From an uncultured Flavobacteriales bacterium (GTDB taxonomy: Bacteria; Bacteroidota; Bacteroidia; Flavobacteriales_G; Salibacteraceae), in contig CAJVZZ010000026.1 of assembly GCA_913020435.1 (NCBI GenBank), positions 1 to 37,939 of the forward strand: a DNA stretch of 37,939 bases, in the 5' to 3' direction. Shown here one piece after another: positions 1 to 37,939 of this stretch; position 1 is the first letter of the stretch, and every line of letters begins with the position of its first letter. Below the pieces are notes generated by a model that worked only from the letters and a program-made list of their open reading frames with translations, had not been told where the DNA came from and made no database searches. Both the position numbers and the translations under genes were made by a program.

Positions 1-1935
1 CTACCGAACCATAAATTCTGTTCGACGATTTTTAGCTCTTCCTTCTTCATTTGCATTGTCAGCTATGGGTTTTGCGTCTCCATAACCCACCGCAATTATC
101 CGTCCTTCAGTTGCTCCACTTTTTACCAGATAATCACGAACTGCATCAGCTCTATTTTTTGATAATTCCTTGTTCAATTCAGCACTACCCACATTATCGG
201 TATGCCCTCCTATCTCAACAGACACTTTTGGGTTCACTTTCATAAAACCGAGTAGTTTGTCCAACTCAATTTTTGAAGACTTTTTCAATTCAAAACTTCC
301 TGTTTCAAAGAAGACATTTTTCAAAACCATACTCGCACCTTTTTTGATCGGAGTCAACTCAATTTGCAGCTCCTTAGGTTCTGTGGAAGATTGTTCTTTC
401 AATTCGAAATTGTCTGAATAAAACAAGAAGCCTTCTTTCGAAACATTCAAAGCATAGTTCTTATTCGCTGGTAAACTTGCCAAAAACGAACCGTTGAGTT
501 TATCAGACTCCGTACTCGTAATTATTTCTTCTGTCGCTAAATCAATGAGCTGAATCATTGCCTTTAATGGCGCCTTAGTTTCAGCATTGGTCACCCGCCC
601 TTTTAAATAAGAAGATGTTATTGGCTGAGCATCTTTGTACAAGTCGAACTGGTAGATATCTAACATTCCTAAACCGCCCTCTTTTTCAGAGGCGTAATAA
701 GCCAATCGCCCCGAGGGGTCTGCTATCATTCCAAATTCATCCAATTCAGAATTAATAGGATAACCGATGTTTTTAACCTCTCCCCAATTTCCATTGGGTT
801 GCTTTCTTACAAAATAAATATCGTGTCCACCCATTCCCGGCCTGCCATCAGAGCTGAAATACATCGTTTGGCCATCGGCATGAATATGCGGTGTGAAGTC
901 AGACCCAGAGGTATTGAACGCTACTGGACTTGGAATTCCCCAAGTACCATTACTTTTCTTATCTGATTGCCAGATATCCGTTCCACCTGCTCCACCTCTT
1001 CTGCTTGATGCAAAATAAAGCGTTCTTCCGTTAGGCGATAAACTAGGGTGACTTTCCCAAGCTCCTGTATTTATTTGAGCCCCCATATTAGTTGGTGGCA
1101 TCCACTTTCCTCCTTCAAATTGTGTAACGTACAAATCACAGCTTCCGAAACCTCCCTGGAGTCCACAAGCTGTAAAAAACAAATATTTTCCATCATGGGA
1201 AATTGATGAAGCACCTTCGTTGTTTCTTCTCGTGTTTATAGGTGTATTAAAGTTTTTGGCACCTCTCCATTTCTTGAATTGGTCCAACTCTGAGAAATAT
1301 AAATCTTCTTGAAAAAACGGTTTTCCACTGGGACTATTTCCCATGAATAATTTGGAAGTAAACACAAACATTTGACCATCTACTGTAATCGATGGATGGT
1401 ATTCTTCTTGTCTCGTATTCACCGCTGGGCCCATATTAATTGGGTCAAATGGAACAGGATTTTGAACTGCATTCTTGGCAAATTTACCGACTTCTACCAT
1501 CAAATTGAATTTCGATTTCCATGGCGGCGGTATTTTACCGGCTTCCTTAAGCAGCGCTAGGTGTTCAAGTGCTTTGTCGTATTCTGCCAATCTAAGCTCT
1601 ACAGCGGCCAATTGCATGTATGTGGTAGGTTTAAACGAGGGGTCAATCTCAATTGCACTGCTGTAAGATTGAGCAGCTCTTTGAAAATCCTTCTGCTGCA
1701 TATACGTATCACCTAAATTTAGATGTGCCTCTATAAATTCGGGTTCTATTTCTAAAGCTTCAGTAAACGAAAGAATCGCCGATTGAAAATTGTACATGCG
1801 AGCATATTTTATGCCTTCTACATAATTCGAAATTGCCTTTTTCTTTTTGGTTGTATACTGAGCTTGTGAACTTGAAGAACAAGCAAACAAACTAAAGATT
1901 AGAACCCACTGAAATACTGAAAATAATTTATGCAT
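1..1935 (-). CDS. PorE-like OmpA-family lipoprotein (TPR, beta-propeller, regulatory-like domain, OmpA C-domain)
   Basis: The 644-residue protein begins with a lipoprotein signal whose lipobox ends at Cys19 (LFAC). TPR-like helices follow at about 36-140, then WD40/PD40-type propeller repeats with S.DG/P.G..LYF.S blades at about 165-440, a carboxypeptidase-regulatory-like beta domain at about 450-530, and an OmpA peptidoglycan-binding domain from about 540 with GHTDNVG and the NRRTEF end. This exact order is known for PorE, a periplasmic accessory lipoprotein of the type IX secretion system, but Bacteroidota carry several paralogues, so PorE itself is an inference. It likely sits in the outer membrane facing the periplasm and binds peptidoglycan. 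The stop codon is the first codon of the window, so the gene is complete. A T9SS cargo protein is encoded at 13289-15847. Confidence 0.9.
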   Translation of the reverse strand: MHKLFSVFQWVLIFSLFACSSSSQAQYTTKKKKAISNYVEGIKYARMYNFQSAILSFTEALEIEPEFIEAHLNLGDTYMQQKDFQRAAQSYSSAIEIDPSFKPTTYMQLAAVELRLAEYDKALEHLALLKEAGKIPPPWKSKFNLMVEVGKFAKNAVQNPVPFDPINMGPAVNTRQEEYHPSITVDGQMFVFTSKLFMGNSPSGKPFFQEDLYFSELDQFKKWRGAKNFNTPINTRRNNEGASSISHDGKYLFFTACGLQGGFGSCDLYVTQFEGGKWMPPTNMGAQINTGAWESHPSLSPNGRTLYFASSRRGGAGGTDIWQSDKKSNGTWGIPSPVAFNTSGSDFTPHIHADGQTMYFSSDGRPGMGGHDIYFVRKQPNGNWGEVKNIGYPINSELDEFGMIADPSGRLAYYASEKEGGLGMLDIYQFDLYKDAQPITSSYLKGRVTNAETKAPLKAMIQLIDLATEEIITSTESDKLNGSFLASLPANKNYALNVSKEGFLFYSDNFELKEQSSTEPKELQIELTPIKKGASMVLKNVFFETGSFELKKSSKIELDKLLGFMKVNPKVSVEIGGHTDNVGSAELNKELSKNRADAVRDYLVKSGATEGRIIAVGYGDAKPIADNANEEGRAKNRRTEFMVR

Positions 1936-2218
1936 AAAACACGGTAAGCAAATTAAGTGCCTAGCAAAGAAAAGAAAAAACTATTGCAGATTGTTTTAGA
2001 AATACAAAGCAATTGAGCACAATTAATATAATCATGATCAAATAGCCCATTTCGGTTTTCGTAAAACGTTTTATACAACACACACACTGCTTATTGCGAA
2101 AAAACGTGTTGTGTTGAAGTTATAAATCCTATGTCCGGCTCCTCTATTAATTAGCTGGATGAAACGTTTTACAAAATACATTGTACGTTTTACGTTAGGC
2201 ATTACTCCTTGATAAAAT
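1936..2218. promoter_or_regulatory. Intergenic control region with AAACGTTT dyads
   Basis: There is no gene here. On this side lies the upstream region of the PorE-like lipoprotein gene. GTAAAACGTTTTAT at 2061-2074 is a near-perfect dyad. A related copy, ATGAAACGTTTTAC, is at 2159-2172, and a half-like copy, ACGTTTTAC, lies close by around 2185-2193. Between them is a looser inverted pair built on CAACACAC / GTGTTGTG around 2075-2116. Operator function is a guess from the symmetry and repetition; no regulator is identified. Confidence 0.35.
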
Positions 2219-2254
2219 AAAAAACCCCGGAATAAATTAATAAACCGAGGCTTT
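2219..2254 (-). terminator. Rho-independent terminator of pepD
   Basis: Read on the minus strand, AAAGCCTCGG pairs with CCGGGGTTT (about ten pairs including G-U wobbles) across an AT-rich loop, and a run of T follows. It lies about 20 bases past the pepD stop codon. Confidence 0.8.
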
Positions 2255-2273
2255 CAAATGACTACTTACGAGT

Positions 2274-3731
2274 CTAATTCTTATTAGGAATTTCTACTAA
2301 AATCTTTTTCAAGTAACCCCAAAAACGATCCACCGTTCCTATATCTACTTTCTCATCTGGAGAATGCGGATTCTTAATAGTAGGTCCAAAAGAAATCATA
2401 TCCAATTTCGGCTGAGTTCTACTGATAATACCACATTCAAGACCGGCATGAACTGCATTTACAATCGGTTTTTCCTTGAAATAATCAAAGTGAATTCCAC
2501 GCATTACTTTCAGAATCTCAGAATCTGGATTTGGTTCCCAACCTGGGTAACTTCCAGCATGCTCCACATTTGCACCCATCAACTGGAAGGTGCTTTCAAT
2601 TTGAGAAGCTAAATCCCATTTCGCTTCGTCCACTGAACTCCGCGTAAGGAAATCAATTTTTAAATGACCATCATCTAGCGATACTTTACTAATGTTTGTA
2701 GAAGTTTCGACCAATCCTTCAAAATCATTGCTCATTCTATACATTCCGTTTCTTACAGCATTAATTGCATGCATCATTTTTGACGCATCCGCTTTATTAG
2801 CGACTGAAGCGGGCATATCAGTAGCAAGTAGCTCTAGTTTTAAATTAGGATCAGTAGTACTGAATTCACTTTTATAAATGGACTGTATGTCAGAAATAAT
2901 GGCACGACATTTATCAATGTTTCCAGTCGGAATTGTAATAGTTACAAACGCTTCTCTAGGAATTGCGTTTCTAAGACTGCCACCGTTAAAATCGGAAATT
3001 TGAACACCACAATCGCTCATAAGCTTTAAAAGCAAGCGTGCCATTAGCTTATTACTGTTTCCACGTTGCAAGTGAATATCACAACCAGAATGACCACCAA
3101 AAAGACCCGTAAGACTAATGCTAAATGCAGTTCCTTTTGGATCCTCTAGACCGTAATGATAGTTTACCGTAGTATCAACTCCACCAGCACAACCTATACA
3201 TAATTCACCTTCGTCTTCCGTATCCATATTCAAGAGTATATCACCTTCAACCCAATTAGGAGTTAATAGCTCTGCACCTGTCATTCCAGTTTCTTCATCA
3301 ATCGTAAAAATTGATTCAATTGGTCCGTGCTCGATGTCTTTACTTGACAATACTGACAAAGCTGCTGCGACGCCGATTCCATTGTCTGCTCCCAAAGTGG
3401 TTCCTTTTGCTTTTACCCAATCACCATCAACAAAAGATTGAATTCCTTGAGTAAAGAAATCAAAATCAGTAGATGAGTTTTTTTGATGAACCATATCTAA
3501 ATGAGATTGTAAAACCACTCCCATTTTATTTTCAAAACCGGGCGTAGCTGGCTTTTTTATGAGAATATTTCCTATTTCATCTCTTTCAGTATGGAGACCA
3601 AGGTTTTTCCCGAAGTCCATGATAAACTCAATCACTCTTTCTTCCTTTTTTGAAGGTCGTGGAACAGCATTTAAATCTTCAAAATGATTCCATAAAACTT
3701 TGGGTTCTAGGTTTCTAACTTCTTCGCTCAT
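2274..3731 (-). CDS. pepD: Aminoacyl-histidine dipeptidase (M20C cytosolic dipeptidase)
   Basis: This is a 485-residue cytosolic metallopeptidase, the usual PepD length. The M20 zinc-site motifs are present in order: SHLDM with His77 and Asp79, LGADNG with the bridging Asp116, DEETGM with Glu146 (general base) and Glu147, NMDTED with Asp170, and a C-terminal AVHAGLECG segment carrying the last His ligand. Enzymes of this family hydrolyse Xaa-His and other dipeptides and recycle amino acids. The lid/dimerisation domain fills the middle, including the GGHSG segment near residue 220. The ATG start is supported by the start of the family alignment and by a promoter box upstream at 3763-3770. The gene stands alone, divergent from miaE. 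Confidence 0.95.
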   Translation of the reverse strand: MSEEVRNLEPKVLWNHFEDLNAVPRPSKKEERVIEFIMDFGKNLGLHTERDEIGNILIKKPATPGFENKMGVVLQSHLDMVHQKNSSTDFDFFTQGIQSFVDGDWVKAKGTTLGADNGIGVAAALSVLSSKDIEHGPIESIFTIDEETGMTGAELLTPNWVEGDILLNMDTEDEGELCIGCAGGVDTTVNYHYGLEDPKGTAFSISLTGLFGGHSGCDIHLQRGNSNKLMARLLLKLMSDCGVQISDFNGGSLRNAIPREAFVTITIPTGNIDKCRAIISDIQSIYKSEFSTTDPNLKLELLATDMPASVANKADASKMMHAINAVRNGMYRMSNDFEGLVETSTNISKVSLDDGHLKIDFLTRSSVDEAKWDLASQIESTFQLMGANVEHAGSYPGWEPNPDSEILKVMRGIHFDYFKEKPIVNAVHAGLECGIISRTQPKLDMISFGPTIKNPHSPDEKVDIGTVDRFWGYLKKILVEIPNKN

Positions 3732-3762
3732 ATTTTAGTAAAATTTGTTTTCGTTATGTGGT

Positions 3763-3770
3763 CAAATATA
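3763..3770 (-). promoter_or_regulatory. -7 promoter box for pepD
   Basis: TATATTTG on the minus strand matches the Bacteroidota primary sigma -7 box TAnnTTTG. A TTTG lies about 16 bases further upstream as a possible -33 element. It implies a 5' leader of roughly 25-30 bases before the pepD ATG. Confidence 0.5.
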
Positions 3771-3805
3771 TCCAAATTTGAGAACACAAAAAGCCGGAAC
3801 TACTC

Positions 3806-4390
3806 GTGAAATACAATATTCAACTGCGTTTTAACACATCTAAAGATTGGGCGAAATATATCGTCGATCATTTTGACGGTTTTTTGCAAGATCATGCCGA
3901 TTGCGAGCGAAAAGCGTCATCAATGGCAATGAGCTTTGTTGCAAAATGCCCAGACAAACAAGATATTATCCCAGACCTTATTGAAACCGCTTTAGAGGAA
4001 TTAGTTCACTTTAAACAGGTCTATGAACTGATGATAGAACGCGGTGTAGTTCTAAAGCAGAATATTGAGCAAGATCTTTATATCAAACGATTAATTGAAT
4101 TATGTCGATCTGGAAAAGATGATCGATTGTTAGATCGAATGATTGTTGCAGCGGTTGTTGAAGCTCGCGGTGCAGAAAGGTTTAGACTTGTTGCCGAGGA
4201 ATTAAAAGATCCCATGTTAAAAGACTTTTACGAAACATTATGGATATCGGAACACAAACACAGCGACATATTCCTGAGGTTAGCCGAAAGATATTATGCT
4301 GAAGGTGCAATAAACGAACGCTTAGAATGGTTTTTAGACAAGGAAGCCGAAATCTGTTCAGCATTGCCTAACAGAGCTGCTTTGCATTAG
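3806..4390 (+). CDS. miaE: tRNA-(ms2io6A37) hydroxylase, MiaE-type
   Basis: The 194-residue protein is a ferritin-like diiron protein of the bacterial MiaE type. The iron-binding pattern is visible: Glu34 in ADCERKA, Glu65 and His68 in EELVH, Glu119 and Glu124 in VVEARGAERF, and Glu149 with His152 in SEHKH. MiaE hydroxylates the isopentenyl side chain of the modified A37 of tRNAs that read U-starting codons. The reading frame opens with GTG; no ATG lies near the conserved N-terminus, so GTG is the probable start. It heads a plus-strand group with the YqgE gene (67 bases downstream) and a small unknown gene. Confidence 0.88.
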   Translation: MKYNIQLRFNTSKDWAKYIVDHFDGFLQDHADCERKASSMAMSFVAKCPDKQDIIPDLIETALEELVHFKQVYELMIERGVVLKQNIEQDLYIKRLIELCRSGKDDRLLDRMIVAAVVEARGAERFRLVAEELKDPMLKDFYETLWISEHKHSDIFLRLAERYYAEGAINERLEWFLDKEAEICSALPNRAALH

Positions 4391-4457
4391 AATATTGGAT
4401 GATGAATGTTGATTGAATTAAAAACTCAACATTTAAAATTCAAAATTTAAAAAAAGA

Positions 4458-5063
4458 ATGAATAACGAAGAAAAAGCATTTAATCGATTCTTCAAACAAT
4501 TAAAAATTGAAGATCAAAAACCAGCAAGTGGCCGCGTTTTATTGTCAGAGCCCTTTTTAGCTGATCCTAATTTTACACATTCAGCAATTTTATTAGTACG
4601 TCATGATGCTGAAGGTTCTGTTGGTTTTACAATAAATCATCCTAGCGACACAAAACTGAATGAAATAATAGACGACTTCCCTCCTACCAACTCCTTTGTT
4701 TTTGTTGGAGGACCTGTAAGTAATGAAAGTCTGTTTTATTTGCATACGCTCGGAGATAAACTGAGTGGTTCTATCAAAATTCAAGAAGGTCTTTACTGGG
4801 GTGGTGATTTTGAAGAACTAAAATCAATGATGGAATCTGGAACGGTTTCAGAGCATCAAATTATGTTTTTGGTTGGTTATTCTGGTTGGGGTAGTGACCA
4901 ATTGGAGGCTGAATTAAAAAGTCATAGCTGGATTGTTGCGGACATAAGCACTGAGAATGTGTTTAAAGGAAAAAGCCGAGAATTGTGGAATGAATTATTG
5001 ACCTTAAAAAGTGAAGCTTTTCAAATAGTTTCAAATTTCCCTGAAGATCCAAGTTTAAATTAA
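4458..5063 (+). CDS. YqgE/AlgH family protein (UPF0301)
   Basis: The 201-residue soluble protein matches the YqgE/AlgH family: the early segment LLSEPFLADPNF followed by AILLVRHDAEGSVGFTINHP, then VFVGGPV near residues 80-86 and a LVGYSGWGSDQLE block near 140. The biochemical role of the family is unsettled; AlgH was named from alginate regulation in Pseudomonas. ATG follows an A-rich leader with a weak AGA ribosome site, as is common in this phylum. It is followed after 5 bases by a small unknown gene, so the two are probably co-transcribed. Confidence 0.9.
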   Translation: MNNEEKAFNRFFKQLKIEDQKPASGRVLLSEPFLADPNFTHSAILLVRHDAEGSVGFTINHPSDTKLNEIIDDFPPTNSFVFVGGPVSNESLFYLHTLGDKLSGSIKIQEGLYWGGDFEELKSMMESGTVSEHQIMFLVGYSGWGSDQLEAELKSHSWIVADISTENVFKGKSRELWNELLTLKSEAFQIVSNFPEDPSLN

Positions 5064-5068
5064 TAAAT

Positions 5069-5320
5069 ATGTCAAAAGAAGAAGAAAATAGCTTTGTAAG
5101 ATTGATCTGGGACTTTAGAGGTCCTGATGGACTAAAAACAGCGGAACATCATGCAATTCATTTGCGTGAGTTCTTTGAAAAAGAAAAAATAGCGGATTTA
5201 AAGGTAGATTGTAGTACAATTTCTGATATGCACTATATAGCATTTGCTGAGGTTCCAATGGAAAAAATGATAGCGTTCAGAGATGCCTTAAAACCTAACC
5301 GTGGTGAGTATGTTGAATAG
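5069..5320 (+). CDS. Small conserved-looking protein of unknown function
   Basis: The 83-residue soluble protein has no signal peptide or membrane segment. It starts 5 bases after the YqgE/AlgH stop codon. Codon use looks coding and the start ATG is clear. Its pattern (an N-terminal strand VRLIWDFRGPDG, a helix with AEHHAIHLREFFEKE, then two short strands) suggests a small alpha/beta fold, perhaps ferredoxin-like. The three His/His/His-like positions in AEHHAIH are notable but no function follows from them. I do not recognise the family. Confidence 0.75.
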   Translation: MSKEEENSFVRLIWDFRGPDGLKTAEHHAIHLREFFEKEKIADLKVDCSTISDMHYIAFAEVPMEKMIAFRDALKPNRGEYVE

Positions 5321-5351
5321 TTACTGATACATTTTTGTTTCGAAACCATTT

Positions 5352-5433
5352 CCTGTCTATTTGCAGTCAGGGAGATAAGAAGCATTGAATTTTTCGCGGT
5401 GATTGGTGTGTCTAAGTAACAGGTATAGACAGG
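5352..5433. repeat. 9-bp inverted repeat flanking the convergent gene gap
   Basis: CCTGTCTAT at 5352-5360 is the exact reverse complement of ATAGACAGG at 5425-5433, with 64 bases between. The pair sits between the convergent small unknown gene and the lipoprotein gene. The loop is long for a terminator. It may be a small decayed repeat or a chance pairing. Confidence 0.3.
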
Positions 5434-5439
5434 TAATAC

Positions 5440-6048
5440 TTACTGAAACTCTATCGTACCACTTTCCTTAATAACACCAATAGGAGTGTTACTGTTAGTG
5501 GCATAAATCCAACGCATTTCTTTGGATTTAAGCATGTCGATATTGAATACTCGACCTTGGTTTTGACCTTCCCAAGTCTTTACTTCAACTTCTGCGAAGC
5601 CTTCCGTTCTTCGCTCCCAGCGATTTGAAAGCAATAACAATTGTTCTTTGGTTTTAACATCACCATTACCTCCAATAAAACTCCATATGCCAGTTTCCAG
5701 TGTATTTATGGTTTGAGTTCCAAGTGCACTGTCTAAGTATCCAGCTGGATATGTTTTACTTACTTCAAAAGTATAATTACCGTTCTTTTCAAAAGTATAG
5801 GACTTGCTTGAAGGAATACTAGCTAATTCAATAGCACCAAATGAAATAGTTTCTTTTACACCGTCAAAAACAATTAACGTGTCGCCCATTTTGATTTCGG
5901 AAAAAGAAACCATCCATTCATTAGCTAAACGCGACTTTCGAGTTTTTAGCGAAAATACTGGATCATTATCTCCTTTTTTACAAGAGATAAAAGTACTTCC
6001 GATAAAAAGAGCAAGTAGGAAATTCTGTTGGAACCTTCTAACTATCAT
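5440..6048 (-). CDS. Lipoprotein of unknown function
   Basis: The 202-residue protein has a lipoprotein signal with lipobox FISC and lipidated Cys23, followed by KKGDND, a Lys-rich/Asp start often seen in Bacteroidota lipoproteins. The rest is beta-rich with a lipocalin-like layout (EWMVSFSEIKMGD, GNYTFEV, ETGIWSFIGGNGD, LLLLSNRWE), as in small lipoproteins that score a variable into a calycin barrel; that assignment is inference. Its ATG overlaps the stop of the barrel gene by one base (TAATG), so translation is probably coupled and the two products may share a pathway. Confidence 0.8.
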   Translation of the reverse strand: MIVRRFQQNFLLALFIGSTFISCKKGDNDPVFSLKTRKSRLANEWMVSFSEIKMGDTLIVFDGVKETISFGAIELASIPSSKSYTFEKNGNYTFEVSKTYPAGYLDSALGTQTINTLETGIWSFIGGNGDVKTKEQLLLLSNRWERRTEGFAEVEVKTWEGQNQGRVFNIDMLKSKEMRWIYATNSNTPIGVIKESGTIEFQ

Positions 6049-6815
6049 TATCCTTTGATATTAAAAAAGTAGCTTAACGTAATGTTCAATTGCTGCGACA
6101 AACCGACCGTAGTTGTTGAAGTGCGCTCTGCACCAAATGTCCTAATGCTAGATGAAGTTCCAGAAACTGGGGTATTAACAGTAACTCTCTCCCAATCGCC
6201 ACCTTCTCGTCTATTGTAAAAGCCCAATTGATATTCGGCACCCAAGGCAAAATTTCTGGCTATATAATAATTGAATCCTACGATTGCTGTTGCACCAAAA
6301 ACAAATCCGCCTTCACTTTGATAAGTAATTTTGGTTTTATCCTCTCCAGTAGTATCAATAATTGAAATCGTGGTGTTGTATTTAGGTTTGCTTATAAACC
6401 CCAATGATAATGCTCCACCGATATATGGATCTAGTCTTTTATCATCTAAAAAGTGGTACTCCGCTCCTGGTGAAATATACAAGGCAGCTTGAGAGTAGGT
6501 CGAATCCAAATTAACTTGAGATGAACCGATAGAATCTGTTGAGTTTCCTGTATAGTTGATAGAATTAATTCCCAATCCAGCTCTAAATACCCATTTGTCA
6601 GTAACGTAATACTTCCCTAATAATACATCTGAACCAATTGGATCAATAGCCGCAGAAACACCCAAATTATTAATGATTCCTGTTATGTTCATACTCACAC
6701 CTGCAAACCCTTGAAGGGGAATGTATTGTTTTTCTTTAGTTTCTCCAGTATCGTTAGTCTGGGCAAATGCACCAAATGAAATCAAGGTGAAGATTGCAAT
6801 TATTGAATTTTTCAT
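6048..6815 (-). CDS. Outer-membrane beta-barrel protein (porin-like family)
   Basis: A signal peptide (MKNSIIAIFTLISF then GAFAQ, cleavage after AQ) precedes about 235 residues of alternating strands: YYVTDKWVFRAGLGIN, ALYISPGAEYHF, DPYIGGALSLGF, FGATAIVGFNYYIARNFALG and the C-terminal LNITLSYFFNIKG ending in the usual aromatic strand. These features fit an eight-stranded barrel of the OmpA/PorT-like superfamily. The open frame extends to a TTG at 6833, but the ATG at 6815 places the signal peptide at the N-terminus and is preferred. The gene overlaps the downstream lipoprotein gene by one base. Confidence 0.8.
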   Translation of the reverse strand: MKNSIIAIFTLISFGAFAQTNDTGETKEKQYIPLQGFAGVSMNITGIINNLGVSAAIDPIGSDVLLGKYYVTDKWVFRAGLGINSINYTGNSTDSIGSSQVNLDSTYSQAALYISPGAEYHFLDDKRLDPYIGGALSLGFISKPKYNTTISIIDTTGEDKTKITYQSEGGFVFGATAIVGFNYYIARNFALGAEYQLGFYNRREGGDWERVTVNTPVSGTSSSIRTFGAERTSTTTVGLSQQLNITLSYFFNIKG

Positions 6816-6860
6816 GCTTATTTTTTTGTCCAACGGCTATTTTACGACCTTATTATATTT

Positions 6861-7511
6861 CTATTCTCTTTCTTGAAGCATAGGTACAAAACTAAATTCA
6901 CCATATGACTCCTCTACAACTGAACCATCTTCCTGTTTGATAAGCCTCTTCATTTCTTGAACAGAACCATCGCCCACAGGAATAACGAGCTTTCCTCCTA
7001 TTTTTAATTGTTGAATCAAAGCATCTGGAATAAATGGTGCCCCGCAGGTAACAATAATGCTGTCAAATGGGGCAAATGCCTCCTTGCCTGCATAGCCATC
7101 TCCGTAGAATAATTTTGGCTTATAACCGATTTTGGGTAAAAATACTTTGGTTTTATCGAACAAAGAACGCTGCCTTTCAACACTAAAAACTTTAGCACCT
7201 AAAATCATAAGTATAGCAGTTTGGTATCCACAACCCGTTCCTATTTCAAGTACTTTATCGCCCTTTTTAATTTCTAAGAGGCTCGATTGAAATGCAACAG
7301 TGTAAGGATGTGAAATAGTTTGCCCTGCTCCTATTTGAAAAGCCATATTTGAATAGGCTTGTTTCAAAAAGGTTTCATCAAGAAAATAATGCCTCGGCAA
7401 ATGATCAATTGCAGTGAGCACCGACTCATTCGAGATTCCTTTTTCTCGGAGCGTATTTACTAGCTTTCGCCTGAGACCCTGGTGTTTAAAGTTGTCTTCC
7501 AATTTCAACAT
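6861..7511 (-). CDS. pcm: Protein-L-isoaspartate O-methyltransferase
   Basis: A 216-residue SAM-dependent methyltransferase that repairs isoaspartyl damage in aged proteins. Visible motifs are the substrate-loop segment GAGQTISHPYTVAFQ (about 61-75), the SAM-binding motif I VLEIGTGCGYQTAIL (about 87-101), VFSVERQ (109-114), and the post-I segment IIVTCGAPFIPDALIQQL. The open frame runs upstream to 7619, but the extra 36 residues are unlike the family. ATG at 7511 is chosen because the family starts here and a TACATTTG promoter box ends four bases before it, which would make the transcript nearly leaderless. Confidence 0.92.
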   Translation of the reverse strand: MLKLEDNFKHQGLRRKLVNTLREKGISNESVLTAIDHLPRHYFLDETFLKQAYSNMAFQIGAGQTISHPYTVAFQSSLLEIKKGDKVLEIGTGCGYQTAILMILGAKVFSVERQRSLFDKTKVFLPKIGYKPKLFYGDGYAGKEAFAPFDSIIVTCGAPFIPDALIQQLKIGGKLVIPVGDGSVQEMKRLIKQEDGSVVEESYGEFSFVPMLQERE

Positions 7512-7515
7512 GTTG

Positions 7516-7523
7516 CAAATGTA
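7516..7523 (-). promoter_or_regulatory. -7 promoter box four bases from the pcm start
   Basis: TACATTTG (TAnnTTTG) on the minus strand ends four bases before the pcm ATG. No good TTG -33 element is visible at the expected distance. If used, transcription would begin at or next to the start codon. Confidence 0.4.
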
Positions 7524-7647
7524 AAACAAGGGTATTCTTAAACTTTGTCTAATTATTAACTCATGCGTATTTATAACTACTGAACAGTATAAGAATGCCT
7601 GTAAATTGAGCCGATACATTTGAACTAATTATTAGATCTTACTATTT

Positions 7648-8637
7648 ATGTTGAAAATTGGAGTTTTAGGCGCTGGACATTTGGGCAAAATTCATTTGAA
7701 TTGTCTCAAGAATATGGAAGAATTCGAACTTGTTGGTTTTTTCGATCCCTATCTTAGAAATGCACTGGAGGCAGAGAAAAACTTTGGTATCACCAAGTTT
7801 GATTCTATTGATTCACTAATCGAAGCAGTTGATGTTGTAGATGTGGTAACTCCTACTTTAAATCATTTTGATTGTGCCTCTAAAGCCATTAAAAGCTCAA
7901 AGCACGTTTTTATTGAAAAACCACTTACCAACACCATTGAAGAAGCAAAGACGCTTATTAATTTATCTGAAGAAGCGAATGTGAAAGTTCAGGTTGGCCA
8001 TGTGGAACGCTTTAATCCTGCTTTTATGGCAGCTAAAGACTATATAAACCAACCTATGTTTATAGAAACTCACCGTTTAGCACAATTCAACCCTAGAGGA
8101 ACGGATGTACCTGTGATTTTAGATCTAATGATTCACGATATAGATATCGTAATGAGTTTGGTAAACTCTAATATTAAAAATATTCAAGCCAGTGGCGTTG
8201 CAGTTATAAGTGACTCACCAGATATAGCAAATGCTAGAATTGAATTTGACAATGGATGTGTAGCCAATTTAACGGCCAGTAGAATTTCTCTGAAAAATAT
8301 GCGTAAATCAAGATTTTCTCAAAGAGACGCCTATGTATCTGTTGACTTTTTAGAAAAAGAAGTTGAAGTTGTTAGAATTAAAGAAGTTCAAGGAGATCCT
8401 GACCCATTAAGTATAACCGTTGATCCTGGTAATGGCAAAGCACTTAAGGAAATCTATTTTGATAGGCCTACTGTTCCGACTACGAATGCAATTCAAGAAG
8501 AACTCAGATCATTTGCACAGGCCATTAATAACGACAGTACCCCCGCCGTTACTATTCACGATGGCTTCAAGGCTATGGACGTAGCATATCAAATTCTTGA
8601 AAAATTACGTTTGTCTCCAAGTTTATATGTTGATTAA
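7648..8637 (+). CDS. Gfo/Idh/MocA family oxidoreductase
   Basis: A 329-residue NAD(P)-dependent sugar-type dehydrogenase. The N-terminal Rossmann domain has the glycine motif GVLGAGHLGKIH (5-16) and FFDP at the end of the second strand; the catalytic EKP is at 90-92. The C-terminal alpha/beta substrate domain contains GHVERFNP, LMIHDIDIVMSLV (the HD pair) and the RI.FDNG strand. The substrate cannot be told from sequence. It is the first of three plus-strand genes with a lipoprotein and a glycosylphosphotransferase, so a link to surface-glycan or cell-envelope sugars is possible. The second oxidoreductase of this family in the window (26990-28000) is clearly distinct. Confidence 0.85.
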   Translation: MLKIGVLGAGHLGKIHLNCLKNMEEFELVGFFDPYLRNALEAEKNFGITKFDSIDSLIEAVDVVDVVTPTLNHFDCASKAIKSSKHVFIEKPLTNTIEEAKTLINLSEEANVKVQVGHVERFNPAFMAAKDYINQPMFIETHRLAQFNPRGTDVPVILDLMIHDIDIVMSLVNSNIKNIQASGVAVISDSPDIANARIEFDNGCVANLTASRISLKNMRKSRFSQRDAYVSVDFLEKEVEVVRIKEVQGDPDPLSITVDPGNGKALKEIYFDRPTVPTTNAIQEELRSFAQAINNDSTPAVTIHDGFKAMDVAYQILEKLRLSPSLYVD

Positions 8638-8691
8638 TTTTCTTTAACGTATCAACAATAATATATTCGTGGTCTCGTTCGCTCCGCATAA

Positions 8692-9591
8692 ATGCTACAC
8701 TCCAAAAGATTTAAATACACACATCTTTTTTTAGGAATACTTGCTATTTCCCTTTTAACAATTGGTTGTAAGAAAGGCGATGTAGGTGATCTATCGGATC
8801 GTCCTGTTTATTTAAAAATTGATGACATCATGGTTTCTGGTAATAGTCAGGTTTACGGAGAGGGAACAGATCAAATTACAGATGCATGGGTATATGTAGA
8901 TGACAAGCAAATTGGAGTATTTGAGTTGCCCTGTGAAGTTCCTGTATTATTATCAGGCTCACGAAACATAAAGGTATTTGGAGGAATTAAACAAAGTGGA
9001 ATAACAAGTCAAAGGTCTCAATACATGTTCTACTCCCCTTACTCTTTAGACACACTTTTGACAGAAGAAGAAACGATTCAATTAAATCCTGTTGTTGCTT
9101 ACAGCTCAACAACACAAGTTCCTTGGAAAGAAGATTTTGAAGATGTCTCGACGTTACTTGACTCTACAACCAACTCTCGAGTAGCTATTGTAAGACTGAA
9201 AGACCCTTCTATTGTCAGAACAGGATTGTATGTTGGAGCGATTAACCTAACTACTGAAACACCAAGTGCGCAAATCTATACTGTAGATAAAATTGATATT
9301 CCAAAATTTGTTGAGTCCTACATGGAGATTGATTATAAATCAAATGTTACAATAAAGGTATTAATAACTGCCTATTTGCGTACCGGTTTGGTGCGAAGTG
9401 TAGAGCTCATAAACATCAAAGCCTCAGATGATCTTGGAGGAAACGGTTGGAAAAAAATGTACATATTTCTTGCTCCGATACTCGAATCAGTGCCTGATGC
9501 AGTGGACTATAGGATTTTTATAGAAACAGCTTTACCCATCGGTAGACAATCTGGATACGTTTATATAGACAATATGAAAATTGTTCATTAA
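8692..9591 (+). CDS. Lipoprotein of unknown function
   Basis: The 299-residue protein has a lipoprotein signal with lipobox LTIGC and Cys26, then KKGDVGD. The remaining sequence is beta-rich (YLKIDDIMVSG, AWVYVDDKQIGVFELP, NIKVFGGIKQSG, then a late concanavalin-like SGYVYIDNMKI), suggesting two beta-sandwich domains, and no catalytic motif is seen. Its stop overlaps the ATG of the glycosylphosphotransferase gene (TAATG), so the two are likely translated together and may act on the same envelope process. I do not recognise the family. Confidence 0.8.
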   Translation: MLHSKRFKYTHLFLGILAISLLTIGCKKGDVGDLSDRPVYLKIDDIMVSGNSQVYGEGTDQITDAWVYVDDKQIGVFELPCEVPVLLSGSRNIKVFGGIKQSGITSQRSQYMFYSPYSLDTLLTEEETIQLNPVVAYSSTTQVPWKEDFEDVSTLLDSTTNSRVAIVRLKDPSIVRTGLYVGAINLTTETPSAQIYTVDKIDIPKFVESYMEIDYKSNVTIKVLITAYLRTGLVRSVELINIKASDDLGGNGWKKMYIFLAPILESVPDAVDYRIFIETALPIGRQSGYVYIDNMKIVH

Positions 9592-11006
9592 TGAAGGATT
9601 CGAAAACTCAAGTACTTAAATATATTTTAGCGGATTGGATTTCTGCTGCTCTAACTTGGGTTTTCTTCTTTTCGTTTCGCAAAATATATCTTGAATCTAA
9701 AATTGAATACTTCTCAGAGATAGAGTTTAACGATCGATTTTATTTTGGTTTGATAATTATTCCACTTGGCTGGTTATTTTTTTATGGAATTACTGGCACC
9801 TATATCAATATTTACAGAAAATCTCGTTTGAATGAAATGGGTCAAACACTACTTCAAACCACTATTGGTGTTATCATCGTTTTCTTTGTGCTGCTGTTAG
9901 ACGATCAATTATCTAGTTATAAAAATTATTATGTTTCTATTTCAGTTCTTTTTTTAGTTCACTTTGTTTCAACCTTCTTATTCCGATTTCTACTTTCTTC
10001 GCAAACAGCCTACAAAATTCACAACAGAATTTTAGGTTTCAATACGATAATACTGGGGAGTAATGAAAAGGCGCATGAGTTATATCGCGAACTGGAAGCT
10101 CAAAATAATTCTAGTGGATTCAAATTCGTTGGTTATTTGCATATTAACGGCAAGGATGGACATATTATGAAACCTTACTTACCGCATTTAGGGCACGTAA
10201 ACAACCTCCACCAAATTCTAGAAGAAAATGAAATTGAAGAGGTCATAATCGCCGCTGAAAGCTCAGAACACGGGAAATTAGGGCGTGTTTTAAATGCATT
10301 AAAGGGCAGGAATGTTAATGTAAATATCATACCTGATGTCTACGATATTTTAAGTGGTTCGGTAAAAATGACCTCTATTTTCGGTGCTCCTCTTATTCAA
10401 ATAAACCATGAGATAATGCCTGCTTGGCAAAAATCTGCTAAGCGAGTACTGGATATTTCAGTCAGTATAATCGCAATTATCTTGTTCCTCCCTTTTTATA
10501 TGATTACCGCAATTATAGTCGGCTTTTCTTCATCAGGAGGGATATTCTATTCGCATGAGCGTATTGGAATTAATGGTAAACCATTTACCATGTATAAGTT
10601 CCGATCCATGTATTCCGATGCTGAAAAAGATGGCCCTCAATTAAGTAGCCAAGAAGATCCGCGTATTACTCCCTTCGGTCGTTTTATGCGTAAAACGAGA
10701 ATCGACGAAACACCGCAGTTCTTTAATGTAATAAAAGGCGATATGAGTTTGGTGGGTCCTCGTCCTGAACGTCAATATTTTATTGACCAAATAATGGAGA
10801 GAACAGGTCATTATTCTCACCTACAGCGCATCAAGCCAGGAATTACCTCATGGGGTCAAGTAAAGTATGGTTATGCAGAAAATGTAGACGAAATGATTCA
10901 ACGAATGAAATACGACATACTCTACTTAGAGAATATGTCGTTATTCGTTGATTTTAAAATCTTAATTTATACAGTGCTTATCGTACTGCAAGGAAGAGGA
11001 AAGTAA
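9591..11006 (+). CDS. Polyprenyl-phosphate glycosyl-1-phosphate transferase (WbaP/PglC-type C-domain)
   Basis: A 471-residue inner-membrane enzyme that starts glycan assembly by moving a sugar-1-phosphate from a nucleotide sugar to undecaprenyl phosphate. The N-terminal third has about four or five membrane segments. A CoA-binding-like Rossmann domain follows (ILGSNEKAHEL, then FVGYL and EVIIAAES). The C-terminal bacterial sugar transferase domain starts at KRVLDISVS, with one membrane-associated helix, YKFRSMYSDAE, RIDETPQFFNVIKGDMSLVG with the catalytic Asp-Glu, GPRPER and KPGITSWGQV. It overlaps the preceding lipoprotein gene by one base and meets the convergent cold-shock gene with a gap of only two bases. 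Confidence 0.92.
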   Translation: MKDSKTQVLKYILADWISAALTWVFFFSFRKIYLESKIEYFSEIEFNDRFYFGLIIIPLGWLFFYGITGTYINIYRKSRLNEMGQTLLQTTIGVIIVFFVLLLDDQLSSYKNYYVSISVLFLVHFVSTFLFRFLLSSQTAYKIHNRILGFNTIILGSNEKAHELYRELEAQNNSSGFKFVGYLHINGKDGHIMKPYLPHLGHVNNLHQILEENEIEEVIIAAESSEHGKLGRVLNALKGRNVNVNIIPDVYDILSGSVKMTSIFGAPLIQINHEIMPAWQKSAKRVLDISVSIIAIILFLPFYMITAIIVGFSSSGGIFYSHERIGINGKPFTMYKFRSMYSDAEKDGPQLSSQEDPRITPFGRFMRKTRIDETPQFFNVIKGDMSLVGPRPERQYFIDQIMERTGHYSHLQRIKPGITSWGQVKYGYAENVDEMIQRMKYDILYLENMSLFVDFKILIYTVLIVLQGRGK

Positions 11007-11008
11007 TT

Positions 11009-11461
11009 TTAAGTGTGTTTTACACGCACAGCATTCATTCCCTTCATACCTCTTTCTAGCTCATAAGTTACCTTATCACCTTCAGAAATCGGTTCTTTCA
11101 ATCCACTAACGTGAACGAAGTATTTTTCGTTATTTTCAGCATCGATAATAAAGCCAAAGCCTTTGTCATCATTGTAAAAATCAACTTTTCCTTTTCGGAT
11201 AGGATCCTCTTCAATATGCTCTTTTTTAGGAATACCAAGAACTATTGAAGACGCTTTAATAATCTCTTTTTTGAGGGTTGGATCCGGAGGAGTGTCTGTC
11301 AAGTTACCAAGCTCATCAACATAACCGATCATGTTGTCTAATCCACTGCCTTTTAGATTATTTTCCTTACGATCACCCTTTTTACGGAGTTTGTCCTCAC
11401 GCTTCTTCTGTTTTTTCTTTTCTTTTTCTTTTTTGCTAAAGCTTTCTTGCGATCTGCCCAT
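11009..11461 (-). CDS. Cold-shock-domain protein with a highly basic N-terminus
   Basis: The 150-residue protein has a C-terminal cold-shock OB-fold (about 88-150) with the RNP-1-like KGFGFI, RNP-2-like YFVHVSGL and EGDKVTYELERG. The N-terminal half is a Lys/Arg/Glu-rich extension (residues 8-35 are mostly K, E and R), likely disordered and nucleic-acid binding. Single-domain bacterial cold-shock proteins are about 70 residues, so the extension roughly doubles the size. It probably binds single-stranded RNA or DNA in the cytosol. A -7 box at 11529-11536 lies upstream. Confidence 0.88.
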   Translation of the reverse strand: MGRSQESFSKKEKEKKKQKKREDKLRKKGDRKENNLKGSGLDNMIGYVDELGNLTDTPPDPTLKKEIIKASSIVLGIPKKEHIEEDPIRKGKVDFYNDDKGFGFIIDAENNEKYFVHVSGLKEPISEGDKVTYELERGMKGMNAVRVKHT

Positions 11462-11528
11462 TAATTATACTCGTTTTGTGAAGGCATCTCAGCCCATATT
11501 ATATTGCGAACCGCTTCGTTCGCGTTTG

Positions 11529-11536
11529 CAAAGATA
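11529..11536 (-). promoter_or_regulatory. -7 promoter box for the cold-shock-domain gene
   Basis: TATCTTTG on the minus strand matches TAnnTTTG. It would give a leader of about 60 bases, a length typical of cold-shock genes, which often carry long leaders. No clear -33 element was seen. Confidence 0.4.
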
Positions 11537-11607
11537 ATAGAATGCTTTAATTCTTAATACTCTCATTTTCAATCTTATTATTTATTTCAAATTAAGACTT
11601 GAAAACT

Positions 11608-11615
11608 TAAATTTG
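11608..11615 (+). promoter_or_regulatory. -7 promoter box four bases from the SRAP gene start
   Basis: TAAATTTG matches TAnnTTTG and ends four bases before the GTG start. This would place transcription start at the start codon itself. Confidence 0.4.
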
Positions 11616-11619
11616 AGCT

Positions 11620-12360
11620 GTGTGTGGTCGATACGTAATAGTACAGAAAATTGAGAAAATAGAGCGTAGGTTCAATGTAAATGCGGACTTTGATGCTTTG
11701 CAGCCTAACTTTAATGTTGGTCCAGGGTCACTCGCTCCAATTATTGCTTCTGATGCTCCAAATACTTTACAGATAGGCTCTTTTGGATTTCATCCGAATT
11801 GGGATACGAAAAAGTTGATTTTAAACGCGCGAGAAGATAAAGTATTGACGTCTGTAGAATGGAAATCGGCGCTGGCAAATCGAAGATGTTTAGTTATTGC
11901 GGATTGTTTTTACGAAGGTCCTGAAAAAGAAAAGCTCTCAAAACCATTTTTGGTCTATTTGCAAGATCAAGAAAGGCCATTTGCTTTTGCAGGAATATAT
12001 AATGACGTAGAAAAAAACGGAAAAACGATTCGATCTTTTGCGGTTATTACAACAACTCCAACTAGAGTAATGGATTTAATCGGGCACCACCGCTCCCCTG
12101 TTATTCTGCATCCAACTGATTACAATAAATGGTTGACACCAGATCAAGACTTATTTAATTATACCGAGTGTTTAAAGAATAACACAAACGAATTGCAGAA
12201 TGCCTTTCCTGTTTCCATTGAAGTTAAATCGATTAAGAATAACAACAAGAATTTAGTTAAACCAACCGGAGAACGACTATTACCAGAGTACAACTACGCC
12301 GCAGATAATTCTATTCAATTGCAAGGTATGGCTAACACAAAAAAAGATTTTACGAAATGA
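11620..12360 (+). CDS. SRAP domain protein (YedK/HMCES-like abasic-site shield)
   Basis: A 246-residue protein of the SOS-response-associated peptidase family, which crosslinks to abasic sites in single-stranded DNA through its N-terminal cysteine. The start is GTG, followed at once by CGRY, which puts the catalytic Cys at position 2 as the family requires. Other landmarks are LNAREDKV with Asn69 and Arg71, CFYEG with Glu99, and GHHRSPVIL with His156 before the HxRxP-type loop. The stop overlaps the start of the WD40 gene by four bases (ATGA), so the two are coupled. Confidence 0.92.
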   Translation: MCGRYVIVQKIEKIERRFNVNADFDALQPNFNVGPGSLAPIIASDAPNTLQIGSFGFHPNWDTKKLILNAREDKVLTSVEWKSALANRRCLVIADCFYEGPEKEKLSKPFLVYLQDQERPFAFAGIYNDVEKNGKTIRSFAVITTTPTRVMDLIGHHRSPVILHPTDYNKWLTPDQDLFNYTECLKNNTNELQNAFPVSIEVKSIKNNNKNLVKPTGERLLPEYNYAADNSIQLQGMANTKKDFTK

Positions 12361-13262
12361 AACAACTTAAATTTAATTTCAAAACGAATTTCCTTGGGCA
12401 CTCCGGATCTGTTTATGCGGCAGAAAAATCTTCTGAAGCCAGCTTTTATACTGCAGGTGCAGATGGGGTAATTGCGAAATGGAATATCTCCAGCCCAAAT
12501 GCAACCGCTATAGCAAAACTGCCCCACAAAGTCTTTTGCTTGAGGCAAGTTTCAGATGATATACTGGTTGCAGGCACTAGTTCTGGAGGAATCTATATCA
12601 TAGATTTAACGTTAAAAAGAGCACCCCGTAACATACAATTCGATACTTCAATTTGTTACAACATTTGTCCCCTAGCCAATGCCACCTTTGCAACAGTGCA
12701 CGAAAGTGGTAGACTAATAATCTGGGATGCGGAAAGTGGTGCAATTATTAAAGCAAGCACAATCTCTGATCAAAAACTACGCGGAATATGTGCGCTAAAC
12801 GATCAATTGCTCATAGGTACTGGAAATGGCGAAATAGTAGTCCTTGAATCTAGCGGTTGGAAAATCATCCATCAGTTCGATGCGCATGAAATTGATTTTG
12901 GAGTGAATTGTCTAATACATGACGAGACAAATAAAACCATTATTTCAGGTGGTAAAGACGGGCATATTAACTACTGGAATCAAGAAAACCTTGAACTTAT
13001 TGAGTGTGTTCCAGCGCATAATTATGCGATCTACAATTTTGCAATAGACCCTGATTGTACTACTCTATTTTCAGCCAGTCGAGATAAAAGTATAAAAGTA
13101 TGGGATTTAAAAAGCAGATCATTTATCCAAAAAATAGTTCGAGAAAAAGCAGACGGCCATACCCATTCGGTAAATAGTATTTTAGCGTTAAACCAAAGCC
13201 AATTGATTTCTGTGGGAGACGATAAAAAAGTAATTTCATGGGAGGTTGAGAATTCAAACTAA
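12357..13262 (+). CDS. WD40-repeat beta-propeller protein
   Basis: The 301-residue protein has about seven WD40 blades with the usual GH...V and W-N/W-D ends: GHSGSVYAA...ADGVIAKWN, the IIWD blade around 120, GGKDGHINYWN around 200, SASRDKSIKVWD around 245, and GHTHSVNSIL...GDDKKVISWE at the end. No signal peptide is present, so it is probably a cytosolic scaffold. The start codon overlaps the SRAP stop codon (ATGA). The partner is unknown; the tight pairing with an abasic-site protein may mean a DNA-damage link, but this is inference. Confidence 0.85.
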   Translation: MKQLKFNFKTNFLGHSGSVYAAEKSSEASFYTAGADGVIAKWNISSPNATAIAKLPHKVFCLRQVSDDILVAGTSSGGIYIIDLTLKRAPRNIQFDTSICYNICPLANATFATVHESGRLIIWDAESGAIIKASTISDQKLRGICALNDQLLIGTGNGEIVVLESSGWKIIHQFDAHEIDFGVNCLIHDETNKTIISGGKDGHINYWNQENLELIECVPAHNYAIYNFAIDPDCTTLFSASRDKSIKVWDLKSRSFIQKIVREKADGHTHSVNSILALNQSQLISVGDDKKVISWEVENSN

Positions 13263-13288
13263 CTCTAAAGCACAAAAAAACAAACTGA

Positions 13289-15847
13289 TTGCTGCAAAAC
13301 ACCAACATATTTAATTTCCCAAAAAAGGCAATAATCAGCACACTATTAGTCTTTGGGTTCAATTTATTGTCTGCGCAACTCTTTTTGGATTGGGGCAAGA
13401 ATTATGGAGGAAGTGGCTATGAAATGAGCCATGGAATAGCTACTGATGGCCAAAATAACGTTTATGTAATTGGCGACTTCTGGATCAAGTGTGATTTTGA
13501 TCCAAGCTCAGATACCCTTTACATTCGGTCTGAGGGTTTTGGAACGGATGCCTACGTCCAAAAATTGGATAGTCTAGGGAATCTTATTTGGGTGCGGAAA
13601 ATTTCGGGTCCGTTTCACGATGAAGGAACTGCGATTGCGGTTAGTCCAGAAGGTTCTGTATACGCTGCGGGTGCATTTGTTGATTCGGCTGATTTTGACC
13701 CAGACACCTCACGGCATATCGAATATGCTAATGGGAGTAATGATATGTATATTCTAAAACTAGATCCAAGCGGAAGTTTAAACTGGGTCAATGCCATTGG
13801 GGGACCTGGAGTAGAAACAATTGCATCAATGGTATTGGATGATACTTTAAACTTATATGCCTGCGGAAGCTTTACTGATACGCTGGACTTTAGTCCAAAT
13901 ACCGGCTCTAGAATCATTGAATCTAAAGGATTATATGATGGATTTGTTCAAAAACTAGACAGCTCTGGAAAGCACATTTGGACCTTTTCATTTGGTAGTT
14001 CAGGATTTGATGTTGCAAGTGATATTGTTGTTGATAAAACTGGAAACTCTTGGGTTACAGGATATTTTAGTGATACTTTAACTATAGGCCCTAATAAACT
14101 GATTTCTAACGGTAAAGAAGATGTTGTAATCTTGAAAATTAATTCAAAAGGAAGCCTAGTTTGGATGAAGCAAATTGGTGGACTTGGGGTTGATAAAGGG
14201 TTGTCAATTTCCTTGGATAAAAATGATTTACCCTATTTAACTGGCACCTTTGAAAATAGTATTTACCTAAATCCAATCTCTACAGGAATACCTGTCAGCA
14301 GTAAAGGAGGAAAAGACGTTTTTCTTGTCGGGCTAGATATTAATGGGAACTTTCGTTGGGGACAAACGTGGGGTGGATCGGCAGTAGAACAACCTTGTAA
14401 ATTGGTTATCAATTCGAATAACGAACTTTTTTGTTTTGGACAATTCTTTGACCGTGTAGATTTTGATCCTGGAAATGGTGTCGAAATAGGTAATTCACTG
14501 ATGGGGGTTGATGCTTTTATTTCAAAATTTGATACTAGAGGGAATTTTATCGCTTTTCAGCAATTTGGTGGCATTGGCGATATAAAAGTAAATGACGTTA
14601 CCCTTAATTCGAGTGATAATATATTGAGTACGGGCAGTTTTCAGAGAGATTTGGATATTGATCCTACACATCGAAAATCGTTCAGAAAAAATGTCGGAGC
14701 AGAAGACGTTTTTATTCAACAACTAAAAAGTAACTGCGCGCCTACTGTGGACACTATTACTGCAAATAATTGTTTGAGCTATTCAGCGGCGAGTGGAAAA
14801 GCAATTTGGAACCAAAGTGGAACTTACCTAGACACACTATACTCTAAGCAGAACTGCGACAGTGTGTTGGTCGTGCATCTCACCATTTCTAATCCCGCAA
14901 GAGATACTGCAAAACTAGATGCCTGTGCTTTTTTCATTCCTAAGGGAAGTACTAAAAGAATTACGCTATCTGGATTATATATAGATACTGTATCGAGTAT
15001 AACTGGCTGCGACAGCCTCATTGTTTTGGAGTTGAGTATTCATCAAAACTCGCAATTCTCCTACGCTGCGGCGGCTTGTGGAAATTATACATCTCCAAGT
15101 GGAAACACCAGAATATTGGCAAGTGGAACGATAATGGACACGATTTCTAATGCTGCTGGTTGTGATAGCATGCTAACAATAAATGTAACTGTATACCCTA
15201 CTTTTACACAGCTACTTAACAGCGCTAGCTGCAAACCGATTACATCTCCAAGCAAAAAGCACCTTTGGACAACTACAGGTGTGTATTTTGACACATTGAC
15301 CACCACTAATGGCTGTGATAGCATTCTACAGATTCAAGTTGAAATTAATGCCTTAAACAGCACAATAACGACTCAAGGTAGTGCGCTTATTTCCAACCAA
15401 CCCAACCAACCCAACCCATCTGAAGTGAGCTATCAGTGGGTGAAATGCGATGCTAACTTTACCTTGATTCCAGCTGCTGAGCAAAAAGGATACACTCCAA
15501 TAGAAAATGGGGATTATGCGGTAATCGTGACTAAAAACGGTTGCAGTGATACTTCTGCTTGCATAACAGTGAATGCGGTAAGTAACAATTCAAATTATGC
15601 GTATGCTAGTGAATCCTATCGTATTCAGCCTAATCCATTCAAAAATTCGTTTACTGTATTCAGTGCTTCTAAAAATGTTGCTACTATTGAACTGATTAAC
15701 TCAATTGGACAAATAGTACTTTCAAAACAAGAGGTACGAATTAATGAAAATATTAAACTTGAGCTTCCTACAGGAATATACTATTTGAGGATTTTATCCT
15801 ATTCTGATCAAAATGAAACTCAAATTTTCAAATTAATAAAACAGTGA
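13289..15847 (+). CDS. Secreted SBBP-type propeller protein with cysteine repeats and T9SS sorting tail
   Basis: The 852-residue secreted protein has a signal peptide (KKAIISTLLVFGF then NLLSAQ). Beta-propeller-like repeats of about 48 residues follow (about 35-465), each with G.D.FV.KLD..GN..W and a conserved A..P.G..Y. Four cysteine repeats of about 60-64 residues then end in GCDS..... near 525-690. A short Pro/Asn-rich linker (NQPNQPNPS) and a Por-secretion C-terminal domain (RIQPNPF...GIYYLRI...KLIKQ) close the protein. The last domain marks export by the type IX system and anchoring or release at the surface. There is no in-frame ATG before the signal peptide; TTG at 13289 is the likely start. 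It may act as an adhesin or surface structure. Confidence 0.85.
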   Translation: MLQNTNIFNFPKKAIISTLLVFGFNLLSAQLFLDWGKNYGGSGYEMSHGIATDGQNNVYVIGDFWIKCDFDPSSDTLYIRSEGFGTDAYVQKLDSLGNLIWVRKISGPFHDEGTAIAVSPEGSVYAAGAFVDSADFDPDTSRHIEYANGSNDMYILKLDPSGSLNWVNAIGGPGVETIASMVLDDTLNLYACGSFTDTLDFSPNTGSRIIESKGLYDGFVQKLDSSGKHIWTFSFGSSGFDVASDIVVDKTGNSWVTGYFSDTLTIGPNKLISNGKEDVVILKINSKGSLVWMKQIGGLGVDKGLSISLDKNDLPYLTGTFENSIYLNPISTGIPVSSKGGKDVFLVGLDINGNFRWGQTWGGSAVEQPCKLVINSNNELFCFGQFFDRVDFDPGNGVEIGNSLMGVDAFISKFDTRGNFIAFQQFGGIGDIKVNDVTLNSSDNILSTGSFQRDLDIDPTHRKSFRKNVGAEDVFIQQLKSNCAPTVDTITANNCLSYSAASGKAIWNQSGTYLDTLYSKQNCDSVLVVHLTISNPARDTAKLDACAFFIPKGSTKRITLSGLYIDTVSSITGCDSLIVLELSIHQNSQFSYAAAACGNYTSPSGNTRILASGTIMDTISNAAGCDSMLTINVTVYPTFTQLLNSASCKPITSPSKKHLWTTTGVYFDTLTTTNGCDSILQIQVEINALNSTITTQGSALISNQPNQPNPSEVSYQWVKCDANFTLIPAAEQKGYTPIENGDYAVIVTKNGCSDTSACITVNAVSNNSNYAYASESYRIQPNPFKNSFTVFSASKNVATIELINSIGQIVLSKQEVRINENIKLELPTGIYYLRILSYSDQNETQIFKLIKQ

Positions 15848-15851
15848 TTTT

Positions 15852-15859
15852 TACTTTTG
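15852..15859 (+). promoter_or_regulatory. -7 promoter box four bases from the cyclophilin-type gene start
   Basis: TACTTTTG matches TAnnTTTG, lies just past the stop codon of the T9SS gene, and ends four bases before the ATG at 15864. It suggests that this gene is transcribed on its own and possibly without a leader. Confidence 0.4.
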
Positions 15860-15863
15860 TCAA

Positions 15864-16649
15864 ATGCGCAAAAACATTCTATTTCTCGTAATTCTTTCAA
15901 CATTTCTTTTTGCTTGCTCTGCAGAGCCTAAAATTGAATCTAGCCCTTCACAAAAAGTGGTTAAAAAGATAAAACGAACGGTCAAGAAAGTCCAGAAGGT
16001 AGTTGTAAAGCCCATAATTACTGCAGATAGTGTTTCAGAAAAACTATTAGCTTATGGGACAGTGAATCGAGAAACCATTGTAGATATTTTTACCTCAAAA
16101 GGAAAGGTTAGGATTCGGTTATATAAAGACACTCCCCTGCACCGATCTAGCTTTTTATTGCTGTGTAAAGAAGGCTACTTCAAGCACAGTGTTTTTACCC
16201 GAGTAGCTCCGTTTTTCATTGCTCAGGGCGGCGGAACATACACAGACGAACAAACAGCAGTAACCAGAAAAACAGGCGTTTATACTATTCCGAGTGAATT
16301 TAAAAGACATCGAATTCACAAACAAGGAGCAGTTGCTGCTGCTCGTCGATACATAAAAAATCCAGATAAACGTTCGGATCCTTTTGCATTTTACTTTGTA
16401 GAAGGAACTTTATACAACCACCCGACACTAGATCGATACGAACAAGAAAAGGATTATAAATTCACAAAAAAGCAACGCGAGTTTTATGTCTCAAAACCTG
16501 GAGCGGCGCATTTGGATGGCGAGCATACTGTATTTGGAGAAATAATAAGTGGTTATTCCGTTATTCCAAAAATCACGCAAGTTGAGCGCGATTCAAAGGA
16601 CTGGCCCATAGAAGATCTCTTTATTGATAGTGTAAAGGTTGTTCGATAA
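15864..16649 (+). CDS. Cyclophilin-type peptidyl-prolyl isomerase lipoprotein
   Basis: A lipoprotein signal ends at Cys18 (LFAC). A Lys/Val-rich linker (residues about 30-50, with KKIKRTVKKVQKVVVKP) follows, then a cyclophilin domain from about 70 to the end: DIFTSKGKVRIRLYKDTPLHR, FKHSVFTRVAPFFIAQGGG, PSEFKRHRIHKQGAVAAARR, FAFYFVEG and HTVFGEIISGYSVIPKI. The active-site Arg in FTRV and the QGG loop are kept; the usual ANAG..T.GSQFFI strand is replaced by AAARRYIKNPDKRSDPFAFYF, so catalysis may be altered. It is placed in the periplasm, where it would aid folding of exported proteins. Confidence 0.88.
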   Translation: MRKNILFLVILSTFLFACSAEPKIESSPSQKVVKKIKRTVKKVQKVVVKPIITADSVSEKLLAYGTVNRETIVDIFTSKGKVRIRLYKDTPLHRSSFLLLCKEGYFKHSVFTRVAPFFIAQGGGTYTDEQTAVTRKTGVYTIPSEFKRHRIHKQGAVAAARRYIKNPDKRSDPFAFYFVEGTLYNHPTLDRYEQEKDYKFTKKQREFYVSKPGAAHLDGEHTVFGEIISGYSVIPKITQVERDSKDWPIEDLFIDSVKVVR

Positions 16650-16666
16650 AATATAATCGTAAAACC

Positions 16667-18205
16667 TTAAGCCTCTATTTCATGAAACTGGTGCTGACGA
16701 ACCGTATTTTTCAACTTTCGCACGTACTCTTCTTCTAACCACTGAACAAAATTGTCTGAATTGCTAGTAATACAATAGGAATAAGCTTTAATTCGATACT
16801 TGATCTCATCGTTTAGCACATCAATCAACTCCAATGCATCGCCTAAATCTTCGCTATTCTCTAGAATTTGAACTGCATGTTTATCGTGCGAAAGATTCAA
16901 TACTTCCTTTGCTTTTAATGCTTGTGCAATCACCTTTTTGTATTCGGCTTTTACATCAAACTCAAAATGCTCACTCTTGGTATTTGGGAAGCGCACTCTA
17001 ATAATTTCTGGCATTTCGTAACGGAAGTTACGTTGCAGGTCATCATCATTAGATAGGTTGTTGATGTAAGAAAGTGGTGCTCTAAAAATTTCCTTCCAAT
17101 CTATATAAGAATCCCAAAGACCAAAACGCAATGCGTTATTTCCCAGATCTAGTACGACAAATCGACGTTTTTCAGGCAAGATACGACTGCCTCTCCCAAT
17201 CATTTGATGGTATAGAGTGAGTGATTTGGTGGCACGATTTAAAATAATTGTATCCACGGTTGGCTCATCAAATCCCGTCGTAAGAATACTTACTGATGTT
17301 AGCACTGCTTTTGGGGTAACCTTAAACCAGTGCAGAATTTCTTTACGTTCCTTCTCAGTATTTGTATTGTCCAAGTGCCTTACATCATAACCCGCATTTT
17401 CAAAGGTTATAGCGACATTCCGAGAGGTTTGAATACCGTTATTAAAAATCAACGTTTTCTTATCCTTTGAGCGCTCTTCGTAAGCTTGAAGCAACTTTTC
17501 TTGCATTTCAAAATTAGAATACAAGCGTTCTGAAGACGCTACGGTGTAATCGCCATTAACCCCTACTGAGAGTGATTTTAGGTTTACGTTGTAGCTGTAG
17601 GTATCTGCTTTTGAAAGAAATTGATTCCTTACCAATTCAGAAATCGACTGCCCTACGATAAGACTATCGTAGTGATCTTTCATCGGTAACTTTAGATTAG
17701 AACTCAACGGTGTTGCAGTAACACCTAAAATATTACAATGCTCAAAATAACGGAACAGCTTTCTAAAGCTATTGTAATGTGCTTCGTCAATAATAACCAG
17801 GCCCAATTGACGTAAATTAATTCTAGAATCCTGAATACGATTACTTAGAGTTTCAACCATTGCAACGAAACAACCAAATTCATCTTGATCGGGAAGCTCT
17901 TTTACTTTGCTATCAATGATTTTATTGGGAACACCAAACTCATCAAGCATTCTTGAAGTTTGCGCACACAGCTCAACTCGGTGTGTAAGTATCAAAACTT
18001 TTTTGCGAGTATCGTTAATATAACGTCTAGCAAATTCAGAAAAAATTACTGTTTTCCCCCCGCCAGTAGGCAGTTGGTAAAGTAAGTTCACTTTCTCATC
18101 AGGCTTTTCAATGCGCTCAAAAATATCGTTGATGGCATTGTGCTGATAATCGTAGAGATTCTTACCTGTTTTACGCTCAAACTTCTCAATTGAATTAAAT
18201 GCCAT
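16667..18205 (-). CDS. DEAD/DEAH-box superfamily 2 helicase
   Basis: A 512-residue ATP-dependent nucleic-acid helicase/translocase of the SF2 type I restriction-like (ResIII) subgroup. Motif I is PTGGGKT with Lys51, motif II DEAH at 140-143, motif III VTATP near 165, and motif VI QMIGRGSR near 340, with the RecA-like lobe 2 in between (LIFNNGIQTS, ILTTGFDEP). The C-terminal part after about 400 is unique and rich in acidic helices. There are no nuclease or methylase neighbours, so it does not look like part of a restriction system. Such stand-alone helicases are common in Bacteroidota; the substrate is unknown. Confidence 0.9.
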   Translation of the reverse strand: MAFNSIEKFERKTGKNLYDYQHNAINDIFERIEKPDEKVNLLYQLPTGGGKTVIFSEFARRYINDTRKKVLILTHRVELCAQTSRMLDEFGVPNKIIDSKVKELPDQDEFGCFVAMVETLSNRIQDSRINLRQLGLVIIDEAHYNSFRKLFRYFEHCNILGVTATPLSSNLKLPMKDHYDSLIVGQSISELVRNQFLSKADTYSYNVNLKSLSVGVNGDYTVASSERLYSNFEMQEKLLQAYEERSKDKKTLIFNNGIQTSRNVAITFENAGYDVRHLDNTNTEKERKEILHWFKVTPKAVLTSVSILTTGFDEPTVDTIILNRATKSLTLYHQMIGRGSRILPEKRRFVVLDLGNNALRFGLWDSYIDWKEIFRAPLSYINNLSNDDDLQRNFRYEMPEIIRVRFPNTKSEHFEFDVKAEYKKVIAQALKAKEVLNLSHDKHAVQILENSEDLGDALELIDVLNDEIKYRIKAYSYCITSNSDNFVQWLEEEYVRKLKNTVRQHQFHEIEA

Positions 18206-18230
18206 AGTCCCTCTTCACTTTATCGTTTTG

Positions 18231-18238
18231 CAAAAGTA
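18231..18238 (-). promoter_or_regulatory. -7 promoter box for the helicase gene
   Basis: TACTTTTG on the minus strand, TAnnTTTG type, gives a leader of about 20-25 bases. Confidence 0.4.
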
Positions 18239-18243
18239 GTGAG

Positions 18244-18279
18244 AACAAAAGGTTTAAGAAAACCTTATTCCCTTTTGTT
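18244..18279. promoter_or_regulatory. Nested, mutually exclusive inverted repeats between divergent genes
   Basis: AACAAAAGG at 18244-18252 pairs perfectly with CCTTTTGTT at 18271-18279. AAGGTTT at 18249-18255 also pairs perfectly with AAACCTT at 18260-18266. The two pairings share 18249-18252 and cannot form together. The site lies outside both -7 boxes, between the helicase and the IF2-N-like gene, so an operator role is as likely as an RNA role. Confidence 0.35.
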
Positions 18280-18376
18280 TTAAACGCATTTGCTAAAAAG
18301 TAAAAAGAATCTACTAAAATCCTTTACTAAAATAATACATAGGACTCTTGAAGAACGCGTAAATAAAGGACTTGAT

Positions 18377-18384
18377 TATATTTG
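18377..18384 (+). promoter_or_regulatory. -7 promoter box for the IF2-N-like gene
   Basis: TATATTTG matches TAnnTTTG. It would give a leader of about 15-20 bases before the ATG at 18406. A TTG lies 26 bases upstream, a little too far for a standard -33 element. Confidence 0.45.
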
Positions 18385-18405
18385 CGCTGCAAATAAACTA
18401 GAATT

Positions 18406-19323
18406 ATGCGATTAGGTCAATTAGCGCGTCAAGTGGGTATTTCTCAAAAAGACATTGTTTCTTTTCTACAGAAGGAGAAAGATATTGAACTCAAAGTTCA
18501 TCCTAATGTAAAGGTAGAGGATGATTTAGCCAATTTTATTGTCAAAAATTTCGCTAAACCGGAAGAAGAAATAACGGAAGCAGAGCCAGTGGCAGATGCT
18601 AAAGCACCAAAAATAGAATCGTCAAAAGCGGCAGCAATTGAAGGTTTTGTTGAAGCCTTAAAATCTAAAGCTGTAGAAAAAATCGCAGCTCCTGAAATAG
18701 AGTCCCCAGCAGAAATAAAAGAATACGTACAAGGCGAAGAATTCGTTCGACCCGAAGGACCGATAGAAAAAATTGAAACTGAAATTCCTAAATTAGAGGG
18801 TTTTAAAGTGATCGGTAAAATTGATTTACCGCAATTTCATAAAGAAGTACCCGCTCCAGATTTGGAACCAAAAGATACAACCGAAGCAATTATAGACGAA
18901 GCTGCAACAGAAAACGATGCTCCTGTCACTTTGCCAAATGCCACCCCCCTGTTTAATAATCGACCAAAACGGGAACCGAGAAAAGAAAAGCCACGACCAG
19001 TGCGTTCAAAAAAGCCACAAATTAGCGAAGACGATCGTAAAACAAAAGAACTGGAACGAACGGAAAGACAGCGTTTAGCTATGAAAAAAGCTAAAAAAGC
19101 AGCAGCGCGCAAAAAGCATTTGGATTTGGTAAAAAGTTATGATACTGTTCAAAAACCAAAAGCTAAATCAAAGAAAAACCCCAAGATTGCTGCAATTGAA
19201 GAGTTAAAAACGGCTGCAAGTAGAACCTCACTTGGACATCAAGTAGTAAATACTCCAAATAAGCCTAAAAATGAGCCAAAAACGCTTATCGGAAAGATTT
19301 GGCGTTGGATGAATACGGAATAA
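18406..19323 (+). CDS. Free-standing IF2-N-domain-like protein, charged and low-complexity
   Basis: The first 45 residues (MRLGQLARQVGISQKDIVSF, then LQKEKDIEL and V..DLANFIVKNF) resemble the N-terminal helical domain of translation initiation factor IF2. The rest of the 305 residues has no GTPase: an acidic Pro/Glu/Ala-rich middle (about 50-190), a Lys/Arg-rich stretch (about 195-250, with RPKREPRKEKPRP), and a short C-terminal helix ending in IWRWMNTE. It is likely disordered and may bind RNA or ribosomes by analogy with IF2-N, but this is inference. Codon use matches the neighbours. It has its own promoter and is divergent from the helicase. Confidence 0.75.
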   Translation: MRLGQLARQVGISQKDIVSFLQKEKDIELKVHPNVKVEDDLANFIVKNFAKPEEEITEAEPVADAKAPKIESSKAAAIEGFVEALKSKAVEKIAAPEIESPAEIKEYVQGEEFVRPEGPIEKIETEIPKLEGFKVIGKIDLPQFHKEVPAPDLEPKDTTEAIIDEAATENDAPVTLPNATPLFNNRPKREPRKEKPRPVRSKKPQISEDDRKTKELERTERQRLAMKKAKKAAARKKHLDLVKSYDTVQKPKAKSKKNPKIAAIEELKTAASRTSLGHQVVNTPNKPKNEPKTLIGKIWRWMNTE

Positions 19324-19443
19324 TTAGAAGTATGCTAAGCATCGTCGTAACCGATTAAGCAGGAATTTATCTTTTACAAGCCTCCACAAAATCAGTAATC
19401 TCTATTTCCGGAATGAATAGTTAATTAATTTCTTCTCCAGATT

Positions 19444-19710
19444 CTAATGAGAATGTCCGTGCTCTTCAGTCGTTTCTCCCTCACCATGTTCAACTTCCGC
19501 GCTCACCTCGACAACCTTTAATTCCATTCCGCAAACTGAGCAAGAGCCCGCTTTATCGAAAGTTGTACCTTTTTCGCAATCCATAGGACATTGATAAGTA
19601 GCAGCTTCTACCGTTTGATTTGTTTCAGTTGCTCCACCGCAAGCAATAATAGCCGCTCCAGAAATAAATAAAGAAAGACCTAAACCTGCTGTATAAAGAA
19701 TTCGTTTCAT
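19444..19710 (-). CDS. Heavy-metal-binding-domain lipoprotein
   Basis: An 88-residue lipoprotein: lipobox IIAC with Cys24, then a compact heavy-metal-binding domain with YQCPMDCEKGTTFDKAGSC and CSVCGMEL (the CPM...C..CGM.L pattern), and a Glu/His-rich tail ending HGHSH. Similar domains occur in P-type copper ATPases and in periplasmic CusB/CzcB-type proteins. The protein probably chelates copper, silver or mercury at the periplasmic face. It lies just upstream of, and divergent from, the MerT-MerP fusion gene, which supports a metal role. Confidence 0.85.
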   Translation of the reverse strand: MKRILYTAGLGLSLFISGAAIIACGGATETNQTVEAATYQCPMDCEKGTTFDKAGSCSVCGMELKVVEVSAEVEHGEGETTEEHGHSH

Positions 19711-20006
19711 GTTTTGTTTTATTTAATTGCAAAAGTAAGATGATTGTGGCTTCCACTCTTACTTCAATCGATAGCTATTGAATCAATATTAAGACACCCG
19801 CTTTGCCTAAATCAGAATAGACAGAATGTAGTAATTCACATTTATAAAATACTAGTATTAAACCCGTGTATTGATTGCAAAGCGTGAGACCGTATTTAAC
19901 TGAATGTAACTGTAAGTAAAATATGCGTAAATATTTAATACAGTGTGCCCTATGTGGGTCTGTATGTGAATGTTTACCTTAGCGAGTTGTTATATATAAA
20001 CTCAGA
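19711..20006. promoter_or_regulatory. Divergent control region of the metal island
   Basis: There is no gene. TACTTTTG on the minus strand at 19730-19737 is the likely -7 box for the HMBD lipoprotein, leaving about 20 bases of leader. AATACTAGTATT at 19848-19859 is a perfect 12-base palindrome and the most obvious candidate operator. No clear -7 box for the MerT-type gene was found; the AT-rich TTATATATAA stretch just before its ATG is the nearest candidate. No ArsR or MerR gene is adjacent. Confidence 0.4.
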
Positions 20007-20606
20007 ATGAGGAATAACGGAAAGATTATAGGTGCAGGTTTATTGACTGCGATTTCAGCTTCTTTGTGCTGCATTACTCCTATTCTAGCATTATTAGCTG
20101 GGACAAGCGGAATGGCTTCAACTTTCTCGTGGATTGAGCCGTTTCGACCCTATTTAATAGGATTGACAATTTTGGTTCTTAGCTTTGCTTGGTATCAAAT
20201 TCTGCAACCCAAGAAGGATATGAACTGCGATTGCGATGCAGATGAACAAACAAATTTGCTTCAATCAAAATCCTTCTTAGGAGTCGTTACAGTGTTTGCT
20301 TTGGTTATGCTTGTTTTTCCTTATTTTTCTAGTATTTTTTATCTATCTAATGTTGAGCATATTACTACCGTTGAACAATCGAAGATTGAAAAAATTGAGA
20401 TTAATATTAGCGGAATGACCTGCAATAGTTGTGAAGAACATATAGACCATGAAGTAGGTAAAATCGACGGAATCCTTAATTCACAAGCGTCTTATGAAAA
20501 AGGAAATGCAGTTGTTGAATTTGATAAAACTAAAACGAACTGGGCCGAAATTCAAACTGCAATTAACTCTACCGGCTATGAAGTCGTTAATAAATTAGAC
20601 AACTAA
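20007..20606 (+). CDS. MerT-MerP fusion: mercuric-type inner-membrane transporter with HMA domain
   Basis: The 199-residue protein joins a MerT-like membrane part to a MerP-like domain. The first membrane helix carries the Cys pair of MerT (SASLCCITP, Cys21-Cys22). Helix two is near 46-64, the loop MNCDCDAD holds Cys74 and Cys76, and helix three is near 90-112. The C-terminal 75 residues are a heavy-metal-associated domain with GMTCNSCEEH (Cys139, Cys142) and the strand/helix order of HMA domains. In known systems MerT and MerP take up Hg(II) for reduction by MerA, but no merA is nearby, so export or buffering of another soft metal is possible. It is overlapped by the GDCCVxC gene. Confidence 0.88.
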   Translation: MRNNGKIIGAGLLTAISASLCCITPILALLAGTSGMASTFSWIEPFRPYLIGLTILVLSFAWYQILQPKKDMNCDCDADEQTNLLQSKSFLGVVTVFALVMLVFPYFSSIFYLSNVEHITTVEQSKIEKIEINISGMTCNSCEEHIDHEVGKIDGILNSQASYEKGNAVVEFDKTKTNWAEIQTAINSTGYEVVNKLDN

Positions 20607-20812
20607 TGGAAGTTCAATTGAAATCTCAAATTACTTGCCCTGAATGCGGACATAAAAAAGAAGAAATTATGCCTACCGATGCTTGCCAATTCTTTTATGA
20701 ATGTGAAAACTGTCATAAGATTCTAAAACCAAAAGAAGGAGATTGTTGTGTCTACTGTTCATATGGGTCAGTTTCATGTCCTTCGATTCAAGAAAACAAA
20801 AGTTGTTGTTGA
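20606..20812 (+). CDS. GDCCVxC-domain small protein
   Basis: A 68-residue protein rich in cysteines: CPECGHKKEE, CQFFYECENCH, then the family signature GDCCVYCSYG and a C-terminal CP...NKSCC. The paired CxxC sites suggest a zinc-ribbon-like or metal-thiolate fold. Some members of this family contain selenocysteine in place of the last Cys of GDCCVxC; here it is an ordinary TGT Cys. The start ATG overlaps the final base of the MerT-MerP stop (TAATG), so translation is coupled and a role as a metal-passing partner is likely. Confidence 0.88.
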   Translation: MEVQLKSQITCPECGHKKEEIMPTDACQFFYECENCHKILKPKEGDCCVYCSYGSVSCPSIQENKSCC

Positions 20813-21168
20813 ATACAATTGAAAAACTCAACCGCCATTAGTTAACAGCCACTAAAACGAAAATACTAGGATAGTTTAAACTTGAAACAATATACCACGA
20901 ACAAACGATAGTATGAAAACCATATTTAGTTTCATAAATGCTCTTGGTATTGCAGTTGTACTCAATTAAGGAGAAATAAGCTCTTTATATCTGTGCGGCG
21001 AGACTAAAAGCTTCTATTCGCACTTGCCAAAGCGGCGAAATGTTAGCGGTAAACCTCTTACTTAACATGCAAACCCAAAAAAACAACCCCATTTGTTTTA
21101 ATTCAAACTCATGTAGTTCTTGGCTGAGTGCTGGCTGTTTTCTATATTGGAATAATTACAATCCCAAT
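20813..21168. other. Intergenic region without a clear gene
   Basis: The 356 bases hold no convincing gene. A short frame at 20913-20969 (18 codons, MKTIFSFINALGIAVVLN) looks like the start of a membrane or exported protein and may be a remnant. AAGGAG at 20967-20972 is not followed by a suitable start codon. Confidence 0.4.
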
Positions 21169-21705
21169 TTAATTCGCTACCGAAAAAGCCATTCCATTTA
21201 TGGTATCGTATTTCATTTCTTTTACCTCAAAAGCCGATTTTACATCGTTAAAAACTTCACAAGAAAGAATTGGAGATACATATACATGCAGCGTCATTGC
21301 ACGAAGATCATTATCGTTATTCAATTTATGATATCCCATTGCAGCGTTCATAAAAGTCAGTTTACCAGGAACTAACTGTAAACGATTTACCTCGGTAAGA
21401 TCACCTGACTCCATTTTTTCATATCGAATTTCAGTTAACTCGCCTTCTAATTGATAAAGCCAACAATTTTGATCATCATGACCATGTATTGGTGTTTCAT
21501 TCCCTTTTTTCCAGCAGAGTAAAATCATCTCATATTCATCAGTCCGATAAATGCAATTCCGAGTGTAGGTATCTTTATCCCATGAAGCATATGCTTCAAA
21601 ATCACTCAATGGAATGTTCATTTTTTTTAAAATCTCTCCTTGATTAGAAGCATCTGAATGATCCAGCTTTTCGATAAGTTCTTCAAGTGATTCAATTGCG
21701 TCCAT
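21169..21705 (-). CDS. Cysteine dioxygenase family protein (cupin)
   Basis: A 178-residue cupin with the iron-binding His triad of cysteine dioxygenases: TPIHGHDDQNCW supplies His-x-His, and GYHKLNN the third His. Family members oxidise cysteine to cysteine sulphinate or related thiols. The Arg in the substrate pocket region (RNCIYR...) and the final strand (MTLHVYVSP) are in place. The N-terminal 30 residues form a helix-rich extension. It stands alone on the minus strand, with an intergenic region on each side. Confidence 0.88.
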   Translation of the reverse strand: MDAIESLEELIEKLDHSDASNQGEILKKMNIPLSDFEAYASWDKDTYTRNCIYRTDEYEMILLCWKKGNETPIHGHDDQNCWLYQLEGELTEIRYEKMESGDLTEVNRLQLVPGKLTFMNAAMGYHKLNNDNDLRAMTLHVYVSPILSCEVFNDVKSAFEVKEMKYDTINGMAFSVAN

Positions 21706-21968
21706 AGTGCTCGTTTTTATAAATTAATGCCTTGCGTTTCGCTCAATAATATGGAGGCAAAAATTACTCCAATTTATATGAATTTGCAGGTCATTACAGA
21801 ATTAATTACCAACCGCTAAAAACTAGATTATTAAGTATAATTTTCATTTTAATTCATTTTTCAACTTGAAAATAGCACGAAAAATAATTGGAGTTCACGA
21901 TGAAATTAAAACGGCAGACAAATTCTCGTTTTAAACCTACACTCACAAATGCCATTGCAGTAATAGCA

Positions 21969-22478
21969 CTACTCCCCTTTTACTGCCCAAAAAGCCTCTT
22001 GATTAAACCATTCTTGTTCTTCGGTGGTTTTACAAATTAATTCAGCACGTTCTTTAAAATCAAAATAAACGTCTTGTTCCTTCGTATAAGCCAGCGCATA
22101 CTCAAACGAACGCAACATACTAGTATAAAATGAATCTTGGTGCACCGTTCTATGGGAGCGATAAGTTTGAGCAATTTCGATATTGTAGAACATAAGATCG
22201 CCAATTATCATTGGATCTACTCCCAAAAGAACGAAATGTTTAATGAATTTTTGGGCAACCGTTCTTCGCATTTTAGGTCGACGCCGTTTTCCTTTAGGGT
22301 AATATTCCTGACTTATTTTGACCTTGGCTTCTTCCAGTAGTTTCTTTTCATCTGGATTAAATACAAAATTGTAGTAGGTTTTAACCTCTTTAAACTTTAG
22401 GTACAAATCCATGCACTGCTCTTCGAGCTGCTCTTTAGTCAGTTCTTGTAAATACTTCTTTAGCGCTCGTTTACTCAT
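21969..22478 (-). CDS. DUF6155 family protein
   Basis: A 169-residue cytosolic protein matching the DUF6155 pattern from memory: the start SKRALKKYLQELTKEQLEEQ, YNFVFNPDEKKLLEEAK, a basic block KGKRRRPKMRRTVAQKFIKH (about 62-81), and GVDPMIIGDLMFYNIEIAQ. It is alpha-helical with no transmembrane segment. The basic helix could bind nucleic acid; no function is known to me. A TACCTTTG box lies at 22486-22493, seven bases before the start codon. Confidence 0.8.
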   Translation of the reverse strand: MSKRALKKYLQELTKEQLEEQCMDLYLKFKEVKTYYNFVFNPDEKKLLEEAKVKISQEYYPKGKRRRPKMRRTVAQKFIKHFVLLGVDPMIIGDLMFYNIEIAQTYRSHRTVHQDSFYTSMLRSFEYALAYTKEQDVYFDFKERAELICKTTEEQEWFNQEAFWAVKGE

Positions 22479-22550
22479 TGATTTTCAAAGGTAATATTCA
22501 ATTTATGAACTCCGTCGTTCAACTATCAGAGATTCTTTAGTTTTATACCC

Positions 22551-22868
22551 ATGCTGAAAACATTCCGTGAATACATTTTTTTTCGAAAATCGTTGTTGCT
22601 CATTGGTATTACAGCTCTGTTTCTTTTTGCATTAAACCTAACGGGGCAGCTCAACATGTTACCCGCTTGTTTCGTTGAGCATTACACCGGTTTTCACTGC
22701 ATTGCATGTGGATCTACTACTGCTTCTATTGATATTTTTAAAGTGGGTTTTGACATCGCTAACAAAGATCATTTTAAACCAATATTTGCCGCTCTTTCTC
22801 TGAGCGTATTACTAGCAATCGATATTTATTCATTTACAAAAGGAAAACTCAAAAACTCAACACCATGA
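22551..22868 (+). CDS. DUF2752 family membrane protein
   Basis: A 105-residue protein with an N-terminal membrane helix (about 15-30), the DUF2752 signature PACFVEHYTGFHCIACGSTTAS with the C..CG..T pattern at about 37-59, and a C-terminal helix (about 77-95). DUF2752 proteins are small inner-membrane proteins of unknown role, here with two Cys near the membrane surface. The stop overlaps the start of the next membrane-protein gene by four bases (ATGA), so the two form a pair. Confidence 0.85.
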   Translation: MLKTFREYIFFRKSLLLIGITALFLFALNLTGQLNMLPACFVEHYTGFHCIACGSTTASIDIFKVGFDIANKDHFKPIFAALSLSVLLAIDIYSFTKGKLKNSTP

Positions 22869-23647
22869 AAAATTTCAACAAAGCCATTAATGAAGGGTAC
22901 GACTTTGACATGAGCAATTATATAAAATCAGCTTGGACCAGAGTAAATAATGAAATGGGAACTTATGTGAGTTTTACTTTGCTGTTTTTTATAATCAGTA
23001 TAGTTGTTAGTTTGGTTCCTCTGCTCAATTTTATAAGCAGTTTTGTCCAAACGCTATTGGCTGCAGGTTTTTTTATTTACGCCTCCAAACAGAAAGAAGG
23101 AACTGCGGAATTCAAAGATTTTTTTGGCGGATTTTCCTTTATACTCCCTTTGTTGCTTTTTTCAATCGCCTATCTAGTGCTTCTAATTCCTGGTTTCCTC
23201 CTACTTTTTGGATTGTCATTTCCAATAGAAGACTTTCTTACGCTTGCTTCCGGTGGAGGAGATGATCCTGAAATAGTAAAAGAATTAGTAAAGTCGCTGC
23301 TTGCCAATTCTTCAAGTACTTCGGGTCTTATTTCTTCTTTGCTTGCAATGATTTACTTCCTTTATATATCGGTTTCTTACATACTTTCTGTACCACTAAT
23401 CGTGCTAGGAAAACTAGACTTTTGGCCTGCTATGGAGGTTTCAAGGAGAACTATAGCAAAGAATTTCATGCCTGCTTTAGGAATGTTGTTCCTTCTTGGA
23501 TTAGGAATTTCAGTTGCTACTGTGGTTACTTGTGGATTGGGGCTATTACTAGCGTTTCCAGTTATGTATATTGTCTATTTCGAAATGTATGATCAGATCT
23601 ATGAAGTCAATTATTCCGAAATTGATAGTGAAGAAGATCCAGATTAA
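22865..23647 (+). CDS. Integral membrane protein of unknown function
   Basis: The 260-residue protein has about six membrane segments: near 35-60, 64-73, 90-115, 150-175, 178-190 and 205-245. The stretch GFSFILPLLLFSIAYLVLLIPGFLLLFG and the ISVATVVTCGLGLLLAFPVMYIVYFEMYDQIY region are typical of YciC/DUF975-like membrane proteins, though I cannot assign one family. The acidic C-terminus (SEEDPD) is cytosolic. It overlaps the DUF2752 gene and meets the pentapeptide-repeat gene convergently with one base between stop codons. Confidence 0.75.
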   Translation: MKNFNKAINEGYDFDMSNYIKSAWTRVNNEMGTYVSFTLLFFIISIVVSLVPLLNFISSFVQTLLAAGFFIYASKQKEGTAEFKDFFGGFSFILPLLLFSIAYLVLLIPGFLLLFGLSFPIEDFLTLASGGGDDPEIVKELVKSLLANSSSTSGLISSLLAMIYFLYISVSYILSVPLIVLGKLDFWPAMEVSRRTIAKNFMPALGMLFLLGLGISVATVVTCGLGLLLAFPVMYIVYFEMYDQIYEVNYSEIDSEEDPD

Positions 23648-23648
23648 A

Positions 23649-24203
23649 TTATTCGATTTTGATATTGAAACTATCTAAAAGACCCTTAATTCCGTCTACA
23701 CTGAATTGGGCATTTTTCATATTGTTTTGAACTGGATTAATCGAATATCCTATTGCATTTCTGAAATCGGATTTCTGCAGGTTTGAGTTTTCGAATACAG
23801 CTCCAAGAAACTGACTATCATTAAATTGACAAGATCGTAAATCCGTTTCAGAGAACTCGCATTCTGATAAATTCGAATTGATAAACGAACTTTCTTTAAG
23901 CGTTAATCCATAGAATGAACTCATATTAAGAGCACAGGCTTTAAAATGCAATTCCAATAAAAATGCTTCTGAATTCTCAAATGAATTACCAATCATTTTA
24001 CAGCCCGTAAAGGATATGTTCTGAAGTTTAGCATGCGCCCATTTCGAATTGGACAAATTGCAATCCATAAACTGACAATCCTCCAATTCAAACTTTTTAA
24101 AATCGAATTTGCTGAAGTCACAAGATTGAAAAGTGCAATTGACAAATTCGCCAATTTCTAATTCCTTTAATTCTTTGAAAGTTTCGTTTTCGGAGAAGCT
24201 CAT
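23649..24203 (-). CDS. Pentapeptide-repeat protein
   Basis: A 184-residue right-handed quadrilateral beta-helix protein. Repeats of five with a central F/L and a small residue two before (FKKFELEDCQFMDCNLSNSK, ...SSFINSNLSECEFSETDLRS...) run through residues about 20-155. The C-terminal segment (GYSINPVQNN, FSVDGIKGLLDSF) resembles the end of Qnr/McbG-like proteins. Members of that group mimic DNA and can protect gyrase, but most pentapeptide proteins have no known target, so resistance is not implied. A TAATTTTG box lies at 24211-24218 upstream. Confidence 0.85.
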   Translation of the reverse strand: MSFSENETFKELKELEIGEFVNCTFQSCDFSKFDFKKFELEDCQFMDCNLSNSKWAHAKLQNISFTGCKMIGNSFENSEAFLLELHFKACALNMSSFYGLTLKESSFINSNLSECEFSETDLRSCQFNDSQFLGAVFENSNLQKSDFRNAIGYSINPVQNNMKNAQFSVDGIKGLLDSFNIKIE

Positions 24204-24433
24204 ATTACGTCAAAATTACCTTTTCAATTTATCCAAAGACACTTCTTGGCTGATTTCGTTTTCTACCGAAGGAAAAATCTCATTTTGATTGCTGCCTTAT
24301 ACTCTTTTTAATCTAAAACTCCATATACTATCTCTCAAAAAGAGATAGGAAAAAGACATAATCACCAATAGTAGTTTCCTTTAGAGGTAAGTAAACGTTA
24401 GATTTTTGAGGGCTTGATTAGTTAAGCTATTTC

Positions 24434-24452
24434 TCCTCTTTTGAGGATTTTT
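24434..24452 (+). terminator. Short terminator-like hairpin
   Basis: TCCTC at 24434-24438 pairs with GAGGA at 24443-24447 across a TTTT loop, followed by five T. The stem is short and no plus-strand gene ends just before it, so its role is uncertain. Confidence 0.3.
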
Positions 24453-24498
24453 AAAAATCAATTAACTCTGGTTTACAGATAGCAACAACGTTCTTTTA

Positions 24499-24647
24499 AT
24501 GGATCCGGGTCTAATCTTAATTGTTTTTATAATATACGTTTTCCCTAGTCTATTAATCCAAATTTTCAACCGAAAGCCTTTAGTTCCGTTTTTGTGCTTT
24601 TTGCTCTAATTCTTGCTGCAATTTTCTTTCAAACAACTGCATCTTAG
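24499..24647 (+). pseudogene. Possible two-helix mini membrane protein broken by a -1 frameshift
   Basis: The frame from ATG 24499 gives MDPGLILIVFIIYVFPSLLI and a stop at 24607-24609. If one T is added to the T run near 24590, the frame runs on as FVLFALILAAIFFQTTAS to a TAG at 24645-24647, giving a 49-residue protein with two membrane helices. That the +1 frame also encodes a clean helix suggests a broken gene, a sequencing error, or a recoding site. This is too short for firm evidence. Confidence 0.25.
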
Positions 24648-24668
24648 ATTTTGGGAACCTTTCTATAA

Positions 24669-25388
24669 CTAGCGCTGCATACTTTTACGATATCGCCGCA
24701 TTTCTCCTACCAGCTTCAATACTTCAGTCGCTGCTTGCACTACTATTTTGAGTGAAGCACCTTTACTCTTTCCGCCTTCACGATCTAAGTATTTGGATTT
24801 GTATTCTTTAATCGTGTAACCTTCTAATAGCATCTTAGCGCAAATTTCACTTTCCACCAAACTGCTCTTAATGCGCAGATCCAAACTCTTTAATCCATCA
24901 TTTTTGTAGATCTTAACCCAGTTGACATCGTGCATGTTAATCCCGATTAAAACCTTATTAACCATTCGATTGGCTAAGGAAAGAACGTTTCGGAATAATG
25001 AATAAGAGGTATTCTCTACTCGATAAAACGAGATGATTTCTTTTGGGTTTACATTCATATGTGGAACCAATTCATCCAAATCAAATTGACCATCACCAGG
25101 AACAAAACAAACGTTCTCTAAACTGGCATTTGAATAGCCATTATGCAAAGAAGGACCTATGCCCATATTGTGCACTTGATTTATAAACTTTACTCTAGGA
25201 TTATGAGCAGCTATTGCACTTACAATTTTAGCAGAATTGTCCTTACTACCATCGTTAACAACAACAATCTCATAGTCTTGCGCAATTTGTTTTAGGGTAG
25301 ACTCCACGTTAGCAATTACCTTTTTTATGGTAGCCGCTTCGTTGTAACAAAGCACTACTATGGACCAAGTTTGCAGTGGAACCGACAT
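24669..25388 (-). CDS. Family 2 glycosyltransferase
   Basis: A 239-residue GT-A fold enzyme. The N-terminal nucleotide-sugar site is WSIVVLCYNEAATI with VVVNDGSKDNS (residues about 42-52), and PGDGQFDLDEL (about 97-107) takes the DXD position, as in polyprenol-phosphate mannosyl/glucosyl transferases of the DPM1 type. No membrane anchor follows, so it would act at the membrane face. Substrate and acceptor cannot be named. It is the last gene of a compact four-gene minus-strand cassette, four bases after the DegT gene stop. Confidence 0.9.
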   Translation of the reverse strand: MSVPLQTWSIVVLCYNEAATIKKVIANVESTLKQIAQDYEIVVVNDGSKDNSAKIVSAIAAHNPRVKFINQVHNMGIGPSLHNGYSNASLENVCFVPGDGQFDLDELVPHMNVNPKEIISFYRVENTSYSLFRNVLSLANRMVNKVLIGINMHDVNWVKIYKNDGLKSLDLRIKSSLVESEICAKMLLEGYTIKEYKSKYLDREGGKSKGASLKIVVQAATEVLKLVGEMRRYRKSMQR

Positions 25389-25392
25389 ACGC

Positions 25393-26490
25393 TTAATAGG
25401 CGTTTATTACCTCAATGGCTTTAGCCAATTCATCGTCTCTCAATTCAGGAAACATGGGCAAACTCACACAATGTGCAGCTAAATACTCTGCATTTGGAAA
25501 ATCGCCTTCTTTATGTCCTAAATAAGTACATGCTTTTTGCAGGTGACAAGAGATTGGATAATGCATTCCACTATATACACCGTTCTCTTTTAAGTAATTC
25601 ATAAAGTGTTCTCTGTCATCAACCGTAACTACGAATAAATGGTATACCGAATTTGACCATTCAGGTTGCGCCTGCATTTTTACTTTATCGTTGGTAACCT
25701 GCGTTTGATATGCTTTCGCAATTTCTCTTCTTCGGTTGTTCCATTTGTCAATGTGCTTCAACTTTACGCTCAATACAGCGCCTTCTAGCCCACCCATTCG
25801 GCAGTTAAAACCCAATTCTTGGTGAAAATACTTTTCTTCGCTTGCGTGGTTCTTTACGAGCTGAATCCTGTCGTAATATGTCTTGTTATTGGTAGTAACA
25901 CCTCCACCTTCACCAAAGGTTCCTAAATTCTTTCCTGGATAAAAGCTAAAGCAAGCCATTTCGCCTAAAGAACCCGCTTTACGACCTTTATAAGTAGCAC
26001 CATGAGCTTGAGCAGAGTCTTCCAATACTGGAATTCCGTGCTTTTCGCCTATTGCTATCAACGCATCCATATCGCAGGGTTGACCATACAAATGCACACC
26101 AATAATCACTTTTGTGTTTGGAGTAATCTTCTCTTCTACTTTTGTAACGTCAATTTCCCAAGTATCTGGATCACAATCCACAAAAACTGGAGTTGCTTTC
26201 ATATACATAGGTCCCCAAACGGTAGCGATAAACGTATTTGCAGGTAGAATAACCTCGTCGCCTTCTTTGATGTCCATAGCAACCATGGCCATGTGTAAAG
26301 CTTCGGTTCCGTTACTTACTGCACTTGCGTATTTGGTATCGCACCAATCTGCAAAGCTTTCTTCAAACTTCTGTACAAATGGACCTCCACTGAAGGCTGT
26401 AATTTTCATTACGTCATCCATTGCACTTTTAACTTCTTCTTTGATCGACTCGTACTGACGAGATAGATTCATAAACGGTACTGGTTCCAT
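25393..26490 (-). CDS. DegT/DnrJ/EryC1 family sugar aminotransferase
   Basis: A 365-residue PLP-dependent aminotransferase of the nucleotide-sugar type, fold type I. The signature parts are SNGTEALH at about 59-66, the phosphate/ring region with Asp158 in LEDSAQAHGA, and the Schiff-base Lys187 in FYPGKNLGTFGEGGG. Enzymes like WbpE and FdtB amine 3-keto or 4-keto UDP/dTDP sugars with glutamate. The ATG overlaps the acetyltransferase stop by one base. With its two upstream neighbours it would form a 3-amino-type sugar, then an N-acyl derivative; the exact sugar is not determined. Confidence 0.92.
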   Translation of the reverse strand: MEPVPFMNLSRQYESIKEEVKSAMDDVMKITAFSGGPFVQKFEESFADWCDTKYASAVSNGTEALHMAMVAMDIKEGDEVILPANTFIATVWGPMYMKATPVFVDCDPDTWEIDVTKVEEKITPNTKVIIGVHLYGQPCDMDALIAIGEKHGIPVLEDSAQAHGATYKGRKAGSLGEMACFSFYPGKNLGTFGEGGGVTTNNKTYYDRIQLVKNHASEEKYFHQELGFNCRMGGLEGAVLSVKLKHIDKWNNRRREIAKAYQTQVTNDKVKMQAQPEWSNSVYHLFVVTVDDREHFMNYLKENGVYSGMHYPISCHLQKACTYLGHKEGDFPNAEYLAAHCVSLPMFPELRDDELAKAIEVINAY

Positions 26491-26990
26491 TACTTTTCTT
26501 CGTTTAAATATCGTTTAATACGAGCTGGGTTGCCCGCTACTATTGCATTTTCAGGTATATCTTTGGTTACCACTGAACCAGCACCTACTATGGCGTTATC
26601 GCCAATCGTAATTCCTCCAAGTATCGTTGCACTGGTTCCAATGCTTACTCGGTTTCCAATTTTAGTAATTACTAATTCCCAATCGTCATCGGTTTGCATA
26701 CTTCCATCAGCATTTACTGCTCTGGGAAACATATCGTTGATAAAGGATACATTATGACCAACAAAAACTCCGTCTCCAATATGCACACCTTCACAAATGA
26801 AGGTATGAGAAGATATTTTACAATCTTTTCCTATCGTTGCACCTTTCTGAATTTCTACAAAGGTTCCGATCTTAGAACGATCACCGATTTCGCAGCCGTA
26901 AGCATTCACAAAATCGTAAATCTTTACGTCTTCACCTACTTGAACATTGTTCAACGAGCGTTTTGGAGAATCTTCTGAAAGGTTTTTCAT
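26490..26990 (-). CDS. Left-handed beta-helix acyltransferase for an amino sugar
   Basis: A 166-residue hexapeptide-repeat protein: GCEIGDRSKIGTFVEIQKGA, TIGKDCKISSHTFICEGVHI, NVSFIND and IGDNAIVGAGSVVTKDIP show the (I/V)G-x4 pattern across most of the length. Proteins such as WbpD and FdtC transfer an acetyl group to the amino group put on by the neighbouring DegT enzyme. A His near 54 in SSHTF and Asn/Asp in FINDMFPR are plausible active-site parts. Start and stop both overlap neighbours by one base. Confidence 0.9.
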   Translation of the reverse strand: MKNLSEDSPKRSLNNVQVGEDVKIYDFVNAYGCEIGDRSKIGTFVEIQKGATIGKDCKISSHTFICEGVHIGDGVFVGHNVSFINDMFPRAVNADGSMQTDDDWELVITKIGNRVSIGTSATILGGITIGDNAIVGAGSVVTKDIPENAIVAGNPARIKRYLNEEK

Positions 26991-28000
26991 TATGAAAACT
27001 TCACTTCAGCTCCACCATTCTTAATCGATTGATCAGAAGCTTCTAAAATTTCAACAACTTTCAATCCTTCTTCACCACCGTTAATTGGTTTGATACCTTT
27101 GGTAATCGCATCATAAAAGTGCTCAGTCTCCAATTTCAATGCTTCTAAAGCAGCAACCTTGGGACTTTGCATATCTCCAGAACGGTAAGAAATCAACAAA
27201 TTATAGATGTCACTTTTGTCGTTTACTTCTACTCCTTTGTCGTACACCTTTAGTTTGTAATCCGGTTCAACATCGTCCCAAACTAACATCTTGTTGCTTC
27301 CTGCCAATAAAGTCTGACGGATTTTAACCGGAGACATCCAGTTTGCATTAAAATGCGCTATAAAGTTGTTTTCGTATTGTACCGTCAAATAAGCTACGTC
27401 TTCTAATCCTCTTCCGAAGTGAGAAGAACCAGTAGCATTCAACGAAACTGGTTTTAAGTTCGGAATCAAATACTGCATGATAGAAATATCGTGTGGTACT
27501 AAATCCCAAATTACGTTTACGTCATGCTGGAACAAACCTAAATTTACACGCATAGAATCGTAGTAGTACAAATCACCCATTGTGCCGTTGTCTACCAATT
27601 CTTTCATCTTGCGAACAGCGCCTGTGAACAAGAAAGTATGATCAACCATAATAACTAACCCTTTCTGGGCAGCTAAATCAATCAATTCTTTTGCTTGATC
27701 CGAAGTTGCAGTAAACGGTTTTTCTAAGAAAACATGTTTACCATTTTCCAACGCTTTTTTCGCCAAAGGAAAATGTGCAAATACCGGAGTTACAATCGCA
27801 ACTGCATCTATCGAATTATCTTTTAATATTTCGTCTGCGTCCGTTACACCTTCAATTCCTTTAAAAGCACCCGCAAGTGCTGTAAGTCGATCTGGCGATT
27901 TGTCACAAACCTTTGTTACTTCTATCTCTGGGTGGTTATTGAAATTTCTAACAATATTTGGTCCCCAGTAACCGTATCCTATAACTCCTGCTTTGATCAT
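26990..28000 (-). CDS. Gfo/Idh/MocA-type nucleotide-sugar dehydrogenase
   Basis: The 336-residue NAD-dependent oxidoreductase heads the cassette. The Rossmann glycine motif VIGYGYWGPNIVRNF starts at residue 6, the catalytic EKP is at 93-95, and a HDISIMQYL block corresponds to the catalytic His region. It would oxidise a ring position of a UDP sugar to a keto group for the downstream aminotransferase, as WbpB does, although overall it looks closer to the non-WbpB class that opens with GYWGPN. The stop overlaps the acyltransferase start by one base. The promoter core is at 28023-28034. Confidence 0.9.
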   Translation of the reverse strand: MIKAGVIGYGYWGPNIVRNFNNHPEIEVTKVCDKSPDRLTALAGAFKGIEGVTDADEILKDNSIDAVAIVTPVFAHFPLAKKALENGKHVFLEKPFTATSDQAKELIDLAAQKGLVIMVDHTFLFTGAVRKMKELVDNGTMGDLYYYDSMRVNLGLFQHDVNVIWDLVPHDISIMQYLIPNLKPVSLNATGSSHFGRGLEDVAYLTVQYENNFIAHFNANWMSPVKIRQTLLAGSNKMLVWDDVEPDYKLKVYDKGVEVNDKSDIYNLLISYRSGDMQSPKVAALEALKLETEHFYDAITKGIKPINGGEEGLKVVEILEASDQSIKNGGAEVKFS

Positions 28001-28022
28001 GTGCTATTTTTTCGTAGGACTG

Positions 28023-28034
28023 CAAATATATTTG
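28023..28034. promoter_or_regulatory. Symmetric bidirectional promoter core
   Basis: CAAATATATTTG is a 12-base perfect palindrome that reads TATATTTG (TAnnTTTG) on both strands. One orientation serves the sugar cassette (leader about 20 bases) and the other the Ycf48-like gene at 28087 (leader about 50 bases). No well-placed TTG -33 element was found for the plus strand. Confidence 0.5.
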
Positions 28035-28086
28035 ATTGCCGATTCCAATTTGTTTTTTTATTTAGGTTTTCCTTTAATTTTCACAA

Positions 28087-29151
28087 ATGAAAAAATTCCT
28101 TCTTATCACCTTGTTAAGTGCAGTAGCTTCTAGTTGTACATTCGAGCAAAAAGACCCTTACACACTCATAAACAGACCATTGCAAAGCAATACGCAAATT
28201 AGCATTCGATCTATTCAAGCTTTTGATGACAGCACGATTTGGGCAACGGGAAACAGTGGAACCATTCTAAAGTCTTTTGATGCTGGCGAAAGTTGGGATG
28301 TAATGACCATTCCAGGTCATGAATCTTCAGACTTTAGAGACTTACAATTGTTTGGTAAGAAAAAGGCAATTGTAATGTCCATTGGAAGTCCTGCAAAAAT
28401 CTTTAGAACTAAAAACGGAGGGAAATCTTGGTGGTTGACTTACTTCAATGAAGATCCAGATATTTTCTTGGACGGAATGACTTTCCTAAACGATGAAATC
28501 GGAGTTGCTTTTGGCGATGCTATTGGGACGCGTATTCCAATCATTCGCACTATAAATGGAGGAAATAGCTGGGAAATGCTTGACGAAATGGATTTACCTC
28601 GTGCCTTGCCTAAAGAAGGCGGCTTTGCAGCAAGTGGAACGAGTATCAGAACACTTAACGACAGCACTTTAGTTATTGGAATGGGATATCCACGTGGTCG
28701 TGTTTTACGCTCAACAGACAGAGGTTTGACTTGGGAATTCTACCTTTCGCATTTAGGAAATAATGAAAATTCTAGAGGAGTTTACTCCATGGCTTTCAAG
28801 AAAAGCTCAAATGAATCCAAAACCATGATTGGACTCGCTGTCGGAGGATCTTGGGAAGAACCAGACAATCATAATTTGATTTTATCTCGTTCTAAAAATG
28901 AGGGAAAAGATTGGACAATAATTTCGGAAAATGCTCCAAAAGGATATCGATCAGCTGTTGATTTTGCTCCAGATAAAAACCTTGCTATTTGCACCGGTAG
29001 CAATGGAACCGACATAAGTTTTGATGAAGGCCTAACTTGGAAGAGCTTTAGTAAAAATGGTTTTAATGCTATTGGATTCACTCCTAGTGGCAAGTATGCG
29101 TATTTGGCTGGTAATAATGGAAAGATTAGTCGCGTTTCGTTTTTGGAGTAG
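28087..29151 (+). CDS. Ycf48/BNR-repeat propeller lipoprotein
   Basis: The 354-residue protein has a lipoprotein signal with Cys17 (VASSC). Seven-bladed propeller repeats of the Ycf48/BNR type follow, with the S.D.G..W motif repeated: SFDAGESWDVM, FRTKNGGKSWWLTY, RTINGGNSWEMLD, RSTDRGLTWEFYLS, SKNEGKDWTII and SFDEGLTWKSFS. In cyanobacteria Ycf48 assists photosystem assembly; in Bacteroidota such lipoproteins are of unknown role and are probably anchored to the outer membrane. It is divergent from the sugar cassette and shares its promoter core. Confidence 0.85.
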   Translation: MKKFLLITLLSAVASSCTFEQKDPYTLINRPLQSNTQISIRSIQAFDDSTIWATGNSGTILKSFDAGESWDVMTIPGHESSDFRDLQLFGKKKAIVMSIGSPAKIFRTKNGGKSWWLTYFNEDPDIFLDGMTFLNDEIGVAFGDAIGTRIPIIRTINGGNSWEMLDEMDLPRALPKEGGFAASGTSIRTLNDSTLVIGMGYPRGRVLRSTDRGLTWEFYLSHLGNNENSRGVYSMAFKKSSNESKTMIGLAVGGSWEEPDNHNLILSRSKNEGKDWTIISENAPKGYRSAVDFAPDKNLAICTGSNGTDISFDEGLTWKSFSKNGFNAIGFTPSGKYAYLAGNNGKISRVSFLE

Positions 29152-29209
29152 AAATAGGTTTCTTTTTTGTTCTTCCCTTCGCGGTACCATTATATTGGTG
29201 ACCAAGGAG

Positions 29210-29320
29210 GTCATGCTGAATTTAGTTCAGCAGCTCGCCGTCAATATTAGCGCGATTATGAACAGCTATTTCACGCAATCCGCTAAAGCGGCATTGGTTC
29301 AATTGCACTTCCAGAATGAC
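29210..29320. repeat. Small REP/MITE-like palindromic repeat unit
   Basis: The 111-base segment is bounded by GTCATGCTGAA at 29210-29220 and TCCAGAATGAC at 29310-29320, which form an inverted pair (9 of 11 match). Inside, TGCTGAA-TTTAG-TTCAGCA (29214-29232) is a perfect 7-base hairpin, and CCGCTAAAGCGG (29280-29291) is a second dyad. Sequences of this form recur widely between genes in Bacteroidota, here just after the Ycf48-like gene and before the convergent DUF1599 gene. Confidence 0.55.
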
Positions 29321-29345
29321 GGTAATTCATTAAGAATTGGGAAAT

Positions 29346-29888
29346 TCAATTCCCCTCATCCAACTTAATCAGCGCAAATACCGAATAATTCAACATATCC
29401 AAGTAGTTAGCGTCAATACCTTCAGAGATTAAGGTTTTGCCTTTGTTGTCTTCGATTTGTTTGATACGCAAGATTTTCATGAGAATAAGGTCTGTAAGCG
29501 AACTAATCCGCATATCTCTCCAAGCTTCGCCGTAATCGTGATTTTTGTTTTCCATTAGCGACTTGGCTTCTTTTGACCAACGGTCGTAACTCGCCATAGC
29601 TTTTTCAAGCTGCATATCGGTATCAGCCGCTTCGCCCAGTTCCAACTGAATTAAAGCCATAATGCAGTAATTGACGATTCCAATGTATTCTGGTAGAATC
29701 CCCTCTCCTACTTTACTCACACCTTTATCTTCCAATGTCTTGATTCTATTGGCTTTGATAAAGATTTGATCGGTAAGCGAAGTGGTTCTAAGAATGCGCC
29801 AAGCGCTGCCGTAATCGGCCATTTTCTTTTGAAAAATGTCTCTACAAGACCCAATTGCCTTGTTGTATTGTTCTGATGTATTTGCCAT
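29346..29888 (-). CDS. DUF1599 family protein
   Basis: The 180-residue protein has two tandem DUF1599 copies (about 1-90 and 95-180): each has a D-x-x-x-K...YG-x-A-W-R...S-L-T-D...K..RI..L/E core. The pattern suggests a MazG/dUTPase-like all-alpha bundle; the biochemical role is not established. It is divergent from folP. A possible symmetric promoter core lies between them. The DUF1599-folP-cdaA neighbourhood is common in this phylum from memory, so a shared control is plausible. Confidence 0.88.
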   Translation of the reverse strand: MANTSEQYNKAIGSCRDIFQKKMADYGSAWRILRTTSLTDQIFIKANRIKTLEDKGVSKVGEGILPEYIGIVNYCIMALIQLELGEAADTDMQLEKAMASYDRWSKEAKSLMENKNHDYGEAWRDMRISSLTDLILMKILRIKQIEDNKGKTLISEGIDANYLDMLNYSVFALIKLDEGN

Positions 29889-29909
29889 GAATGATTCCTT
29901 CTACTTTTG
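29881..29909 (+). promoter_or_regulatory. Promoter of folP-cdaA
   Basis: TTTG at 29881-29884, a 17-base spacer, and TACTTTTG at 29902-29909 form the best -33/-7 pair in the window, matching the Bacteroidota consensus TTTG-N17..23-TAnnTTTG. The -7 part also forms TACTTTTGCAAAGTA with its mirror image towards DUF1599. Confidence 0.6.
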
Positions 29910-29955
29910 CAAAGTAATTCAATTCGATAATTGCTCAAAAAGAATGTTTTAAACA

Positions 29956-30792
29956 ATGACCATTAATTGTAAAGGAAATCTGATCGATTTGTCAAAACCC
30001 AAGGTAATGGGGATCTTGAATGTTACTCCCGATTCATTTTTTGACGGAGGCAAACACAACTCAAACGATTTAGCCTTAGAGAAAACCGAGCAAATGCTCA
30101 ATGAAGGTGCCAATTTTATTGATATAGGAGCTTATTCGTCTCGTCCAGGCGCTACACATATTTCAGAGGAAGAAGAGATTAATCGACTGTCTGTATTAAG
30201 GGAAATTACGAAGCGATTTCCGGAAGTCCTAGTATCCATTGACACTTTTAGGAGCAATGTGGCTCGATTTGCTGTTGAAAACGGTGCTTGCATTGTAAAT
30301 GATATTTCGGCAGGAAACCTTGATAAGGAGATGTTTGCAACAGTTGCTGATTTACAGGTGCCCTACATTGCAATGCACATGCAAGGAAACCCAGAGACGA
30401 TGCAACACAATCCAACTTATACAGAACAAGGTGTAACCGTTCAGGTAGTTAAGGAGCTTTCTAAGGTGGTAAGCGATTTAAACATATTGGGTGTAAACGA
30501 TATTATTCTTGATCCTGGTTTTGGATTCGGTAAAACCGTTGAAGACAATTACCAGTTACTTAGAGAATTGGATCATTTGAATATTTTGAATTGTCCAATA
30601 TTAGTTGGCATATCCCGAAAATCAATGATAAATAAAGTACTAAAAATCAATCAAAAAGAGTCGCTTAACGGAACTACTGCTTTACACATGAAGGCACTGG
30701 AAAACGGAGCCAGTATCTTAAGAGTACACGACGTTAAAGAAGCAACACAAGCAATTCAATTGCATGCGGCATATCATGGTGAATTCAATTAA
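29956..30792 (+). CDS. folP: Dihydropteroate synthase
   Basis: The 278-residue TIM-barrel enzyme condenses p-aminobenzoate with the pterin diphosphate in folate synthesis. Landmarks are GILNVTPDSFFDGG (19-32), the pterin loop GAYSSRPGA near 60, SIDTFR near 95, VNDISAG near 115, LDPGFGFGKT near 190 and the ending RVHDVKEA. The length is the usual one. The gene overlaps the cdaA frame at its 3' end, and its TAA is inside the cdaA start region. This is the target site for sulfonamides in general. Confidence 0.96.
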   Translation: MTINCKGNLIDLSKPKVMGILNVTPDSFFDGGKHNSNDLALEKTEQMLNEGANFIDIGAYSSRPGATHISEEEEINRLSVLREITKRFPEVLVSIDTFRSNVARFAVENGACIVNDISAGNLDKEMFATVADLQVPYIAMHMQGNPETMQHNPTYTEQGVTVQVVKELSKVVSDLNILGVNDIILDPGFGFGKTVEDNYQLLRELDHLNILNCPILVGISRKSMINKVLKINQKESLNGTTALHMKALENGASILRVHDVKEATQAIQLHAAYHGEFN

Positions 30793-31585
30793 TATTGCAC
30801 AGGTGCTAGCTTTCATACATATCGACTTCCTTGATATTCTGGATATATTTCTAGTTGCATGGCTGCTTTATCAATTATACCATATTGTAAAAGGCACGCT
30901 GGCCATTCGTATTTTCATGGGATTGTTTGGTATCTATCTTTTCTGGAAGATTGTTGAAGCATTAAATATGGAGTTGCTTTCTGAAATACTTGGGCAATTT
31001 ATTGGTGTTGGAGTTATTCTATTAATCATCGTTTTTCAGCAGGAACTGCGAAAGTTCTTACTCATGCTGGGAAATACAGACTTTATCAATAATAGAATCT
31101 TTAAACAAAACCTCTTTCATTTTGGAGCAAGAGAACAAAATGAGCTGACTATAAACACTAAAATCATCGCTGAAGCCTGCATAAATATGGCTAAGACAAA
31201 GACGGGTGCGCTTATCGTAATTAGCCATTCACCAGATATCGATTTTTACATCGGTAGCGGCGAAATTTTGAACGCTCGTTTGAGTTCTTCATTGTTGGAA
31301 AGTATCTTCTTTAAAAATGCACCTATGCACGATGGGGCTGTTTTAATACGAAATAATACTGTTTTAGCTGCGAGTTGCGTATTGCCTGTATCTGACAAAG
31401 AAGACCTTCCTTCTGATCTCGGAACACGTCACAGAGCTGCTTTAGGAGTATCTGAAGAGACTTCGGCAATTGCCATTACGGTATCTGAAGAAACTGGCAG
31501 GATAGGCACTACAAAAAGTGGAATACTAAAGCAAAATATTACTCCTGCTAACCTAAATGCACATTTACAGATGTTGCTTAAATAG
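30776..31585 (+). CDS. cdaA: Diadenylate cyclase, CdaA-type
   Basis: The enzyme makes cyclic di-AMP from two ATP. Three membrane helices occupy the N-terminal ~95 residues, followed by a DAC domain with MHDGAVLI (DGA) and GTRHRAALG (RHR), the two active-site motifs. c-di-AMP controls potassium and osmotic balance. The frame begins at 30764; ATG at 30776 (MVNSIN) is chosen as the likelier start, though the ATG at 30764 is also possible. Both starts lie inside the end of folP, so translation is coupled to it. Confidence 0.92.
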   Translation: MVNSINIAQVLAFIHIDFLDILDIFLVAWLLYQLYHIVKGTLAIRIFMGLFGIYLFWKIVEALNMELLSEILGQFIGVGVILLIIVFQQELRKFLLMLGNTDFINNRIFKQNLFHFGAREQNELTINTKIIAEACINMAKTKTGALIVISHSPDIDFYIGSGEILNARLSSSLLESIFFKNAPMHDGAVLIRNNTVLAASCVLPVSDKEDLPSDLGTRHRAALGVSEETSAIAITVSEETGRIGTTKSGILKQNITPANLNAHLQMLLK

Positions 31586-31900
31586 CACTGCAGTGCGTCG
31601 GTTGTCTCTGGAATTGACTCTTTATCTTTAAAAGCCTTTAGCGGTAAAACACCATAACCTTGATTGTAATGTTCCCTATTGTTCCAGATTCTATTGCAAA
31701 ATTATTGTGGAATTGTCTACCCAATGGAAATCCAAAGGATGTAGCTAAACAAGGTTTTTTAGCAATAGGACCACTGGGTTTAACAAGTTTCCATTTGTCA
31801 ACGTCTAAACCACATTGAACACCTAAATACATGTTACTTTGAGACCAGGACACCTCATTAAAAGACAAAAAGAAGATAATCGAAACAAAGCACAAACTCC
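31586..31900 (-). pseudogene. Remnant of an outer-membrane barrel protein
   Basis: A frame on the minus strand (31638-31895) has a signal-like FVSIIFFLSF then SWSQ and the barrel-like NMYLGVQCGLD, FGFPLGRQFHNNFAIESG, but it starts only at a TTG with AAGGAG too close to it. It stops after KVMVFYR without the expected barrel length. The next frames read AKGF and KDKESIPETTDA, which fit the continuation of such a protein (ESG....SKGFK.) after one or more frameshifts. The gene is therefore probably decayed. It lies just past the cdaA stop. Confidence 0.4.
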
Positions 31901-31957
31901 TTATTCAGACTTTACCGACTAACAATAAAGTTATGAGGTTTATTGTAAAAACGAAGT

Positions 31958-32128
31958 TTAACCTTCTGCAAGGTCAATCTTAGCAACAAGCTCCTCAGCT
32001 TCAGCAGTCTTTCTGTCACTCGCTACACGATCAGTTTTACTTAACATGTAAGCTTGTTTAAGTAATTCATTTCGCTTTTCAATGAGCTTTTCCTTTTCAG
32101 TTTTGGACTTGAATAAGTTACCGAACAT
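31958..32128 (-). CDS. Lacal_2735-type small protein
   Basis: The 56-residue protein reads MFGNLFKSKTEKEKLIEKRN...LLKQAYMLSKTDRVASDRKT..AEAEELVAKIDLAEG. This pattern of F/L start, KTEKEKL, LLK.AY.LSKT.R..SD.KTAEA is that of the Lacal_2735 family known from Flavobacteriia, which is all-helical with no assigned function. The ATG at 32128 lies 6 bases after the stop of the ABC1 kinase gene, so the gene is the third in the TetR-ABC1 operon. Confidence 0.8.
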   Translation of the reverse strand: MFGNLFKSKTEKEKLIEKRNELLKQAYMLSKTDRVASDRKTAEAEELVAKIDLAEG

Positions 32129-32134
32129 AATTTC

Positions 32135-33451
32135 TTATTTAATGTATTTGATGTAATTGTTAACTTTAATATCTGATGCCTTTAAATCGTGCAATAGATT
32201 ATATAAGCCGAAGAAGGTTCTATTGATATAAATAAAATGCTTTGACCCTCTGTTTCCATTCATTTTGCGAAATTCCGTGCTTTTTGAGAAGCGTTCGCCC
32301 AATTCCAACATTTCTCCAAAGAATTTAGGATCAGCAAAATCAAACGTATCTGCATTAAATGGTCTTGTAAATAAGCTCAATAACTCATGAAACATCTCTA
32401 TAAAAAATTCTAACTCTTGCTTTGAATCCGTCGGTTTTAAGATTTCTAATTCAAACATTTTTTTCTGGAATATTTCAGGATCATTAAAGTTCTCCGCTTT
32501 CGCCATATCGAAGTAAGGCAAATAGAAATCATCTGGAATTACTTTCATACATCCAAAATCCAGAACAATTAACTCTGCTTTGTCATTCACCAAGAAATTT
32601 CCCGGATGCGGATCTGCATGTACCTTCTTCAAAATATGAATTTGATACATAAAAAAGTCCCACATAGTTTGCCCTAGATTGTTTCCAATTACAGGGTCAA
32701 AAGATTTTCCTGTAAATTCAGACAGATGCTCACCTTCCATCCAGTCCATTGAAATGATGCGCTCTGATGATAGTTCTGGATAATATGCAGGAAAACGCAA
32801 GTTCTCCAAATGCTTGCAAGCCTCCGCTATTTCTTGGCTTTGCTTTAACTCTAATTTGTAATTAGTTTCGTCAATCAGCTTATCCTCTACTTCTTTAAAA
32901 TACTGGTCTGAATCCTTACCCTTAATATTGAACATTTGTATAGCAATTGGCTTCACCATAGCCAAATCACTACTGATACTTTCTGCTACTCCAGGATATT
33001 GGATTTTTACAGCCAATTTCTTTCCATTCAATTCAGCTCGATGCACCTGACCAATACTCGCTGCATTTTCAGATGATAAATTGAAACTATCGTACAATTC
33101 GCTTGGAGCTTTCCCAAAATACTTGGTAAACGTTTTTAGCACCAAAGCCGGTGAAAGCGGAGGAACAGAAAATTGAGAAAGACTAAATTTATCGGAGTAT
33201 GCTTTTGGGAGGATATTCTTATCCATGCTCAGCATTTGAGCAACTTTTAAGGCACTTCCTTTCAGTTTCTTTAAACCGTCATATATATCCTCTGCATTGT
33301 TTTCGTCCAGACGAGTTTTTGCCTCTAATTCTGTTTTGGTGATTTTTTCACCGTAGTATTTAAGGTAATTTACACCAACCTTTGCTCCTGTTTTGACGAT
33401 CTTAGTAGCACGTTGGATTTTTGAAATTGGAATATTATCAATTGTTTCCAT
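32135..33451 (-). CDS. ABC1/AarF/UbiB-type atypical kinase
   Basis: The 438-residue protein belongs to the ABC1 (ADCK/UbiB) family of atypical kinases or ATPases linked to ubiquinone or lipid metabolism in other bacteria. Visible motifs: a K-V-A-Q near residue 67-70 in place of the usual KxGQ, the A-rich loop AASIGQVHRAEL, AVKIQYPG with the VAIK lysine, HADPHPGNF (catalytic Asp/Asn loop) and VLDFGCMK (DFG). No C-terminal membrane helices are seen. It is the middle gene of a TetR-ABC1-Lacal_2735 operon; the starts overlap or nearly touch. Confidence 0.9.
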   Translation of the reverse strand: METIDNIPISKIQRATKIVKTGAKVGVNYLKYYGEKITKTELEAKTRLDENNAEDIYDGLKKLKGSALKVAQMLSMDKNILPKAYSDKFSLSQFSVPPLSPALVLKTFTKYFGKAPSELYDSFNLSSENAASIGQVHRAELNGKKLAVKIQYPGVAESISSDLAMVKPIAIQMFNIKGKDSDQYFKEVEDKLIDETNYKLELKQSQEIAEACKHLENLRFPAYYPELSSERIISMDWMEGEHLSEFTGKSFDPVIGNNLGQTMWDFFMYQIHILKKVHADPHPGNFLVNDKAELIVLDFGCMKVIPDDFYLPYFDMAKAENFNDPEIFQKKMFELEILKPTDSKQELEFFIEMFHELLSLFTRPFNADTFDFADPKFFGEMLELGERFSKSTEFRKMNGNRGSKHFIYINRTFFGLYNLLHDLKASDIKVNNYIKYIK

Positions 33452-33454
33452 GAA

Positions 33455-34099
33455 TTACATTGACATTTTTTCTTTGAATAAAAATTTTCCTAGGTCAATT
33501 AATCCTTCAAATGGTTTGCTTGCCACTAGGTCTACTGTTGTATTTATAGACTTTTCGATAAACACGTCTGTTTTCTCAAAACCTGGGGATGTGTCTTCTT
33601 TCCAAAATTTGATTGTAAATAAAAGCTGAGCCCATGCAATTTCTGAAAGACTTTTGGCTTTAATTCTGTTCAAGTTTTCTTGAACGAAATCAACACTATC
33701 GATTTCTAAATCGTCAATAAAGTCTTTAAAATGTTTTCGCAACGGAGCTATCGTTTTCATAGACTCCATTTTCTCTTTGCCTAACTCATGAATAATATAG
33801 CTTCTGTTTCTATTCATTATTTCGAAAAAGGTGAAGTAGAAACTCAACAATTTGTTTTTCGCATCAAATGCTTCGTAATCTTTGTTCTTGTGCAGAAGCT
33901 CGAGTGTATTCGTAAAAAAAGTAGTGAATACTTCCTGCTCTAAAATTTCGAAATTCGCATAATACTGATAAAATTCTTGTTCTGAAATTTTAAGTTCTTT
34001 TGCGAATAGAAATACATTCTTAGGGCGTTTCCCATGTTCAAGTATATGCTGCATATACGCAGTTAGAATACTGTCTGCTGTTACCTGTTTCTTTGCCAT
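33455..34099 (-). CDS. TetR-family transcription regulator
   Basis: The 214-residue protein has an N-terminal helix-turn-helix region (ADSILTAYMQHILEHGKRPK, then FLFAKELKISEQEFYQYYANF) typical of TetR and a helical C-terminal ligand domain. It heads the ABC1-kinase operon, with the ABC1 start 4 bases downstream. A dyad ATAAAGTTTAT at 34123-34133, upstream of its start, could be its operator, but this is a guess. Confidence 0.88.
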   Translation of the reverse strand: MAKKQVTADSILTAYMQHILEHGKRPKNVFLFAKELKISEQEFYQYYANFEILEQEVFTTFFTNTLELLHKNKDYEAFDAKNKLLSFYFTFFEIMNRNRSYIIHELGKEKMESMKTIAPLRKHFKDFIDDLEIDSVDFVQENLNRIKAKSLSEIAWAQLLFTIKFWKEDTSPGFEKTDVFIEKSINTTVDLVASKPFEGLIDLGKFLFKEKMSM

Positions 34100-34122
34100 G
34101 CTATAAAGACGAATTATTTAGG

Positions 34123-34133
34123 ATAAAGTTTAT
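34123..34133. promoter_or_regulatory. Possible TetR operator dyad
   Basis: ATAAAGTTTAT (dyad ATAAA-G-TTTAT) lies in the divergent region between the TetR gene and the alpha/beta hydrolase gene. TetR proteins usually bind such short dyads upstream of their own gene. No -7 box was recognised on either side. Confidence 0.3.
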
Positions 34134-34173
34134 GTTTAAGAACTATTTAACACACACATTGTTGTCCTCATAA

Positions 34174-34953
34174 ATGAAACTATTAAATCACGACATTTAC
34201 AAACATCCTACTTCGACTCATTGGGTGGTGTTTTTGCATGGTGCAGGAGGAAGCAGCAAAACTTGGGACCGCCAATTAACGGATTTTAAAGCGCAGTTCA
34301 ATGTGCTAAATATGGACTTAAGAGATCATGGAAATTCAAAAAATATTATCCCCGAATATCCAAAATACAACTTAACGATTGTAACCCAAGATATTCTGAA
34401 TCTTCTGGATCATTTAGGCATTGACAAAGCATCCTTTATTTCATTATCTATGGGTTCATTTCTAATGCAAAGTTTAGCATTACAACGACCACAACTCATC
34501 GAAAAATGCATACTTGCTGGAGCTGTATTTGCCGGCACTTGGCAATTGCGTTGGTTTACTAGAATAGCACTGATATTCAATCAATTATTCACCTATCAGC
34601 AGATGTATACCATCTTCTCTTGGATTCTAATGCCTAGAAAAAACCACCAATTAGCAAGAAGGTTGTATAAAATTCAGGCACACAAACTAAGTCCAGAAGA
34701 ATACTTGAAATGGGTGGCACTATACGATGACTTTTTTAGTACGCTGGACCAGTTTAGAAACTGGAAAGTTTCTTTTCGAACCTTGGTAATTATGGGTGAT
34801 CAGGATTATGTCTTTGCAACGGGTGCCAAACGATTTGAGAAAATTCAACCAAAAGTCACACTTAAAATAATTCCAAACGCAGGACATATTTGCAATATTG
34901 ATCAGCCTGAAATTTTTAATACAACTGCTATTGAGTTTTTTAAGGAGCACTAG
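34174..34953 (+). CDS. Alpha/beta hydrolase
   Basis: A 259-residue single-domain serine hydrolase. The oxyanion loop is FLHGAGGSSKTW (20-31), the nucleophile Ser92 sits in SLSMGS, the acid is likely the Asp in MGDQDYVFA near 207-213 and the base the His in NAGHICNIDQP near 240. The normal elbow G-x-S-x-G is changed to S-x-S-M-G, so the first Gly is a Ser. Substrate unknown. The end overlaps the convergent peptidase remnant by 14 bases. Confidence 0.9.
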   Translation: MKLLNHDIYKHPTSTHWVVFLHGAGGSSKTWDRQLTDFKAQFNVLNMDLRDHGNSKNIIPEYPKYNLTIVTQDILNLLDHLGIDKASFISLSMGSFLMQSLALQRPQLIEKCILAGAVFAGTWQLRWFTRIALIFNQLFTYQQMYTIFSWILMPRKNHQLARRLYKIQAHKLSPEEYLKWVALYDDFFSTLDQFRNWKVSFRTLVIMGDQDYVFATGAKRFEKIQPKVTLKIIPNAGHICNIDQPEIFNTTAIEFFKEH

Positions 34954-35740
34954 GGAGCAGGAACGTTGATTTACTGCGCCCTGCTCTAAATTGTTGCAAT
35001 AAATCTAATCCTATGATGCTTCCCAGAACTTTATCTAAAGCATTTGTAACGCCATCCACTCCCCTAGTTTTTTTTCGGCAACACTCTAAATATGATGGAA
35101 ACAAAGAACAAAAGTCTTGATGTTGGTTTTCTTTCAACTGTTCGTTCCATTGAAAAAACAAATTAGCACCGCCCCAATACATTGCTTTGTAATTATGCTC
35201 TTCCCGTTTCTCGACTGCAATAGGTTCAATCGAGTTTTTATTCTGAAAATATTCTGCTACACCCGAAAACTTTGAATGATAAGCTCTATCAGCCACGACT
35301 TTAGTCATAACATCCATTTCCATAATAACTTGATATTGCATAAACGACGCAAATCCTTCAGCAAACCACACTTCTTTTTCTCCGACATAAGGAATTGCCA
35401 AATGACTCATTTCGTGTGGTGCTGTCCAATCGTTCAAAAAGTCTTCTAGTGCATGAGAAGGATCAATATGAAAGAAGATCTGCTGTTTTGGACACCGCCA
35501 AGTATTAGCCCAAGGACAGGGTTCACCTTTACCTTCTTTAAGTAGAATATGTAATTACACATCGAATGGGTACGCTCCTATCTTTGCTTGAACCGCCTTA
35601 TAAGTTATCCCTAGCCAGATTTGAACCTTTTCTTTTTCTTCTTCGGTAAACTCAGCCTCCCAAGTATAGATGAGCTTGGACTGAGCTACTAAATTGAACG
35701 CGAAGTTTAACAGGAATAATATGATGAAGAGTAATCGCAT
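34940..35740 (-). pseudogene. Gluzincin metallopeptidase gene with one in-frame stop
   Basis: The frame starts with a signal peptide (MRLLFIILFLLNFAFN...AQ) and ends at a TAA at 35555-35557 after GAYPFDV. The same frame goes on without another stop for 204 codons: LHILLKEGKGEPCPWANTWR, then APHEMSH, the zinc motif HExxH, and WFAEGFAS, where Glu is the third ligand about 14 residues later. Only one codon, GTG TAA TTA, is broken; CAA to TAA would explain it. No start codon lies between the stop and HEMSH other than a TTG at 35437. The product of the intact gene would be about 266 residues, an exported M1/M-type peptidase fragment. Confidence 0.75.
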
Positions 35741-35953
35741 TTTGATTGGTTAAATTTAAGATGTTGCTAAGTCAGTTATTGTTAAACTATTCCAAGAATC
35801 TTTAATCCTTTAAGTTGAGTCTTTCATTAGAGGATCTAATCCTAGATTTAAACGTTTAATTTAACTGTTAATCACAAAGCAACAAAACGCTCCACAACAC
35901 TTACAAAAAAACGAATTAATGTATTATTGCCCGTCTATCTAAAGTTCGAAATT

Positions 35954-37810
35954 ATGGAAGCAAGTACTGTACAAGATTTTATTAACGATGTATTAAAGAA
36001 TATGCCATCTGGCTGGTTAAATCTAACCACGCATAGACTAGATGTTTACGATGAAAAATTGGCTAAAACTCAATTTTTAGAACAGTTTGGAACCTTGTTC
36101 AAAAGCAATAATTCTGACGCATCAGCACTCTATGAATTGCCTACTTCTTACGACTACATCAGATTAGGTCACCCACTTTCTTGTATACTAGAGTGGGCAA
36201 TTGCCAATATGAATGAGTTAAAACCAGAAAATGCAATCAGTTTTTCATCAAAGACGACTCCGATTTTAGCTGTTCTTAGAAAGAATTTACTGGATAATAA
36301 AAACACACAAATCATTTATACAGGTGCGGCTCCTTCCTTTTTTGATGCTGAATTAGTAAAACGGGTCTATGGGTATAGATTTGAACTAAAACATATTGAA
36401 AGCATAGAGGATCTCTCTCCTTACGAAGGAAGTACCGTCTTCATTTCAGAACTGGATGAATTTTCATATACTGGACTCTCTTTACCAATAATATCCGAAA
36501 TTGACTTTTTCATCCATACAGATGCTCACTTGGGAAGTATTTTATTAGTGAATGGCACAAAAAACGAAAGTTATATCTCTGAAATTCAACATGTACGAAG
36601 ACGAGAGACTATTGCTATGACGCCAGGCAACTCTCTTGATGCCTTACAATCCCTAATCGGACAATCTTCTCCAGAACAAAAGAACAGCGCTATCGAGACA
36701 AACAAAGCACTTGTTTTGGATTCAATTAAAACCGTTACCGGTTCTAATACTAAGGCTGCTGTTGGTTCTAGCGGATTATCAATTCAATATGCGATAATGA
36801 TGGGTTTAGTGCACGATGCACTGGAAAATCATGAAGGAAAAGCCATCAAGTTTATTGTTCCTACAAATTGTTATGGAGGAACCAATGACCAAGCAAGACG
36901 CGTTGCTGCTTGCATTGACAATGTTGAAGTTGTCGATTTAGCAGTTGATGGTGATAATGATATGGTTCAAAGTATCGATACCGTTTTAGCTAAAATTGCA
37001 AACGAAGATGCCGTTCCTTACATCATCGCAGAAATTCCTACAAATCCTAGGGTTGAAGTTCCGGATTTGATTCAATTAAAAGCCGTTTTAAGTCAAGAAC
37101 GTAAAACTGCTAATGGAACAACTGCTGTCGATCCAGTCTTTATTTTAGACCAAACTTTTTGTCCTAACGTACATTTTTTAGGTGAAGGTGAAATACTCTC
37201 AACCGTTCGAACTATTTCCTATGTTAGTGGGTCAAAATTTCCGAGTGGCGGGCGATGCACTGCCGGTTATTGTGTCGGAAATAAGAAAACGATAGCATTA
37301 ATGGACAAGATAGAATTGCATCTCCTGCTTTGCGATAATGAGGCTACTGAACTTCAGTATGAACTTTTGGCAAAACAATTACCATCTATGAATCAACGGA
37401 TTCAAGATGCATATGTCAATACCCGTGAATTTGTAAATTTCATCAACGCTACTTTACCATCTGCAAAAATCAATTTTGTTTCAGAAGAATTGGCGGAACA
37501 AGGATTTACTCCTTCTGTGTTTTCACTAGACCTGCCTACTAAAGGGAATACTGATGAAGAAAGAGAAGCATACAAAAGAGATTTGAATCTTAAATTAATT
37601 GATTTAATGATTACCGAAATCCCTAATGAAAGTAAATACTGTGTAAGTTACGGACAGCTAAAAGGCTGTTATTGGACTATCCCCGCAACATCTACTCAAG
37701 GAACAACTAAAGAAGGCGATAAAGATTACATTGCTCGCGTAGCGCTTTCTCCAACTATGGATTTAGAACTGCATAAAAAAGTCTTTTCAGATTTTGTTGA
37801 TAGTATTTGA
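35954..37810 (+). CDS. Large PLP-dependent transferase of the Cys/Met-metabolism type
   Basis: The 618-residue protein (ATG at 35954; an upstream TTG adds 9 residues) carries a PLP fold in its C-terminal half: GSSGLSIQYAIM, NCYGGTNDQARR, AEIPTNPRVEVPDL, FILDQTF with the PLP Asp, and YVSGSKFPSGG with the Schiff-base Lys. This matches cystathionine gamma-synthase-like enzymes. The N-terminal ~260 residues show a second, weaker version of the same start, YIRLGHPLSCILEWA, ISFSSKTTPILAVL, YTGAAPSFFDAE and EDLSPYEGSTVFISE, but with no Lys motif. So the protein may be a tandem copy with one dead half. Substrate is unknown; thiol or sulphur amino-acid chemistry is inferred. Confidence 0.75.
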   Translation: MEASTVQDFINDVLKNMPSGWLNLTTHRLDVYDEKLAKTQFLEQFGTLFKSNNSDASALYELPTSYDYIRLGHPLSCILEWAIANMNELKPENAISFSSKTTPILAVLRKNLLDNKNTQIIYTGAAPSFFDAELVKRVYGYRFELKHIESIEDLSPYEGSTVFISELDEFSYTGLSLPIISEIDFFIHTDAHLGSILLVNGTKNESYISEIQHVRRRETIAMTPGNSLDALQSLIGQSSPEQKNSAIETNKALVLDSIKTVTGSNTKAAVGSSGLSIQYAIMMGLVHDALENHEGKAIKFIVPTNCYGGTNDQARRVAACIDNVEVVDLAVDGDNDMVQSIDTVLAKIANEDAVPYIIAEIPTNPRVEVPDLIQLKAVLSQERKTANGTTAVDPVFILDQTFCPNVHFLGEGEILSTVRTISYVSGSKFPSGGRCTAGYCVGNKKTIALMDKIELHLLLCDNEATELQYELLAKQLPSMNQRIQDAYVNTREFVNFINATLPSAKINFVSEELAEQGFTPSVFSLDLPTKGNTDEEREAYKRDLNLKLIDLMITEIPNESKYCVSYGQLKGCYWTIPATSTQGTTKEGDKDYIARVALSPTMDLELHKKVFSDFVDSI

Positions 37811-37851
37811 GGCTTTCAATAACTAAAAAGCTAATCTGATTCCCCAAAAAC

Positions 37852-37938
37852 TTACCAATATTGTTCAGCAACTGCTAAATTAAGTCTATCAAAGAGCATA
37901 TTTCCGAAATACCTTCTATTGAGCCTGTAGCAAAACAC
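37852..37938 (-). mobile_element. 3' end of a transposase gene, probably IS1595/ISXO2-like (cut by window edge)
   Basis: The last 28 codons of a minus-strand gene read VFCYRLNRRYFGNMLFDRLN then LAVAEQYW and a stop. The F(C/V)YR(F/L)NRR...LFDRLL pattern is the usual end of ISXO2-like transposases of the IS1595 family. The rest of the element lies outside the window. Terminal inverted repeats could not be identified in 37811-37851. Confidence 0.5.
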
Positions 37939-37939
37939 A

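Follow-up and report, generated by a model that had tools for sequence, protein, structure and literature searches.

Active and inactive fold type I PLP subunits form pairs in the glycine decarboxylase P-protein and in serine palmitoyltransferase LCB1/LCB2, which belong to other PLP families, and many P-proteins carry the active and the inactive partner fused in one chain. The ordinary enzymes of Cys/Met metabolism, such as MetB, cystathionine gamma-lyase and methionine gamma-lyase, are about 380-430 residues long, and have one PLP domain per chain; the chains pair, and through an N-terminal loop each one provides a YxR motif to the PLP phosphate bound in the other's site. In Citrobacter methionine gamma-lyase, the PLP phosphate is held by hydrogen bonds from Tyr58 and Arg60, and Tyr58 is marked as a residue of the neighbouring subunit in the available part of the report (PMC9307983). 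The complementary subunit of Pseudomonas cystathionine gamma-lyase supplies R58 and the loop 23-60, according to the available part of its report (PMC11039470).

The closest described systems are longer. Yeast Yll058w has an extra region of about 180 aa that is predicted to fold back and to supply missing active-site residues, and the enzyme is predicted to be monomeric; according to the available part of the report, the extra region shows no homology to MetY or Met15 (PMC9763685). BesB, a terminal-alkyne-forming PLP enzyme (9aua), is also a long Cys/Met enzyme, as is the 618-aa protein described here. The architecture idea is already in print for yeast; what is added here is a bacterial extra region in which a decayed copy of the enzyme can be recognised. 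A literature search, which covered mostly papers outside subscription, found none that deals with a dead PLP half in this Bacteroidota family, and the available parts of PMC4523565, PMC12239629, PMC10367076 and PMC9757880 contain nothing on the architecture.

Results

The window, the whole stretch of 37,939 nucleotides that was analysed, is positions 1-37939 of a contig from a 2.95 Mb genome that is 98.4% complete. An open reading frame at 35954-37810 on the forward strand encodes 618 aa from an ATG at 35954. An alternative in-frame TTG lies upstream at 35927; the similar lengths of related proteins, whose starts were assigned by script, agree with the ATG. A protein search of the same 98.4% complete genome found no second copy. 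Relatives were gathered from 113 loci, 105 of which encode full-length proteins of 609-628 aa, the window's own included and with the same species possibly counted twice; these 105 proteins are the rows in which conservation is counted below. The features of the gene are as follows.

35954..37810, forward strand: whole gene, stop codon included, for a 618-aa PLP enzyme with a very probably dead N-terminal PLP domain (frame, translation, lengths of relatives)
35954..36661, forward strand: N-half, residues 1-236, N-terminal arm and probable decayed PLP-binding domain (AF2 of the half alone, VIA-align, profile alignment)
36149..36175, forward strand: YDYIRLGHP, residues 66-74, putative partner-type phosphate-binding motif (Y68 and R70 in 105/105 rows, aligned with MetB Y46 and R48)
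36503..36538, forward strand: would-be Lys loop, residues 184-195, with a gap over MetB K198 (columns 188-192 vary freely; K at 192 in 4/105 rows)
36587..36625, forward strand: QHVRRRETIAMTP, residues 212-224, second highly conserved patch, aligned with the segment past the Lys loop (H213, R215-R217 and P224 in 105/105 rows)
36632..36709, forward strand: variable stretch opening the C-half, residues 227-252, without a YxR motif (mean conservation 0.51, 0/26 invariant)
36668..37807, forward strand: C-half, residues 239-618, predicted complete active-type Cys/Met PLP fold (7swh_A Z 30.7; hhalign E 2.3e-9)
37139..37159, forward strand: FILDQTF, residues 396-402, Asp399 aligned with MetB Asp173 (D399 in 105/105 rows)
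37226..37252, forward strand: SGSKFPSGG, residues 425-433, Lys428 the Schiff-base lysine by alignment with MetB K198 (K428 in 105/105 rows)
37736..37738, forward strand: Arg595, aligned with MetB R361 (R595 in 105/105 rows)

The C-half resembles an active enzyme of the group. The model of residues 239-618 comprises a PLP domain and a C-terminal domain, with 7swh_A as its best match (Z 30.7, rmsd 3.1, 331 aligned). An hhalign comparison of the C-half profile with a profile of ordinary Cys/Met enzymes (34 sequences, E. coli MetB and 33 others) gave a one-to-one E of 2.3e-9 and a probability of 96%, in an alignment that begins at MetB residue 70. Lys428, Asp399, Tyr307 and Arg595 all align with MetB, and each is present in 105/105 rows. 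Asp399, like MetB Asp173, presumably contacts the PLP pyridine nitrogen; Tyr307 is taken to be the stacking Tyr, and Arg595, like MetB R361, to bind the substrate carboxylate. The C-half thus shares both its predicted fold and its catalytic residues with MetB, cystathionine gamma-lyase and methionine gamma-lyase. The original prediction placed FILDQTF and SGSKFPSGG in this half, as is the case, within what it called a full motif set; the Lys and Asp motifs are there, and YxRxGNP is absent, so that the set is not full.

The model libraries recognise the family unevenly. Pfam PF01053 gave no match to the 618-aa protein at E 1, which counts against the interpretation favoured below; it matches 23/31 family members at E 0.1 or better, the best at 1.1e-10, and TIGR01329 matches 31/31 at E 0.01 or better. 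The model of the whole chain has a mean pLDDT of 83.2 and a pTM of 0.88, with residues 27-32, 561-570 and 578-589 under 50. The last two stretches lie inside the highly conserved segment 561-600, and their low pLDDT is also to be counted against that interpretation. Residues 561-600 have the top conservation among the measured stretches (mean 0.95, 29/40 invariant), yet the lowest model certainty; it is possible that they form a mobile substrate lid.

The N-half has the predicted fold of the same enzymes. Residues 1-262 were predicted alone by AF2 (pLDDT 82.6, pTM 0.81), and the 50/50 Foldseek matches listed for this model are Cys/Met enzymes (best E 4.1e-6), as are the 50/50 entries listed by VIA-align (best 1ibj_A, Z 12.9, rmsd 4.8, 201 aligned). 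Many of the VIA-align rows listed span from near the chain start to about residue 245-260, and others reach further. In the profile alignment, residues 60-234 pair with MetB 38-245 at a score of 29.9 (E 0.003 one-to-one, hhalign probability only 10%), a score that beats 200/200 column shuffles (maximum 25.7) and 55/55 reversed rotations (maximum 17.9). This alignment pairs YDYIRLGHP with HDYSRRGNP and opens two gaps, one over MetB K198 and one over the Asp173 region. The predicted fold, the weak profile alignment and the gaps over Lys and Asp make it very probable that the N-half is a dead PLP domain, as originally proposed. Its weak alignment counts against the interpretation favoured below, as do profile searches of the PDB, which reached only E 0.41-1.1; the 618-aa protein alone gave no PDB sequence match at E 1 or better. 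Direct comparison of the N-half and C-half profiles gave no match, which is likewise counted against that interpretation; because of this blank, the case for a common origin of the halves comes from the likeness of each to the ordinary enzymes.

The N-half contains YDYIRLGHP (66-74), SFSS (96-99), IIYTGA and VFISE. Its best-conserved patches are 62-82 (YxR, 0.92), 205-226 (QHVRRR, 0.91) and 18-34 (0.87), compared with 0.62 for 146-182. The original prediction read this half as a repeat of the opening of the fold that lacks the Lys motif. The fold is the same in the predictions of residues 1-262, and the Lys motif is indeed missing, with a profile gap over MetB K198 and a region that varies among the 105 rows. 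The YxR motif, however, occurs in the N-half only and is not repeated, and "opening" is too short a description for a half that spans from the N-terminal arm to a strand and helix past the Lys loop. The YxRxGNP-type motif and the Lys are therefore in separate domains, with the YxR motif confined to the N-half, unlike in ordinary PF01053 enzymes.

Of the long enzymes, BesB could be compared directly. Among the 50 Foldseek matches listed, 9aua is the sole entry whose alignment covers most of the model (635 columns, rmsd 7.5), with a TMq of 0.56 vs 0.42-0.45. In Streptomyces cattleya BesB (L137), about 157 residues precede the Pfam domain, which is matched from profile position 69 onward, and the protein scores 950.8 bits to NF042918, the BesB model (cut-off 800). 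The 618-aa protein had no match to NF042918 at E 10, nor at E 1 in the genome search, and 1/31 family members matched it, at E 0.0012. The BesB C-half is nearer to the ordinary enzymes (E 2.7e-22) than is the C-half here (E 2.3e-9). No sequence link was found between the N-terminal part of L137 and the N-half described here. Nor did the BesB N-terminal part show a sequence link to the ordinary enzymes, as 22/200 shuffles score as high.

The family looks tight and patchy in the searches, which covered Bacteroidota at the whole-genome level (60 near genomes and 395 across the phylum). Matches were found in 19/60 near genomes and 12/395 genomes phylum-wide, the host's own included in both; the match in one near genome (G001) is a C-terminal remnant. 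For more distant members, a 31-row profile recovered the same 12/395 genomes as the single sequence. In a scan of genome contigs, the best 80 of 559 relatives are all Bacteroidota by title, with 73-77% identity. The 618-aa protein had no match in the plasmid and phage collections, nor in PHROGs. The full length is kept across Flavobacteriales, Saprospirales and Cytophagales, and no split gene was seen among relatives. The 8 partial loci are otherwise accounted for: L014, L016, L017, L021 and L022 reach a locus end, L018 and L020 belong to a single place interrupted by a 100-N gap, and what is left in L019 is a remnant. L019 (G001:C6:120552-120749), from the same genus, has only about 67 C-terminal residues left, at about 70% identity, and is apparently a remnant of gene loss. 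A tree of 81 rows, 79 of them labelled by order, has the orders mixed, with 8 label changes vs a least possible 3. This is only suggestive of transfer between orders, although bins and paralogues can also give mixed orders.

No conserved neighbour gene was found among 80 loci, some with short flanks; the largest shared family, which reads by eye as sigma-factor-like, occurs in 7/80. Rfam detected no riboswitch in the window and 10 loci, and only one tRNA. Beside the enzyme, a 165-aa frame with a TTG start (34940-35437, reverse strand) matches the middle of peptidase family M1 weakly, below the cut-off, and is possibly a truncated or mis-started gene. An ABC1 atypical kinase, a TetR-like regulator with TetR_C_23 and an alpha/beta hydrolase adjoin each other at 32135-34953. 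Further away, the product of 20007-20606 (forward strand) resembles, on inspection by eye, a MerT-type transporter with a fused metal-binding GMTCNSC domain.

The host genome encodes two ordinary Cys/Met enzymes besides the 618-aa protein, in frames of 387 and 416 aa. The 387-aa enzyme has its top score to a gamma-lyase model, yet passes the cut-off of NF005871 (cystathionine gamma-synthase); the 416-aa enzyme passes the cut-off of NF005455 (gamma-synthase family). Replacement of the ordinary enzyme by the long one was rejected, as the 11 carriers among 26 genomes each keep 1-5 strong ordinary ones. No match was found in the 98.4% complete host genome for homoserine dehydrogenase, with a model that detects 14/14 controls, or for MetA and MetX, with models that detect 8/14 and 9/14 controls, respectively. 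Homoserine dehydrogenase is present in 16/60 genomes, namely 2/19 with a family match (G006 and G016) and 14/41 without one, as raw counts that ignore kinship. It is absent from 44/60 genomes, including 17/19 of those with a family match, one of these matches being a remnant. The absence of homoserine dehydrogenase from the host and other genomes, and in the host of MetX and MetA matches as well, suggests threonine and methionine auxotrophy.

Discussion

The two halves of the 618-aa protein look complementary. Y68 and R70 of the N-half are invariant (105/105), in contrast to the variable start of the C-half (227-252), where its own motif would sit; conversely, the Lys region is gapped or variable in the N-half and invariant in the C-half. 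This pattern of conservation is as expected if the N-half is kept for what the C-half receives from it. The protein would be a fold type I Cys/Met PLP enzyme in which the N-half is a decayed partner subunit fused ahead of the active subunit. The C-half would retain the cofactor and the chemistry (Lys428, Asp399, Tyr307 and Arg595) without a YxR of its own; the N-half would have lost its own cofactor site and retained YxR and the QHVRRR patch. The chain may form a pseudo-dimer of its own two halves, and the C-half active site would then be completed by Tyr68 and Arg70, perhaps together with the RRR patch. In the N-half profile alignment, R216 falls at MetB N227, which is taken to be a position within the neighbour's substrate site; this is no more than a lead. 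The one-chain model, with a pTM of 0.88, predicts the placement of both halves with confidence and is counted in favour of the fused-partner arrangement, as is the fold-back prediction published for Yll058w (PMC9763685, available part). Taken together, it is probable that the N-half acts as an internal partner subunit that completes the C-half site for a PLP-dependent gamma-elimination or gamma-replacement, likelier on an acquired or salvaged amino acid.

The same anatomy could work between chains, with the N-half of one chain reaching the C-half site of a second in a homodimer and the dead domain serving as an interface. Such an arrangement is compatible with a single-chain prediction, and in ordinary members of the group each site draws on both chains (available parts of PMC9307983 and PMC11039470). 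However, the single-chain model (pTM 0.88) already places both halves, and Yll058w is predicted to be monomeric in the available part of PMC9763685; completion between chains is judged unlikely. The original prediction suggested a regulatory or substrate-channelling role, in which a dead PLP fold would bind a ligand or pass an intermediate to the C-half. The three conserved patches and the invariant Arg-rich segment could bind a ligand, but ordinary enzymes use the equivalent of the top-conserved patch to serve the cofactor of the partner, the half's own site is gapped or variable, and there is no conserved partner gene nearby. No evidence for such a role was found, the pattern of residue conservation and loss points to active-site completion, and a regulatory or channelling domain is quite improbable. 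Slightly less credible still is an N-terminal domain of other origin whose likeness to the group reflects convergence or prediction bias. The sequence support is weak, as this reading would have it; against it, Cys/Met enzymes and no other folds fill 50/50 listed rows in each of two structure comparisons, and the sequence alignment pairs the YxRxG[NH]P motifs and outscores all shuffles.

PLP-dependent gamma-elimination or gamma-replacement is the most likely reaction, with a gamma-substituted amino acid as substrate. Because no homoserine dehydrogenase, MetA or MetX match was found, synthesis in the host from acyl-homoserine of its own making is unlikely; a better guess is that an acquired amino acid undergoes a lyase or replacement reaction. 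One point favours a forward enzyme of the kind seen in yeast Str2 or Yll058w, producing cystathionine or homocysteine from acyl-homoserine: Yll058w, whose described architecture is similar, forms homocysteine out of O-acetylhomoserine and sulfide, and its K376A variant is dead (available part of PMC9763685). The substrate could also be salvaged. Nevertheless, besides the three missing host enzymes, 17/19 genomes with a match also lack homoserine dehydrogenase (G006 and G016 have it), and a forward enzyme is a possible but rather doubtful reading.

A tandem pair of active and inactive halves in one chain, thought unusual in the original prediction, has precedent in the fold-back region predicted for Yll058w (PMC9763685, available part) and in BesB (9aua), which aligns over most of the model. 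Like Yll058w/Hsu1 and its paralogs Str2 and Yml082w, the 618-aa protein is a Cys/Met-type PLP enzyme with an extra region that, from the residue pattern here, would complete the site. It differs in having an extra region that can be recognised as a decayed PLP domain; the likeness is drawn from the description of the fungal proteins rather than from their sequences. It is tentatively suggested that the extra region of the long Cys/Met enzymes, in the Bacteroidota family, yeast Str2/Yll058w and BesB, is a fossil subunit: a homodimer would have been duplicated and fused, and the halves would have lost the parts that they mutually supply, leaving one complete site made of two domains in a single chain. 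As part of this suggestion, and equally tentatively, the Bacteroidota family may keep enough of the dead half to show this origin.

If true, the family would be a clear case of a homodimer that became a single chain through fusion and complementary loss, and would hint at the source of the unexplained extra region in the yeast homocysteine synthase Yll058w. It would also mark a tight, patchy Bacteroidota family of PLP enzymes, whose member in the window is missed by the Pfam model.
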